A stretch of 57,370 nt of DNA. It comes from Flavobacteriaceae bacterium. Its GTDB lineage: Bacteria; Bacteroidota; Bacteroidia; Flavobacteriales; Weeksellaceae. Both the position numbers and the translations under genes were made by a program. Within the stretch, counting starts at the first letter, position 1; each line of letters begins with the position of its first letter. The stretch lies in contig JAGLAZ010000009.1 in the NCBI GenBank assembly GCA_018260565.1, positions 1 through 57,370 of the forward strand. The letters are read 5' to 3'. Shown here in pieces: positions 1 to 57,370 of this stretch. The notes under the pieces were generated by a model that was given only the letters and a program-made list of their open reading frames with translations, was not told the origin of the DNA and did no database searches.

Positions 1-65
1 ATGCCCGTCTGAGCATGTGCTGCTAATCCTAATAAAAGTGCTCCAGTGAATAATATTTTTTTCAT
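1..65 (-). CDS. N-terminus of a secreted protein (partial)
   Basis: The reverse strand from the ATG at 65-63 reads MKKILFTGALLLGLAAHAQ and then runs off the window edge. This is a typical signal peptide: two lysines, a hydrophobic core, and an AHA-Q cleavage site of the kind common in Bacteroidota exported proteins. Only about 21 residues are present, so the product cannot be named. It points away from the neighbouring SDR gene. Function unknown. Confidence 0.7.
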   Translation of the reverse strand, partial: MKKILFTGALLLGLAAHAQTG

Positions 66-484
66 TTTCAAAATTTAAGTTTGCAAATTTAAGAATTTAT
101 TACATAAAAATATCTTAAGTAAAATATATTGTGTATATAATGCTCGCTGGATCCTGCTTATCTATTATGCAAAAAAGTAATTTTATATTTAATTTTTCAT
201 TAATAAAATTACTTATTGGTAAGTTAGCTTTGGCTGCCCTAAAATTAACTTACATTTACCACCACGCGCAGCCCGGCCTGAGTGGAGCTCTTTTTTCTGG
301 GGCGGATGAGGCGAAGCCGAATCCCGCCCCAGAAAAAAAGCGGGAACGGAGGACGGATAAGCTGCCCCAAAAAATGTATTGATCCTAATTTGAGCAATTT
401 TCAAGGAAAGAAAAAGGTGCTAAACATATTCCGTTTAACCCTATTGGAACCAAAAAAAGGAGGATTTTTACTTATATTAAATGC
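66..484. other. Intergenic region holding repeat copy 1
   Basis: This 419-bp stretch has no credible gene. It contains an AT-rich segment up to about 220, a TAnnTTTG box (225-232, + strand) and one copy of the dispersed hairpin repeat (268-368). The remainder up to the SDR stop codon is featureless. The short open frames that cross it are repeat sequence, not genes. Confidence 0.6.
268..368 (+). repeat. Dispersed hairpin repeat, copy 1
   Basis: First of four related elements (others at 1470-1569, 37212-37293 and 41618-41703). The left end is gcagcccggcctgagtgg followed by agctc and a T-run. The right end is an A-run, gcgggaacggaggacgga, and then gctgcccc. Between them is a perfect 15-bp inverted repeat (291-305 and 324-338, ttttttctggggcgg) closing an 18-nt loop. 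The ends are constant among copies while the hairpin tip varies. It lies downstream of the SDR gene and is inverted relative to copy 2 on the gene's other side. Function unknown; it could be an intergenic palindromic element, a non-autonomous mobile element or a structured RNA. Confidence 0.85.
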
Positions 485-1363
485 CTAACTCCCTTTTTTT
501 GCTTTAATCATAGCTTCTAAGCCGTCCCACATTTCAGAAGGTAATTCTCCCAGCATATTAAACTCACCGGCACCTTGCAGCCACTCGCCGCCATCTAGGG
601 TAACTACTTCTCCATTCATGTAGGCGGAATAATCTGACACCAAATAAGCCGCAAGATTGGCCAATTCCTGGTGCTCTCCTACTCTGCGTAGCGGTACTTT
701 TTTACGCATATCAAATTTTTCAGCCAGATCTCCCGGCAACAATCTCTCCCAAGCGCCTTTGGTTGGGAAAGGTCCCGGTGCTATCGCGTTGAAGCGAATA
801 TTATACTTTGCCCATTCCACGGCGAGGCTACGCGTCATAGCAAGAACGCCCGCCTTGGCACAAGCGGAAGGAACTACGAAAGAAGAACCCGTCCAAGCAT
901 AGGTAGTTACGATATTCAGCACTGTCCCTGGTACTTTTTGATCAATCCAATATTTCCCGATGGATAGCGTACAATTTTTAGTCCCCTTCAGCACAATATC
1001 TAAAATAGAATCAAAGGCAGAATGGGTAAGGCGCTCTGTGGGAGAAATAAAGTTTCCTGCCGCGTTATTCACCAAAATATCTATTTGCCCAAACTCTTGC
1101 AGCGCCGCGTCTTTCATAGCCTCTACTTCTTCCCACTTCCGAATATCACAAGCCACACAGAATACCTTCCCGCCTGTTTTTTCCTCTAATTCCTTCGCAG
1201 TATGTTGAAGCTTTTCGAGATTTCTGGAAGTAATGACCACTTTTGCTCCTAGTTCCAAAAAATATTGAGTCATAGCCTTCCCCAGACCACTTCCGCCGCC
1301 TGTAACGATGGCAACTTTATCTTTAAGCGCATCTTCCCGAAGCATTCCTTCCATATATTTCAT
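485..1363 (-). CDS. SDR-family 2,4-dienoyl-CoA reductase-like oxidoreductase
   Basis: A 292-aa short-chain dehydrogenase/reductase. The dinucleotide-binding motif TGGGSGLG is at residues 21-28 and the NNAAG motif at 99-103. The later part follows the mitochondrial/peroxisomal 2,4-dienoyl-CoA reductase (DECR) subfamily rather than classical SDRs: Tyr155 in TTYAWTG, and Ser166 and Lys170 in PSACAKAG, fit the DECR catalytic layout instead of YxxxK. The C-terminal GEFN segment also fits DECR. Expected role: NADPH-dependent reduction of 2,4-dienoyl-CoA in unsaturated fatty acid beta-oxidation, in the cytosol. ATG starts exist at codons 1, 4 and 7; the first is used here but a shorter form is possible. 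It is a single gene with inverted copies of the repeat on both sides. The subfamily call is from recognition and was not tested by search. Confidence 0.8.
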   Translation of the reverse strand: MKYMEGMLREDALKDKVAIVTGGGSGLGKAMTQYFLELGAKVVITSRNLEKLQHTAKELEEKTGGKVFCVACDIRKWEEVEAMKDAALQEFGQIDILVNNAAGNFISPTERLTHSAFDSILDIVLKGTKNCTLSIGKYWIDQKVPGTVLNIVTTYAWTGSSFVVPSACAKAGVLAMTRSLAVEWAKYNIRFNAIAPGPFPTKGAWERLLPGDLAEKFDMRKKVPLRRVGEHQELANLAAYLVSDYSAYMNGEVVTLDGGEWLQGAGEFNMLGELPSEMWDGLEAMIKAKKGS

Positions 1364-1790
1364 AATACCAAAAGTTTTAATAATTGTTAGTAAGGTAAAT
1401 CTACTTCTTTTTTATTTTTCCACTCCTTTTACTATTCTATAAAAATTATTTTTAGGCTTAGCCTTATATGGGCAGCTCGTCCGTCCTCCGTTCCCGCTTT
1501 TTTTCTGGGGCGGGATTCGGCTTCGCCTCAGCCGCCCCAAAAAAAAGAGCTCCACTCAGGCCGGGCTGCTAGATAAAGCTGAATTAGTTGGCTAAAATTG
1601 AAATTCGGAAATTTTTAATAAAGAATTGAAATCTAAGGAACTTAATTATACTTCCTGTTTTATAATGACAGTCAAATTTTAAATTGTTTAGAGGAGTGCT
1701 GATTTACAATCCGTAAAAAATCGCACTTTAAATTCTATTTTAAATTGTAGAAATTAAATTACTTATTTAAGCAGGTGTTCAAATTCAATT
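1364..1790. other. Intergenic region holding repeat copy 2
   Basis: 427 bp between the SDR start and the dihydroorotase stop. It holds repeat copy 2 (1470-1569). The remaining part (1570-1790) is AT-rich, with the word ttttaaattg recurring, and shows no open frame or hairpin that I would call. Confidence 0.55.
1470..1569 (-). repeat. Dispersed hairpin repeat, copy 2
   Basis: Nearly the same sequence as copy 1 but on the opposite strand. Read on the minus strand it runs from gcagcccggcctgagtgg to the closing gctgccc, with the same hairpin of ggggcggc against gccgaatcccgcccc and the same aagcgggaacggaggacgga right end. With copy 1 it forms a long-range inverted pair enclosing the SDR gene. It sits upstream of the SDR start, so it could lie in or near that promoter region. 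Confidence 0.85.
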
Positions 1791-3131
1791 TTAAATTGAT
1801 CTTTCATACGTTATTCTTTCAGCAGCCTTTTGTTCTGAAATTACACCATTTTCATAAGCTAAGTGACCGTTTATAAAGGTATGTGTAACTTTTGTACTGA
1901 ATTCCACTCCCTCTAGTGGACTCCAGCCGCATTTGGAAAGGATATTGTCTTTGTTTACTGTAAATCCATCTTCTAAATCTACCAATACCAAATCTGCTTT
2001 ATAACCCTCACGAATAAAACCTCTTTTCTCAATCTGAAACAATACGGCGGGATTATGACACATTTTTTCCACCACTTTTTCAATGCTAATCTTTCCTTTT
2101 TTTGCATATTCCAACATCACCTGCAAAGAATATTGAACTATCGGTGCGCCAGATGGACATGAAGTGTAAGGCTGCTGTTTTTCTTCCCAAGTGTGCGGCG
2201 CGTGATCGGTGGCGATAACATCAATTCTGTCGTCCAAGAGCGCTTTCCAAAGACCATCTTTATCTTTTTGAGTTTTCACAGCTGGATTCCATTTGATTAA
2301 TGCTCCTTTTGTGTCGTAATCTTCATTGGTGAAATGCAAATGATGAACGCAAACTTCTGCTGTGATATTTTTATCCTTTAAAGGAATATCATTGCGAAAG
2401 AGTGCGGTTTCTTTTGCCGTAGAAAGATGATAAATATGCAGTCGCGCCCCGGTCTTTTTTGCAAGTTCAACGGCTTTGGAAGACGAAATATAACACGCTT
2501 CCTCACTACGAATGAGATGATGAAATTTTACCGGTATATTGTCACCATATTGCTTTTTATATTTTTTGGTGTTTTCGCGGATGGTTTTTTCGTCTTCGCA
2601 ATGCACACAAATTGGCATCTTTACTTTGCTGAAAATTTCCTCCAAAATTTCGGGATCATCCACGAGCATATTTCCTGTGGACGAGCCCAAAAACAATTTA
2701 ATGGCGGGGACATTCCGTGGATTGGTTTTAAGGACTTCTTCTAAATTATCATTGGTTCCCCCCATAGAAAAGCCATAATTGGCATAAGATTTTTCTGCGG
2801 CTATTTGGTATTTCTCTTCTAATAAATCCTGCGTAATAGCGTTGGGCACTGTATTAGGCTGTTCTATATAGCTAGTAATGCCGCCAGCAATGGCTGCTCT
2901 AGACTCGGATTCTATATCACCTTTATGGGTAAGACCGGGCTCACGGAAATGTACTTGATCATCTATTATTCCGGGAAGCAAATATTTTCCAGTGGCATCA
3001 ATAATTGTATCACTATTTTCATCTGGTATATGTGCCGAAATTTTAGTAATTATCTGATTCGTAATGAGAACATCGGAAATAAAAATTTTCCCTTCATTTA
3101 CAATATAAGCATTTTTTATTACTGTTTTCAT
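1791..3131 (-). CDS. pyrC: Dihydroorotase
   Basis: A 446-aa amidohydrolase that cyclises N-carbamoyl-aspartate to dihydroorotate in pyrimidine synthesis. The start is the ATG at 3131 (MKTVIKNAYI); a longer frame from 3146 only adds five residues. The metal-site region reads IDDQVHFREPG: His61 is present but the first His of the usual HxH is Gln59. The carbamylated lysine is likely Lys145 (IKLFLGSSTG). Further metal or active-site stretches are ICVHCED, LHIYHLST and ATDHAPH. I recall the same DDQVHF wording in other Bacteroidota dihydroorotases, so it is probably a lineage trait rather than decay. A TAnnTTTG box lies about 25 bp upstream, and the gene appears monocistronic. Confidence 0.9.
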   Translation of the reverse strand: MKTVIKNAYIVNEGKIFISDVLITNQIITKISAHIPDENSDTIIDATGKYLLPGIIDDQVHFREPGLTHKGDIESESRAAIAGGITSYIEQPNTVPNAITQDLLEEKYQIAAEKSYANYGFSMGGTNDNLEEVLKTNPRNVPAIKLFLGSSTGNMLVDDPEILEEIFSKVKMPICVHCEDEKTIRENTKKYKKQYGDNIPVKFHHLIRSEEACYISSSKAVELAKKTGARLHIYHLSTAKETALFRNDIPLKDKNITAEVCVHHLHFTNEDYDTKGALIKWNPAVKTQKDKDGLWKALLDDRIDVIATDHAPHTWEEKQQPYTSCPSGAPIVQYSLQVMLEYAKKGKISIEKVVEKMCHNPAVLFQIEKRGFIREGYKADLVLVDLEDGFTVNKDNILSKCGWSPLEGVEFSTKVTHTFINGHLAYENGVISEQKAAERITYERSI

Positions 3132-3156
3132 TCCTAAAAGATACAAGGTTAAAAAA

Positions 3157-3164
3157 CAAAGATA
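3157..3164 (-). promoter_or_regulatory. Putative -7 promoter element of pyrC
   Basis: The minus strand reads TATCTTTG, an exact match to the flavobacterial TAnnTTTG box. The last base is 25 nt before the ATG. No TTG (-33) is seen at the usual spacing. Confidence 0.5.
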
Positions 3165-3298
3165 TAGCGATATTACTTATTTTTAAGCGTAATAAGTTTA
3201 AGGCATAGTATTTAGAAGTCTATTGAACTGGTTTATTATCTTAGGTTTCTGCTTGTACTTCATATCACATAAATCTTACTTTTACCAAAAATCAAGTT

Positions 3299-4756
3299 TT
3301 GTATAAAAAACTATTAGGGCAAACCGCTATTTACGGTCTTAGTTCGGTCTTAGTTAGGATATTTCCATTTTTAATAGCTCCCATCGTAACTCGGGCATTC
3401 GGTCCGGCTGCTTCCGCACCATTTGTAGATTGGTATTCCATTGCTGGTGTAATTACTGTTTTGCTCACACACGGCATGGAAACGGGTTTTTTTCGATTTG
3501 CGCAAGAAAAGGAATATTCTAAGAAGCAACTCATCAGTACCTCCAGTCTTTCTGTGCTATGCGCTGGATTGCTGTACCTTGCAGTAGGATATATCTTCCG
3601 ACAGGATTTGGCAAATGCTTTCGAAACTCCAGATCAGGTTCATTATTTAATATTATTTCTATTTATTCTTTCAATAGATGCGTTTTCTGCAATTCCTTCC
3701 GCTGTATTGCGGTTGGAGGGGAAATCATTGCGTTATATGCTTTCTAAAGTAATAGGGTCTGTAGTCTATTATATATTAGTTGTGTTTTTTATTAAAGTTT
3801 TACCTGCACATCCAGATGGAATTTTAGGAATTCGTTATGATCCCAAAATTGGTGTTGGGTATGTATTTGTGGCAAATTTGGTTCAAAGTATTATTACACT
3901 TGCCATTGTAGGAAAGGAGTTTGTAAATTTCAGTTTCTCATCATTTAATTTACCTCTTTGGAAAAAGATGATGCATTATAGTTGGCCAGTGATGATAGCT
4001 GGTCTTGCTGGGGTGGTGAATCAAACTTTAGACAGGCAATTTTTAAAAAACTTTTTGCCAGACTCGGAATCTCGACATCAAATAGGCGTTTATGGCGGTG
4101 TATATAAAATTGCAACGTTTATCACAGTATTCCGGCAGGCATATCAACTGGGTATAGAACCCTATTTTTTTTCTAGTTTTAAAGGTGAGGGCGCCACTAA
4201 AACATATGCAAAACTCATGGATATATTCGTGATATGTAATTGTCTTATTTTCTTGTTCCTTATGGTAAATCTATCATGGATCTCCTCATCCTATTTAAGA
4301 AATCCATCCTATTACGAAGGTATCCCGATAATCCCTCTGCTCATGCTAGGCGCAATGTTTTTAGGTATATATCTTAATTTATCTATCTGGTATAAGCTCT
4401 CTGACAGAACTCGTGTAGGACTCTACATTAGCCTTATAGGTGCAGCCATTACGATTTTTATGAATTATATTTTCATACCAAAATTTGGATATATAGCTAG
4501 TGCCTGGGCGGCTTTAATAACCTTTTTCTCAATGATGATAATTTCTTACCTATGGGGACAGCGCGTGTATCCTATACCTTATCACTTACGGAAAATTATT
4601 TTATATATAGGGCTTAGCATTGTCTTTGGATTTTTCGCATTCTATATATGTAATGGAAATATAATAGTAGGGAATGCTCTTTTTGTGGTATTTTTGGGCA
4701 TTATAGCGTTTCTAGAAAAAAACCAACTAACTTCATTGATTCGAAACCGTACATGA
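3299..4756 (+). CDS. Oligosaccharide flippase family (Wzx/MATE-like) membrane protein
   Basis: A 485-aa polytopic membrane protein with a long succession of hydrophobic segments, consistent with the 12-14 TM polysaccharide biosynthesis/export family (MOP superfamily). It probably flips a lipid-linked sugar across the inner membrane. The only suitable start is TTG at 3299 (MYKKLLGQTAIYGLSS); no ATG lies in frame before the first TM segment. The stop overlaps the next gene's start by 4 bp (ATGA), so it is translationally coupled to a sugar nucleotidyltransferase, which supports a surface polysaccharide role. The substrate is unknown. Confidence 0.85.
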   Translation: MYKKLLGQTAIYGLSSVLVRIFPFLIAPIVTRAFGPAASAPFVDWYSIAGVITVLLTHGMETGFFRFAQEKEYSKKQLISTSSLSVLCAGLLYLAVGYIFRQDLANAFETPDQVHYLILFLFILSIDAFSAIPSAVLRLEGKSLRYMLSKVIGSVVYYILVVFFIKVLPAHPDGILGIRYDPKIGVGYVFVANLVQSIITLAIVGKEFVNFSFSSFNLPLWKKMMHYSWPVMIAGLAGVVNQTLDRQFLKNFLPDSESRHQIGVYGGVYKIATFITVFRQAYQLGIEPYFFSSFKGEGATKTYAKLMDIFVICNCLIFLFLMVNLSWISSSYLRNPSYYEGIPIIPLLMLGAMFLGIYLNLSIWYKLSDRTRVGLYISLIGAAITIFMNYIFIPKFGYIASAWAALITFFSMMIISYLWGQRVYPIPYHLRKIILYIGLSIVFGFFAFYICNGNIIVGNALFVVFLGIIAFLEKNQLTSLIRNRT

Positions 4757-5778
4757 GAATAATAGTACCTATGGCTGGCCGCGGGAGCCGCCTTCGCCCA
4801 CATACCCTTACCATTCCAAAACCATTAATACCTATTGCCGGTAAACCCATCGTCCAAAGATTAGTGGAAGATATTGCAGGTCTTCTGAGTAGCGATGTAG
4901 AGGAAATAGCTTTTATAACAGGAGATTTTGGAAAAGAAGTGGAAGATTCTCTACTTCAAATTGCCAAAAATTTAGGAACTAAAGGGACTTTATATAGACA
5001 AGAAAAACCATTAGGTACAGCTCACGCTATTAAATGTGCAGAACAATCTATGAAAGGCGATGTAGTTATTGCTTTTGCCGACACCTTATTCCGTGCAGAT
5101 TTTAAACTCAATACTGAAGCAGATGGTGTTATTTGGACTAAAAAAGTAGATGACCCAAGCGCTTTTGGCGTAGTAAAAACAGATTCTGAAGGATATATTA
5201 CAGATTTTGTTGAAAAACCTAAAGAATTTGTTTCTGATATGGCTATTATTGGGATTTATTATTTTAAATCTGCTGAAGATGTCATGATGGAAATTAACTC
5301 TATTATTGATAATAATATTATTCAAGGCGGAGAATATCAGCTAACTACAGCACTGGAAAACCTTAAACAAAAAGGAAAAAGGTTTTCAACTGGCGCTGTG
5401 AATGATTGGATGGATTGTGGAAATAAAAATGCCACCGTGGATACAAATTCAAAAATTCTACAGTACGAAAGAGAATCTATGAATGAGGTTCCAGCATCTG
5501 CAGTTATAGAAAACAGCCTCATAGTACCACCTTGTTTTATAGGTGAAAATGTCCATATTAAAAATTCAAAAATTGGGCCTTATGTATCTTTAGGTTCTTG
5601 TACAGAGGTGTATCATTCCAATATTGAAAATTCCCTTATTCAGGAACGAACTAAAATTCATCACGGAAATATAACCAACTCAATGATAGGTAATAATGCG
5701 CTATATCATGGTGTAAGCAGAGAAATTTCTTTGGGTGATTTTTCTGAATTGGATTTTTCTGCCATTACTCCTGAATAA
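4753..5778 (+). CDS. NDP-sugar nucleotidyltransferase (GlmU/RmlA-like)
   Basis: A 341-aa nucleotidyltransferase. The N-terminal signature GRGSRLRPHTLTIPKPLIPI matches the GxGxRxxPxTxxxPKP nucleotide-binding loop. ADT is the metal-binding Asp region, and VEKP and GGEYQLT are sugar-binding stretches seen in this family. The C-terminal roughly 90 residues look like a short left-handed beta-helix (NSLI, ENVHIKNSKIG, NSLIQ repeats). It activates a sugar phosphate to an NDP-sugar; which sugar and nucleotide cannot be told. It overlaps the flippase by 4 bp and is followed 6 bp later by the DUF4292 gene. Confidence 0.85.
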   Translation: MRIIVPMAGRGSRLRPHTLTIPKPLIPIAGKPIVQRLVEDIAGLLSSDVEEIAFITGDFGKEVEDSLLQIAKNLGTKGTLYRQEKPLGTAHAIKCAEQSMKGDVVIAFADTLFRADFKLNTEADGVIWTKKVDDPSAFGVVKTDSEGYITDFVEKPKEFVSDMAIIGIYYFKSAEDVMMEINSIIDNNIIQGGEYQLTTALENLKQKGKRFSTGAVNDWMDCGNKNATVDTNSKILQYERESMNEVPASAVIENSLIVPPCFIGENVHIKNSKIGPYVSLGSCTEVYHSNIENSLIQERTKIHHGNITNSMIGNNALYHGVSREISLGDFSELDFSAITPE

Positions 5779-5784
5779 TCTGTT

Positions 5785-6678
5785 TTGTTAATTCTTTTTA
5801 AAAAATATAATCAATTTGTAATTCTTAGTTTGGGAATTGCAGTATTAGGCACCGTATCAGGATGTAGAAGTTTGTTTCCCTCAAGGAAACTTAAAAACCT
5901 GCATGAAGTTAAAGTAAAAACTCAATCGAATCCTGCACAAGTCAAAAATAAGGGGAGTGTTCCGCAAAATGAAGTGGATCTTAATGCATTTTACTATGTT
6001 ATTACAAAGCCAATTTATACAGAAAAAGTAAAATTTAATTCTAAATTAGAAATCAAGAGTGATCAATATATTCCAGATTTGACATCTACCATTTATATCG
6101 AAAACAATAAAAAAATTTGGTTGAACTTATCTGCGTTATTTGTCACAATAGCCAGGGGTCTGGCCGTACCTTCCCAGCTTACCGCCTACGAAACAATAGG
6201 GAAAAATTATATTCAGGGAGATTATCAATATCTAAATAACCTTTTGGGAGTAAATTTTATTCTATATGAAAATTTTCAAAATCTATTGTTTGGAAAACCT
6301 ATTCTTCCCATCATACCTAAGTATTTCAGTGTCAAAAAGAAGGATAAAACTTTTATTGCAGAAAGTTTACCAGACATACATATTGATGCCGCTCATTCTT
6401 TTTTATCGAAAAATAAAGTGACTTATTATTTCAGTTCAGATTTAAAATTAGATTCTACAAGGATTATTAATAAAGTAGACGGACATGATCTGACTATTGC
6501 ATACCATGATTTTTTTACCATTAATACCGATGTAATTCCCAAAGAGATAGAAATTCAGGTTTCCTCTAATAAAGGCAATAAAAGCAAAGCAAAAATAAAT
6601 ATTCGGCATAGCCTTTACACGTTAGAAAGTATGCCTGCAGAAATCCAAATACCCAGAAATTATAAAAAGATAAGATAA
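5785..6678 (+). CDS. DUF4292 family lipoprotein
   Basis: 297 aa beginning at a TTG codon (MLILFKKYNQF). A signal segment is followed by a lipobox-like TVSGC with the cysteine at residue 26, so it is a predicted lipoprotein. The body resembles DUF4292, a Bacteroidota family structurally related to LolA/LolB-like outer-membrane lipoprotein carriers as far as I recall; this relation is not shown by the sequence itself. It sits 6 bp after the nucleotidyltransferase and upstream of the EnvC-like gene, in an envelope assembly context. No catalytic motif is visible. Confidence 0.75.
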   Translation: MLILFKKYNQFVILSLGIAVLGTVSGCRSLFPSRKLKNLHEVKVKTQSNPAQVKNKGSVPQNEVDLNAFYYVITKPIYTEKVKFNSKLEIKSDQYIPDLTSTIYIENNKKIWLNLSALFVTIARGLAVPSQLTAYETIGKNYIQGDYQYLNNLLGVNFILYENFQNLLFGKPILPIIPKYFSVKKKDKTFIAESLPDIHIDAAHSFLSKNKVTYYFSSDLKLDSTRIINKVDGHDLTIAYHDFFTINTDVIPKEIEIQVSSNKGNKSKAKINIRHSLYTLESMPAEIQIPRNYKKIR

Positions 6679-6686
6679 TATATTTG
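6679..6686 (+). promoter_or_regulatory. Putative -7 promoter element of the envC-like gene
   Basis: TATATTTG matches TAnnTTTG exactly. It begins immediately after the DUF4292 stop codon and ends 55 nt before the ATG. It would allow the EnvC-like gene to be transcribed separately from the upstream polysaccharide genes. Confidence 0.4.
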
Positions 6687-6741
6687 CAAAAGTATTACTC
6701 TTTACACATTTTTATCTTATTTAATTATTAGAATCATACGT

Positions 6742-8253
6742 ATGAATCGTTTATTTATTCTCTTCCTATTAGGCTTTTCCCTCTGTGTTTCCGCTCAGAA
6801 AAAGGAAGAACTTCAGCGTCAGCGCACTCTGTTGGAAAAAGAAATTAATGAGATAAATACCAACCTATCCAAACAAAAAAATGAGGCAAAACTCTCCATT
6901 GCTTACATAACAGCAGTAGATCAGAAGATAGGAATCCGTGAAAAAATTTACAATACTACAGTAAAAGAAAAAACCGCGATTGAAGATGAAATTTATCTCC
7001 GTCAGTTGGAAATAAATCGACAACAAAGAGAACTTGAAAATCTAAGGACCAATTATGCTAAAGTTCTCATTACCGCTTATAAAAATAGAGGTATACAAAA
7101 CAAATTAATTTTTATACTTTCCTCTAAAAACTTAGGTCAGGCAATTCGTAGAATAGAATATTTACGAAAATACAGTGAATTTCAGGACAAAAAAGTTGCA
7201 CAAATTACTGAAGCTGCCAAAAATCTTGGTATTGCAATTAGTTTAAAGAAATCTTCCATTCAAGAAAAAGATAAAAACTTAATTTCTCAAAAAGTGGATT
7301 TACAAAAAATCCAGATAGAGAAACAACAAAAAGAGGTTTTACTTCAAGATTTTAAAAAGAATGAGGTCCAACTGACTGCACAATTGGCAAAAAAGCAAAA
7401 TGAGGCTCAACAATTAAAAAATCAAATTGCTTCTATTATTAGAGAAGAACTTCGCCTTGCTAAACAACGGGAAGCAGCAATTAAAAAAGCAGAAGCAGAA
7501 AAACTTCGTGCCGCTACATTAGCAGCAGAAAAGGAAAAGCAGCGAATTGCCGCAGAAAATAAAGCTCGTGCCGACTTATTAGAAAAACAAAGAAAAGAAG
7601 CTGAATTAGCAGCAAAAAGAGCTGCAGATTTAGCCGCTAAAAAAGCTGAGGAAGAAAAGAAAAAAGCTTCCGAAGCTTCCGCAAGAGAAGTGGAGATTGC
7701 AAAAAATAATGCCAGAATTGCTGAAGAAAAAGCGGCGGCCGCTCGTGCTGCACAAAATGCACAAGCTAAAAAGGAAGAACAGCAAAAAGTAGATGCGGAG
7801 AAAAAAGTAATGACGAATTATGGCGTCGGATCCTCTAACCCAGGAAGCTCTTTTGCACAAAATAGAGGCAAAATAGGATTTCCAACTGATGGTGGCACTA
7901 TCACACACAGATTTGGTAGACAGCAACATCCCGTTTTCAAAAATATAGTTGAGGAAAATTTCGGGATTAAGATTGCAGTTTCCGCTGGAGGGCGTGCTAA
8001 GGCAGTGTTTCCAGGCATCGTTTCGTCTATAATGCCCTCAGCAGATGGTACAAGGACAGTGATAGTAAAACATGGGGAGTATTTTTCTATCTACTCCAAT
8101 CTATCATCTTCTGCAATAAAATTAAATCAAGCTGTATCTGCAGGAACTATCATAGGTACTGCAGCACAGGATTTTGATGGTAGCTATACATTAGACTTCC
8201 AAATTTGGAGTGGTACTACCCCTGTGGATCCTATGGGTTGGATATCGTATTAA
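6742..8253 (+). CDS. EnvC-like murein hydrolase activator (degenerate M23/LytM)
   Basis: 503 aa. A signal peptide (MNRLFILFLLGFSLCVSAQ) is followed by roughly 340 residues of charged, Ala/Lys/Glu-rich coiled coil, then a C-terminal LytM/M23 fold (about 375-503). The catalytic positions are lost: GxDxAA-type HSGID reads ENFGIKIA, YxHL reads YSNLS, and the final HLHF reads TLDFQI. This matches EnvC/NlpD-type proteins, which do not cleave murein but activate AmiA/B-type amidases at the septum. Periplasmic. An amidase partner is not in this window. Good confidence for fold and degeneracy; the activator role is inferred from the family. Confidence 0.85.
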   Translation: MNRLFILFLLGFSLCVSAQKKEELQRQRTLLEKEINEINTNLSKQKNEAKLSIAYITAVDQKIGIREKIYNTTVKEKTAIEDEIYLRQLEINRQQRELENLRTNYAKVLITAYKNRGIQNKLIFILSSKNLGQAIRRIEYLRKYSEFQDKKVAQITEAAKNLGIAISLKKSSIQEKDKNLISQKVDLQKIQIEKQQKEVLLQDFKKNEVQLTAQLAKKQNEAQQLKNQIASIIREELRLAKQREAAIKKAEAEKLRAATLAAEKEKQRIAAENKARADLLEKQRKEAELAAKRAADLAAKKAEEEKKKASEASAREVEIAKNNARIAEEKAAAARAAQNAQAKKEEQQKVDAEKKVMTNYGVGSSNPGSSFAQNRGKIGFPTDGGTITHRFGRQQHPVFKNIVEENFGIKIAVSAGGRAKAVFPGIVSSIMPSADGTRTVIVKHGEYFSIYSNLSSSAIKLNQAVSAGTIIGTAAQDFDGSYTLDFQIWSGTTPVDPMGWISY

Positions 8254-8258
8254 TTACC

Positions 8259-8266
8259 TAATTTTG
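8259..8266 (+). promoter_or_regulatory. Putative -7 promoter element of tatA
   Basis: TAATTTTG, an exact TAnnTTTG box in the 28-bp gap after the envC-like stop, 15 nt before the tatA ATG. It suggests an internal promoter. Confidence 0.4.
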
Positions 8267-8281
8267 TAGAAATTTCAACTT

Positions 8282-8545
8282 ATGATTACTTTACTAGGTC
8301 TCTCTACATACCATATTTTAATATTAGTTCTTATCCTTGTTATATTATTTGGAGCAAAAAAAATACCCGAACTTATGCGTGGTTTTGGTACAGGAATTAA
8401 AGAATTTAAGGATGCCGTTAAGGAAGAGGATAAAACAGTCTCACCTAAACAAAATTCAACAACATCTACCTCTACTCCGGTATATCCTTTCCAGCAGGAT
8501 GCAAATGTAACTCCGCCAGTACATACCCATACAGACGAAAAATAA
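8282..8545 (+). CDS. tatA: Twin-arginine translocase subunit TatA/TatE
   Basis: 87 aa. A short N-terminal membrane segment (YHILILVLILVILFGAKKIP) is followed by the FG-hinge region and an amphipathic helix (LMRGFGTGIKEFKDAVKEE), the classic TatA layout. A polar Thr/Ser/Pro tail follows. It oligomerises in the inner membrane to pass folded twin-arginine substrates. TatC is not in the window. It is 4 bp upstream of the DUF4254 gene, so the two are likely cotranscribed. Confidence 0.92.
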   Translation: MITLLGLSTYHILILVLILVILFGAKKIPELMRGFGTGIKEFKDAVKEEDKTVSPKQNSTTSTSTPVYPFQQDANVTPPVHTHTDEK

Positions 8546-8549
8546 ATAA

Positions 8550-9161
8550 ATGTCTTCTGTAAATGTACAAAGAGCGTGGGAGATTTTTAACACTGCCATA
8601 GAACATTATCATGAAGTGGAAGAATTGAATATCCGACCGATTAATCCATACAATCACCCATTAGAAAAATTATTTTGGGACAAAAATTGGATTGATTGTA
8701 TTCAATGGCATACTGAGGATTTAATACGAGATCCTGAAATAACTCCTGCAAACGCACTTCTATTAAAAAGAAAGATTGATGCGCTTAATCAGGAAAGAAC
8801 AGATTTAGTGGAACAGTTGGATGATTATTTTTTAGAATTTTTTAAAAATGTAAAGGTCCTGGAAGATGCTTCCTTAAATACTGAATCGCCTGCTTGGGTT
8901 TTTGATAGGCTTTCTATTCTCGCTCTGAAAATCTATCATATGGAAATTGAAGCATATAGAAATGATATCTCAGTAGAGCAAAAAAATCGTAATCAAAATA
9001 AGCTTAGCGTACTTTTGGAACAGAAGTTGGATGTTTGTAACGCGTTAGAAAACTTATTTCAAAACATCCAACAAGGAAAAGTAAAAATGAAGGTTTATAG
9101 ACAGATGAAAATGTATAATGATGAAACCTTAAACCCCATTTTATATTCCAAAAACAGTTAA
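8550..9161 (+). CDS. DUF4254 family protein
   Basis: 203 aa, soluble and mostly helical, with conserved-looking blocks HPLEKLFWDKNWIDCIQWH near the N-terminus and PAWVFDRLSILALKIYHMEIEA-type sequence in the middle. I recognise it as DUF4254, a Bacteroidota family often near LPS/envelope genes; no biochemical function is known to me. It starts 4 bp after tatA and ends 16 bp before a small lipoprotein gene, consistent with one operon. Confidence 0.75.
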   Translation: MSSVNVQRAWEIFNTAIEHYHEVEELNIRPINPYNHPLEKLFWDKNWIDCIQWHTEDLIRDPEITPANALLLKRKIDALNQERTDLVEQLDDYFLEFFKNVKVLEDASLNTESPAWVFDRLSILALKIYHMEIEAYRNDISVEQKNRNQNKLSVLLEQKLDVCNALENLFQNIQQGKVKMKVYRQMKMYNDETLNPILYSKNS

Positions 9162-9177
9162 TCCTGTATTTGACCAA

Positions 9178-9633
9178 ATGAAAACCAATGTCTCTTATTT
9201 TTTGATTATATTAAGTATTTGCTCCACACTTGGAAGTTGCGGATCTGAAAATTCTGTAATGGGTTTATTAAATGGTAATAAAAATCCGCTGGAAATTTTT
9301 CCCGCACAAATAGATAGGACAAGTTCTTCATTGAATAAAATTGATTATTATGAGGAACTGAATGAAGCTATGCTGAGCTTACATATTTACACTCAACAGC
9401 AAATGAATGATCAAATTACTGCTCTAAAAGCGGATATCGAGCTTTATATAGCATCCAAAAGAGCTGGACGTAGTGATAAAACCAAATACTATTACCTTCA
9501 ATATCAACGGGATTATAAAGAGGTTCAGAAATTAAAAGCATATCAAAATGATGAAAACGTTCAGATGTTAGAAGTAGCATTAGTGCGTATAAAAAATAAT
9601 ATGGAAGCATTGGAACAACTTCCTACAAAATAA
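9178..9633 (+). CDS. Small hypothetical lipoprotein
   Basis: 151 aa. The N-terminus MKTNVSYFLIILSICSTLGS leads to a Cys at residue 21 (LGSC), a good lipobox. The mature part is hydrophilic and helical, with no motif I recognise. Its stop codon overlaps the ATG of the GTP cyclohydrolase II gene by one base (TAATG), so translation is likely coupled, though no functional link to riboflavin synthesis is evident. Function unknown. Confidence 0.7.
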   Translation: MKTNVSYFLIILSICSTLGSCGSENSVMGLLNGNKNPLEIFPAQIDRTSSSLNKIDYYEELNEAMLSLHIYTQQQMNDQITALKADIELYIASKRAGRSDKTKYYYLQYQRDYKEVQKLKAYQNDENVQMLEVALVRIKNNMEALEQLPTK

Positions 9634-10220
9634 TGTTAAAATTACAAGCAGAAGCCCTGCTGCCTACGCAAATGGGAAACTTCATTCTTTCTGCCTATTC
9701 TTCAAAAACAGATGACTGGATGCCACATCTCAGTCTTCGTACTTCCGAGAGCTTTTCTATAGTTGAAAATCCCGTGAATATTAGAATTCACTCGGAATGT
9801 ATCACTGGTGAAGTTTTTCACAGTAAAAAGTGTGATTGCGGATCTCAACTCGATGGAGCATTATCCTACATTCATACCCACGGTGGTGTTTTAATTTATC
9901 TTCGTCAAGAAGGGAGAGGCATTGGAATTATTAATAAAATTAAAGCCTATAAACTACAATCTGAAGGAGAAGATACACATTCTGCAAACCTAAAACTTGG
10001 TCTCCCAGCAGACAATCGGGATTTTAGCCCAGCTGTAGAAATTCTTAATATACTAGGCATTAAAAAGGTAAATATACTTACCAATAATCCTCAAAAAATT
10101 GCAATATTAAAAAACTCTGGTATTATTGTTAATGAGAGAATTCCCCTTTCCATAACTTCTCTTCCAGAAAACGAAGAATATATGCGAGTTAAAAAAGAAA
10201 TTTTCGGTCACTGGTTATAA
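9633..10220 (+). CDS. ribA: GTP cyclohydrolase II
   Basis: 195 aa, the usual length for monofunctional GCHII, the first enzyme of riboflavin synthesis (GTP to a diaminopyrimidine ribosyl phosphate, formate and pyrophosphate). The zinc site SECITGEVFHSKKCDCG supplies Cys56, Cys67 and Cys69. QEGRGIGIINKIKAY and the NNPQK stretch are substrate-binding motifs. The gene matters because the GCHII half of the RibBA protein at 17896-19026 has lost its zinc cysteines, so this should be the functional copy. It is last in its operon and followed by a strong terminator. Confidence 0.95.
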   Translation: MLKLQAEALLPTQMGNFILSAYSSKTDDWMPHLSLRTSESFSIVENPVNIRIHSECITGEVFHSKKCDCGSQLDGALSYIHTHGGVLIYLRQEGRGIGIINKIKAYKLQSEGEDTHSANLKLGLPADNRDFSPAVEILNILGIKKVNILTNNPQKIAILKNSGIIVNERIPLSITSLPENEEYMRVKKEIFGHWL

Positions 10221-10268
10221 ATAATTTAGCTAATTTTTTGTATAAAGTATCACTATTATCAACATAAA

Positions 10269-10299
10269 AAATCCGTATCACTTTTCGTGATACGGATTT
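10269..10299. terminator. Bidirectional terminator between ribA and a lipoprotein gene
   Basis: A perfect 13-bp stem (aaatccgtatcac, 10269-10281, paired with 10287-10299) with loop ttttc and A/T runs on both sides. It lies between convergent genes and can serve both. Confidence 0.9.
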
Positions 10300-10318
10300 A
10301 ATTTAATAAGAAAATCAG

Positions 10319-10837
10319 TTATTTTTTAACATCACTTTCTTTGATGTTGTAAAATTTTGCAACGGAATAATAATCGCTAAAATCTACCGATGCAGTTTTA
10401 CCCGTAGAGGCTGGAACAAAAACTACTCTAAAAGTCTGATTCGTAATAAATTGTGGAGTTAAGTTCAACTCATAATTTCCCTTTGCACGAATTACAAGAC
10501 CTAATTTACTAAAATAGAAATCATAATCTAAATTACCAAGGTTACTATAGGCTATTCTAGGTAATTGTTGATAAAGTGTATTCCCTGAAGCATCAGTTCC
10601 AAAAGCTCTATAAACCAAAACGACATCACTTGCAGTTAAAGGTTTTGCAAACTCCTTCACCACTTCATAATCGCCGTTTTGATTATTTTTTACGAGATTA
10701 AGATTTTTAAGTTCATATGCTACAGGATATGTATCATTATCGGTAGTTTGTACCACTTCATTTCTGGAATTATCACAGCTCGTAAGTGCAGCACTAGAGG
10801 CACTGGCAGCAAGAGCAAAAAATAGTAACTTTTTCAT
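10319..10837 (-). CDS. Hypothetical lipoprotein
   Basis: 172 aa. The N-terminus MKKLLFFALAASASSAALTS leads into Cys21 (LTSC), a clear lipobox. The mature part is about 150 residues, probably beta-rich, with a segment (VVLVYRAFGTDASGN) and RVVFVPAS that I cannot assign to a named family with confidence. It is a single gene, divergent from the GH3 gene with an 82-bp gap, and convergent with ribA across the terminator. Likely a surface or periplasmic lipoprotein of unknown role. Confidence 0.7.
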   Translation of the reverse strand: MKKLLFFALAASASSAALTSCDNSRNEVVQTTDNDTYPVAYELKNLNLVKNNQNGDYEVVKEFAKPLTASDVVLVYRAFGTDASGNTLYQQLPRIAYSNLGNLDYDFYFSKLGLVIRAKGNYELNLTPQFITNQTFRVVFVPASTGKTASVDFSDYYSVAKFYNIKESDVKK

Positions 10838-10893
10838 TTATATAAGGTTTAAACGAGATTTACCAAAAGATATACCAAAGTAAAGTAAATGTG

Positions 10894-10901
10894 TATTTTT
10901 G
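10894..10901 (+). promoter_or_regulatory. Putative -7 promoter element of the GH3 gene
   Basis: TATTTTTG, an exact TAnnTTTG box, ends 18 nt before the ATG at 10920. An in-frame TTG (10899) lies inside this box, which argues for the ATG as the real start. Confidence 0.5.
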
Positions 10902-10919
10902 TTTATTATAGATAGTTTC

Positions 10920-12590
10920 ATGCCCATTCGTTTCTTTATCCTTCTTATATATTCATTTATATTTTGGCCTTCATTTTCAGCACAGTCGTATAAAAATTCT
11001 CTTGAATTTGCAGAGAAAACCTATTCATCTATGACCTTAGAAGAAAAGGTAGGTCAATTATTTATCATAAGTCTTTATAACAATAAGGGAGCAGAGGAAA
11101 TAGAGCGGGTACGTACTTTAATTAAAAATTATCCCATAGGAGGCCTCATCCTAATGCAAGAAGACCCAGTACAGCATGCTCTATTATTAAATGAATTCAA
11201 TACCTACCAAAAAGTCCCACTCCTCGTGGGTGTAGATGCAGAATGGGGCTTATATCAACGATTTCCATCTGCAAAGAAATTCCCTTGGGCACTAACATTA
11301 GGTGCTATTCAAGATAAAAGATGGATCAAAAAAATGGCTACACAAATAGCCACCGACTGTAAATCTGTAGGAATACATTGGAATTTTGCGCCTGTAGTGG
11401 ATGTAAATACCAACCCTAAAAACCCTATCATTGGAAACAGAAGTTTTGGATCTGATGTAAGCACCGTAGTGAGAAGTGCCAGTGCCTATGTGGATGGTTT
11501 ACAGCAAAATGGTATCCTTTCTAGCCTGAAACATTTTCCTGGTCATGGCGATACAGATTTAGACAGTCATGTGGATCTACCGATTCTCACCCATGATATC
11601 GATAGACTGAAGAAGGTAGAGTTAGCTCCATTTAAAAAATTAATTAGGAAAAGGCCTGCAGGAATTATGGTTGCGCATATGTATGTGCCACAGTTGGAAA
11701 AACAGAAAGGGGTACCTGCCTCCCTTAGCCATTCTATTATAACAGATTTATTGAAAAATAAATTGCATTATAAAGGAATCATAATTACAGACGCACTCAA
11801 TATGGGGGCAATTAAGAAAAGCTTTAGGCCTGGTGAAGCAGCTTTACGAGCCATTATGGCAGGAAATGACATTTTACTTTTTTCCGAGGATCCAGTGGAG
11901 GGACAAAAGCAAATAATTTCGTATTATATATCTGGTAAAATCTCAGAGTCAAGATTAAAAGAAAGTGTAATAAAAATTTTAAAAGCTAAATACGAGTATG
12001 GAGCGTCTCCATATTCAAAAATTGAGATTTCTAAAATTAATTTACATACTCAAAGGCATGATGAATTAGCTTTAAATCTTTATAAAAATGCTCTTACCCT
12101 TCTAAAAAATGAAAGAAATTCATTTCCTTATTTATCCAATACTAATTCTGCCATTCATTATGATTTTATAGCCTTAGAAGAGTCTAAGGACAATAATTTT
12201 GTCCGAAATATTCAAACAATTAGTCCTAATATTACCATCAAATCACAGGATGGAAAATTAAGTCCCAATCCGTTGATTATAGGAATCTTTAAAGATAATT
12301 CCAGTGCGTATAAATCTTATAAAATATCACAGGAAAGTTTAGATTTTATAAAAAAAGCATCAAAAATTAGACCTGTGCATCTGCTTTGGTTTGGGAGTCC
12401 TTATGGATTGGAAGATGTAGATATTTCTTCGGTTAAAAGCATTCTCGTTGCTTACGAAGCTAATGATGACGCCTATAAAGCAGTTTTAGAAGCATTACAA
12501 GGCGATAAAATTTCCGGTCGCTTACCCGTCACAGTCAATCAAAATATTCCTTCCGGAAAAGGCATCACCAGAAGAAAAATTAGTAAATGA
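10920..12590 (+). CDS. Glycoside hydrolase family 3 beta-N-acetylhexosaminidase-like protein
   Basis: 556 aa from the ATG at 10920. The signal peptide ends near FWPSFSAQ, so it is exported. The GH3 catalytic domain carries the NagZ-type signature KHFPGHGDTDLDSH, where the Asp/His pair is the acid/base, and the nucleophile region IITDALNMGAI. A shorter C-terminal region resembles a GH3 C-domain. NagZ-like enzymes remove N-acetylglucosamine from murein fragments, and that is the best guess. It overlaps bshA by 4 bp; the coupling to bacillithiol synthesis looks positional rather than biochemical. Confidence 0.85.
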   Translation: MPIRFFILLIYSFIFWPSFSAQSYKNSLEFAEKTYSSMTLEEKVGQLFIISLYNNKGAEEIERVRTLIKNYPIGGLILMQEDPVQHALLLNEFNTYQKVPLLVGVDAEWGLYQRFPSAKKFPWALTLGAIQDKRWIKKMATQIATDCKSVGIHWNFAPVVDVNTNPKNPIIGNRSFGSDVSTVVRSASAYVDGLQQNGILSSLKHFPGHGDTDLDSHVDLPILTHDIDRLKKVELAPFKKLIRKRPAGIMVAHMYVPQLEKQKGVPASLSHSIITDLLKNKLHYKGIIITDALNMGAIKKSFRPGEAALRAIMAGNDILLFSEDPVEGQKQIISYYISGKISESRLKESVIKILKAKYEYGASPYSKIEISKINLHTQRHDELALNLYKNALTLLKNERNSFPYLSNTNSAIHYDFIALEESKDNNFVRNIQTISPNITIKSQDGKLSPNPLIIGIFKDNSSAYKSYKISQESLDFIKKASKIRPVHLLWFGSPYGLEDVDISSVKSILVAYEANDDAYKAVLEALQGDKISGRLPVTVNQNIPSGKGITRRKISK

Positions 12591-13765
12591 TGAAAATAGG
12601 AATGCTGTGTTATCCCACATATGGAGGTAGCGGAATAGTAGCAACTGAGCTAGGAAAGGCGTTAGCAAAAAAAGGGCATGAAGTACATTTTATTTCTAAT
12701 AGTTTGCCCGCGAGATTAGATGTTACTCAGCCCAATATATTTTTTCATAGAGTATACATTCAGCCGTATCCATTATTTCAATTTCAGCCCTATGAAATTG
12801 CACTTAGCAGCAGCATATACAGGGTAGCGACAATGTATTCTCTCGATATTCTACACGCTCATTATGCTATACCATATGCCTATTCTGCTTTTATGGCGCG
12901 GCAGATGCTGTTGGAGGATGGGATTACTATCCCATTAATCACCACACTTCATGGTACAGATATTACATTAGTAGGGCAACATCCAAGCTATAAACCAGCC
13001 GTAGAGTTTTGTATTAATAAAAGTAATGCTATTACTTCTGTATCAGATAGTTTAAAATCAGATACGGTGAATTTTTTTAATGTTACAAAAGAAATTCAAG
13101 TAATTCCAAATTTTATTGATTTAAAAGAATATGATGAAATGGACCCAAATCACCCTAACCATCATGACTTAGGATGCTGGTCTAAAGAGGCTTCCGAGGA
13201 TGATCTTCCTGTATTAATTCATGTAAGTAATCTTCGTCCAGTGAAAAGAATAAAGGATGTATTAGAAATTTTTAAACAGGTGGATAGCATTATTACTTGT
13301 AAACTTATTATAGCTGGAGAAGGCCCAGATATGGAAGTTGTTCATAGTTTTATGCAAGACAATCCTGAGCTTATTCCAAGAATCCGTTTGCTGGGAAAAG
13401 TTCAGGATATTGTATGTGTTTTGCGGGCTGCTGATATATTTTTACTACCATCAGAACAAGAGAGTTTTGGTTTAGCTGCCTTGGAGGCTATGGCTGCGGG
13501 TCTGGTAGTGATAAGTTCCAATGCAGGTGGGCTTCCCGAGGTAAATGTAGATGGACAAAGTGGTTTTGTATCCGATGTAGGGAATGTAGGCAAGATGGTA
13601 CACGATACCCTTACCTTATTACAGGATCCAGAATTATTACTATCCATGAAAGTAAAAGCGCGAAGCATTGCGGAGACCTTTACCATCGAACGAATTCTAC
13701 CTCTTTATGAAAATTTATATTTTCAACAAATAAATACTAATAATAAGCAAGCTGAACAGGTTTAA
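12587..13765 (+). CDS. bshA: N-acetyl-alpha-D-glucosaminyl L-malate synthase BshA
   Basis: 392-aa GT4 glycosyltransferase, first step of bacillithiol synthesis (UDP-GlcNAc plus L-malate). Recognisable BshA stretches are YPTYGGSGIVATELG near the N-terminus, LHAHYAIPYA, TTLHGTDITLVG, VIPNFID, and the C-terminal donor site PSEQESFGLAALEAMA followed by NAGGLPEV. A tandem ATGATG makes codon 1 or 2 the start. It overlaps the GH3 gene. BshB and BshC are not in this window. The low-molecular-weight thiol in this organism is therefore probably bacillithiol. Confidence 0.92.
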   Translation: MMKIGMLCYPTYGGSGIVATELGKALAKKGHEVHFISNSLPARLDVTQPNIFFHRVYIQPYPLFQFQPYEIALSSSIYRVATMYSLDILHAHYAIPYAYSAFMARQMLLEDGITIPLITTLHGTDITLVGQHPSYKPAVEFCINKSNAITSVSDSLKSDTVNFFNVTKEIQVIPNFIDLKEYDEMDPNHPNHHDLGCWSKEASEDDLPVLIHVSNLRPVKRIKDVLEIFKQVDSIITCKLIIAGEGPDMEVVHSFMQDNPELIPRIRLLGKVQDIVCVLRAADIFLLPSEQESFGLAALEAMAAGLVVISSNAGGLPEVNVDGQSGFVSDVGNVGKMVHDTLTLLQDPELLLSMKVKARSIAETFTIERILPLYENLYFQQINTNNKQAEQV

Positions 13766-13942
13766 TATATTCAATTTATCTAGAGCAAAATTAAATTGAA
13801 GCCTTATTGCATTATTGTAAAAGATGTAAAAATTTCACACTTATAAAATGTATAGTTTTAGTAAAGGATAGATTTACTTTATATGCTAATTTAACTAAGA
13901 AAGTAAAGAATAAATTAGCTGCTATTAATCCATTGTAGCCTT

Positions 13943-15223
13943 ATGATAACAGAGTATTTCCTTCAATATGCGTGGCATTTTCGTTTGATTTCAAACGAAA
14001 ACCTTCGTACTGTTACTGGAGAAAAGCTCGAAATAATTTCAACAGGGAAATGGAATCATAATGCAGGACCGGATTTTCTTTTGGCCCAAATTAAAATTAA
14101 TGAACTCATTTTCGTGGGAGATGTGGAAATCCATATAAAAACCTCCGACTGGCTACGGCATGGTCATAGCCAAGATCCAGCTTATGAAACTACCATTTTA
14201 CATGTGGTATATGAGAAAGATACAGACATTCCGTGCCTAACAAAAGCCAATATTCCTGAACTGGTTATTAAAAATTATCTACCGGAAGATAGTATTAGAA
14301 AATTTTACCATATTACTGCTTCATTGCGAGAACTGCCATGTGAAGGATCTTTACATCCAGAGTATTTAGATTCTATATTTTATCAAAAAAAGTTTTTTGA
14401 AAAATTAGCCAAAAAAAGTGAAAGAATTACAAAGGAAAGTCTTACAAATAAAGGGGATATTGAGGCCATATTTTTCTTAGAAATGGCTTATGCATTTGGA
14501 TTGAGTGTTAATGCCGAAATATTTAGACAAATTGCAGAAAGTATTGATTTTCAAGTAATTAAAAAATTAATTAAATCTCCCAATGCTTTGGAGATATATT
14601 TTATGGGGATATGTGGATGGCTGGATGGGGATTTACAAGAGACTGAATTACAATCTTTTAAAAAAGAATATACTTATTTAAAACAGAAATTTAACTTTCC
14701 AGATATTCGGATTTTTCCTAAATTTTCAAAACTTCGACCGCCCAATTTTCCCGGCATTCGTTTGTCACAATTAGCAACGCTATATGAAACACATTCCTCC
14801 TTATTTAGTACAATGATGGAGGTAAAAGGTATTAGAGATTGCGTAACTATTCTATCGCAAATAAGAGCATCTACGTATTGGGTTAGTAGATTTACCGCAG
14901 GAAAATTAAGCAAATCACAATCTCCTAAGGTGTTAAGCGAAAGTTTTATAGAACGTATTGTAATTAATGCCATACTACCTATGCGCTATCATTTTTATAA
15001 AGATTTTGAAGTAAATATTTACGATGATTTGTGGTCTTTTATTTCCACTATCCGTCCTGAAAGCAATGGGATAATCGATATTTGGAATCGTCAAGGCATA
15101 AATCCCACACACGCGGGTGAATCACAAGCTTTAATTTACCATTATAAAATTTTTTGTCAAAATAAAAAATGCTTACATTGTGAAGTAGGATTAAAAATAT
15201 TTAAAAATAATGAACATTTTTAA
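13943..15223 (+). CDS. DUF2851 family protein
   Basis: 426 aa, cytosolic, with no signal or TM segment. Its N-terminal 110 residues carry the DUF2851 core: WNHNAGPDF, then GDVEIHIKTSDWLRHGH, then ILHVVYEKD. The spaced acidic residues (PDF then E-I-H-I-K) are reminiscent of a PD-(D/E)XK nuclease arrangement, which is inference. The C-terminus has a CxxxKKCLHCEVG cluster. It overlaps a PspC-like gene, which overlaps a helicase gene; a DNA-related role would fit but is unproven. Confidence 0.8.
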   Translation: MITEYFLQYAWHFRLISNENLRTVTGEKLEIISTGKWNHNAGPDFLLAQIKINELIFVGDVEIHIKTSDWLRHGHSQDPAYETTILHVVYEKDTDIPCLTKANIPELVIKNYLPEDSIRKFYHITASLRELPCEGSLHPEYLDSIFYQKKFFEKLAKKSERITKESLTNKGDIEAIFFLEMAYAFGLSVNAEIFRQIAESIDFQVIKKLIKSPNALEIYFMGICGWLDGDLQETELQSFKKEYTYLKQKFNFPDIRIFPKFSKLRPPNFPGIRLSQLATLYETHSSLFSTMMEVKGIRDCVTILSQIRASTYWVSRFTAGKLSKSQSPKVLSESFIERIVINAILPMRYHFYKDFEVNIYDDLWSFISTIRPESNGIIDIWNRQGINPTHAGESQALIYHYKIFCQNKKCLHCEVGLKIFKNNEHF

Positions 15224-15437
15224 ACAAATATTTCGTTCTGTAGAGCATCGCTGGTTCGGGACACTCACCCGGATGGGCAGCAGTATAGGAGTTTCAGTAT
15301 CCAAACTTAGGATATTTTTTATCTATTCTGCCTTCGCAACAGCAGGTATTTTCTTTATATTTTACCTCATGCTTTCCTTTTTTTATTATGTAAAAGATAT
15401 ATTTATCACCCGTCGCCCATCTGTTTTTGATTTATGA
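15210..15437 (+). CDS. Small PspC-domain membrane protein
   Basis: 75 aa with one strong hydrophobic segment (about 33-62). The layout fits a PspC-like domain: a short cytosolic part with LTRMGSSIGVSVSKLRI, then a membrane helix. PspC proteins are linked to envelope stress, but this short form is usually unstudied. It overlaps DUF2851 by 14 bp and the helicase gene by 4 bp. Confidence 0.7.
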   Translation: MNIFKQIFRSVEHRWFGTLTRMGSSIGVSVSKLRIFFIYSAFATAGIFFIFYLMLSFFYYVKDIFITRRPSVFDL

Positions 15438-17605
15438 TTACTTCTAATAATATTGCAGATAAGGCATTAGAATTAATAGAAAACACTAAGCACCATATTT
15501 TTCTTACAGGCAAGGCAGGCACAGGGAAAACTACCTTTTTGCATCGGTTTAAAGAAAAAACCAAGAAAAACTATGTAGTACTTGCCCCTACAGGCATAGC
15601 CGCAATAAATGCAGGTGGAATGACTATCCATAGCTTCTTCCGTCTCCCTTTGCGCACCTTTGTACCGGCAGATATTAGCCCAAACCATGATTTGGTAATT
15701 GGTAGAAGAGATCTCTTTAAGCACCTGAACTATCGTGAAGATAAGAAAAAGTTAATCCGAAGTTTAGATGTAATCATAATAGATGAGGCCTCCATGCTTC
15801 GTGCGGATATTCTAGACATGATAGACATTTCTTTACGAACTACACGAAAATCTCAAAAGGTTTTCGGAGGGGTGCAAATGCTATTTATTGGAGATCTGTT
15901 TCAGTTGCCACCCGTATTACGACAGCATGAGCTAGGTTATTTTAAGCAATACTACAAGACGGCCTTTTTTTATTCAGCTGAGGCATTGGAGCACACTCCA
16001 CTTTTTACTATTGAACTTTTAAAGGTATATCGCCAAAAAGATAACTCCTTTATCCATATTTTGGAAGAAATCCGAAGTGGAACGCCTTCCCCGGAAGCTT
16101 TAGAACATTTGAATACCCGATACAGACCTAATGATAAACTGCTATCTAAGGGCAGTATTTACCTATGCACTCACAATGCGCAAGCGGAAAAAATAAACCA
16201 AAAGGAATTGGAGGCATTAGAAGGTAATTTGGTAGAATATCACTGTATTGTGGAGGGTGACTTTTCAGAAAAAATATATCCGACAGATGAAATTATTAGG
16301 CTAAAACCTGGAGCTCAGGTAATGTTTATACGGAATGATGTAGGACAATTTCCAAGATATTTTAATGGAAAAATAGGTACGGTAAAAAGCTGTAATGAAG
16401 ATGATGTTACAGTAGAATTAGATAATGGAGAGGAAATCTCTGTTTCGCAGGAAGAATGGACAAACAAAAAATACGGTCTAGATTCAGACAATAGAGTCTT
16501 GGAAAGTTCCGTTGGTTCTTTTATGCAACTGCCTTTGCGGCTCGCTTGGGCAGTAACTATACATAAAAGTCAAGGTCTTACTTTTGATAAAATGACGATA
16601 GATGCACAGCATGGTTTCGCTTCTGGGCAAGTGTATGTAGCTCTTAGTCGCTGTCGCACTTTGGAAGGTATAAGCCTATCTAGCAAGATATATCCACGGG
16701 CAATATTTGTAGACCCAGAAATTGTTCAGTTTCATCATGATTCAGTTGCTAATGATGCTATTCCCCAATTAATAGAAGCTGGAAAAAATCCATTTGCGGC
16801 CGAGTATATTTCTCAAAAACTTAATCCTATGGTTTTAAAAGCCAGTTTCCAAAAGGTGTTACCACAGGTGGAGGCACATTTTTTTGGGGAAATGGAGGAA
16901 TATGTCAAGGTTTTTCGGCTTGCCTATAAATATATGGTAGATATAGAAACCTGGTGGAACCAATTATCATGCCTACTCACTCGCTGGGGAGATCTGTCTA
17001 CCGATTTACAGGAAAACTTAGTTAAAATACAAGAGAAATCGAAGGCTGCTATCCTTCATTTTGATACTTATTTACGTGAACTTATGTATCCAGCTATAGA
17101 TGCAGTATACAGTAAAATTAAGTCCACTAAACCCAATAAAGAGCTTAAATTAGCTTATGAAATTCTCATTCAAGATTTTACATTTTATCATGCAGAAATT
17201 TCTTCTATCTATTTATTTGGGGAAAAGCTGAGTCCAGAAATCACACCTATTAAAAAGGATGCAACATTTCAAGGAGTTAAAGTCCGGAATGAAAAAATCC
17301 CTTCCTATTATAGAACTTTACAATATGTTAAAGATAATTGCAGCCCGGAAGACATCGCTGAAAAACTAAATTATACAGTCTCCACAGTATATACGCATCT
17401 GGAAAAATTAATTCAAGAAAATAAAATTGAAGAATCTTACGTTCAAAAACTTATTCCAAAGGAGAAAATAAAAGAGTTCAGGGATTGCCTTAAGGATGAA
17501 AAATATACAACCTTAACAGAAATTCGAGAAAAAACAGGCGAACATTTTAATTTTAATGAAATCCGACTTTTAAGTAATTTTTTTGGGAATAAAATAAACC
17601 CCTAA
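15434..17605 (+). CDS. Pif1/RecD-like helicase with C-terminal helix-turn-helix
   Basis: 723-aa SF1 helicase. Walker A is GKAGTGKTT (about residue 26-34), followed by PTGIAAINAGGMTIHSFF (motif Ia of Pif1/RecD enzymes), Walker B IIIDEASM, GDLFQLPPV (motif III), and the late WAVTIHKSQGLTFD and YVALSRCRTL motifs. The last roughly 110 residues hold a helix-turn-helix (PEDIAEKLNYTVSTVYTHLE) of the kind found at the end of some RecQ/Pif1-like enzymes. Expected 5'-to-3' DNA unwinding in replication or repair. It is the last gene of the overlapping DUF2851/PspC operon. Confidence 0.88.
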   Translation: MITSNNIADKALELIENTKHHIFLTGKAGTGKTTFLHRFKEKTKKNYVVLAPTGIAAINAGGMTIHSFFRLPLRTFVPADISPNHDLVIGRRDLFKHLNYREDKKKLIRSLDVIIIDEASMLRADILDMIDISLRTTRKSQKVFGGVQMLFIGDLFQLPPVLRQHELGYFKQYYKTAFFYSAEALEHTPLFTIELLKVYRQKDNSFIHILEEIRSGTPSPEALEHLNTRYRPNDKLLSKGSIYLCTHNAQAEKINQKELEALEGNLVEYHCIVEGDFSEKIYPTDEIIRLKPGAQVMFIRNDVGQFPRYFNGKIGTVKSCNEDDVTVELDNGEEISVSQEEWTNKKYGLDSDNRVLESSVGSFMQLPLRLAWAVTIHKSQGLTFDKMTIDAQHGFASGQVYVALSRCRTLEGISLSSKIYPRAIFVDPEIVQFHHDSVANDAIPQLIEAGKNPFAAEYISQKLNPMVLKASFQKVLPQVEAHFFGEMEEYVKVFRLAYKYMVDIETWWNQLSCLLTRWGDLSTDLQENLVKIQEKSKAAILHFDTYLRELMYPAIDAVYSKIKSTKPNKELKLAYEILIQDFTFYHAEISSIYLFGEKLSPEITPIKKDATFQGVKVRNEKIPSYYRTLQYVKDNCSPEDIAEKLNYTVSTVYTHLEKLIQENKIEESYVQKLIPKEKIKEFRDCLKDEKYTTLTEIREKTGEHFNFNEIRLLSNFFGNKINP

Positions 17606-17830
17606 TAAAAATACTACTATTTCAAATTATAAAACCTGTTGATATATTATTATTAATTTTTCTAAATAATTAAAGCATTATTACAATTAGTAATACAATA
17701 TTTTAAATTAATTTTAACAAAAAATTGTTTCTCCAGATTTTTAAAATATTAAATTTTACACTGGATTTCATAAATGTATTTATTCAGATTTAAAATTTAA
17801 TTCTAAAACATCACATCCCTCTATTTTCCT

Positions 17831-17838
17831 TAATTTTG
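17831..17838 (+). promoter_or_regulatory. Putative -7 promoter element of ribBA
   Basis: TAATTTTG, an exact TAnnTTTG box, 57 nt before the ribBA ATG. The roughly 290-bp gap before ribBA is very AT-rich. I see no FMN riboswitch, and the leader is too short for one. Confidence 0.4.
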
Positions 17839-17895
17839 CAAAAATTTTACTATTTTATTTTAGTATATTATAATCAGTCAGAACAAGAATAAATT

Positions 17896-19026
17896 ATGGA
17901 AGATATCCGCCTAAATACCATCCCGGAAGCCATTACTGCACTCAAAAATGGAGAAATCATCATCGTAGTAGATGACGAGAACCGAGAAAATGAAGGGGAT
18001 TTTCTTTCCGCTGCAGAACTTACCACGCCGGAAATTATCAATTTTATGACCATTTATGGTCGTGGTCTCATCTGTACCCCGCTCCCAGAAAAACGCTGTG
18101 ATGAGTTAGGGTTAGAAGTGATGGTTAGCCGAAGTAGTGATCCTAAAGAAACCGCCTTCACCGTTTCTATAGACCTTCTAGGAAAAGGAGTTTCTACTGG
18201 CATTTCGGCTTCGGATAGGAGTAAAACCATATTAGCCCTCATGGACGATGATACTAAGCCTTCCGATTTTATGCGTCCCGGACATATTTTTCCGCTCCGG
18301 GCAAAAACAGGCGGAGTACTGAAACGGGCCGGCCACACAGAAGCAGCTATAGATCTCACCCGCCTTGCAGGTCTTAAGGAAGGTGGTGTTATCTGTGAAA
18401 TTATGAACGATGATGGGAGCATGGCGCGTATGCCAGATTTGGTAAAACTCGCCGCCATCCATAATCTTAAAATAATTTCCATAGAGGATCTTATAGAGTA
18501 TCAACTAAAAAAAGGTGATCTAATTGAAAAATTAGAAGAGAGAAAAATAACTACACATTACGGTGAATTTGATTTTCATGCATTTCGGGAAAAAGGCAGC
18601 GAACAAATTCATTTTGCTATCAGTAAAGGTATTTGGAGTGAAAATGAGCCTTTACTCGTACGTGTGCAAAGTTCCAGCTCCTATTTTGATGTTTTTTCAA
18701 GGTTATCCAATGGGGAAAAGCCTCTATTAAAGGAGGTCACAGATATGATTAATGCGGAAGGAAAGGGAATTTTGGTATTTATTAATAATGTGAGCAACGC
18801 CGAAAATACCCTTCGAAAATTGCAACAATTTTTACAATTCCAACAAGGTTCTCAAGAACGCCCCACACTATGGGCCAATTTTATGGAGTATGGTATTGGA
18901 ACTCAAATTTTAAAAAAGATGGGGGTTAAAAAATTCAGAGTTATTTCCCGCAATCCTGAGGTAATTCCCTTAGTTTCTGGATATGATGTTGAAATTACAG
19001 AGATGGTACCACTAATAACCAGATAA
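17896..19026 (+). CDS. ribB: 3,4-dihydroxy-2-butanone-4-phosphate synthase with degenerate GTP cyclohydrolase II domain
   Basis: 376 aa. The N-terminal roughly 205 residues are a standard RibB: VVDDENRENEGDF, the TPEIINFM stretch, STGISASDRS, and RAGHTEAAIDLTRLAGL. The C-terminal half aligns in position to GTP cyclohydrolase II (HYGEFDFHAF, KKMGVKKFRVISRNPE) but the zinc motif HSECxTGDxxxxxxCDCG is replaced by RVQSSSSYFDVFSRLSNGEK and the GRGIG motif by NAEGKGILVF, so GCHII activity should be absent. The separate RibA at 9633-10220 would supply it. The end overlaps the convergent fmt gene by 15 bp. Confidence 0.92.
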   Translation: MEDIRLNTIPEAITALKNGEIIIVVDDENRENEGDFLSAAELTTPEIINFMTIYGRGLICTPLPEKRCDELGLEVMVSRSSDPKETAFTVSIDLLGKGVSTGISASDRSKTILALMDDDTKPSDFMRPGHIFPLRAKTGGVLKRAGHTEAAIDLTRLAGLKEGGVICEIMNDDGSMARMPDLVKLAAIHNLKIISIEDLIEYQLKKGDLIEKLEERKITTHYGEFDFHAFREKGSEQIHFAISKGIWSENEPLLVRVQSSSSYFDVFSRLSNGEKPLLKEVTDMINAEGKGILVFINNVSNAENTLRKLQQFLQFQQGSQERPTLWANFMEYGIGTQILKKMGVKKFRVISRNPEVIPLVSGYDVEITEMVPLITR

Positions 19027-19965
19027 TTTTATTAATTCTGGTGCTTTTAATCCATTAATAAAATCTTGTTCTTTCATTGGTTTTTTGTTCTCTGGCTGAA
19101 GCTCTAGAATCTCTAAAATACCATCTTTACAGCCCACAAAAAGTTGCTTTTTTATAACTTTTAATTCCTGGATATCTAAGTTTGGCGCATCTTCGTCGTT
19201 TACAATTTTAGAAGATAAAATTTTAATTGTTTTTGAAATTCCATCAATTTCGAATTTTGTAAAAGATGCCGGGTAGGGAGAAAAGGCGCGTATATGGTTG
19301 TGGATTCTTTGGATACTTTGGTTCCAATCAATAAGTAAATCCTCCTTTTGTATCTTTTTAGCAAGTTTTAATGCATTTTTTGATTCTGCTTGAGGTTTAG
19401 ACTGAAGTTCATCATTTTCTATAGCATTTAACGTTTTAATAATAAGTGATGCTCCCAGAATTTTAAGTTTGTCATGAAGTGAACCAGCATTATCAGAATC
19501 CTTTATTTCAATAGTGTCTTGAAGGAGAATGTTTCCTTCATCTATTTTTTCATTTATAAAAAAAGTAGTCACACCCGTTTCCTTCTCCCCATTTAATATA
19601 GCATAATTAATAGGTGCAGCACCTCTATACTGAGGCAGTAGGCTTGCGTGAAGGTTAAATGTCCCTTTCGGAGGCATAGAAAATACGGCTGTAGGTAACA
19701 TTCTAAAGGCCACTACCACGAATATATCGGCATGATAGGACTGCAATTGAGATAAAAAGTCTTCTGATTTTAAGTATGTAGGTTGTAAAACTGGTATTCC
19801 GAGATTTTCTGCAGCTTCTTTTACTGCAGATGGAAGAATTCTTCCTCCCCTACCCTTACTTTTGTCCGGTGCAGTTACAGCAGCTAAAATCTTGTGTGCA
19901 GATCCGACAATCTCAGTAAGTGCATGAGCAGCAAATTCTGGAGTTCCAAAAAAAATTATATTCAT
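19012..19965 (-). CDS. fmt: Methionyl-tRNA formyltransferase
   Basis: 317 aa. It formylates initiator Met-tRNA using 10-formyl-tetrahydrofolate. The N-terminal GTPEFAAHAL, the catalytic FNLHASLLPQYRGAAPINYA (Asn and His) and FINEKIDEGNIL (Asp) identify it. The C-terminal OB-fold-like domain follows after about residue 205. It lies 7 bp after recQ, suggesting a recQ-fmt unit, and its 3' end overlaps that of ribBA on the other strand. Confidence 0.95.
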   Translation of the reverse strand: MNIIFFGTPEFAAHALTEIVGSAHKILAAVTAPDKSKGRGGRILPSAVKEAAENLGIPVLQPTYLKSEDFLSQLQSYHADIFVVVAFRMLPTAVFSMPPKGTFNLHASLLPQYRGAAPINYAILNGEKETGVTTFFINEKIDEGNILLQDTIEIKDSDNAGSLHDKLKILGASLIIKTLNAIENDELQSKPQAESKNALKLAKKIQKEDLLIDWNQSIQRIHNHIRAFSPYPASFTKFEIDGISKTIKILSSKIVNDEDAPNLDIQELKVIKKQLFVGCKDGILEILELQPENKKPMKEQDFINGLKAPELIKLSGY

Positions 19966-19972
19966 GATGTGT

Positions 19973-21853
19973 CTAGGCGATGGTATATGTTTTAAAGTCT
20001 TGCATTTTAATTTTTCCTTTTTCCAATAAATCCATGACTATTTCTAAAACTTCATTAGAAGATAGTCCTAGACATTTGGCGTATAAAGATTCAAAATCTG
20101 AAGGTGAATTCAGGTTTTCAATAATAAGTTTTTCCTTTTCTTTAAGACTTTTATGTTGAATACAGTAGCTGCAATGTCCACAATTTTCTTTTGGCTTTTG
20201 TCCAAAGTAAGCTAAAATCAACTTCATTTTGCAGAAATTTTGTTCTTTAATAAAAAATTTCATTTCCTCCCATTTTTGAAGTTTATTATTTTGAATTTGG
20301 AGAAGATGTGGATACATTTTGTTACGGACAAAGAAGACATTTCTTTCCATCGTACAACGAATCTGCATGTTATATCCATCCGTAAAACGTACAAATCCTT
20401 TTCTTTCTAATGTTCTAAAAACATCTGTCAAATTATGCTCGTTTGTTTTTAATCTGGCAGCGAGCCGAGCTAAATTAAAACGCACTTCCCCAGAATTTAA
20501 CCCTAAAATATTGCGTGAAAGTTTTTCTATAAATGCAGAATCTTTATTATGTAATTCAAGAAGCTCCTCTATGGGATAAAGCAGTTCCAATTTACTGTGT
20601 TTAGAGGTTCTTTTAATAGAGAAAAGTCCCTCGTTTTCCAAAAATTGTAATAAACTATTGAGTTTAGATGTCGTTACATTTCCAAATTTTTTACACTCTT
20701 CAAAAACAATCTCTACACTATGAATTGGAAATTCACCATCTGCTGCGCCTATTTTAGTATATAAATACTCTGTTATCTTTACGCATTCCTCATTGGTAAG
20801 CAGTTGATTCTTCAAGATTGCTCCCATTGACTCCAACATTTGATCGTTCCATAGCATCACAGCATCGGAATATGCTCCATCCCTACCCGCTCTACCAACC
20901 TCTTGGAAATAATTTTCTAACGAATAGGAAGGTGCTAAATGAATTACATGGCGCACTGAAGGATGGTCGATTCCCATTCCGAAGGCACTAGTAGCTACCA
21001 TCCACCGTTGAGATTGAGTTATCCAGGTATTTTGTTTAAGCTCCTTTAAATAACTTGCTAATCCTGCATGGAAAAAATCTACATTTCTAAGTCCTTTTTG
21101 ATACAAAAAGGAGCATAGTCCTTCTGCCTCCTTTCGTGAATTTACATATACTATTCCCGTTCCTGTATGCTGTTTTATGTAGTGATACAGAAAATTGTAC
21201 TTATCATTTAGTTTAATCAGATGCAAGGCAATATTAGAACGAGCTAGGCTACCCTCTATAGTATTGCAATCTTTTAACTCTAATTCTTGTATAATATCCG
21301 CTTTTACTTTTTTTGAAGCAGTAGCAGATAAAGCTAAAATAGGAACACTAGGTAAGGATTTTCGAAACTTTTTAATTTGCTTGTAAGCGGGCCTAAAATC
21401 TTGGCCCCACACTGAGACACAATGAGCTTCATCTACGGCTATTAATGAGGTCTTTATACCTTGAAAAGCTGCTATAAATGTGGCATTAGTTAGCCTTTCT
21501 GGAGAAATATAAACTATCCTGAGCTCGTTGTTTTTGATTTGATTTAAAATTTCATTGAAGCCAGATGGATCTGTACCAGAGTGTATGGAAACGGCAGGGA
21601 TGTTATGTTTTGCTAAATTGTATATCTGATCTTTTATTAATGCCAAAAGAGGAGAAATTACCAATACTATTCCCTCACTCACAAGAGCCGGAAATTGAAA
21701 ACATATAGACTTTCCTCCGCCTGTAGATAGGGAAACCAGTGTATCTCTTCCCATTAATACGGATTGGATGGTTTCCCATTGCGTGTCTTTAAATTCTCTA
21801 TATCCGAATGCAGAATATAGGATTTCCTCACTAATTTTCCTATTCGGTTCCAT
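19973..21853 (-). CDS. recQ: RecQ family ATP-dependent DNA helicase
   Basis: 626 aa. SF2 helicase: STGGGKSICFQFP (motif I), DEAHCVSVWGQDFRP (DEAH motif II plus the RecQ aromatic loop), LSATA (III), and QEVGRAGRDG (VI). The zinc-binding region carries CKMKLILAYFGQ then CGHCSYCIQH. No HRDC domain is evident after it; instead there is a short helical C-terminus. It unwinds recombination intermediates. A terminator-like hairpin lies directly upstream, so transcription must start in the very short AT-rich gap or read through from the OmpA gene. Confidence 0.93.
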   Translation of the reverse strand: MEPNRKISEEILYSAFGYREFKDTQWETIQSVLMGRDTLVSLSTGGGKSICFQFPALVSEGIVLVISPLLALIKDQIYNLAKHNIPAVSIHSGTDPSGFNEILNQIKNNELRIVYISPERLTNATFIAAFQGIKTSLIAVDEAHCVSVWGQDFRPAYKQIKKFRKSLPSVPILALSATASKKVKADIIQELELKDCNTIEGSLARSNIALHLIKLNDKYNFLYHYIKQHTGTGIVYVNSRKEAEGLCSFLYQKGLRNVDFFHAGLASYLKELKQNTWITQSQRWMVATSAFGMGIDHPSVRHVIHLAPSYSLENYFQEVGRAGRDGAYSDAVMLWNDQMLESMGAILKNQLLTNEECVKITEYLYTKIGAADGEFPIHSVEIVFEECKKFGNVTTSKLNSLLQFLENEGLFSIKRTSKHSKLELLYPIEELLELHNKDSAFIEKLSRNILGLNSGEVRFNLARLAARLKTNEHNLTDVFRTLERKGFVRFTDGYNMQIRCTMERNVFFVRNKMYPHLLQIQNNKLQKWEEMKFFIKEQNFCKMKLILAYFGQKPKENCGHCSYCIQHKSLKEKEKLIIENLNSPSDFESLYAKCLGLSSNEVLEIVMDLLEKGKIKMQDFKTYTIA

Positions 21854-21867
21854 TATTTAAAAATAAG

Positions 21868-21896
21868 AAAAAGCCGCAAGAAACTTGCGGCTTTTT
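21868..21896 (-). terminator. Terminator of the OmpA-family gene
   Basis: A perfect 13-bp stem (aaaaagccgcaag, 21868-21880, with 21884-21896) and a 3-nt loop, with a U-run on the minus strand. It closes the ompA unit just before recQ. Confidence 0.9.
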
Positions 21897-21913
21897 ATAA
21901 AATTTGGATGTAA

Positions 21914-23341
21914 TTATTTTACTTCGAAATAAACTCTTCTGTTAGCTCTGTTTTTCCATTCAGGGCAATTTTCAGCTGGTTGACATTCTGGGTAACGAAG
22001 TTTAGATTCTCCTAAACCGATAGAGTTTAATCTATTAGACTCTACACCATTGCTGATAAGGTATTTTTTTACATTATCTGCTCGTCTTTGAGAAAGATTT
22101 TGGTTATAAGAATCCGATCCTTTAGCATCAGTACTACCAAAAACATTATAACTATCAGAAGAAGATTTGATATAGTTTACTGCATTATTCAAGATTGGAG
22201 TATTGCTACTAAGAATTCTATCAGAATCAAAATCAAATTCAATTCCTTCTAAATTTCTTGTTGTACCACCTACTACTTGTGTAGGAGCTGTATCAGTATT
22301 AGGACAACCTTGGTTCTCTACAGGACCTTGTACTGTTACACACTTATCGTAAAGATCTATTACACCATCCAAATCAGCATCAAGAGCAACACCTGCACCG
22401 TCTACACGAGCTCCTGCAGGAGTATTTAATTCTCTATCCCAATCATCACATACGCCGTCATTATCTAAATCTCCTTTAGAACAAACTTCTACATCTGTAG
22501 TTTTATTTTCTAAAACATTCAAATTATAATAGATTTCCTGCATTGGGTCATGCCACATTAAATGTGTTTCATTAGGTCCAAGCTTGAAAGTCATCCCTAA
22601 CTGAGCGTTAAACATGTTGTCAGAAATTTGATCTTCTCTTGAATTTATTGCGCTGTACTGTCGGCCACCACCATCAAATTCATCATCTCCTGTCATAACA
22701 TACATTAATCTTGCTTCAAGATCTAAGCTATTGCTTACTTTATATTTAAGACCTGCACCAGCCTGTCCAAATAAGCTATGTAAAGAGAATGGTTTAATTT
22801 CTGTCATTAATCTCTGGCTAGTCATATCTTTTTGATATGCCCTGTATGCCAATGTACCTATACCAGCGTAACCATGAAGTGCCCATCTGTAAGGAGATTT
22901 ATTATCAACTCTTCTAAGTAAAGAGGAGAAGTTAACATCACCTAATAACGATAGTGCGTCATATTGTGTTCTTGCGCCTACAATGTAGTTACCACCGCCT
23001 GGATGTTTATCACGTGTATCAAAATCGCCTTGACGAGTTTCACCTCTATCATATTGAAGTTTTAATCCAAATGCGTGAGTTATAGCTTTATCAATACTAA
23101 AATAAGCAGAATAACCTAGAAGGTTTTTACCGTTACCATTTTTAATTGATGTAAGGTCAGCAGCCTGAACCAATGGAACACCTGCCCCTGCAGATATACC
23201 CCAAGAGTTAAACTTAGTATTAGATGTTGTAGTGTTTTCCGTAGCACTATATGATGTAACTGCTTTTGCAGAATAATCTACTTGTGCAAAACCTAACATA
23301 CTAACAAAAGAAAGTGCTGCAATCGAGAATTTCTTTTTCAT
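21914..23341 (-). CDS. OmpA-family outer membrane protein with TSP3 repeats
   Basis: 475 aa. Signal peptide MKKKFSIAALSFVSMLGFAQ, an N-terminal beta-barrel-like domain (about 20-275), calcium-binding thrombospondin type 3-like acidic repeats (DLDNDGVCDDWD, DADLDGVIDLYDKC), then an OmpA peptidoglycan-binding domain (about 365-475, with FDFDSDRI, FGSTDAKGSDSYNQNLSQRRA and NRRVYFEV). It anchors the outer membrane to murein. It lies 29 bp after a shorter paralogue and is likely cotranscribed with it. Confidence 0.93.
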   Translation of the reverse strand: MKKKFSIAALSFVSMLGFAQVDYSAKAVTSYSATENTTTSNTKFNSWGISAGAGVPLVQAADLTSIKNGNGKNLLGYSAYFSIDKAITHAFGLKLQYDRGETRQGDFDTRDKHPGGGNYIVGARTQYDALSLLGDVNFSSLLRRVDNKSPYRWALHGYAGIGTLAYRAYQKDMTSQRLMTEIKPFSLHSLFGQAGAGLKYKVSNSLDLEARLMYVMTGDDEFDGGGRQYSAINSREDQISDNMFNAQLGMTFKLGPNETHLMWHDPMQEIYYNLNVLENKTTDVEVCSKGDLDNDGVCDDWDRELNTPAGARVDGAGVALDADLDGVIDLYDKCVTVQGPVENQGCPNTDTAPTQVVGGTTRNLEGIEFDFDSDRILSSNTPILNNAVNYIKSSSDSYNVFGSTDAKGSDSYNQNLSQRRADNVKKYLISNGVESNRLNSIGLGESKLRYPECQPAENCPEWKNRANRRVYFEVK

Positions 23342-23370
23342 ATTATTGTTTTTAAAATTTAAATTATAAA

Positions 23371-24453
23371 TTATTGAGGACAGCCTTGATTAGAGGTAGG
23401 TCCAGCTACTGTAGGACATTTATCATATAAATCTATGGTACCATCCAAATCCATATCAAATGCTTTTCCGGAACCATCTACACGAGCCCCAGCTGGTGTG
23501 TCCAATTCTTTGTCCCAATCATCACAAATAGCGTCATTATCCATATCACCTTTAACACAAGTTTTTAGTTTTGTGTTTTCTTCTAGTAAAAGAGTATCCA
23601 TTCTACCATAAATATCTTTCAATGGATCTACCCACTGAAGATGCTCTTCATGCTTACCTAACTTAACGCTTAAACCTGCAGTAACAGTCCAAAGATTATC
23701 AGCAAAAGTATCATTAATTAGATTATAACTTATTCTTTCAGAACCTGCTCCTGAAGGTTTTCTTTCATCTCCTCCTCCATCAAATTCTTCATCACCCGTA
23801 AAGGTATACATAGTCCTAATTTCAAAATCTACACTTTTACTTGCTTTAAATTTAACTCCAGCTCCTAAATCGAAAATAAATGACGCTATTCCCAACTCTT
23901 GATCTACCTTTACTGGTCTAGATGCAGGGCTTAAATCTTTATCTACCAATTCAGTTTCATACCCCATTAAACCAATACCAGCATATCCGTGAAATGCTAC
24001 TTTATAATCTCTAAACGGTCTAGTCCTCCCAAAAAGCTGTGTTAAATTCGCATCTCCTAAAAGAGAAATTTTATCATATTTAGTCCAGGCATTAGCTAAA
24101 CCAGCCTTTGCACCATATGGCATAGGTAATTGACCTACCTGGTTGGTTTTACCTTTACTATACATTAAATTTAAACCAAACTCATGTGTAATCTGCTTAT
24201 CCAAACTTACATACCCATTCCATCCGGATTTAAATTCGTCATTGGAGAATGAAGTAAGGTCACCGTGAGGGATGAAGGAAAAACCTCCTCCTAAGGAAAT
24301 AGCCCAATCATTATATTTTTTGGCTTCATTATCAAAGGCCTGCACATCAGCAGAACGACTTGTAAAAGTGTTCGGGTACTGATCACTCCCCTGCGTACCT
24401 TGTGCAGCAAAGGCTAGCGGCAACGCTACTAAGGAAAAGAAAAGTTTCTTCAT
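23371..24453 (-). CDS. OmpA-like paralogue lacking the peptidoglycan-binding domain
   Basis: 360 aa. Signal peptide MKKLFFSLVALPLAFAAQG, then the same barrel-like domain as the downstream protein (matching blocks: HGYAGIG, LGAGVKFKAS, MYTFTGDEEFDGGG) and the same TSP3-type acidic repeats (DMDNDAICDDWD, DMDLDGTIDLYDKC). It ends right after NQGCPQ, at exactly the point where the paralogue's linker to the OmpA domain begins. No frameshifted OmpA remnant is seen in the 29-bp gap. It is either a genuine barrel-only protein or an old 3' deletion after tandem duplication. It starts 3 bp after folK. Confidence 0.85.
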   Translation of the reverse strand: MKKLFFSLVALPLAFAAQGTQGSDQYPNTFTSRSADVQAFDNEAKKYNDWAISLGGGFSFIPHGDLTSFSNDEFKSGWNGYVSLDKQITHEFGLNLMYSKGKTNQVGQLPMPYGAKAGLANAWTKYDKISLLGDANLTQLFGRTRPFRDYKVAFHGYAGIGLMGYETELVDKDLSPASRPVKVDQELGIASFIFDLGAGVKFKASKSVDFEIRTMYTFTGDEEFDGGGDERKPSGAGSERISYNLINDTFADNLWTVTAGLSVKLGKHEEHLQWVDPLKDIYGRMDTLLLEENTKLKTCVKGDMDNDAICDDWDKELDTPAGARVDGSGKAFDMDLDGTIDLYDKCPTVAGPTSNQGCPQ

Positions 24454-24456
24454 GTA

Positions 24457-24873
24457 TTAAATTATTTGTGATAAAATTCTTTTTGAAAAAGATCTTAGAA
24501 AAACATGCTCTGTATGAGGAATAGTTAAATTTTTGCTATAGAAATTGATTTTATCATAAAAAACAATATCAATATCTATAATTCTATCTTCCCATTTACC
24601 CTTAACAGCACTATCATGCAATCTACCCATCTTTCTCTCAACGCCTTTAATTACATTCAAACATTTTTGAGGTGAAAGAATGGTATTAAACACGACTACA
24701 ATATTACAAAAAATATAAGGGCTTTCAAAACCGATAGCAGGATTCCACAATTTTATTGACCTTTCAATACACAATCCAAAAGTAGCCTCCAAGAGAATTA
24801 TTGCTCGTTCCACTTGCAAAGAGGGATTATTTAGATTACTACCTAGTAACAAAGTGAGAGTATGCTGCGACAT
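24457..24873 (-). CDS. folK: HPPK: 2-amino-4-hydroxy-6-hydroxymethyldihydropteridine diphosphokinase
   Basis: 138 aa from the ATG at 24873 (MSQHTLTLLLGSN); a TTG three codons earlier falls in the promoter box. HPPK motifs: LLLGSNLNNP (N-terminal loop), ESPYIFCN, and the signature KGKWEDRIIDIDIVFYD. It transfers pyrophosphate from ATP to hydroxymethyl-dihydropterin in folate synthesis. Its stop is 3 bp from the start of the OmpA-like gene, an odd pairing of a folate enzyme with outer-membrane proteins. The divergent sppA start is only 20 bp away. Confidence 0.92.
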   Translation of the reverse strand: MSQHTLTLLLGSNLNNPSLQVERAIILLEATFGLCIERSIKLWNPAIGFESPYIFCNIVVVFNTILSPQKCLNVIKGVERKMGRLHDSAVKGKWEDRIIDIDIVFYDKINFYSKNLTIPHTEHVFLRSFSKRILSQII

Positions 24874-24879
24874 ATTAAG

Positions 24880-24887
24880 CAAATTTA
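24880..24887 (-). promoter_or_regulatory. Putative -7 promoter element of folK
   Basis: The minus strand reads TAAATTTG, an exact TAnnTTTG match ending 6 nt before the folK ATG. If transcription begins 4-7 nt after the box, the mRNA would be leaderless or nearly so. Confidence 0.5.
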
Positions 24888-24893
24888 ATAATT

Positions 24894-26684
24894 ATGCGGT
24901 CATTTTTTAAACTCGTAGCTGCCAATTTACTTGCTATTTTTCTCTTTTTCGTTGCGATTTTTGGATTATTTGTACTACTTATTGGTATCATTTCAACTTC
25001 GAATGACAAACCTTCATTAGTAATAAGTAAAAATTCAGTTCTTGTATTTGATAATAAATCATTAATATCAGAATCTCCAAATGAAGAGAAAGTTTCACTT
25101 TTTTCATTAGGGAATAAATCTAAATCTATTCACCTTATTTCCTTTCTTGAAAGCATTAAAAAGGCTAAAACAGATAATGATATTCAGGGAATCAGTTTGG
25201 AAAATGATTTCCTCTCATCTGGATATGCACAGACTAAAGAGGTACGAGATGCCTTATTAGATTTTAAAAAATCTGGAAAATTCATCCTTGCATATGGTAA
25301 TTCCATGTTTCAAAATTCATATTATCTTAATTCTGTTGCAGATAACATTTACCTAAATCCTTCTGGGGCAGTGGAATTAAAAGGTCTCTCAACTGAAGTT
25401 ACCTTTCTAAAGGATTTTTTAGATAAATATGGTGTTAAAGCCCAAGTTATTCGCCATGGTAAATATAAAGCTGCCGTGGAACCGTTTATTACAAATTCCA
25501 TTTCTCCAGAAAATAAGGAACAACTTTTCACTCTCTTATCCGATGTTTGGGGCATAATGTCTCAAGAAATTGCCGCAGGAAGGAAATTAGATTTAGGTAC
25601 TCTTTCTGGTCTTACTGATCAACTGGTAGGATCTATTCCTCAAAATGCTTTAGCATCTGCAATGGTAGACGGCCTCCTTCAGGAGTCTCAATATAAAGAC
25701 CTACTTTATAAAAAAGCAACCTCAAAAGATCCATCATCCAGAAACAAAGATGGCTACTTAGGGTGGGAAAAGCAACATCGTATTAGCATAGTAGATTACG
25801 CAGATTATATAGAAAATCAGGATAAAAGTCTTCAAGATGGGGAAATTGCCGTTTTATATGCCAGTGGTAATATTCTTCCTGGCGAAGGATTTGACGGTAT
25901 ATATGCTGAAAACTTCAAAAAACAAGTTAAAGAACTTGCTGAAGATACCGAAGTGAAAGCAGTTGTTCTCAGAATCAACAGTCCAGGTGGAAGCGCAAAT
26001 GCCTCCGATGAAATATTATACGAGCTTCAACAACTTAAAGCTAAAAAACCACTTACAGTTTCTTTTGGAGATTATGCTGCTTCAGGAGGATATTACATCG
26101 CTATGGCTGGCCAAAAAATTTATGCTCAACCTAATACTATCACCGGAAGTATAGGTGTATTCGGTGTGATCCCGAGCGCGGAAGAGCTAGCCAAAAGAAA
26201 CGGTATACGGACGGATGTAGTGCAAACTAATAAAAATTCTATAGGCATATCATTATTAAAGGATATGAGTCCGGAGGCCGAACAAATTATCCAAAAATCT
26301 GTGGAGCAGACTTACCGACGCTTCGTAAGTTTCGTTATGCAAAACAGAAAAATGAGTTTTGACCAGGTGGATGCCTTAGGTGGAGGTAGAGTTTGGAGTG
26401 GAATGCGAGCCAAGGAAAATGGACTAATAGATGGAATAGGTGGTGTAGAATTAGCAATTTCCGAAGCTGCGAGGCTCGCTAAAATAACAAATTACAAAGT
26501 CCGTTTTTATCCTAAAAAGCTTTCCAAGTGGGAAAGGATACTGGGTTCTGGATTTATGGACAATACTTCTCAGAGTCTTTTGGAAGCAAAATTGGGAAAA
26601 GAAGGTACCCAACTTTTAGAAATGATTTCATCTGAAAGAAAAATGAATCAACTTATGATGGTATTCCCATTTAAGATAAAATAG
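24894..26684 (+). CDS. sppA: Signal peptide peptidase SppA (67K type)
   Basis: 596 aa, the long two-domain SppA form. An N-terminal membrane anchor (about 5-35) is followed by two crotonase-like peptidase halves. The catalytic dyad is Lys192 (GKYKAAVEPF, first half) and Ser397 (DYAASGGYYIAM, second half). NSPGGSANASDEI forms the oxyanion region. It degrades leftover signal peptides in the membrane. The start is divergent from folK by 20 bp, and a terminator follows. Confidence 0.95.
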   Translation: MRSFFKLVAANLLAIFLFFVAIFGLFVLLIGIISTSNDKPSLVISKNSVLVFDNKSLISESPNEEKVSLFSLGNKSKSIHLISFLESIKKAKTDNDIQGISLENDFLSSGYAQTKEVRDALLDFKKSGKFILAYGNSMFQNSYYLNSVADNIYLNPSGAVELKGLSTEVTFLKDFLDKYGVKAQVIRHGKYKAAVEPFITNSISPENKEQLFTLLSDVWGIMSQEIAAGRKLDLGTLSGLTDQLVGSIPQNALASAMVDGLLQESQYKDLLYKKATSKDPSSRNKDGYLGWEKQHRISIVDYADYIENQDKSLQDGEIAVLYASGNILPGEGFDGIYAENFKKQVKELAEDTEVKAVVLRINSPGGSANASDEILYELQQLKAKKPLTVSFGDYAASGGYYIAMAGQKIYAQPNTITGSIGVFGVIPSAEELAKRNGIRTDVVQTNKNSIGISLLKDMSPEAEQIIQKSVEQTYRRFVSFVMQNRKMSFDQVDALGGGRVWSGMRAKENGLIDGIGGVELAISEAARLAKITNYKVRFYPKKLSKWERILGSGFMDNTSQSLLEAKLGKEGTQLLEMISSERKMNQLMMVFPFKIK

Positions 26685-26694
26685 GCACAAAAAA

Positions 26695-26718
26695 AATCCC
26701 CTGAAAAATCAGGGGATT
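26695..26718. terminator. Terminator between sppA and the YeaQ-like gene
   Basis: A 10-bp stem (aatcccctga, 26695-26704, with 26709-26718) and loop aaaa, with A-runs on the left and T-runs on the right. It serves the convergent genes on both strands. Confidence 0.88.
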
Positions 26719-26735
26719 ATTTTTTTAAAATTTAA

Positions 26736-27002
26736 TTATCTCTTCTTTGTTAAAGCTCCGTAAAGGAATAATGCTAAAATAGCACCTAAAACAGATACAA
26801 GTATGGTTTTAAAATCCCAAGCATTACCATCTTCCCCAAACCCTAATAAATTATTAGCAATAAATCCACCGAGTAAAGCCCCAACAATTCCAAGAATTAT
26901 CGTAGTAAGCCATCCCATAGCTTGATTTCCTGGCATAAGCAATTTAGCTAATGCACCGATAACTAGACCATAAAGTATCCAGCCTAAAAATCCTAGTTCC
27001 AT
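26736..27002 (-). CDS. GlsB/YeaQ/YmgE family small membrane protein
   Basis: 88 aa with three hydrophobic segments and the family's glycine-rich pattern (GLVIGALAKLLMPGNQAMGW, then LGIVGALLGGFIANNLLG). Transglycosylase-associated protein (GlsB/YeaQ) family: small, stress-linked, function not established. Monocistronic, with an extra hydrophobic C-terminal stretch ending in KKR. Confidence 0.88.
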   Translation of the reverse strand: MELGFLGWILYGLVIGALAKLLMPGNQAMGWLTTIILGIVGALLGGFIANNLLGFGEDGNAWDFKTILVSVLGAILALFLYGALTKKR

Positions 27003-27063
27003 AATAAATATTTTTTAATGGTTTATAATGCCACGAATATAAAAAATATTTCTTAAACAAAAG

Positions 27064-28011
27064 TTAATTTTTCTTAAAAAATGCGTTAACAAACTCTTTT
27101 GCATTAAAGGCCTGCAGATCCCCAATTCTCTCGCCTACTCCTATATATTTAACAGGAATTTTAAATTGGTCACTTATCCCAATCACAACACCACCTTTTG
27201 CCGTTCCATCTAATTTAGTTATTGCAAGGGAGGTAACTTCGGTTGCTGCAGTGAATTGTTTGGCTTGTTCAAAGGCATTTTGCCCTGTGCTACCATCTAA
27301 AACAAGTAATACCTCATGAGGAGCGTCCGGTATTAATTTTTCCATTACTCTCTTAATTTTTGATAGCTCATTCATAAGATTAATCTTATTATGTAGCCTT
27401 CCGGCAGTATCTATAAGAACTATATCCGCACCCTGGGCAATGGCACTTTGAAGGGTATCATAGGCTACAGAAGCAGGATCAGCATTCATTCCTTGACTTA
27501 TAACCGGAACTCCAGCACGCTCTCCCCAAATTTTAATTTGGTCTACCGCGGCAGCTCGGAATGTGTCTGCAGCGCCAAGGATTACAGATTTACCTGAGGC
27601 CTTAAAGCGAGACGCCAGTTTTCCTATGGTTGTAGTTTTTCCAACCCCATTTACGCCCACCACCATAATTACATATGGCTTTATATTTTCTCCTACGGAT
27701 TGCTTCACTGAATTTTCTTCAGCTAATGCAGCTATCTCCTCTCGAAGAATTTCATCTAATTTGCTGGTATTTATATACTTATCTTTTGAAACGCGCGCCT
27801 CTATTCTTTCAATAATTTTAATTGTCGTAGCAGCACCTACATCAGATGCGATGAGTATTTCCTCCAGTTCATCCAAGACATCTTCATCTACTCGGCTTTT
27901 TCCGGCTACTGCCTTGCTCAGTTTTTCAAAGAAACCTTTATTGGACTTTTCTAATCCTGACTCTAAACTTTGTTTATCCTCTTTACCGAAGATATTTCCG
28001 AACCAACTCAT
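27064..28011 (-). CDS. ftsY: Signal recognition particle receptor FtsY
   Basis: 315 aa, the short form without the acidic A domain. The N-terminal helical bundle is followed by the SRP GTPase: GVNGVGKTTTIGKLA (G1), DTFRAAAVDQ, DTAGR (G3), TKLDGTAKGG (G4) and the C-terminal GVGERIGDLQAF. It docks SRP-ribosome complexes at the membrane. A TATTTTTG box lies 23 nt upstream. Confidence 0.96.
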   Translation of the reverse strand: MSWFGNIFGKEDKQSLESGLEKSNKGFFEKLSKAVAGKSRVDEDVLDELEEILIASDVGAATTIKIIERIEARVSKDKYINTSKLDEILREEIAALAEENSVKQSVGENIKPYVIMVVGVNGVGKTTTIGKLASRFKASGKSVILGAADTFRAAAVDQIKIWGERAGVPVISQGMNADPASVAYDTLQSAIAQGADIVLIDTAGRLHNKINLMNELSKIKRVMEKLIPDAPHEVLLVLDGSTGQNAFEQAKQFTAATEVTSLAITKLDGTAKGGVVIGISDQFKIPVKYIGVGERIGDLQAFNAKEFVNAFFKKN

Positions 28012-28034
28012 ACTTTTCTATTATGCCTTAGGAG

Positions 28035-28042
28035 CAAAAATA
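28035..28042 (-). promoter_or_regulatory. Putative -7 promoter element of ftsY
   Basis: The minus strand reads TATTTTTG (exact TAnnTTTG), between the ribosomal-protein terminator and the ftsY ATG at 28011. A TTG is present further upstream but at short (13-nt) spacing. Confidence 0.5.
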
Positions 28043-28061
28043 TCATTAAATAAAACAAAAA

Positions 28062-28086
28062 ACCCGAAAATTACTCATTTTCGGGT
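28062..28086 (-). terminator. Terminator of the rpmB-rpmG-DUF4295 operon
   Basis: A 10-bp stem (acccgaaaat, 28062-28071, with 28077-28086) and loop tactc, followed on the minus strand by a T-rich run. It separates the operon from ftsY. Confidence 0.85.
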
Positions 28087-28106
28087 AGTTGTATTGTAAA
28101 TGTAAC

Positions 28107-28259
28107 TTATTTCTTAAGGTAAGCGTCAGCTTCTTCAGCTACCATCACTTGCTCTTCAAATACATACGCTCCTGTTTTGGGAGATCGTACCATTTTAATC
28201 ACTTTTGTCATTTTTTTGGAAGCACCGTCACGAAGCGTTGCTACTACTTTCTTTGCCAT
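28107..28259 (-). CDS. DUF4295 family small basic protein, probably ribosomal
   Basis: A 50-aa gene, MAKKVVATLRDGASKKMTKV at the N-terminus and ADAYLKK at the end. It matches DUF4295, found in Bacteroidota directly after rpmG. Basic, small and encoded with two ribosomal proteins; I recall that a Bacteroidota-specific large-subunit protein (bL38) corresponds to this family, but I am not certain. Starts 8 bp after rpmG; same operon, with a terminator downstream. Confidence 0.85.
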   Translation of the reverse strand: MAKKVVATLRDGASKKMTKVIKMVRSPKTGAYVFEEQVMVAEEADAYLKK

Positions 28260-28267
28260 TTCTTAGG

Positions 28268-28453
28268 TTATTTAATTTCCTTGTGAAGGGTGTATTTTTT
28301 CATTACAGGGTTGAATTTTTTCAATTCAAGACGATCTGTAGTGTTTTTCTTATTTTTAGTAGTGATATAACGAGACATTCCCGGCATACCGCTTTCTTTA
28401 TGCTCTGTGCATTCCAAGATTACTTGGACTCTATTGGCGCCTTTTTTAGCCAT
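28268..28453 (-). CDS. rpmG: 50S ribosomal protein L33
   Basis: 61 aa: [20 protein letters not shown] at the start, then [12 protein letters not shown] and LELKKFNP, the L33 pattern. One cysteine only, so it is the zinc-independent (C-minus) type rather than the four-cysteine form. The start codon overlaps the rpmB stop (TAATG). Confidence 0.95.
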
Positions 28454-28698
28454 TATTTCTTAATTTTAATAAATCCACCACGAATGCCTCTTTCTACAGC
28501 AGCATCCACTCCGATTTTGTTAATAATTCTAAGACCATGTGCAGATACTCGAAGCTTAATATTAGATTCAGTTTCTGCGAGAAAAAAATTCTTTTCTAAA
28601 AGATTTATTTCAAAGCGTCTTTTCGTTTTGTTATTTGCATGGGAAACATGGTTTCCCACCATGGCTTTTTTTCCCGTAATTTGGCACATTCTGGACAT
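28453..28698 (-). CDS. rpmB: 50S ribosomal protein L28
   Basis: 81 aa from the ATG at 28698 ([20 protein letters not shown]). A longer frame from 28743 adds 15 residues foreign to L28. [13 protein letters not shown] and the C-terminal [12 protein letters not shown] fit L28. First gene of the three-gene operon; promoter boxes lie about 45 bp upstream. Confidence 0.95.
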
Positions 28699-28740
28699 AT
28701 CGCTTGCTATTAAATTACCTCTCCTATTTATTTGAGTGGG

Positions 28741-28771
28741 CAAAAATAAGATTTTAAATTTACTCCTACAA
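28741..28771 (-). promoter_or_regulatory. Promoter of the rpmB operon (TTG-N20-TATTTTTG)
   Basis: The minus strand has TTG at 28771-28769 and TATTTTTG at 28748-28741, with a 20-nt spacer. Both flavobacterial boxes are at consensus spacing. The leader to the ATG would be about 38 nt. Confidence 0.6.
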
Positions 28772-28800
28772 TACTAATTATAAATTACTTAGGATTAATT

Positions 28801-30396
28801 TTATTTCGATCGATGTAAATACTTTCTCATAAACGGGTAAGCTATTAAAAATCCTAATATAATTACACAAATACGGTTAATGAAATCTCCATATTTTACA
28901 TAAGAAGATATTTCTGTATGGAGATTTACTGCAATTGGTAGATTTGTTTGTTCGCTGTAAAAGGTTTCCTGCACTATATCGCCTTTAGCATCTATGTGAG
29001 CAGAAATACCACTATTAGCAGCTCTGGCGATCTCTCGGCGCGTTTCTATAGCTCGTAATCTTGCATAACTAAGTAACTGTCTATGTCCTTCTGTACGGCC
29101 CCACCAAGAATCATTGGTCATAATTGCTAAAAAATTAGCACCTTTCTTTACATAGTCATTTACATATTCTCCATAAATGCTTTCATAACAAATTATGGGT
29201 GCTGCAATGGCCACTTTTTTGGGGTGCGGGAAAACTTTTCGCTCAGTACTTACTCCTAAAGAGTTAGTGCTACCGCCCATATTTAACATGATATTACCTA
29301 AAATAGGCTTTAATAATGATATGTATGGAAATATCTCTACAGCAGGTACAAGTTTTCCTTTATGATAAATGGATTGAACTGAAGTTTGATTTGGAGCTAA
29401 TTGAATCGAAGAATTATATGGGGTTACTTCGCCAGAAGGACTCATTGAATGCGAAGATATGCCGGATAAAAATACGGCTCCTGGATACTGCGTAAGAAAG
29501 TTTTCTACATTTTTCAATATAAAACTATTAGAGAGTCCGTTTTCTGAAAAAGAACCTCTCCCGGGTAGGGCTGTTTCTGGGGCTATAAAGTAGGTAGGTC
29601 TAATAGATGATGGGACTTTAGCAGTTCCTATTAAATCTGATAAAATCTGAATACTATCCTTTTGGTATTTTTCAGAATAAGGATCTAATGCAGGCTGAAT
29701 AAGCACCACATTAACTTTCCCCACAGATTTAGATGTAAAAGTGTAGTACTGTAACAAACTAATACCAATAGGAAGTAAAATCCAACCAGCTAGGATGGCT
29801 AAATTCTTCAGTAATGCCTTTCGTTTTCTACCTGCCTGAAATATACGAATGGTATAAAAAGCATAAACATTTGCCAATATAATCCAAAAACTTCCTCCTG
29901 TAGCACCCAGCGTATCATACCATTGAATAAGTTTTGGGAATTCTGAAAATGCATTTCCTAAATTCAGCCATGGCCAGCTTAATTCCCAGCTAAGGTGAAG
30001 TTTTTCAAAAGCCATCCATGACGCTACTAACCATGCCAAACCCCAGTAGGTACCTCTCCTTGTTTTATAAAAATGATAGGTCCAAAAAACAAATCCCATT
30101 AACAAAGAATTTAGCACAATGGGTAAAATTACTGCCGCTAAAGAATGAGATCCGTCTGGGTTTAACGAACCGTACAACCAGCCAGTAGAAACAGTATTCC
30201 AAATAACAAAAGAAAGAAAGGAAAGCAAAAAGACAGTGTTCCCCTTCCTTTTGATTTTAGCAAAATTTTGTACATCATGCTGAAGTAACAATAAAGGAAC
30301 AAAGGCAAACCACAGAAAAAATGGCAACCCATAAGTGGGCCAGCTTATTGCAAATAACACACCTGCTAACAGGCTAAGGATAAAGTACTTAGACAC
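28801..30396 (-). CDS. lnt: Apolipoprotein N-acyltransferase
   Basis: 531 aa. An N-terminal multi-pass membrane region is followed by a nitrilase-like domain with the catalytic triad visible: Glu in APETALPGRG, Lys in YHKGKLVPAVE and Cys in PIICYESIYGEYV. A last TM helix closes the protein. It adds the third acyl chain to lipoproteins, which fits the several lipoproteins encoded here. It overlaps murB by 8 bp (aminotransferase-murB-lnt unit). Confidence 0.95.
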   Translation of the reverse strand: MSKYFILSLLAGVLFAISWPTYGLPFFLWFAFVPLLLLQHDVQNFAKIKRKGNTVFLLSFLSFVIWNTVSTGWLYGSLNPDGSHSLAAVILPIVLNSLLMGFVFWTYHFYKTRRGTYWGLAWLVASWMAFEKLHLSWELSWPWLNLGNAFSEFPKLIQWYDTLGATGGSFWIILANVYAFYTIRIFQAGRKRKALLKNLAILAGWILLPIGISLLQYYTFTSKSVGKVNVVLIQPALDPYSEKYQKDSIQILSDLIGTAKVPSSIRPTYFIAPETALPGRGSFSENGLSNSFILKNVENFLTQYPGAVFLSGISSHSMSPSGEVTPYNSSIQLAPNQTSVQSIYHKGKLVPAVEIFPYISLLKPILGNIMLNMGGSTNSLGVSTERKVFPHPKKVAIAAPIICYESIYGEYVNDYVKKGANFLAIMTNDSWWGRTEGHRQLLSYARLRAIETRREIARAANSGISAHIDAKGDIVQETFYSEQTNLPIAVNLHTEISSYVKYGDFINRICVIILGFLIAYPFMRKYLHRSK

Positions 30397-31462
30397 AATA
30401 CAAACAATTTACTTCGCGTTCTAGCAAGATTCCAAAATGTTGAAAAATCGCCTCGATAATTTCACCAGAAAATTGATAAATTTCTTTTCCTGTTGCTTTT
30501 CCTGTCACATTGATTAATACCAATGCTTGCCTGGAATCCATTCCCACATTTCCTAAGACCTTTCCCTTCCAACCTGATTTTTCTATTAAGAAAGCAGCAG
30601 GAATTTTCACAGAATTATTGGAAGATGTAGGATATGTAGGTAAGTCCGGATATTCTAGTTTAATTTCTTCCGCTACCTGATGGTGTACTACTGGATTTTT
30701 AAAGAAACTCCCTGCATTACCAACAATGTTAGGATTTGGTAATTTTTCAGAACGAATTTTTATAACAGCATTGGCGATATCATTTGGACTGGGTTTACTG
30801 ATATTTAATTTTTCTAATTCTTCCTGTATAGTTCCATATTGAATTTTTAAAGCAAAATTTTCCTCTATATGCTGAAGCTGAAAGGTAACTTCTGTAATAA
30901 CCCAATCTTTATTTTGTTTAAAAAATGAATTTCGGTATTCAAAATCACAATCTTCAAGAAAAAAAGATTTCCATTCCCCAGAAGCTATATTATATGCACG
31001 ACAGGAATGGAAAATATCACAAATTTCTACACCATAGGCACCAATATTTTGCACAGGGGAAGTTCCACAATCGCCAGGTATCAATGCCAAATTTTCTAAT
31101 CCCTGTAATCCCATCTCCAGACTATAGAGTACTGCTTCGTGCCAAATTTCTGAAGTTGCAAGACTAAAAAGTGTGTGATCTTTTAATCTTTCTGTTTTTT
31201 TACCTTTAACAGACAGTTTAACTACAAATCCAGGAATAAAATCTCCTAAGACTACATTGCTACCGCCCCCTAAAATAAGCGATGGCTTTTCCGGCAGATG
31301 AATCTTCTTCCAAGTGAAGAATTCTTCTAATTGAGTTTCTGAATCAATTTTAATGAAATACTCGGCGGTGGACTGTAATCCAAAAGTGTTGAATTCCTTT
31401 AGAGGGAAATCCTTATGGATAGTTACAGGAGCATCCATGAGATCTGCAAAACTATTTTGCAT
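30389..31462 (-). CDS. murB: UDP-N-acetylmuramate dehydrogenase
   Basis: 357 aa. FAD-binding MurB of the long (type I) form: FNTFGLQSTAEYF, LGGGSNVVLGD, IPGDCGTSPVQNIGAYG, NAGSFFKNP, and the late AAFLIEKSGWKGK and GNVGMDSRQALVLIN. Reduces the enolpyruvyl group made by MurA; murA is encoded about 2 kb away on the same strand. It overlaps the aminotransferase gene by 11 bp. Confidence 0.95.
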   Translation of the reverse strand: MQNSFADLMDAPVTIHKDFPLKEFNTFGLQSTAEYFIKIDSETQLEEFFTWKKIHLPEKPSLILGGGSNVVLGDFIPGFVVKLSVKGKKTERLKDHTLFSLATSEIWHEAVLYSLEMGLQGLENLALIPGDCGTSPVQNIGAYGVEICDIFHSCRAYNIASGEWKSFFLEDCDFEYRNSFFKQNKDWVITEVTFQLQHIEENFALKIQYGTIQEELEKLNISKPSPNDIANAVIKIRSEKLPNPNIVGNAGSFFKNPVVHHQVAEEIKLEYPDLPTYPTSSNNSVKIPAAFLIEKSGWKGKVLGNVGMDSRQALVLINVTGKATGKEIYQFSGEIIEAIFQHFGILLEREVNCLYCV

Positions 31463-32657
31463 TTTTGTTTTTGTACTGTTGCAGAGCCAATGCCAACAAT
31501 TCTGCTGAGCGCAACAATGCTTTTTCCTCTAATACATAGGCAATCCTAACCTGGTGCTTACCCTTTTCTGGGTCATTGTAGAATCCACCTGCAGGGGCAA
31601 GCATAACCGTTTCGCCTTCATAAGAAAATTCATTTAGCAGAAATATCGAAAAATCTTCCGAATCTTCCACAGGAAGCTGAACTGTACAGTAAAACGCACC
31701 CTTTGGAGTTGGGCAAATGACCCCTGGGATAGCATTTAAAGCATTTACTAAAACATTTCTTCTTTTTTGATATTCTTCACGCACATTTCTCAGGTACTCT
31801 CCATCATTTTCATGTGCTTTAGTAGCTATCATTTGGCCTAAGACAACAGGGCTAAGTCTTGCTTGGGCAAATTTCATAGCTGCGCTTAAATAGCTCGCAG
31901 ATCGAGAAACCAAAAATCCAACTCGTGCACCGCATAAGCTGTATCTTTTTGATTCAGAATCAATTACAATAACATGCTCATCCAAACCTGTGAAACTAAG
32001 CATACTTGTATGGGAAGCACCATCATACACATATTCTCTGTAAACTTCATCAGAGATTATTGCAATATTTTTTTCAATTGCAAGGTTAGCAAGGGCCTGT
32101 AATTCCTCCCTTGTGTAAACATATCCTGTTGGATTTCCTGGATTGCAAATAAGGATTGCTTTAGTCTTAGGCGTAATGCTATCTCGGATTTCCTGAATTC
32201 CTGGCAAGGCAAAAGCGTCTTCTAAATAAGAACTCACAGCGTTTATTTTAACACCGTAAGCTGCTGCAAAACCATTGTAATTAGCATAAAAAGGATCTGG
32301 TGTAAGAATTTCGTCATCCTGATCGCATAATACACCAATAGCAAAACTAAGGGCTTCGGAACCACCATTGGTAACTATAAAATGATCTGGACCCACATCA
32401 GTAATTCCAAGTGAATGGTAGTATTTTGTTAAAGCTGCTCGGTATTGAGGCATACCTTCCGACATAGAATATTCCAAAACAGGAAGATTGAAATCTCGTA
32501 AAGCTTGTAAAGCGCTTGGAATACTTGGAATATCAGGCTGTCCTATATTTAAATGGTATACATATGTACCTCTCTCTTTGGCTGCTGTAGCAAAAGGAAC
32601 AAGTTTACGAATAGGAGATGCGGGCATCTGGAGTGCACGAGATGAGATATTTGGCAT
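31452..32657 (-). CDS. Class I/II PLP-dependent aminotransferase
   Basis: 401-aa fold-type I aminotransferase. LNIGQPDIPS near the N-terminus, CNPGNPTGYVY, SDEVYREYVYDG, and the PLP lysine Lys237 in SESKRYSLCGARVG are diagnostic. Similar enzymes act on aspartate, aromatic or branched-chain amino acids; the substrate is not evident. It leads the aminotransferase-murB-lnt unit, with a TAAATTTG box just upstream. Confidence 0.9.
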   Translation of the reverse strand: MPNISSRALQMPASPIRKLVPFATAAKERGTYVYHLNIGQPDIPSIPSALQALRDFNLPVLEYSMSEGMPQYRAALTKYYHSLGITDVGPDHFIVTNGGSEALSFAIGVLCDQDDEILTPDPFYANYNGFAAAYGVKINAVSSYLEDAFALPGIQEIRDSITPKTKAILICNPGNPTGYVYTREELQALANLAIEKNIAIISDEVYREYVYDGASHTSMLSFTGLDEHVIVIDSESKRYSLCGARVGFLVSRSASYLSAAMKFAQARLSPVVLGQMIATKAHENDGEYLRNVREEYQKRRNVLVNALNAIPGVICPTPKGAFYCTVQLPVEDSEDFSIFLLNEFSYEGETVMLAPAGGFYNDPEKGKHQVRIAYVLEEKALLRSAELLALALQQYKNKNAK

Positions 32658-32670
32658 ATTGGATTTTATA

Positions 32671-32678
32671 CAAATTTA
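32671..32678 (-). promoter_or_regulatory. Putative -7 promoter element of the aminotransferase-murB-lnt unit
   Basis: The minus strand reads TAAATTTG (exact TAnnTTTG), 13 nt before the ATG at 32657. The 190-bp gap from the thioesterase gene contains no clear terminator. Confidence 0.5.
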
Positions 32679-32847
32679 ATAATTATATAAGCTAAGTGTT
32701 TGAGAATTTTATATATTCCGAATTAATTAATATTTACTCCTACCAAGTGCAAATCTATAATTGGTAAACAATATTTCCGTTTACAATTCTCGGCACTTCA
32801 AAATGTAAAGACATTTTAAAAATAACCTCAGAAAATAAAACCAGTCT

Positions 32848-33234
32848 TTAATCTAAAACTGGAATGGGTTGTTTATTTTCATCTACAGCAACGAAAGTAA
32901 AACTACCTTGGATAGCACTTTCTCTTTGTGTAGAATACATCTCTTCGATAAAAATTTCAACATGTACATCAAGGCTGGTATTCCCTACCCTGGATATTCG
33001 CCCAATAAGTTCTATTATAGTCCCTGCTGGAATGGGTTTGGAAAAATCTATTTTATCGCTGGATACAGTAACACATCGCTTTCTAGAAAAACGAGTAGCT
33101 GCTATAAATGCAACCTCATCCATAAGTTGTAAGGCTGTTCCTCCAAATAAAGTATCGTAATGATTGGTAGTATTAGGAAATACTGCTTTAAAAATTCGGG
33201 TTTCAGACTTTTGAATTCTTTCTTCGAGATTCAT
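32848..33234 (-). CDS. Acyl-CoA thioesterase (hotdog fold)
   Basis: 128 aa, single hotdog domain of the YciA/ACOT type: NHYDTLFGGTALQLMDEVAF contains the Asn/His and Asp/Glu positions typical of this class, followed by VTVSSDKIDFSKPIPAG. Hydrolyses acyl-CoA thioesters. It lies 11 bp after murA and is probably in the DUF4290-murA operon. Confidence 0.88.
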   Translation of the reverse strand: MNLEERIQKSETRIFKAVFPNTTNHYDTLFGGTALQLMDEVAFIAATRFSRKRCVTVSSDKIDFSKPIPAGTIIELIGRISRVGNTSLDVHVEIFIEEMYSTQRESAIQGSFTFVAVDENKQPIPVLD

Positions 33235-33245
33235 TATTTATTACA

Positions 33246-34556
33246 TTATATTCTTTGAATATCTGCACCAATGGCGCGAAGACGCTCATCAATTCTTTCA
33301 TACCCCCTATCAATCTGCTCAATATTATGAATTACCGATTTTCCCTCAGCGGAAAGAGCTGCTATAAGGAGTGCATTTCCTGCCCGAATGTCTGGAGATG
33401 TCATCGTAGTTCCGCGCAATGGAAATTCATGGTTTAGTCCCACTACCGTGGCTCTATGAGGATCGCAAAGAATAATCTGAGCACCCATATCTATCAGTTT
33501 ATCCGTGAAGAACAGGCGAGACTCAAACATTTTTTGATGAATTAGCACCGTACCTTTGGCTTGTGTGGCTGTTACAAGTACAATAGAAAGTAAATCTGGT
33601 GTAAAACCCGGCCACGGTGCATCCGACACTGTGAGTATAGAACCATCAATAAATTTCCCAATCCGGTAATGTTCTTGGGCTGGGATAATCATATCATCAT
33701 CCTCCTGATCGATAATGATGCCTAACTTTCTGAAAACATCTGGAATAATGCCTAATTGATTCCAATGCACATTTTTAATTCGTAGGGCTGAACGCGTCAT
33801 TGCAGCAAGGCCTATCCAAGAGCCTATTTCTACCATATCTGGGAGCAATGTATGGGTGGTGCCGTGCAAGGAATTTACACCCTCTATGGTTAAAAGATTT
33901 GAACCGACGCCAGAAATCTGAGCGCCCATTCTATTTAACATTTTACATAATTGTTGAAGATATGGTTCGCAGGCGGCGTTATAAATTCTTGTTTTCCCTT
34001 TTGCTAAAACGGCAGCCATTATGATGTTAGCCGTACCCGTTACAGAAGCCTCATCGAGTAAAATAAATTTACCTTGTAATTCTTTTGCTTCTACAGTGTA
34101 GAATTGCTCTTCCTCATGGTATTTGAAAGAAGCGCCAAGTTCTACAAAGCCTTGAAAATGCGTGTCTAATCTTCTTCTACCTATTTTATCCCCACCTGGT
34201 GTAGGCATGCAAGCACTACCAAAACGTGCTAATAAAGGTCCCATCATCATAACAGAACCTCGTAATTTGGCACCATTTTTTTTAAATTCAGGAGATTTAA
34301 AGTACTGGCTATCAATAGAATCTGCTTGAAATGTAAAACTTCCTGAGCCATGCATTTCTACCTTGACTCCCATTTGACGCAATATTGCAATCAAGCGATT
34401 TACGTCGTGAATGTCTGGTACATTATCTATTCGAACTGGATCCTCCGTGAGAAGTACGGCACATAATATCTGAAGGGCTTCGTTTTTGGCACCTTGAGGA
34501 TTTATTTCGCCGGAAAGAGCTTTCCCACCGCGGATAAGGAAGGATTCAGTTTGCAT
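33246..34556 (-). CDS. murA: UDP-N-acetylglucosamine 1-carboxyvinyltransferase (Cys-to-Asp form)
   Basis: 436-aa EPSP-synthase-fold enzyme, first committed step of murein synthesis. GAKNEAL (Lys24 region), KLRGSVMMMGPLLARFG and RRRLDTHFQGF are typical. The loop that carries the catalytic cysteine in E. coli (PGGCxIGxRP) reads PTPGGDKIGRRR here: Asp123 takes the place of Cys115. Cys-to-Asp MurA enzymes remain active and are not alkylated by fosfomycin. The start codon overlaps the DUF4290 stop by one base. Confidence 0.95.
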   Translation of the reverse strand: MQTESFLIRGGKALSGEINPQGAKNEALQILCAVLLTEDPVRIDNVPDIHDVNRLIAILRQMGVKVEMHGSGSFTFQADSIDSQYFKSPEFKKNGAKLRGSVMMMGPLLARFGSACMPTPGGDKIGRRRLDTHFQGFVELGASFKYHEEEQFYTVEAKELQGKFILLDEASVTGTANIIMAAVLAKGKTRIYNAACEPYLQQLCKMLNRMGAQISGVGSNLLTIEGVNSLHGTTHTLLPDMVEIGSWIGLAAMTRSALRIKNVHWNQLGIIPDVFRKLGIIIDQEDDDMIIPAQEHYRIGKFIDGSILTVSDAPWPGFTPDLLSIVLVTATQAKGTVLIHQKMFESRLFFTDKLIDMGAQIILCDPHRATVVGLNHEFPLRGTTMTSPDIRAGNALLIAALSAEGKSVIHNIEQIDRGYERIDERLRAIGADIQRI

Positions 34557-35308
34557 TATTTATTGTTTGGTTTGCGGTATCTGTTGTTATATCGTTTCAC
34601 TCCAGTATTTCCGGATGTACCAGCCGAGTCATCTTGTGGAGAACGGTTGGCATTAAGATTTATATTTGAGTTGCCTTGATTGGAATTTTTTTGATTTTGA
34701 TTTGGGTTCCTATTTTGGTTGTTCTGATTCCTATTTCTATTATTTTGATTAGGACTAGATTGGTAATTTCTATGGGTATGTAGGCTTTCTACATGACTTG
34801 TGTCTAGTTTCCCATCTGAAAGATCATTTAGGTGCCGGAATATAACTTCATCCTTTACATTATCTTTATTATAGATATTGTAGGATTTTTTCATGTTATT
34901 GGCAATGGATTCTATCATTGCATTTTTATCCTCTCCTTCTTCTGTGTTTAGAGCAATATCTATTAAAGATAGTATGCTTTTGCCGTAAAACTTATAATCT
35001 CCTTGAAGTTTAGGATATTCTAATTTTTTTGGTTTGGTACGGAGCTCTTCCTCTGTAATTATAGGATAAGGTGAATCGACATCCAACTCAAATTCTGCAA
35101 GAATAAAAAGATGATCCCATAATTTTTCTGGTTCTGTAGGTCCGTTGCCATGGAAGGCATTACGCTGACGCATAAATTCTATGATGGCATGAGCCAATTT
35201 AGTTCTTTCTTCTTTATCTGCAGTTTCCTTGCATCTTTCTACGAGCGATTGCACCATGCGTCCATATTCCGGCATGCGCAAAGCCGTACGAGAAGTATTG
35301 TATTCCAT
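34556..35308 (-). CDS. DUF4290 family protein
   Basis: 250 aa. The N-terminal about 175 residues are a helical DUF4290 domain (MPEYGRMVQSLVERC, then MRQRNAFHGNGPTEPEKLWD, then PKLQGDYKFYGKS). The last about 70 residues are very rich in Asn and Gln with repeated NQN/NRN, plus a basic end, and look disordered. Conserved in Bacteroidota beside murA as here; function unknown to me. First gene of the murA operon, with a promoter box only 4 nt before its ATG. Confidence 0.82.
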   Translation of the reverse strand: MEYNTSRTALRMPEYGRMVQSLVERCKETADKEERTKLAHAIIEFMRQRNAFHGNGPTEPEKLWDHLFILAEFELDVDSPYPIITEEELRTKPKKLEYPKLQGDYKFYGKSILSLIDIALNTEEGEDKNAMIESIANNMKKSYNIYNKDNVKDEVIFRHLNDLSDGKLDTSHVESLHTHRNYQSSPNQNNRNRNQNNQNRNPNQNQKNSNQGNSNINLNANRSPQDDSAGTSGNTGVKRYNNRYRKPNNK

Positions 35309-35312
35309 TTTA

Positions 35313-35320
35313 CAAATATA
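35313..35320 (-). promoter_or_regulatory. Putative -7 promoter element of the DUF4290-murA operon
   Basis: The minus strand reads TATATTTG (exact TAnnTTTG) with only 4 nt between the box and the ATG at 35308, so transcription is predicted to start at or next to the start codon. Confidence 0.55.
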
Positions 35321-35378
35321 GAAATAAGGATTTTGTACTGAAATTATGTTGTTTTATTTAATTGTAGGAGTGTCTTGG

Positions 35379-35900
35379 TTATTTTTCATCTTTATACCAT
35401 GAAGAATATAAGACATAATTATTCGCTATTCTCTGTACCTCGCCCTTTGTTAGTTCGGGAGAGATATCTTTAATTTTTTTGGCAGGAATACCTCCCCAAA
35501 CTTCACCAGATTTAATATGTGTTCCCTGAACAACCACAGAGCCCGCACCTACTATAGAATTGCTTTCTACCACACAATTATCCATTACTATTGCACCCAT
35601 ACCTATCAATACATCATCGTGTATAGTGCAGCCATGTACTATAGCATTATGTCCTATGCTCACATTGTTTCCTATAACTAAAGGAAATTTCTGGTAGGTA
35701 CAGTGCAGCATCGCATTATCCTGAACATTCACCCTATTTCCTAATTTAATATAATGCACATCTCCACGGATCACAGCATTATACCATATACTACATTCGG
35801 TACCCGTTTCCACATCACCTATAACAGTTGCGGTTTCGGCAAGATAGGTGTCCTTCCCGATTATGGGGCTTTTGCCGAGTAGTGTTTTTATTAAAGCCAT
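35379..35900 (-). CDS. Gamma-carbonic anhydrase-like hexapeptide-repeat protein
   Basis: 173 aa, left-handed beta-helix. VIRGDVHYIKLGNRVNVQDNAMLHC, then GHNAIVHGCTIHDD, gives the three-His metal pattern of the YrdA/CaiE/gamma-CA family, followed by IGMGAIVMDNC and GAGSVV. Metal-binding; carbonic anhydrase activity is not assured for this subgroup. Monocistronic, cytosolic. Confidence 0.9.
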   Translation of the reverse strand: MALIKTLLGKSPIIGKDTYLAETATVIGDVETGTECSIWYNAVIRGDVHYIKLGNRVNVQDNAMLHCTYQKFPLVIGNNVSIGHNAIVHGCTIHDDVLIGMGAIVMDNCVVESNSIVGAGSVVVQGTHIKSGEVWGGIPAKKIKDISPELTKGEVQRIANNYVLYSSWYKDEK

Positions 35901-36015
35901 ACAAGTATTGATAGGTAAAGATATTTATTTAATTCCGTTTTGCAATGTAAATGGCTAACCAAAAAGGATATAACAGCAATTGATAGTATGGATATTCTTT
36001 TGATAGGATTTGCAG

Positions 36016-36023
36016 TATTTTTG
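36016..36023 (+). promoter_or_regulatory. Putative -7 promoter element of the Nfu gene
   Basis: TATTTTTG (exact TAnnTTTG). Its final G is the first base of an in-frame GTG that would otherwise look like a start; the box therefore favours the ATG at 36038, 14 nt downstream. Confidence 0.5.
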
Positions 36024-36037
36024 TGTCAAAATTTGAT

Positions 36038-36916
36038 ATGAGAGAACTGATTATAGAAGAAACGGCGAATCCTAAGGTTATAAAATATGTAACAGATTAT
36101 CAACTGATACCTGGTTCTGTGGAACTTGATAGAGAATCCGATATATCTGAAATACCCTTAGCACAAGAATTATTTAACTTTCCCTTTATTGATAAAATAT
36201 TTATCACTTCTAACTTTATCGCTGTGGCAAAACAAGATTTAGTTTCTTGGGATGATGTGAAAATAAGTCTAAAGAATGTGATAGAAGACGAATTGCTCGC
36301 GCACCCAAGAATTTATATCCAAAAAAACAAGCAGGTATTTCCTATTTACGCAGAAATGACTCCGAATCCTTCCGTAATGAAATTCGTTTCCGATAGAAGA
36401 ATTTTGGATGGTTTTTTAGAAATTAAAAAAGGAGAAATGCCGTATGAAATTCCTTTGGCTGTAGCTTTATTTAATGAGTTTGATTTCGTTGAAGAGGTAT
36501 TTATAAATGAAAACTTTGTGGCCGTTACAAAAAATGATAGCGGGGAATGGCACCAATGGATGAACCCCGTCCGCAGCTTTATTGCGGAATATCTGCAGGC
36601 TGGAAATATAGTAGCGCATATTCCTGGGAACCGACATGATAAACCAGTAGAGAGCATCACAAATAGAGAATACAGCGAAGATGAGCAGAGAATATCAGAT
36701 ATTTTAGAAGAATATGTAGCTCCTGCGGTGGAAGGCGATGGTGGCAAAATCTCACTCCTACAATACATACCAGAAACCAAAACCGCAAAAATGTTATTAC
36801 AGGGGGCCTGCTCTGGTTGCCCCAGTTCTACTGCAACATTAAAAGGAGGAATAGAAAATGTCTTAAAACAATTCGTACCAGAACTGGTGCATCATGTGGA
36901 GGCGGTGAATGGATAG
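36038..36916 (+). CDS. NifU-like Fe-S scaffold with two tandem Nfu N-terminal domains
   Basis: 292 aa from the ATG at 36038 (MRELIIEETANP). Residues about 1-95 and 100-195 are two copies of the Nfu_N fold (matching blocks NPKVIKYVTDYQL / NPSVMKFVSDRRI, EIPLAQELFNF / EIPLAVALFNE). The C-terminal about 75 residues are the NifU domain with VEGDGGKISL and the CxxC cluster site GACSGCPSS. It carries or delivers [4Fe-4S] clusters. Monocistronic; no other Fe-S assembly gene is nearby. Confidence 0.9.
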   Translation: MRELIIEETANPKVIKYVTDYQLIPGSVELDRESDISEIPLAQELFNFPFIDKIFITSNFIAVAKQDLVSWDDVKISLKNVIEDELLAHPRIYIQKNKQVFPIYAEMTPNPSVMKFVSDRRILDGFLEIKKGEMPYEIPLAVALFNEFDFVEEVFINENFVAVTKNDSGEWHQWMNPVRSFIAEYLQAGNIVAHIPGNRHDKPVESITNREYSEDEQRISDILEEYVAPAVEGDGGKISLLQYIPETKTAKMLLQGACSGCPSSTATLKGGIENVLKQFVPELVHHVEAVNG

Positions 36917-37200
36917 GAAATAAGAAAAAGTCTTACCAAACAATCTGATTTGGTAAAATAATAGTTTTCAAAACCCTTTATGTTAGAATACTACTACTAC
37001 GAGTTGGATAGGCATAATTTTATTTCAATTATTTTGTGTTCGGTATCCTATTATCTAGTCTTTTCAACTGAAGATTTACTATTGTTATGGTATGATGTAT
37101 TCTTAAATGAATGATACTTTCTTGGTTAGAGACCCATGATTGCATCTAACCGCATTGATCTTTATATGACACAAAGTCTAAATTTCTACACCCAATTCCG
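36917..37200. other. Intergenic region upstream of hemH
   Basis: This 284-bp AT-rich stretch before the hemH promoter and repeat copy 3 shows no open frame, hairpin or RNA that I can support. Confidence 0.5.
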
Positions 37201-37208
37201 TACTTTTG
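37201..37208 (+). promoter_or_regulatory. Putative -7 promoter element of hemH
   Basis: TACTTTTG (exact TAnnTTTG) ends 3 nt before repeat copy 3. Transcription would begin at about the first base of the repeat, making the whole repeat the 5' leader of the hemH mRNA. Confidence 0.5.
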
Positions 37209-37211
37209 TAA

Positions 37212-37293
37212 GCGCCCCGGCCTGAGCGGAGCTCTTTTTATGAGGAGGAACGACGAGTAAAAAAGCGGGAGCGAAGGACGGATAAGGCGCCCC
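37212..37293 (+). repeat. Dispersed hairpin repeat, copy 3
   Basis: 82 bp. Ends: gcgccccggcctgagcgg at the left, and agcgggagcgaaggacgga then gcgcccc at the right, so the element is bounded by the direct repeat GCGCCCC. The centre is shorter than in copies 1 and 2 and quite different (atgaggaggaacgacgag) between a T-run and an A-run that can pair. It occupies the predicted hemH leader, ending 22 nt before the start codon. Confidence 0.8.
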
Positions 37294-37315
37294 AAAAATA
37301 AAACGAAATCTTACG

Positions 37316-38371
37316 GTGAAATATACATCTGCACAAGCCCTTCAGGCTAAAAAAGGAATTTTATTGGTGAATTTAGGTTCACCCCGCTCCACATCAGTTG
37401 CTGATGTGCGGGAATATTTGGACGAATTCCTGATGGATGAAAAGGTGATAGACTATCCTTGGTTTTTACGCTCACTTTTGGTGCAGGGCATCATATTAAA
37501 TACGCGGCCTAAAAAATCTGCCGCTGCATACCAGACTGTTTGGACTCCTGAAGGCTCACCGCTCATTGTGCTTACTGAAAAAATAAAGCAAAAATTGGCT
37601 CCGCTCGTAGATGTTCCAGTTGAAATAGGGATGCGTTATGCAGAACCCAGTATAGAAACTGGCCTTGCTAAGCTACAGGCACAAGGGGTAAATGAGGTTG
37701 TCATTTTCCCACTCTACCCGCAATATGCAATGAGCACCACGGAGACAGTGATAGATAAGGCAGAGGAAGTCCGGAAAAAGACCTTTCCTGAAATGAAGAT
37801 TACTTATGTAGATCCTTTTTATAAAAGAGAAATCTATATAAACGCACTTGCGGCTTCTATTGCGCGTAATCTTCCTGCAGAATATGATGCGTTGCAATTC
37901 TCCTACCACGGTGTTCCAGAGCGGCATTTATATAAAACGGATCCTACAAATAGTTGTAAAATAGGGAGTTGCTGCTTTGAGGAAGATAGACCTTCTCATA
38001 AATTTTGTTACCGCCACCAATGCTACAAAACCACCGAACTGGTGATTGCAAAACTTGGAATTCCCAAGGAAAAAGTAATAGTAAGTTTTCAATCGAGACT
38101 AGGAAAAGATAAATGGATAGAGCCTTATACGGATGAAACATTAGAAACTATCCCTGCAAAAGGTATTAAAAAACTTGCTGTAGCATGCCCTGCCTTCGTA
38201 TCCGATTGTCTGGAAACGCTGGAGGAAATTTCTGTAGAAGGTAAGGAGGAATTTTTACATGCTGGAGGCGAAGAATTCCATTATTTGCCATGCCTAAATG
38301 ATGATGATGAATGGATTTCGGTAGTAAAACAGCTCTGTGAAGAGCGTATGCAGGATTTCTACTTGGTATAA
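37316..38371 (+). CDS. hemH: Ferrochelatase
   Basis: 351 aa starting at GTG (MKYTSAQALQAKKGILLVNLGSPRS); no ATG is available before the conserved LVNLGSP. It inserts iron into protoporphyrin IX. The catalytic histidine is in SYHGVPERHL. At about residues 213-236 a Cys-rich segment, SCKIGSCCFEEDRPSHKFCY then RHQC, supplies five cysteines, resembling the internal [2Fe-2S] sites known in some bacterial ferrochelatases. It is soluble or peripheral. Its stop abuts the stop of the convergent CvfB-like gene with no spacing, and no terminator is evident there. Confidence 0.95.
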   Translation: MKYTSAQALQAKKGILLVNLGSPRSTSVADVREYLDEFLMDEKVIDYPWFLRSLLVQGIILNTRPKKSAAAYQTVWTPEGSPLIVLTEKIKQKLAPLVDVPVEIGMRYAEPSIETGLAKLQAQGVNEVVIFPLYPQYAMSTTETVIDKAEEVRKKTFPEMKITYVDPFYKREIYINALAASIARNLPAEYDALQFSYHGVPERHLYKTDPTNSCKIGSCCFEEDRPSHKFCYRHQCYKTTELVIAKLGIPKEKVIVSFQSRLGKDKWIEPYTDETLETIPAKGIKKLAVACPAFVSDCLETLEEISVEGKEEFLHAGGEEFHYLPCLNDDDEWISVVKQLCEERMQDFYLV

Positions 38372-39223
38372 TTATTCACCTAAGTCTTCCAAGGGAGGAA
38401 GTGCTATATGGTCCTGACGGATGATTATTTTTTCAGCTTTATAGAGACTTCCAATCGCTTTTTTAAAGTTCTTCTTGCTCATTTCAAGTTTATATAGAAT
38501 TTCTTCAGGGTTGCTGCTATCGGAAAGATAAAGTATACCATTATTTTTTACCAGTTCGTTATAAACTTTTACGGCAAACGTATCGAGATGCTCAATACCC
38601 GTACGCTGTAGGCTGACATCAATTTTACCATCATCGCGAATGGATTTAATATAGCCTATTTCTGTAGATAAGGGATATAGTTTTTTAAATACTTCTGAAG
38701 CATACACCAGACCGAGGTATTTTTTTTCAATGACTACGTTCCATCCTAGATCTCCTTCACCGAGAAGTAATATAGAAACTTCTTGTCCTTCTATAAAAGG
38801 TAATTCTTGGCGTGCATAGGTAAGATTTCTTTTAAATTTTGCAGTACCCGTAATAAGTCCTGTTTCTTCATCCTGATAAACATAAAGGGCATAGCGCTTT
38901 CCTACTGTCATTTTGCCGCGCTGTTCCGTATAAGGCACAAATAAATCTTTTATAATTCCCCAATCTATAAAAGCTCCTGTGGGCAGTACCTCAATACACT
39001 CCATCACGGCATATTCTCCTACTTCCGCATAAGGAATTTCTGTGGTGGCTCTAAGCTCTTTGCCATCCTGATAAACAAAGGCTTTTACTTCAGTACCTAC
39101 ATCCATGTCTGGTAAAGTAAAAATGTTCGGCATTAGGCATATCATTCCCGTGGCATCTATACACATCCATCCATCGCTTACTTTTTCCTTTACTGTAAGG
39201 CAGTTTGTTTTCCCGATTTCCAT
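38372..39223 (-). CDS. CvfB/YitL-like S1 RNA-binding protein
   Basis: 283 aa, built of successive S1-like OB folds (about 1-65, 66-140, 145-205) and a C-terminal winged-helix-like part (about 225-275, MSKKNFKKAIGSLYKAEKII). AFIDWGIIKDLFVPYTEQRG and DGKIDVSLQRTG are typical of CvfB, which binds RNA and influences virulence gene expression in firmicutes. Ends directly against hemH. Cytosolic. Confidence 0.88.
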   Translation of the reverse strand: MEIGKTNCLTVKEKVSDGWMCIDATGMICLMPNIFTLPDMDVGTEVKAFVYQDGKELRATTEIPYAEVGEYAVMECIEVLPTGAFIDWGIIKDLFVPYTEQRGKMTVGKRYALYVYQDEETGLITGTAKFKRNLTYARQELPFIEGQEVSILLLGEGDLGWNVVIEKKYLGLVYASEVFKKLYPLSTEIGYIKSIRDDGKIDVSLQRTGIEHLDTFAVKVYNELVKNNGILYLSDSSNPEEILYKLEMSKKNFKKAIGSLYKAEKIIIRQDHIALPPLEDLGE

Positions 39224-39279
39224 ATGCGCAATTTTTATTTATTTGAAAAATCCAAAGGTACTAGATGTTTTCGGATAGC

Positions 39280-39308
39280 ATAAACGCCGCTTTAATGGCG
39301 GCGTTTAT
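39280..39308 (-). terminator. Terminator of the DUF892 gene
   Basis: An 11-bp GC-rich stem (ataaacgccgc, 39280-39290, with 39298-39308) and loop tttaatg. It lies between the cvfB-like promoter region and the DUF892 stop. Confidence 0.8.
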
Positions 39309-39327
39309 ATTAAAATTAAAATTGAAA

Positions 39328-39873
39328 TTATTTCTTTTTTGCATTTATATTGATTTCAGTTTTAGCCAGTTTGGTTAAATCTTTATCACATGCTTTTTCT
39401 TCTTTCAGCGTTTCCAAAAGTAATGTAAGAGCTTCTTTTTCACCTAAAATTTTCGCGAATGTAGCTGCTGTACCATAACTGGCAATTTCATAGTGTTCCA
39501 CTTTTTGAGCTGCAGCAATAATACCAGCATCACGCACTGCTCCCGGCTCGGTCTCCTTCATAATGCTCTTCCCTTCCTTTAGAATTCCTTCCATAGCATC
39601 ACATTTTTCTTTTTCTGCCTTTTCTCCAACACTCTTAAAAGCTGATTTTAGCCTCTCTATCTGGTTTTTAGTTTCAGATAAATGCTTTTCTAATGCACTT
39701 TTTAATTTCTTACTAGTAGCATTATCGGCCATAGTGGGAAGTTCTTTACTAAGTGCATCTTCCGCCCAATATAAATCTTTGAGACTGTGCACAAATAATT
39801 CTCTTAGATTTTCTGCAGCGTCAGGAGCTGCATCTATTTGGTCTTTTTTTTTAGGGCTTGCTTTTTTTGCCAT
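39328..39873 (-). CDS. DUF892 (YciE/YciF-like) ferritin-like protein
   Basis: 181 aa. A basic, Ala/Lys-rich N-terminal tail is followed by a four-helix ferritin-like bundle: LRELFVHSLKDLYWAEDALS, then KHLSETKNQIERL and VEHYEIASYGT, with the E/H positions of a di-iron site. YciE/YciF proteins are induced by osmotic stress or are general-stress proteins; the enzymatic role is not defined. Monocistronic with its own terminator. Confidence 0.9.
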   Translation of the reverse strand: MAKKASPKKKDQIDAAPDAAENLRELFVHSLKDLYWAEDALSKELPTMADNATSKKLKSALEKHLSETKNQIERLKSAFKSVGEKAEKEKCDAMEGILKEGKSIMKETEPGAVRDAGIIAAAQKVEHYEIASYGTAATFAKILGEKEALTLLLETLKEEKACDKDLTKLAKTEININAKKK

Positions 39874-39919
39874 AATGTTAAAAATTTAAAGTAAAGCTAA
39901 TTATTTAAGCCTGCATTTC

Positions 39920-40387
39920 CTAATAAATACTAAGGATTTTTTGGCTAATTCCGAAAAAAACGAATTCGTCTCCTGGTTTTTTTCCTTTTAAAAATTTTCC
40001 AAGAGGACTTTCAGCAGTAATAGCGTAAAATCTTGTTCCTTGAAAGAAAAATTCTCCATACCCTACAGAAATATAAAATCTTGCTTTATTGGTAATTATA
40101 ACACTTCCTATAGTCACGGTATCCATCTCACGATACTGTACCAAACGCATATTATGCCTTAGATTTTTTACATTATATAGAGCTAGGTCCACTCTAATAA
40201 GCTCTTGTGCTAGATGCTCTCTTTGAGTCTCCCATGTGGTTCCTCCTGATCGTTTGGTTTCTATATTCGCCTCTTTAGTAGTTTTCATATATCGTTCCAA
40301 GAGGTTTTGTTTGGAAATAATTAAATCCAAAAGATGGTTGCGGAGTTCCTTTTTATCGTAAATTTCAGAACTTTCAGATACTTCCAT
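39920..40387 (-). CDS. GreA/GreB C-terminal-domain-like protein
   Basis: 155 aa from the ATG at 40387 (MEVSESSEIYDKKELRNHLL); an upstream TTG (40447) would add 20 residues. A predicted N-terminal helical hairpin is followed by a beta-rich domain (GSVIITNKARFYISVGY, then YAITAESPLGKFLKGKKPGD) resembling the FKBP-like C-terminal domain of GreA/GreB transcript-cleavage factors. Such short Bacteroidota proteins are sometimes mislabelled 3-oxoacyl-ACP synthase. The role is unproven; it may bind RNA polymerase. Confidence 0.65.
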   Translation of the reverse strand: MEVSESSEIYDKKELRNHLLDLIISKQNLLERYMKTTKEANIETKRSGGTTWETQREHLAQELIRVDLALYNVKNLRHNMRLVQYREMDTVTIGSVIITNKARFYISVGYGEFFFQGTRFYAITAESPLGKFLKGKKPGDEFVFFGISQKILSIY

Positions 40388-40578
40388 ATGACGGGTTGTG
40401 CTGCAATAATTAATCCAATTCTTATTTAAAATAACACCATACCCCAAGGTAAAATTTAAATGTCTTATTGATATATCCTATGTAAATGATAAGAAAAGTA
40501 GTCCTAATATTCCTTTTTATTTAACGATATTTGTATCTTGAAATTAAGTGAAAATACATTTATTTATTTACCTAATAT

Positions 40579-40611
40579 TTGTATTTAAATCGTAAGAGGT
40601 TATTATTTTTG
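40579..40611 (+). promoter_or_regulatory. Promoter of nrdB (TTG-N22-TATTTTTG)
   Basis: TTG at 40579-40581 and TATTTTTG at 40604-40611, spacer 22 nt, which is consensus spacing for the flavobacterial TTG/TAnnTTTG promoter. The start codon is 25 nt after the box. Confidence 0.6.
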
Positions 40612-40636
40612 ACTAACTTAATACAGAACATCCATC

Positions 40637-41611
40637 ATGAGTATATTTGAAAAAAGAGTAAGCTACAAACCCTTTGAGTATCCAGAAGTTTTAAAGTTCG
40701 TGGATGCTATTAATAAAGCCTTTTGGGTACATTCCGAAGTGGATTTTACTGCTGATATTCAAGATTTTCACTCCCAACTGCTTCCTCATGAAAAAAAGGC
40801 AGTAAAACATGCTTTGCTCGCCATTGCGCAGATTGAAGTATCCGTAAAAACCTTTTGGGGGAATCTCTATAACCATTTACCAAAGCCAGAACTCAACGGT
40901 CTGGGTGCCACATTTGCAGAATGTGAGTTTCGACATTCCGAAGCATATTCCCGCCTCCTTACAGTATTAGGATATGATGATGAGTTTACCCACGCAGTGG
41001 AAACTGCAGCACTTAAGAAGCGCATTGATTTTCTCACAAAAGTGTTACAAAACTCCTCAAGCACCAGCCCTAAAGAGTATGTTTCATCTTTGCTTATGTT
41101 CAGTATTCTGATAGAAAATGTATCCTTATTCTCCCAGTTTGCTATTATTTTAAGCTTCACACGGTTCCGCGGCTTCCTTAAAAATGTTAGCAATATTATC
41201 GCTTGGACCTCCGTGGATGAGCAGATTCATGCAAATGCAGGAATGTATCTCATCAATAAAATTTTAGAAGAACAGCCAGATCTTTTAAACGAAGATGATA
41301 AGGAGAATATTTACAGCCTTATAAAAGAATCTATTTTAGTAGAGGAAGAAATTTTAAGCTGGATTTTTGAAGATGGAGATCTGGAAAACTGCTCACAGAA
41401 AAATCTTTTACACTTTATGAAATATCGCGTAGATGATAGCCTAATAAACATTGGGATGAAACCCCTCTTTAATATTGCTGAGGAAGATTACGCCCCCATG
41501 AAATGGTTTGAAGAGGAAGTATTTGCACATGCATCAGATGATTTCTTTGCTAAAAGACCTACTGCATATACCAAGCACGATAAAAGTATAACTGCAATGG
41601 ATTTGTTTTAA
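40637..41611 (+). CDS. nrdB: Ribonucleoside-diphosphate reductase small subunit
   Basis: 324 aa, class I R2 protein. The di-iron/radical helices show ECEFRHSEAYSRLL (Glu, His and the candidate radical Tyr) and, later, WTSVDEQIHANAGMYL (Glu, His). The C-terminal TAMDLF is the tail that would dock the large subunit. Supplies the tyrosyl radical for dNTP synthesis. Its partner nrdA follows after 175 bp that include repeat copy 4. Confidence 0.95.
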   Translation: MSIFEKRVSYKPFEYPEVLKFVDAINKAFWVHSEVDFTADIQDFHSQLLPHEKKAVKHALLAIAQIEVSVKTFWGNLYNHLPKPELNGLGATFAECEFRHSEAYSRLLTVLGYDDEFTHAVETAALKKRIDFLTKVLQNSSSTSPKEYVSSLLMFSILIENVSLFSQFAIILSFTRFRGFLKNVSNIIAWTSVDEQIHANAGMYLINKILEEQPDLLNEDDKENIYSLIKESILVEEEILSWIFEDGDLENCSQKNLLHFMKYRVDDSLINIGMKPLFNIAEEDYAPMKWFEEEVFAHASDDFFAKRPTAYTKHDKSITAMDLF

Positions 41612-41617
41612 GGGTTT

Positions 41618-41703
41618 GGGCGCCTAATCCGCCTTCCGTTCCCGCTTTTTCTGTTCTCGTCTTGGGACGATACCAGAAAAGAGCTCCACTCAGGTCGGGG
41701 CGC
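41618..41703 (-). repeat. Dispersed hairpin repeat, copy 4
   Basis: 86 bp on the minus strand: gcgccccgacctgagtgg at one end and agcgggaacggaaggcggat then ggcgccc at the other. The hairpin tip differs from copies 1-3 (tcgtc-ttgg-gacga stem inside a TTTTCTG/CAGAAAA base), so a stem is kept with different sequence. It starts 6 bp after the nrdB stop and separates nrdB from nrdA. Confidence 0.8.
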
Positions 41704-41786
41704 ATAAAGACTCTAATATAAAAGCCTACAACACAAATTTAAACAACACCAAGCCCTTAGACCGGCTGCAAAACCGTAATAACTAA

Positions 41787-43445
41787 ATGGAAGAAGAAAA
41801 AAATGATATCTGGTGGCTGAATGAAGAATCCGAACAGATGCTGAATCGTGGTTACCTCTTAAAAGGGGAAACCGTAACCGGCGCCATTGAAAGGATTACT
41901 ACTGCAGCTGCCAAACGCCTATATAAGCCAGAATTGCAACCCGCATTTCAGGAGATGATCACCAAAGGCTGGATCTCTTTTTCTTCTCCTATCTGGGCAA
42001 ATATGGGAACGCAGCGCGGTTTGCCCATCTCCTGCTTTAATGTCCATGTACCCGATAGTATAGAAGGCATCACCCATAAGTTGGGAGAAGTCATCATGCA
42101 AACCAAAATTGGAGGTGGTACTTCTGGATATTTTGGTGAACTTAGAAATCGTGGAACTGCAGTAACAGACAATGGCCAATCTTCTGGTGCTGTCTCCTTC
42201 ATGAAGCTCTTTGACACCTCTATGGATGTGGTTTCTCAAGGCGGTGTGCGCCGTGGTGCCTTTGCTGCTTATCTAGATATAGATCATGGTGATATAGAAG
42301 AATTTCTTCAAATCAAGGATGTGGGCAGCCCCCTTCAGAATCTTTTCACAGGGATATGCGTACCAGATTACTGGATGCAAGATATGGTGGAAGGTGATAT
42401 GGAGAAACGCCGCATCTGGGCGAAAGTAATTGAATCACGTCAAAAAAAGGGACTTCCTTACATATTTTTTACGGATAATGTAAATAGAAACAAACCTCAA
42501 GTTTATAAGGATAAAAGCATGATGATTAATGCAAGTAACCTTTGCTCTGAGATTATGCTACCATCCACGCGAGAGGAATCTTTTATATGCTGTTTATCTT
42601 CTATGAACTTAGAGTTATATGATGAATGGAAGGATACGGACGCTGTTAAATTGGCTATTTACTTTTTAGATGCTGTTTTGTCGGAATTTATTGATAAAAC
42701 AGAGGGAAATTACTACCTCCAAGGTGCCAGAAATTTTGCGCTTCGTCATAGAGCATTAGGATTAGGAGTATTAGGATATCACTCTTATTTGCAACGCAAT
42801 TCTATCCCTTTCGAAAGCTTTGAAGCTACTCAATTTAATGCCAAAGCTTTTAGACATATTAGCGAACAAGCAACTATAGCTTCCAAAGAATTGGCAAATA
42901 TTTATGGAGAACCGGAGGTACTTCAAGGTTATGGAATGCGTAATACTACTTTACTAGCAATAGCCCCTACTACCTCATCTAGTGCTATTTTAGGGCAAAC
43001 CTCTCCAGGGATAGAACCTATTCCTTCAAACTATTTTAAGGCGGGATTAGCGAAAGGGAATTTTATGCGGAGAAATAAATATCTACTAAAACTTATTCAG
43101 GAAAAAGGAATAGACAATGAGGAAACTTGGAGAAGCATTATGCTAAATCACGGATCCGTGCAGCATCTGGAGGCACTAACACCTCATGAAAGATTAGTTT
43201 TTAAAACCTTCATGGAGATTTCACCTATGGAAATTATCTCTCAAGCAGCACAAAGACAGCAGTATATAGACCAGTCCCAATCATTAAACCTAATGATCCC
43301 CTCTTCTATGCCAGTAAAGGATGTAAACTTTCTCCTTGTAGAAGCTTGGAAAAAAGGTGTAAAGACCTTGTATTATCAGAGAAGTTCTTCCGTTTCTAAG
43401 GAAATGATGGTAGATTTTATTAGTTGTAAAAGCTGCGAGGCCTAA
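41787..43445 (+). CDS. nrdA: Ribonucleoside-diphosphate reductase large subunit (short form)
   Basis: 552 aa, shorter than E. coli NrdA because there is no N-terminal ATP-cone. Catalytic residues: Cys in PISCFNVHVPDS, the NxCxE radical site in SNLCSEIM, Cys in CCLSSMNLE, the tyrosine pair in TLYYQRSSS, and a C-terminal CKSCEA redox pair. Reduces ribonucleotides with the NrdB radical. Loss of the ATP-cone means that classical dATP activity control is not expected. A strong terminator follows. Confidence 0.95.
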   Translation: MEEEKNDIWWLNEESEQMLNRGYLLKGETVTGAIERITTAAAKRLYKPELQPAFQEMITKGWISFSSPIWANMGTQRGLPISCFNVHVPDSIEGITHKLGEVIMQTKIGGGTSGYFGELRNRGTAVTDNGQSSGAVSFMKLFDTSMDVVSQGGVRRGAFAAYLDIDHGDIEEFLQIKDVGSPLQNLFTGICVPDYWMQDMVEGDMEKRRIWAKVIESRQKKGLPYIFFTDNVNRNKPQVYKDKSMMINASNLCSEIMLPSTREESFICCLSSMNLELYDEWKDTDAVKLAIYFLDAVLSEFIDKTEGNYYLQGARNFALRHRALGLGVLGYHSYLQRNSIPFESFEATQFNAKAFRHISEQATIASKELANIYGEPEVLQGYGMRNTTLLAIAPTTSSSAILGQTSPGIEPIPSNYFKAGLAKGNFMRRNKYLLKLIQEKGIDNEETWRSIMLNHGSVQHLEALTPHERLVFKTFMEISPMEIISQAAQRQQYIDQSQSLNLMIPSSMPVKDVNFLLVEAWKKGVKTLYYQRSSSVSKEMMVDFISCKSCEA

Positions 43446-43461
43446 GATTTACTCCCCAAAA

Positions 43462-43490
43462 AAAACCTTACATTAAAAATGTAAGGTTTT
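43462..43490 (+). terminator. Terminator of nrdA
   Basis: A 12-bp stem (aaaaccttacat, 43462-43473, with 43479-43490), loop taaaa and a T-run, 16 bp after the nrdA stop. Confidence 0.9.
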
Positions 43491-43646
43491 TTTATGATTT
43501 TTTTAAAATTTCAGTTTACCAAAAGGTCTTTTAGCTAACACATTATACTTTAAACATCTTTATTACATGAGTCCATTATTATACTAAGTAAATATATGAT
43601 TTGTTAATTATTCATCTCAAGAAAAATATATGGTACCAATATAACC

Positions 43647-44626
43647 TAAAAATAGCTGCCTGTTTCCAGGCAGCTTTTACATTTTTCAAATCAGAACTAT
43701 TTCTTTATCGCTTTGAATGTCTGAGATGTTCCATCAGTATATTTCACTTGGATCATATACACTCCTGAGCTTAGTTTAGAAAGATTCATCTCTCCCACCG
43801 GAGAATTAAACTGTGCAACTACTCTACCTGATGCATCTAATACAGCAGCTGATTTAAGTTTGTCGCTGTTGGTAATTTTTACAATATCAGAGAATGGGTT
43901 AGGATATATCTGTACCGCTTTTCCAACAAGACTGGTCTCCTGAGTACCTAAGCTTGTAGTGATAGCTATGGTGAAATTCCCTTCTGGTGAATCGGTTGAT
44001 CCAGACCAGTGACCAACGTTTACATAATACGTAGTACCCGCGACAGAAGTAAATGTGTAGGTTTCTCCACCGCCATTAACTCCTGCATCTGCACTACCTT
44101 GACAAGTAAATGCTCCACAAGATCCTGTGTAAACAGCTAATTTAGGATCAAAAGTAGATTGTACACCTGTGATAGCAACTGTAATAGGACCACCATTACC
44201 CGTAAATTTATACCATAATCCATCATTATTAGTACTACATCCTGTAACGAATCCACCTGATGTAGTACCTGCTCCATCTGTTACTACAGCAGAATAGGGT
44301 AAAGTGGCTTGGATAGCTCCTGAACATTCATCATTTACCGCAGCTGCTGGGCCCGTGGTAAAACTTCTAACAGTACATGAAGCAGATGAACTTGAACCAT
44401 TATAAGAATTAACAGTATAATAATAAGTAGTATTTGGTGCCAATGCTGAGGCTAATGTATAGGTTGTTACATTACCAAGATCCACATTATTAAGAATCTC
44501 AGTTCCACCGGAGGTAGTACCTAAAGATAATTTATAACCTGTTGCACCTGTAACGCTAGTCCATTTAATAGTTGGTTTTAATGGAACACCTGTAGCATTA
44601 AGACCTGGTGAATTTACAGTAGGACA
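43647..44626. repeat. 980-bp duplicated block, copy A
   Basis: By reading, every base matches 45696-46675 (constant offset 2049). It covers the terminator, the C-terminal about 310 codons of the downstream T9SS protein and nothing else. Identity stops abruptly at both edges. This is a recent gene-conversion tract or duplication. Confidence 0.9.
43654..43675 (-). terminator. Terminator of the downstream T9SS protein gene
   Basis: A 9-bp stem (agctgcctg, 43654-43662, with 43667-43675), loop tttc and a U-run on the minus strand. Confidence 0.85.
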
Positions 44627-45481
44627 AGGTAAAACAGAAGTTGTTGTAAAGGAAGACCCAGTACACCCAGTAGCATCACCTAAACTGTTCGTTGGAGTTA
44701 TGCTTACATAATAGGTAGTATTTAATTGTAATGCGTTAGTAGCTAATACAGAATAACTAGTACTGGCACCTACATTCACATTATTTACTACTTCAGTTCC
44801 TCCAGGAGTAGTACCAATACTGATTTTATATCCTGAGGCACCAGTAACCGCAGCCCAGGTAATAGTAGGAGTAAGAGAAATATTTGTTGCTCCATTCGCA
44901 GGAGTATTGATAGTAGTACAAGATGGTACAGATGTAACTGTTTGAGCCAGCTGAACATCATCAAATCCTAAATACATATCTGATGGGCTTATAGAGGCTG
45001 CTCGTAAACGAAATTTAAAATTAGCTGCAGATGGAATAGTGCCCGCAGATATGGTTCCACTAACCGCTTGACAGCTCACTGTAGTATTTATACTAACCGA
45101 AGGAGATGCTTCTACCCAAGTAGTACCACCATCTACGCTATACTCAGATACAAGTGTGGCATTTACAGAAGATGTTGAATTATACGGCTTAGCTGAATAC
45201 TTGTAAGAATAAGTAAGAGCGGTAGCATTAGAAGCCGTACTAGAATAAGTAAGGTTCCATGTATTAGTAGATGTTCCATAAATGTTTCTGGTAACCATCT
45301 TAGTTCCAACACAGGCAGTACCAGCAGCTGTGCCATAGGATGGCGTATTTGAAGACCCTGCAGCATTAGTGGAAGTCCATCCAGTAGGAAGTGATGAACC
45401 CTCGAAACTTTCGTTTACGAGGATCTGCGCATTTGTAAGGCCTGTAAGACCAAGTGCACAGATGAGTAAAAGTTTTTTCAT
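43697..45481 (-). CDS. T9SS-secreted protein with adhesin-like, FN3-like and PPC-like domains
   Basis: 594 aa. Signal peptide MKKLLLICALGLTGLTNAQ; an N-terminal cleaved-adhesin/choice-of-anchor-like domain (about 20-180, LVNESFEG and DDVQLAQTV); two fibronectin-III-like repeats (about 185-380, each with PTI.W....GA.GYK.S.GT); a PPC-like domain (about 385-505, DECSGAIQA, STFDPKLAVYTG, TTYYVNVG); and a type A T9SS sorting domain (about 520-594, IYPNPFSDIVKI, SSGVYMIQV, KAIKK). Secreted across the outer membrane and probably surface-attached. Tandem with a paralogue; the C-terminal about 310 residues are identical between them. Confidence 0.92.
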   Translation of the reverse strand: MKKLLLICALGLTGLTNAQILVNESFEGSSLPTGWTSTNAAGSSNTPSYGTAAGTACVGTKMVTRNIYGTSTNTWNLTYSSTASNATALTYSYKYSAKPYNSTSSVNATLVSEYSVDGGTTWVEASPSVSINTTVSCQAVSGTISAGTIPSAANFKFRLRAASISPSDMYLGFDDVQLAQTVTSVPSCTTINTPANGATNISLTPTITWAAVTGASGYKISIGTTPGGTEVVNNVNVGASTSYSVLATNALQLNTTYYVSITPTNSLGDATGCTGSSFTTTSVLPCPTVNSPGLNATGVPLKPTIKWTSVTGATGYKLSLGTTSGGTEILNNVDLGNVTTYTLASALAPNTTYYYTVNSYNGSSSSASCTVRSFTTGPAAAVNDECSGAIQATLPYSAVVTDGAGTTSGGFVTGCSTNNDGLWYKFTGNGGPITVAITGVQSTFDPKLAVYTGSCGAFTCQGSADAGVNGGGETYTFTSVAGTTYYVNVGHWSGSTDSPEGNFTIAITTSLGTQETSLVGKAVQIYPNPFSDIVKITNSDKLKSAAVLDASGRVVAQFNSPVGEMNLSKLSSGVYMIQVKYTDGTSQTFKAIKK

Positions 45482-45695
45482 GAGTGAAATAAAATAATGA
45501 GGTGTAAATATAACTGATATTTCTGTTTTATCAATAATAACAGAAAAAAATTTGGTTGAAACATTAATTAATTTCTACAGATCGAATGTAAAATAAAATC
45601 AATACAAAATATTTTCTAAATATTTCATAGGGGACATTGTTTTTTAGTCCATATAAAGGCCAATTTATTAAGATAGTATAGGCAATAGGTAGACA

Positions 45696-46675
45696 TAAAA
45701 ATAGCTGCCTGTTTCCAGGCAGCTTTTACATTTTTCAAATCAGAACTATTTCTTTATCGCTTTGAATGTCTGAGATGTTCCATCAGTATATTTCACTTGG
45801 ATCATATACACTCCTGAGCTTAGTTTAGAAAGATTCATCTCTCCCACCGGAGAATTAAACTGTGCAACTACTCTACCTGATGCATCTAATACAGCAGCTG
45901 ATTTAAGTTTGTCGCTGTTGGTAATTTTTACAATATCAGAGAATGGGTTAGGATATATCTGTACCGCTTTTCCAACAAGACTGGTCTCCTGAGTACCTAA
46001 GCTTGTAGTGATAGCTATGGTGAAATTCCCTTCTGGTGAATCGGTTGATCCAGACCAGTGACCAACGTTTACATAATACGTAGTACCCGCGACAGAAGTA
46101 AATGTGTAGGTTTCTCCACCGCCATTAACTCCTGCATCTGCACTACCTTGACAAGTAAATGCTCCACAAGATCCTGTGTAAACAGCTAATTTAGGATCAA
46201 AAGTAGATTGTACACCTGTGATAGCAACTGTAATAGGACCACCATTACCCGTAAATTTATACCATAATCCATCATTATTAGTACTACATCCTGTAACGAA
46301 TCCACCTGATGTAGTACCTGCTCCATCTGTTACTACAGCAGAATAGGGTAAAGTGGCTTGGATAGCTCCTGAACATTCATCATTTACCGCAGCTGCTGGG
46401 CCCGTGGTAAAACTTCTAACAGTACATGAAGCAGATGAACTTGAACCATTATAAGAATTAACAGTATAATAATAAGTAGTATTTGGTGCCAATGCTGAGG
46501 CTAATGTATAGGTTGTTACATTACCAAGATCCACATTATTAAGAATCTCAGTTCCACCGGAGGTAGTACCTAAAGATAATTTATAACCTGTTGCACCTGT
46601 AACGCTAGTCCATTTAATAGTTGGTTTTAATGGAACACCTGTAGCATTAAGACCTGGTGAATTTACAGTAGGACA
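45696..46675. repeat. 980-bp duplicated block, copy B
   Basis: Partner of 43647-44626 with a constant offset of 2049 bp; no mismatch found by reading through both. The coding part corresponds to the second FN3-like repeat, the PPC-like domain and the sorting domain. Confidence 0.9.
45703..45724 (-). terminator. Terminator of the upstream T9SS protein gene
   Basis: The same hairpin as at 43654-43675, inside the duplicated block (arms 45703-45711 and 45716-45724). Confidence 0.85.
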
Positions 46676-47521
46676 TGGTATACTTAAAGTAGTAAAGGAA
46701 GATCCCGTACACCCGGTAGCATCACCTAAACTGTTAGTTGGGGTTACGCTTACATAGTAGGTGGTATTATTCAATAGTGGATTAGCAGCCGCTACTGTAT
46801 AACTGGTAGAGGTGCCTACATTTACATTATTAACTACATCTGTTCCTCCAGAAGTAGTACCAATACTGATTTTATATCCTGAGGCACCACCAACTGAAGA
46901 CCATGTTATAGTAGGTGTAGTAGAAACAAAGGTTGCTCCGTTTGCAGGGGCACTAACAGTGGTACAAGATGGTACTGATGTAACTGTTTGAGCCAGCTGA
47001 ACATCATCTATTCCTAAATAATAATCCCCGCCTGAAACAGCTGTAGATCGAAAGCGGAATTTAAAATTAGCTGCAGATGGAATAGTGCCTGCAGGTATGG
47101 TTCCACTTACTGCTTGACAGTTTACTTCAGTAGTAAGATTTACGGAAGGAGATGCTTCTACCCAAGTAGTACCACCATCTACGCTATACTCGGAAACGAG
47201 TGTACCGTTTATTGATCCTCCTGGGTAAGGCTTTGTAGAATACTTGTAAGAATAAGTAAGAGCGGTAGCATTAGAATTTGAACTTGTATAGATAAGATAC
47301 CAAGAACTAGATGATGACCACAAATTTACGGTTATCAATTTAGCGCCTACACAGGCCGCACCTGAGTTCGTTCCAAAAGAAGTATAAGGTGAGCCTCCTG
47401 TATCACTTGTAGAGGTCCATCCAGATGGAACTGATGTACCCTCGAAACTTTCGTTTACGAGGATCTGCGCATTTGTGAGGCCTGTAAGACCAAGTGCACA
47501 GATGAGTAAAAGTTTTTTCAT
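45746..47521 (-). CDS. T9SS-secreted protein, paralogue of the downstream gene
   Basis: 591 aa from the ATG at 47521 (MKKLLLICALGL). A longer frame from 47620 adds 33 residues that spoil the signal peptide. Same domain order as the neighbour. Residues 1-27 are nearly identical to it, the next about 260 are a mosaic of identical patches and diverged patches (for example TSTSDTGGSPY against TSTNAAGSSNT), and the last about 310 are identical. Probably a surface protein; binding target unknown. Both genes have a TATATTTAC box upstream, a near match to the promoter consensus. Confidence 0.92.
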   Translation of the reverse strand: MKKLLLICALGLTGLTNAQILVNESFEGTSVPSGWTSTSDTGGSPYTSFGTNSGAACVGAKLITVNLWSSSSSWYLIYTSSNSNATALTYSYKYSTKPYPGGSINGTLVSEYSVDGGTTWVEASPSVNLTTEVNCQAVSGTIPAGTIPSAANFKFRFRSTAVSGGDYYLGIDDVQLAQTVTSVPSCTTVSAPANGATFVSTTPTITWSSVGGASGYKISIGTTSGGTDVVNNVNVGTSTSYTVAAANPLLNNTTYYVSVTPTNSLGDATGCTGSSFTTLSIPCPTVNSPGLNATGVPLKPTIKWTSVTGATGYKLSLGTTSGGTEILNNVDLGNVTTYTLASALAPNTTYYYTVNSYNGSSSSASCTVRSFTTGPAAAVNDECSGAIQATLPYSAVVTDGAGTTSGGFVTGCSTNNDGLWYKFTGNGGPITVAITGVQSTFDPKLAVYTGSCGAFTCQGSADAGVNGGGETYTFTSVAGTTYYVNVGHWSGSTDSPEGNFTIAITTSLGTQETSLVGKAVQIYPNPFSDIVKITNSDKLKSAAVLDASGRVVAQFNSPVGEMNLSKLSSGVYMIQVKYTDGTSQTFKAIKK

Positions 47522-47721
47522 GTGTGAAATATTAAAATGAATTGTAAATATATATGTTTTTTCTGTTTTTTCAAAATTTACAGAAAAAATTTTGGAAAAT
47601 TGAACTCCTAATACAAACATCCTTTAAAAAAATTTATGTATTTCGATTTATCTTCTAAAGGAATTAATTAAGTTATTTGTTTATGTTGAACATATTTAAG
47701 AATAAAACTCGTAACATTAGT

Positions 47722-47729
47722 TATATTTG
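47722..47729 (+). promoter_or_regulatory. Putative -7 promoter element of icmF
   Basis: TATATTTG (exact TAnnTTTG), 14 nt before the GTG start at 47744. No TTG at the 17-23 nt spacing. Confidence 0.5.
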
Positions 47730-47743
47730 GAAAAAGACTTCCT

Positions 47744-50700
47744 GTGAAAACTCAAAAATACACCCCAAAAAATAATGTGAGAATAGTCACTGCTGCTGCC
47801 CTATTTGATGGGCATGACGCTGCTATAAATATTATGCGGCGTGTCATTCAAGGCTCTGGTGTAGAAGTTATTCATTTGGGCCATGACAAGTCTGCAGAAG
47901 AGGTGGTAAACTGTGCCGTTCAGGAAGACGCCAATGCTATTGCCTTAACATCCTACCAAGGCGGGCACAATGAATATTTTAAATACATCTATGATTTACT
48001 CCGTGAAAAAGGTGCTCCCCAAATCAAGATCTTCGGCGGTGGGGGCGGTGTAATTTTACCTCAAGAAATTAAAGAACTTATGGATTATGGGGTAGATCGA
48101 ATATACTCCCCAGATGATGGTAGAGAACTTGGATTGCAAGGTATGATAGATGATTTGGTTCAAAAATCAGATTTCCCCACAGGTGCAGAAGTAACTGTAT
48201 CAGATTTAGATTTAATAAAATTTGAAAACCCCAAAAGCATCGCTCAAGTAATTTCCGCAGTTGAAAACTTTTCGGATGAAAAGCAGGATTTGGTGGAAAC
48301 AATAAATAGTAGAGCAAAGGAATCCCAAATCCCAATTATAGGAATCACTGGAACTGGAGGCTCCGGAAAATCCTCTCTTACTGATGAACTAGTAAGACGT
48401 TTCCTACGCTCTAATCCTGGAAAAAAGATTGCGATTATTTCCATAGATCCTTCCAAAAAAAAGACAGGTGGCGCATTACTCGGAGACCGCATTCGCATGA
48501 ATGCAATAAATGATAGCAGAGTATATATGCGGTCTATGGCAACTCGTGAAAATAATGTTTCGGTATCTCCCTATATAAAATCTGCACTTAATATTTTAAA
48601 ACTAGCCCATCCCGACCTTATTATTCTAGAGACATCTGGAATAGGCCAAAGCGGTTCAGAGGTTGAAGATTTTGCAGATATTTCCATGTATGTGATGACC
48701 CCAGAATATGGAGCAGCAACACAGCTGGAAAAAATCGATATGCTGGATTACGCGGATCTTATTGCTCTTAATAAATCAGACAAACGCGGAGCTCAAGATG
48801 CGCTGCAAGCTGTTAAAAAACAATACCAGCGAAACCACCTCCTTTGGGAAACGGAATTGGATGCGATGCCCGTATATGCTACCAAGGCTTCGCAATTTAA
48901 TGATGTAGGAACTACGGAATTATTTAATGCTCTCGTATCTAACATAAGGGAAAAATATCCAAATATGGAAATAGCAACCTATGACGAGCACCATGTTCAG
49001 GAGGATACCGTTATTATTCCACCTAAGCGCGTACGCTACCTAAGTGAAATAGTAGAAACCAACAAACAGTATGACCAAAGTGTATCCCATCAAGCTAAAC
49101 TTGCTCGAAAACTATATCATATAGAAGGCATTAAAACTATATTGCCAGAAACTCAGCTATCCACTATAGAAACAGAATACAACAAGGCTGAGAAAGAACT
49201 GATACAAGAAAATATTGATTTTCTAAAAAACTGGGAAGATACCAAAGCTCAACTCTCTGGAGACAGTTTCTCCTATTTTGTAAGAGGAAAAGAAATACGG
49301 GTGGAAACCAATACCGAAAGCCTCTCCCATTTAAAAATACCCAAAATTGCCCTTCCTAAATACAGTGATTGGGGGGATCTTATTCAATGGAAAGGTCAGG
49401 AAAACTTACCAGGATCATTCCCCTACACTGCAGGAATTTATCCCTTTAAAAGAACGGGCGAAGATCCTACCCGTATGTTTGCTGGAGAAGGTGGCCCAGA
49501 GCGTACCAACCGCCGTTTCCATTATGTTTCGGCTGATATGCCAGCAAAAAGACTCTCTACTGCGTTTGACTCTGTTACCCTATATGGTCAAGATCCTGCT
49601 TTACCACCAGATATATATGGGAAAATAGGCAACGCGGGTGTCTCCATCGCAACATTAGATGATGCCAAAAAACTGTATTCGGGATTTGATTTGATAGATC
49701 CTATGACCTCTGTTTCCATGACCATTAATGGACCCGCTGCAATGCTCCTCGCTTTTTTCATGAACTCTGCTATTGATCAAAATTGTGAAAAATACATTGA
49801 AGAGCATCAACTTTGGCATCTGGTAGAGAAAAAATATTCAGAGAAATATGATAATCAAGGAGTTAAAAGACCTGAATATAATGGAGAATTACCACCTTCT
49901 AATAGCGGCTTAGGTTTACGACTTTTGGGCCTTACAGGAGACGAAATACTACCGGAAGAAGTTTATGCTAAAATCAAAGCAAATACCATTGCTAATGTCC
50001 GTGGTACCGTGCAGGCTGATATTTTAAAAGAAGACCAAGCCCAAAACACCTGCATCTTTTCCACAGAATTTGCTTTAAGACTAATGGGGGATGTGCAGGA
50101 ATATTTTATAAAGGAAAAAGTTCGGAATTTTTATTCAGTTTCTATATCGGGCTATCATATCGCAGAGGCAGGAGCCAACCCTATTTCTCAGCTTGCCTTT
50201 ACCCTTGCCAATGGCTTTACCTATGTGGAATATTATTTGAGCCGAAGTATGGATATTAATGATTTTGCCCCGAACCTCTCTTTCTTTTTTTCTAATGGAA
50301 TAGATCCGGAATATGCAGTGATAGGGCGTGTAGCACGCAGAGTTTGGGCCAAAGCTATGCGCGAAAAGTATCATGCTAATGAACGATCCCAGATGCTTAA
50401 ATACCACATCCAAACATCCGGAAGATCATTGCACGCACAGGAAATTGATTTTAATGATATTCGTACTACTTTGCAGGCCTTATATGCCATCTATGATAAC
50501 TGTAACTCCCTGCATACCAATGCCTATGACGAAGCTATTACTACACCCACGGAACAATCTGTAAGACGAGCCATGGCAATTCAGCTCATCATCAATAAAG
50601 AGTTAGGTTTGGCAAAAAATGAAAACCCTCTACAAGGTTCTTTCATAATAGAAGAACTTACTAATCTGGTAGAGGAAGCCGTTTATGCAGAATTTGATCG

Positions 50701-51100
50701 TATTACGGAGCGAGGTGGCGTTCTAGGAGCAATGGAAACGATGTACCAACGCTCGAAAATCCAAGAGGAGTCTATGTACTACGAATGGCTGAAACATACA
50801 GGAGAATATCCTATCATTGGTGTCAATACTTTCCTTGGGAAAGATGGCTCCCCTACGGTGCTGCCAGGAGAGGTAATCCGCTCCACTGAGGAAGAAAAGA
50901 GGCAGCAAATTACCAATCTTCAAAATTTTCAACAAACAAGTGCTGAAAAAACTGCTTACTGGCTTAGAAAACTCCAAGATGCAGCCATAAATCAAGAAAA
51001 CCTTTTCAATGTGATGATGGATGCAGTAAAGGTTTGCAGTTTGGGCCAAATTACCAATGCGTTGTTTGAGGTGGGTGGGAAGTATAGAAGAAATATGTAA
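47744..51100 (+). CDS. icmF: Fused isobutyryl-CoA mutase IcmF
   Basis: 1118 aa starting at GTG. Three modules: a B12-binding domain (about 1-140, with [13 protein letters not shown] and SYQGGHNEY; the usual DxHxxG reads DGHDAA), a MeaB-like P-loop GTPase chaperone (about 190-420, [12 protein letters not shown]), and the substrate-binding mutase barrel (about 545-1110, [46 protein letters not shown]). IcmF interconverts isobutyryl-CoA and n-butyryl-CoA and self-loads its cofactor. It depends on adenosylcobalamin. Monocistronic. Substrate range (isovaleryl/pivalyl) cannot be told by eye. Confidence 0.93.
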
Positions 51101-51333
51101 ATTAACATCAATTAGGAATTAATACGGACATTATTTATTATTGTTTTTACTAAGTTTTACCTTTTTTAAACTAGATTTAAATTATGTAGAAAAATGTTCT
51201 AGACGAATTCTTTGTTGTGATTTAAGGGATTGACTAAAATTAAATCAAACATAAAAAAATTATTACAAAATGTATAAATATTAATTTTTATATTTTTAAT
51301 CCTACAAACCAATTCATTGATTACAAATGAATA

Positions 51334-51341
51334 TAATTTTG
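51334..51341 (+). promoter_or_regulatory. Putative -7 promoter element of the TMEM175-like gene
   Basis: TAATTTTG (exact TAnnTTTG), 13 nt before the ATG at 51355; the nearest TTG is 14 nt further upstream, a short spacer. Confidence 0.4.
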
Positions 51342-51354
51342 AATTAAAGCCACC

Positions 51355-51942
51355 ATGACTACAAATAGATTAGAAGCCTTTAGTGATGGCGTTCTTGCGA
51401 TCGTAATTACCGTTATGGTACTTGAGCTTAAGGTTCCTGAAGGAGTCACATTTGAATCATTAAAACCCCTTTTTCCTAAATTTTTATCTTATTTATTTAG
51501 TTTTATTTATGTAGGAATTTATTGGAATAATCATCATCATTTATTTCAAGCAACTGAAAAAACGAATGGCAACATTTTGTTATCCAATCTTCATTTATTA
51601 TTTTGGCTATCACTCATTCCATTTACCACAGGCTGGTTGGGAGAAAGTAACTTCTCTAAAAATCCTACTACTTTATACTGTTTTATCCTTTTAATGTCTG
51701 CGGTTTCATTTTTATTACTGGAGAAAAGCGTCATACGATTTATAGGAAAAGAAACTAAAATTGCTACCGCACTCGGCAAATATAAAAAAGAAAAAATATC
51801 GCTGCTACTCTATTCATTTAGTTTTCTGTTATCCTTCTTTTTGCCTGCTATTAGCATTATCATCGTTTACGCATGTGCAATTCTTTGGATAATTCCTGAT
51901 AAGCGAATTGAAAAAATTATGCATCAAAATAATGATATATAA
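51355..51942 (+). CDS. TMEM175 (DUF1211) family channel-like membrane protein
   Basis: 195 aa with several hydrophobic segments. The first holds RLEAFSDGVLAIVITVMVLEL, where the FSD motif defines the family; YWNNHHHLF is the second conserved stretch. Bacterial TMEM175 homologues form potassium-permeable channels. Single gene; AT-rich gaps on both sides. Confidence 0.9.
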   Translation: MTTNRLEAFSDGVLAIVITVMVLELKVPEGVTFESLKPLFPKFLSYLFSFIYVGIYWNNHHHLFQATEKTNGNILLSNLHLLFWLSLIPFTTGWLGESNFSKNPTTLYCFILLMSAVSFLLLEKSVIRFIGKETKIATALGKYKKEKISLLLYSFSFLLSFFLPAISIIIVYACAILWIIPDKRIEKIMHQNNDI

Positions 51943-52452
51943 GATTGTTTTTTAATATAGAAATAGAGAAGATTTACTATCCGCTTTTGTATCCTAATTA
52001 AAAAAATTAAAGTAATTTTTTGATTATTAACTTGAAATATTTGATAAATAGCATCTTATAGGACTTTCTGAATTTCTGTCAGTTTTCATAGAATTGGTAT
52101 TTTATTTTACTATTTGTTCCCAATATTATGAAGACTCATAACTATTAGATTATCAATATAGTATTCACTTCTCTTATTCAAAATTTTCTTTCAGAATAAA
52201 TCTATTTGAAATAGCAGTTCGTTGTCATTTTTGCGATTTAAATCAATAGTTTTTGAAGTTTTCTTTCCACAGAAGCATTTATCATAGGTAGAATAATAAA
52301 GCATTTAGAGCTATACTTTAAGCATATAAGCCGTTAATAATGAAAGTAAATTGATTTTGAAATGCTAACACCAACTTCTACAATAAATTAGTTTAATTAG
52401 AATTTATATATTAGAATTCTTTATCACAAATAAAAGGCCCACCAGAATTATG
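51943..52452. other. 510-bp gap without a recognisable gene
   Basis: AT-rich, no open frame longer than about 40 codons, no tRNA shape, no terminator-like stem. A 37-codon frame on the minus strand (52191-52304) with a CFCGKK motif is probably chance. It may be the remains of a lost gene. Confidence 0.5.
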
Positions 52453-52460
52453 TATTTTTG
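52453..52460 (+). promoter_or_regulatory. Putative -7 promoter element of ruvC
   Basis: TATTTTTG (exact TAnnTTTG), 9 nt before the ATG at 52470. An in-frame TTG at 52458 lies inside the box, so the ATG is preferred. It would also drive the downstream Clp/M41 gene. Confidence 0.55.
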
Positions 52461-52469
52461 CGTAAGAAC

Positions 52470-53030
52470 ATGGAATTAAATAATGAAAAAATAATATTAG
52501 GAATAGACCCAGGAACCAGCATTATGGGATTTGGTATTATTTCTATTATCAAAAATAAAATGCAGATGGTTTCTATCCATGAATTAATATTAAATAAATA
52601 CCCCAATCACGAAACAAAACTTAAGTACATTTTTGAAAGAACACTTGCGCTTATCGATGAGTTTCACCCAGATGAAGTAGCTTTAGAGGCTCCTTTTTTT
52701 GGAAAAAATGTACAGAGTATGCTGAAACTTGGGCGTGCACAAGGCGTAGCGATGGCTGCCTCCCTTCATAGAGATGTCCCCATCACAGAATATTCCCCCA
52801 AAAAAGTAAAAATGGCCATTACAGGAAACGGGAATGCCAGCAAAGAGCAGGTGGCGGGAATGCTACAACATCTTTTACAACTAGAAGAGTTCCCTACCAA
52901 ATACCTGGATGCCTCGGATGGTTTAGCTGTGGCAGTTTGCCATCATTTTAATTCTGGAACGGTAGCTTCCGATAAAAAATACACAGGCTGGGATTCTTTT
53001 GTAAAAAATAATCCTAACCGATTAAAATAA
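52470..53030 (+). CDS. ruvC: Crossover junction endodeoxyribonuclease RuvC
   Basis: 186 aa from the ATG at 52470 (MELNNEKIILGIDPGT). Resolves Holliday junctions. The acidic active site is seen as Asp in GIDPG, Glu in ALEAPFF and the Asp pair in DASDGLAVAVCHH. It is followed after only 4 bp by the Clp/M41 gene, so the two are likely cotranscribed. RuvA and RuvB are not in the window. Confidence 0.95.
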   Translation: MELNNEKIILGIDPGTSIMGFGIISIIKNKMQMVSIHELILNKYPNHETKLKYIFERTLALIDEFHPDEVALEAPFFGKNVQSMLKLGRAQGVAMAASLHRDVPITEYSPKKVKMAITGNGNASKEQVAGMLQHLLQLEEFPTKYLDASDGLAVAVCHHFNSGTVASDKKYTGWDSFVKNNPNRLK

Positions 53031-53034
53031 TCTT

Positions 53035-54909
53035 ATGAACATCAACAAAGAGGAGGTCTTCCGAAAGAAGGAAATTTTGGATGAATGCAAAGTATATCTT
53101 AAAAATGAATTTATAGGGATAGATGCCATTATAGATAATCTTATGGACTACATCGCGGTGTGGTATCTTATGCCAGAACTTTTAAGAAGACCTGTAATTA
53201 TCAACTTATGGGGAATGACGGGTGTAGGTAAAACGGATCTTATCCGGAAATTGGTTAAATTTTTACACTTTCAAGAAAGATTTTTGGAAATGGAGCTCAG
53301 TAACAAAGACAGTTCCTCATGGGAAAATAGTGTTGCCGATATTTTTGATAGAAATAATTTAGGAGATGGCTTACCTGGCATTGTTTTATTTGATGAGATA
53401 CAAAGATTTAATACCATAGACTCCAATGGGGAACCTGAACCTCAAACCAAGTTTATAGACTTTTGGGAACTTCTTAGTGATGGGAAATTAAGTCAAAAAT
53501 ATAAGGAGCGGATGGAAAATCAATTCATCAATCTTATTTTAAGGAAAAAGGAAAGTGACAAGCATAAAATTACAGATGTTTCTCACCCAAATCCGGATAC
53601 CGATTCTTTCTTAACCTACTATGAGACTCTGGAACTCAAAAAATATCTCAGGCTCCCACACAGTGTGGAGGATCTTACTGAAATGAATGCTGAGGAAATC
53701 ACTCAGCTAATCTATGAATCTAAAAGCAAGAAAAAAATCTACGAACCTATAGATTATAGCAAAATACTCCTCATTATCAGCGGTAACCTGGATGAGGCCT
53801 TCAGTATGGCTCAGCAGACGAGTGAAGCAGATGTAGATGCAGATATTTTCCATGCCTTTACCGAAAAAATCACATTCGTAGATATTAAAAATGCATTGAG
53901 CAAGAAATTCCGTCCAGAACAGGTATCACGCTTCGGTAATATCCACCTTATCTATAATTCACTTAGAAAATCAGATTTTGAAACCTTGATCCATAAAGAA
54001 ATTAGCATTCGCCAAAATGAAATTTTAAAGGAATATGGCATTCATTTGCAGGTAACTAATTCCTTGGAGCGCTTAATTTACCGTAATGGTGTATTCCCTG
54101 TGCAAGGTGTACGGCCAGTATTTAGTAGTATTACTGATATTTTAGATTCTAATTTCAGTAAATTACTGTTTATCGCATTGATGAATCATGCTAAAGATCT
54201 TAGTATAGATTATGATGAATCCCAAAATATAATTAAAGCCAAAATAGGGGATGAATTTACCGAAATACCTTTTATCGGGAGAGTAGATAAAATCCGGCAA
54301 GCCAACGAAAAAGATATGCTTGCCAGCATAAGCGTACATGAATGTGGCCACGCCGTGGCCTATGTAATGCTGACTGGTATGGTGCCTCTCCAGCTAAAAA
54401 GCCGGGTAGCTAGCAGCAATGCAGCAGGATTTACCTTCCCGCACCAAATGCATAATTCCGCTGAAATCCTTATAAAGAAGATCCAAATATATCTCGCTGG
54501 AGGCATTGCAGAGGAGTTGATTTTTGGAAAAGAAAATGCGTCGGCAGGAAGGCAATCCGATAGAGAGGAGGCTATGGGATTAGCAGCAGATTATATCCGA
54601 ACTTATAATTTTGACCCTAATTTCCAAGCCAACTATTCAATAGAACATTATCCCCACCGGATGACTCAACAATCTACAGACGGGGTCATAGAACAAATGA
54701 TGCAGGATTTAGTGGAAAAAACCAGAATACTACTTGAAAGCAAAATGGATTTTTTACAAGCATTAAGCCGAGCATTGGCAGAAAAAGGAAGTCTAAATCC
54801 GCCAGAAATAATCTCTATTGCAAATGATTTCCACCTATCAGCAGTAATACAAGAAGAAGGCTTCCTGTATTGTAACGCCTATGATTTGCAATTAAAAAAT
54901 AATAAGTAG
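53035..54909 (+). CDS. Clp/HSP100-type AAA+ module fused to an FtsH-type M41 zinc peptidase
   Basis: 624 aa, no signal peptide and no membrane segment. AAA+ part (about 1-400): Walker A GMTGVGKT at 60-67, Walker B IVLFDE at 116-121, sensor 1 region LLIISGN at 245-251, then FRPEQVSRF (292-300, Arg299 as a candidate arginine finger) and a C-domain ending in GVRP (358-361, sensor-2 position). That last part follows ClpB/ClpX-style modules, not FtsH. Peptidase part (about 430-600): HECGH (435-439) is the HExxH zinc site, AGFTFP, GGIAEELIFG and SD509 as third ligand, 70 residues on, as in FtsH (M41). FtsH itself has two TM helices and a different AAA subtype. It lies 4 bp after ruvC. I do not recall a described protein with this layout. 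Confidence 0.85.
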   Translation: MNINKEEVFRKKEILDECKVYLKNEFIGIDAIIDNLMDYIAVWYLMPELLRRPVIINLWGMTGVGKTDLIRKLVKFLHFQERFLEMELSNKDSSSWENSVADIFDRNNLGDGLPGIVLFDEIQRFNTIDSNGEPEPQTKFIDFWELLSDGKLSQKYKERMENQFINLILRKKESDKHKITDVSHPNPDTDSFLTYYETLELKKYLRLPHSVEDLTEMNAEEITQLIYESKSKKKIYEPIDYSKILLIISGNLDEAFSMAQQTSEADVDADIFHAFTEKITFVDIKNALSKKFRPEQVSRFGNIHLIYNSLRKSDFETLIHKEISIRQNEILKEYGIHLQVTNSLERLIYRNGVFPVQGVRPVFSSITDILDSNFSKLLFIALMNHAKDLSIDYDESQNIIKAKIGDEFTEIPFIGRVDKIRQANEKDMLASISVHECGHAVAYVMLTGMVPLQLKSRVASSNAAGFTFPHQMHNSAEILIKKIQIYLAGGIAEELIFGKENASAGRQSDREEAMGLAADYIRTYNFDPNFQANYSIEHYPHRMTQQSTDGVIEQMMQDLVEKTRILLESKMDFLQALSRALAEKGSLNPPEIISIANDFHLSAVIQEEGFLYCNAYDLQLKNNK

Positions 54910-55180
54910 AGGAGTATAGTAATAAGCGATAAAACATAAATCCCCAGTTTAAATCTGCTAGTAATTAAACAGAACATAATGAAATACTGATTTTTAAAAA
55001 CTGTTTTGTGCGAGGGATGATTTAGAAATTATTTATTAAACAATTGGGGAATTTGGTTATGGGTGTTAACTGTTTACATTCACTTACCACTCGGTTTTGA
55101 ACTGAACGTTGGTATATACTTTAAATTTCGATTAAGCACTTAAACCCCTTTTGATTATAGCCGTTGTTATACCCCCTTTT
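54910..55180. other. Intergenic region at the edge of the restriction-modification module
   Basis: 271 bp, AT-rich. Near the module's 3' end are the similar words cgttggtata (55107-55116) and cgttgttata (55162-55171), direct repeats matching at 9 of 10 bases 55 bp apart. No open frame. No clear terminator for either convergent gene. Confidence 0.5.
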
Positions 55181-56257
55181 TTATTTTCCGCTTTTTCTTC
55201 GGTTATCTTCTTTACACAACATTTGGCAATTTTCGGCAGTTGTTTTTCCGCCTGAATGCCAAGGGTCAATATGGTCTGCCTCCATTTCGTTGATTTCAAA
55301 ATGTTCTTTGCAAACAGGACAAATTCCTTTCTGTCTTTCGTAGGCTTCTCGTTTCTGATTTGGACTAAATGCTCTAATGTTTAGAAATTTTTCTTTTCTG
55401 GTCAATACATAAGTGTAAATACCTTTCTTGTTCTGAACATCTTCGTCAAGCATAAGTTCAGTAATTTCTTCTTCGAGTTTCTTTGAGTCAAATTTTTGCT
55501 CTTTAAATTCATTGTAGAAAACTCCCCATTTCAAGCCTTTCATTTCTTTGCGATATTTTGGGAAAGTTGCTTTTACCCAACTTATTACTGCTTGAAAATA
55601 AAGCCAAAGTTCGTTTGCGTTTGGTTCGTGTTGGTTTTTTGACATATAGTCCTCAATCTTACCTTCCGAAATCCAATCTATTGCAGTTTCTAAATACTCT
55701 TGTCTATTTGCTGAACCAGATAAATATTCATCACCAATTTTAGGTCTGCTATTTTTTGAAAAATAACGTTTTGCATCTGAAACCCAAGAACCTGAATAAA
55801 CTGCATTTCTCAATTCTTGTTTTGTCAAAACTTTTCCTGCAATATTAATAGTTTCAAACCAATCTAACTTCTCGCTATCCGTTCCTGAACAGTAATAAAC
55901 CATTAAAGTGTAATCAAGTATTTGCTCTTGTTTATCTTTTGGTAAATTATGAAAAGCTAAACCATCAATTGAAAAATCGCCTTTTACATATTGGCAAATT
56001 GATATCGTTCTCTGTTGTCCGTCTATAACTTCAAAATCGCCGTCTTCACGAACTGCCCAATACATTACATTTAATGGAAAGTTTTTTTGTAGAGTATTTA
56101 AAACTGCGTTTCTTTCCTTCTCATCATAAACAAATTCACGTTGATATGGTGGACGAATATCTAATTTACCTTCAAAACCAACAACCCCATTTTCATTATT
56201 ATCTTGATAACCGTTTGTTAATTCACTGACTTTAATTTCTTTAAGTTCTATGTTCAT
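55181..56257 (-). CDS. DUF262 and HNH domain nuclease
   Basis: 358 aa. N-terminal DUF262 (ParB/sulfiredoxin-like NTPase fold) with the signature DGQQRT at about residue 78 and the IRPPYQREFVYDE block. C-terminal HNH nuclease (about 310-358): CPVCKEHF, EADHIDPWHSGGKTTAENCQ, LCKEDN, with zinc-finger cysteines and the catalytic His. Related to the GmrS/GmrD type and other DUF262-HNH restriction proteins. Its start overlaps the methyltransferase stop by 4 bp, so the two are translated together; predicted restriction component. Confidence 0.88.
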   Translation of the reverse strand: MNIELKEIKVSELTNGYQDNNENGVVGFEGKLDIRPPYQREFVYDEKERNAVLNTLQKNFPLNVMYWAVREDGDFEVIDGQQRTISICQYVKGDFSIDGLAFHNLPKDKQEQILDYTLMVYYCSGTDSEKLDWFETINIAGKVLTKQELRNAVYSGSWVSDAKRYFSKNSRPKIGDEYLSGSANRQEYLETAIDWISEGKIEDYMSKNQHEPNANELWLYFQAVISWVKATFPKYRKEMKGLKWGVFYNEFKEQKFDSKKLEEEITELMLDEDVQNKKGIYTYVLTRKEKFLNIRAFSPNQKREAYERQKGICPVCKEHFEINEMEADHIDPWHSGGKTTAENCQMLCKEDNRRKSGK

Positions 56258-57306
56258 AGTTTTTTGTTCTTTATTATTATACGAGCATAAGGAACTGTAA
56301 CTTCACCACTTATCATCATATAAAGGTCTCCATCTACTGCACCTCTTTTTTGGACTTTTTTTCTGTATATTTTATGCTCTTTTGTGTATGGTTTTACCCC
56401 TATTTCAATACCTGAATTAGATATTCCCAAGCCAATAATCTCAAATTGATCAGGATTATATTTGTCTAAAAATGTAATTGGAACACCCATAAAACCATCA
56501 TAGTCAATAGGTATATCTTTTGTTTTATCAACATTAATTGCATTGAAATTCTCGTAACTTGGGTAATCTTGTGAGTTATATTTCTTGTATAAAATTAAAT
56601 CTTCGTGTCTTTTTGAAATGTCAAGATTTGTAAACCAATGAACTCCTGAAACCCTAATCATACCTTCTTTGTGGTCGCCTGCTGTTGCATAATCTTCGTA
56701 TTGCGTATTAATAAAATGTCCTGCACCACCTTTAAAACCATAACCAAGCCATAAATTATTCTCTTTTATTAACTTAAATATTTCTTTGTATGAAATTGCG
56801 TTTTGGTGACCTACAATTACGAATTTTTTATCATATTCGATAAGTTGAGCTATAAATTCTCTAAAAAGTGAGAAAGGTGGGTTTGTAACGATAATATCAG
56901 CTTGTTTTAGAAGTTCAATACTTTCGGCACTTCTAAAATCGCCATCGCCATTTAGTTCAATAATTCCAATTTCTTCTGGGTCTGGAACACTATTTCCGTT
57001 TCTATCGCCATAATATTCTAAATAGATAGCTTTTTCAGAATCGTTTTGGCTAAATAAATCTGCATTTTGGTTTTTGTAACAAGTAGCAATTAATTTTTTA
57101 AGTCCTAAATGTTCAAAATTGTATGAAAAATAATGAAAGAAATTACTAACTCTTGGGTCATCGCAATTACAGTAAACTACTTTGTTTTTAAAGTGTTCTT
57201 TGTAATGTCTTAATTCGTTTTCTATGTCGGAAAGTTGAGTATAAAACTCGTCTTTTTTATTGTTTTTCGCTTGGTGTAAATTTTTGTTTTTCGCTTTTGT
57301 AGCCAT
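56254..57306 (-). CDS. M.EcoRI-family adenine-specific DNA methyltransferase
   Basis: 350 aa. N-terminal KKDEFYTQLSDIENELRHYK, then VVYCNCDDPRVSNFFHYF (SAM-binding region) and TNPPFSLFRE (catalytic NPPF at 142-145). This is the EcoRI-type N6-adenine methyltransferase family. It likely protects host DNA at a specific site; which site is not known. It is first in the two-gene unit with the DUF262-HNH nuclease and ends 4 bp into it. The upstream 64 bp to the window edge are AT-rich without a clear consensus promoter. Confidence 0.92.
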   Translation of the reverse strand: MATKAKNKNLHQAKNNKKDEFYTQLSDIENELRHYKEHFKNKVVYCNCDDPRVSNFFHYFSYNFEHLGLKKLIATCYKNQNADLFSQNDSEKAIYLEYYGDRNGNSVPDPEEIGIIELNGDGDFRSAESIELLKQADIIVTNPPFSLFREFIAQLIEYDKKFVIVGHQNAISYKEIFKLIKENNLWLGYGFKGGAGHFINTQYEDYATAGDHKEGMIRVSGVHWFTNLDISKRHEDLILYKKYNSQDYPSYENFNAINVDKTKDIPIDYDGFMGVPITFLDKYNPDQFEIIGLGISNSGIEIGVKPYTKEHKIYRKKVQKRGAVDGDLYMMISGEVTVPYARIIIKNKKL

Positions 57307-57370
57307 TCAGTTTTGTTTCTTTTTTGCAACACCTAAATAAACTTAAATTTAAGTAAATTTCAATGTATGT

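What the first reader, a model, noticed from the sequence alone, without database searches (positions are those of the whole stretch)
53035..54909. A soluble Clp-type AAA+ unfoldase fused to an FtsH-type zinc peptidase, downstream of ruvC
Seen: Walker A/B and a Clp-style C-domain (RPEQVSRF, GVRP) followed by HECGH and a distal Asp (SD509) spaced 70 residues from the second His, close to the H-to-D spacing of FtsH. No TM segment is seen. Known: M41 peptidases are normally part of membrane-bound FtsH, while Clp-type AAA+ proteins normally recruit a separate ClpP-like chamber. Inference: a self-contained cytosolic protease that combines two families, possibly linked to DNA repair through its place 4 bp after ruvC.
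Basis: partly seen in the sequence, partly recalled or inferred. Interest (0 to 1): 0.85.

Follow-up and report, generated by a model that had tools for sequence, protein, structure and literature searches.

The report
Soluble Clp-M41 fusion protease, phage-linked
This gene encodes an unnamed kind of cell-interior shredding machine, in which a Clp-type motor that pulls proteins apart is joined directly to the zinc cutting blade otherwise found in the membrane protease FtsH; the same fusion is common in very large bacteriophages and scattered across bacteria.

Summary
ORF 53035-54909 (+) is 624 aa. Residues 3-412 are a single Clp/Hsp100 D2-type AAA+ module. Residues 423-609 are a complete FtsH-type M41 zinc peptidase domain with HECGH and D509. 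No transmembrane segment is predicted. It is not FtsH: the FtsH profile matches only the M41 part, and the Clp profile only the AAA part. No Pfam, NCBIfam or PHROG model and no PDB chain spans both. The own genome also has an ordinary FtsH.

The fusion is a real family. I found 84 bacterial loci and 75 large-virus loci (60 distinct proteins). All 117 aligned sequences keep the Walker B, sensor, arginine-finger, zinc-ligand and catalytic residues. Many viral records are 100-550 kb, and 14 of 47 carry a terminase. The family is rare and patchy in bacteria (5 of 395 Bacteroidota genomes sampled).

The suggested DNA-repair link is not supported. ruvC is a single housekeeping gene, and the fusion follows it in 1 of 30 relatives examined.

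Most likely it is a self-contained, ATP-driven, soluble zinc protease, spread by phages or horizontal transfer. Substrates are unknown. One Bacteroidota subclade sits beside WYL regulators in 12 of 17 loci, which hints at a stress or defence role there.

The parts
53035..54909 (+). Clp D2-type AAA+ / M41 fusion protease gene, 624 aa
   Evidence: ORF; conserved as one gene in 84 bacterial loci and 75 viral loci
53041..54255 (+). Clp/Hsp100 D2-type AAA+ module (residues 3-407)
   Evidence: VIA Z about 22 to ClpC/ClpB/Skd3; hhalign 98.7% over 293 columns to Clp D2 against 47% over 65 columns to FtsH AAA
53212..53235 (+). Walker A GMTGVGKT (residues 60-67)
   Evidence: sequence; K66 in 116 of 117 homologues, one gapped
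53296..53331 (+). shortened loop (residues 88-99) where Clp D2 has helix plus pore loop 1 (GYVG)
   Evidence: no GYVG-type motif; the Clp GAPPGYVGYEEGG segment is unmatched in the profile alignment; an aromatic lies in the loop in 99 of 117
53380..53397 (+). Walker B IVLFDE (residues 116-121)
   Evidence: D120 117/117, E121 116/117
53485..53751 (+). family-specific insert before sensor 1 (residues 151-239)
   Evidence: 80-181 residues long in all 117 members; low model confidence, pLDDT about 48-72
53785..53787 (+). sensor 1 Asn N251
   Evidence: 117/117
53929..53931 (+). putative arginine finger R299 (FRPEQVSRFG)
   Evidence: 117/117
54106..54117 (+). sensor 2 motif GVRP (R360), Clp-type
   Evidence: R360 117/117; ClpB_D2-small match 325-378
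54301..54861 (+). M41 peptidase domain (residues 423-609)
   Evidence: Pfam M41 1e-12; hhalign 99.7% to FtsH M41; VIA Z 20.5, rmsd 2.8, 180 residues to AFG3L2
54337..54351 (+). zinc/catalytic motif HECGH (residues 435-439)
   Evidence: H435, E436, H439 117/117
54511..54513 (+). conserved Glu E493 (AEE motif)
   Evidence: 117/117
54559..54561 (+). predicted third zinc ligand D509
   Evidence: aligned to the FtsH distal Asp; 117/117
52470..53030 (+). ruvC, housekeeping neighbour, not part of the protease system
   Evidence: Pfam RuvC 1.1e-40; one copy in 59 of 60 family genomes

Best explanation
The gene encodes a self-contained, soluble, ATP-driven zinc protease that carries both the motor and the blade in one chain. 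Inferred mechanism: subunits assemble into a ring through the Clp D2-type AAA+ module, which hydrolyses ATP with Walker A/B, sensor 1 N251, sensor 2 R360 and trans-acting R299. It unfolds and threads substrate into a chamber lined by the M41 domains, where zinc held by H435, H439 and D509, with E436 as base, cuts the peptide. It needs neither ClpP nor a membrane anchor. The shortened pore loop 1 and the family-specific insert before sensor 1 probably set how substrates are gripped or chosen. The gene is accessory and horizontally mobile, and belongs to a family common in large phages. Shown: both domain assignments, residue conservation, absence of a TM segment, distribution. Inferred: hexamer, threading, proteolysis. 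Unknown: substrates.
For: Domains: Pfam M41 over cut-off. The N-half matches Clp D2 over 293 columns but FtsH AAA only at the P-loop, and the C-half matches FtsH M41 with D509 on the FtsH Asp. A profile against the PDB hits FtsH chains only at 440-667 and Clp chains only at 13-99 or 253-440. Model pLDDT 85.5, pTM 0.78; residues 3-412 match ClpC/ClpB D2 at Z about 22, and 423-609 match AFG3L2 at Z 20.5. Active-site residues are invariant in 117 of 117. No TM. Family: 148 stretches in genome contigs encode a relative, 75 viral loci, 14 of 47 viral records with a terminase. The tree mixes phage and bacterial clades.
Against: No activity, oligomeric state or metal content has been measured for any member found here. 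The canonical GYVG pore loop is missing and the aromatic in the shortened loop is not at one fixed column, so processive threading is not assured. The single-chain model says nothing about a hexamer. The insert is modelled with low confidence.
Confidence: 0.8

Rival explanations
1. A remodelling or regulatory factor, not a processive degrader: the AAA+ module moves or opens specific partners and the M41 domain makes limited cuts, for example in phage assembly or activation of another protein.
For: The canonical Clp pore loop is absent and a large family-specific insert is present. Phages use limited proteolysis in maturation, and MoxR-vWA pairs with a fused metallopeptidase domain are reported in jumbo phages (PMC7824862).
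Against: Full conservation of AAA+ and peptidase residues fits a coupled machine equally well. The M41 domain is complete and like that of processive FtsH. No fixed phage structural neighbour was found.
Confidence: 0.25
2. A defence or counter-defence protease: in bacteria it is switched on during phage infection or stress, and in phages it removes host proteins. (This concerns the biological role and does not exclude the best explanation's mechanism.)
For: In one Bacteroidota subclade a WYL regulator lies within 4 genes in 12 of 17 loci, against about 0.06 WYL genes expected; GmrSD-type, PD-(D/E)XK, DUF2779 and GIY-YIG genes lie near some of them. Widespread in large phages.
Against: The window's own clade has no WYL or fixed partner, and most neighbours look like ordinary chromosomal genes. 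PADLOC gives only weak N-terminal hits to DolB and PDC-M37B.
Confidence: 0.35
3. A DNA-repair protease working with RuvC.
For: 4-bp spacing to ruvC in the window; ruvC lies 2-4 genes upstream in 16 of 29 Chryseobacterium loci.
Against: Directly after ruvC in only 1 of 30 family genomes; DUF4407 follows ruvC in 13 of 30, including genomes without the fusion, so this is a shared chromosomal site. No ruvC beside it in other clades or phages.
Confidence: 0.03
4. A diverged FtsH whose AAA part only looks Clp-like.
For: Same order of AAA then M41; the top Foldseek hits are YME1 and FtsH over the whole chain, though at TM about 0.4.
Against: FtsH AAA matches only 65 P-loop columns. The Clp sensor-2 Arg and D2 small domain are present and invariant. 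No TM. The genome has its own FtsH.
Confidence: 0.03

Closest known systems
FtsH / YME1 / AFG3L2 (AAA proteases, peptidase family M41)
   Same: One chain with AAA+ then an M41 zinc peptidase; HEXXH plus distal Asp; C-terminal helical part aligned
   Different: AAA+ is Clp D2-type, not FtsH-type; no transmembrane anchor; insert before sensor 1
ClpA/ClpC/ClpB second ring (D2), Hsp100
   Same: AAA+ large and small domains, FRPE..R and GxRP motifs, Z about 22
   Different: Single ring, no N-domain or D1, no GYVG pore loop, own fused peptidase instead of separate ClpP
FtsH-like protein of jumbo phage MIJ3 (PMC6892783)
   Same: A large-phage-encoded M41 protease
   Different: Described as an FtsH homologue grouping with bacterial FtsH; cultured-phage records gave no full-length match to our family
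DolB of the Dodola defence system (PADLOC)
   Same: Weak similarity over residues 12-124, E 1e-5
   Different: Match confined to the N-terminal AAA part; no M41 similarity seen

Membership tests
FtsH (M41 AAA protease) | M41 domain with HEXXH and distal Asp zinc ligand | tested here: met
   Pfam 1e-12; aligned; 117/117 conserved
FtsH (M41 AAA protease) | FtsH-type (classical clade) AAA module | tested here: not met
   47% and 65 columns to FtsH AAA against 98.7% and 293 columns to Clp D2; PDB profile hits to FtsH only at 440-667
FtsH (M41 AAA protease) | N-terminal transmembrane anchor | tested here: not met
   max KD19 1.22 against 2.66 in own FtsH
FtsH (M41 AAA protease) | NCBIfam FtsH_fam score over curated cut-off | tested here: not met
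   44.9 bits against 600
Clp/Hsp100 unfoldase | D2-type AAA+ with D2 small domain and sensor-2 Arg | tested here: met
Clp/Hsp100 unfoldase | Aromatic GYVG-type pore loop 1 | tested here: not met
   segment absent in alignment and no motif; a shorter loop with an aromatic in 99 of 117
Clp/Hsp100 unfoldase | Partner ClpP docking loop (IGF/LGF type) | tested here: not met
   no such motif in the AAA module (sequence)
Clp/Hsp100 unfoldase | Hexameric ring that threads substrate | not testable with these tools
   needs biochemistry or cryo-EM
Self-compartmentalising AAA+ protease (functional class) | ATPase and peptidase residues both intact | tested here: met
   117/117 for D120, N251, R299, R360, H435, E436, H439, D509
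Self-compartmentalising AAA+ protease (functional class) | ATP-dependent proteolysis in a closed chamber | not testable with these tools
   experiment needed
Known anti-phage defence system | Match to a described defence family over the whole protein | tested here: not met
   PADLOC only weak partial hits

The most novel reading that the evidence does not exclude
A further class of AAA+ protease beside ClpXP/ClpAP, HslUV, Lon and FtsH: a soluble AAA+ metalloprotease made by fusing a Clp D2 motor to an M41 blade, spread mainly by huge phages that use it to reshape or disarm the host proteome, and captured by bacteria, some of which place it under WYL control as a defence or stress protease.
Probability: 0.35. 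Interest if true: 0.85.

Novelty: new variant of a known kind. Interest (0 to 1): 0.72.

Why it matters
Textbook AAA+ proteases are either membrane-bound FtsH with a fused zinc blade, or soluble Clp/Hsl motors with a separate peptidase, or Lon. A natural Clp-motor/M41-blade chimera breaks that pairing and shows that motor and blade can be exchanged across AAA+ clades. It also gives a soluble single-chain system in which the coupling of Clp-type unfolding to M41 cutting can be tested without detergent or ClpP. Its spread in huge phages, unreported in the papers I could search, points to an unexamined phage tool for altering host proteins.

Tried and rejected
(1) FtsH with diverged AAA: rejected by profile comparison. 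(2) DNA-repair module with ruvC: rejected by synteny. (3) A membrane tether supplied in trans: DUF4407 precedes the gene in 29 of 29 Chryseobacterium loci, but it follows ruvC in genomes without the fusion and is absent from the window's genome. Upstream membrane proteins are not enriched: 0 of 12 bacterial, 4 of 32 phage, against 71 of 818 phage background genes. (4) Plasmid relatives: only ordinary FtsH-type M41 hits; the Brevibacillus one read through is a normal membrane FtsH. (5) Cultured phages: no full-length member. (6) Portal_T4 as a second viral hallmark: 1 of 32 records, uninformative. (7) One aromatic pore-loop position: no single column is conserved. (8) Literature searches found no description of the architecture; subscription papers were not searchable.

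Full report
What is there. The window (a whole contig, C11 of a 1.87 Mb genome) carries at 53035-54909 (+) one open reading frame of 624 aa that starts 4 bp after ruvC. No TM segment is predicted: the best Kyte-Doolittle 19-residue mean is 1.22, against 2.66 for the genome's own FtsH.

Which families the two halves belong to. Pfam places M41 at 431-594 (1e-12, over cut-off), AAA at 58-134, and below cut-off AAA_2 at 228-301 and ClpB_D2-small at 325-378. NCBIfam splits the same way: FtsH_fam only at 418-589 and far below its cut-off, ClpB only at 239-397. I aligned 52 relatives (A2) and compared profiles. Residues 1-411 match the Clp D2 module over 293 columns at 98.7%. Against the FtsH AAA domain they match only 65 P-loop columns at 47%. 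The C-terminal part matches FtsH M41 over 193 columns at 99.7%, with D509 on the FtsH distal Asp. A PDB-wide profile search agrees: FtsH chains are hit only at profile positions 440-667, Clp chains only at 13-99 or 253-440, and no chain spans both.

Structure. AlphaFold2 on A2 gave pLDDT 85.5 and pTM 0.78. VIA-align matched residues 3-412 to ClpC/ClpB/Skd3 at Z about 22, and 423-609 to the human m-AAA protease AFG3L2 at Z 20.5, rmsd 2.8 over 180 residues. Whole-chain Foldseek hits to YME1 and FtsH have TM only about 0.4, as expected if the domains are known but arranged differently. Two family features stand out. The Clp helix and GYVG pore loop are missing. An 80-181 residue insert precedes sensor 1 in all members; it is poorly modelled here.

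The family. A scan of 84,980 prokaryote species with two short peptide patterns found 148 stretches that encode relatives; 80 loci were kept, a lower bound. The window's clade (about 44-58% identical, about 620 aa) includes 29 Chryseobacterium loci, Cloacibacterium, Neolewinella, Arcicella/Flectobacillus, Thiothrix, Methylophaga, and actinomycete and planctomycete MAGs. A second group (about 27-33%, about 690 aa) is mostly Bacteroidota. It is rare: 5 of 395 sampled Bacteroidota genomes at E <= 1e-60. A scan of IMG/VR found 75 loci, all encoding full-length or nearly full-length proteins of 581-759 aa with the HEXXH motif, in records mostly of 50-550 kb. Fourteen of 47 tested records carry a Terminase_6N gene over cut-off, which supports viral identity for those; the others rest on IMG/VR's own classification. 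No cultured-phage record holds a full-length member. PHROGs matches only the two halves separately. Across 117 sequences (60 phage, 57 bacterial), D120, N251, R299, R360, H435, E436, H439, E493 and D509 never change. In a maximum-likelihood tree the window's clade of 23 bacterial rows forms one group with 41 phage rows (SH-aLRT 100). The other bacterial groups also sit among phage rows, and the phage/bacterium label needs 4 changes. The direction of transfer is not resolved, since the root is a midpoint.

Neighbourhood. ruvC is a normal single-copy gene (59 of 60 family genomes). In 30 ruvC loci of the family, DUF4407 lies downstream in 13 and the fusion follows directly only in the window. 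Chryseobacterium has DUF4407 then the fusion in 29 of 29 loci, with ruvC 2-4 genes upstream in 16 of them. The arrangement is therefore a shared chromosomal site rather than a repair module. In one Bacteroidota subclade a WYL regulator lies within 4 genes in 12 of 17 loci. WYL genes number 75 in 61 Bacteroidota genomes, so about 0.06 were expected (the expectation assumes about 3,000 genes per genome). DUF2779, GmrSD, PD-(D/E)XK and GIY-YIG genes lie near some of these. Phage copies sit among RNA ligase, tRNA-His guanylyltransferase, peptidyl-tRNA hydrolase-like and similar genes. Three have DnaK-like and DnaJ-like genes within 4 genes downstream (identified by sequence inspection).

How it most likely works. 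Inferred from the families: a ring of Clp D2-type motors unfolds protein with ATP and passes it to M41 zinc sites on the same chains, so neither ClpP nor a membrane is needed. Shown here are the parts and their conservation. Ring formation, threading and cutting are inference. The missing GYVG loop leaves open a limited-cutting or remodelling role.

Verdict. Its repair link is not supported. The unexpected point is the family's wide presence in large phages.

Noticed in passing
55181-57306 (-): A restriction-modification pair directly downstream: EcoRI-type adenine methylase (6.5e-139, GC 30% against 36% in the window) and a GmrSD_N/HNH endonuclease.
   Followed up: partly
L036, L037, L087, L090, L091, L095, L098, L100-L102, L106, L111: WYL-domain regulators lie within 4 genes of the fusion in 12 of 17 members of one Bacteroidota subclade, far above background.
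   Followed up: partly
L179, L183, L184 (viral contigs): DnaK-like and DnaJ-like genes lie within four genes downstream of the phage fusion gene, suggesting a phage-encoded chaperone/protease set.
   Followed up: no
L122, L133, L142, L159 (viral contigs): A 454-476 aa membrane protein lies directly upstream of the fusion gene; the L142 copy matches phrog_2087 (unknown function).
   Followed up: partly
L198-L203, L207-L210, L216, L220, L222: A DUF4407 membrane protein follows ruvC in 13 of 30 family genomes examined: conserved but unexplained synteny.
   Followed up: partly
47744-51100 (+): A 1118-aa ORF that by sequence looks like a fused B12-dependent acyl-CoA mutase (IcmF type); not searched.
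   Followed up: no
51355-51942 (+): TMEM175-type potassium channel domain protein (Pfam 1.3e-31).
   Followed up: no
G000:C22:950-1246 (L034): A second, weak RuvC-family match (27.7 bits) in a 148-aa open frame of the same genome.
   Followed up: no
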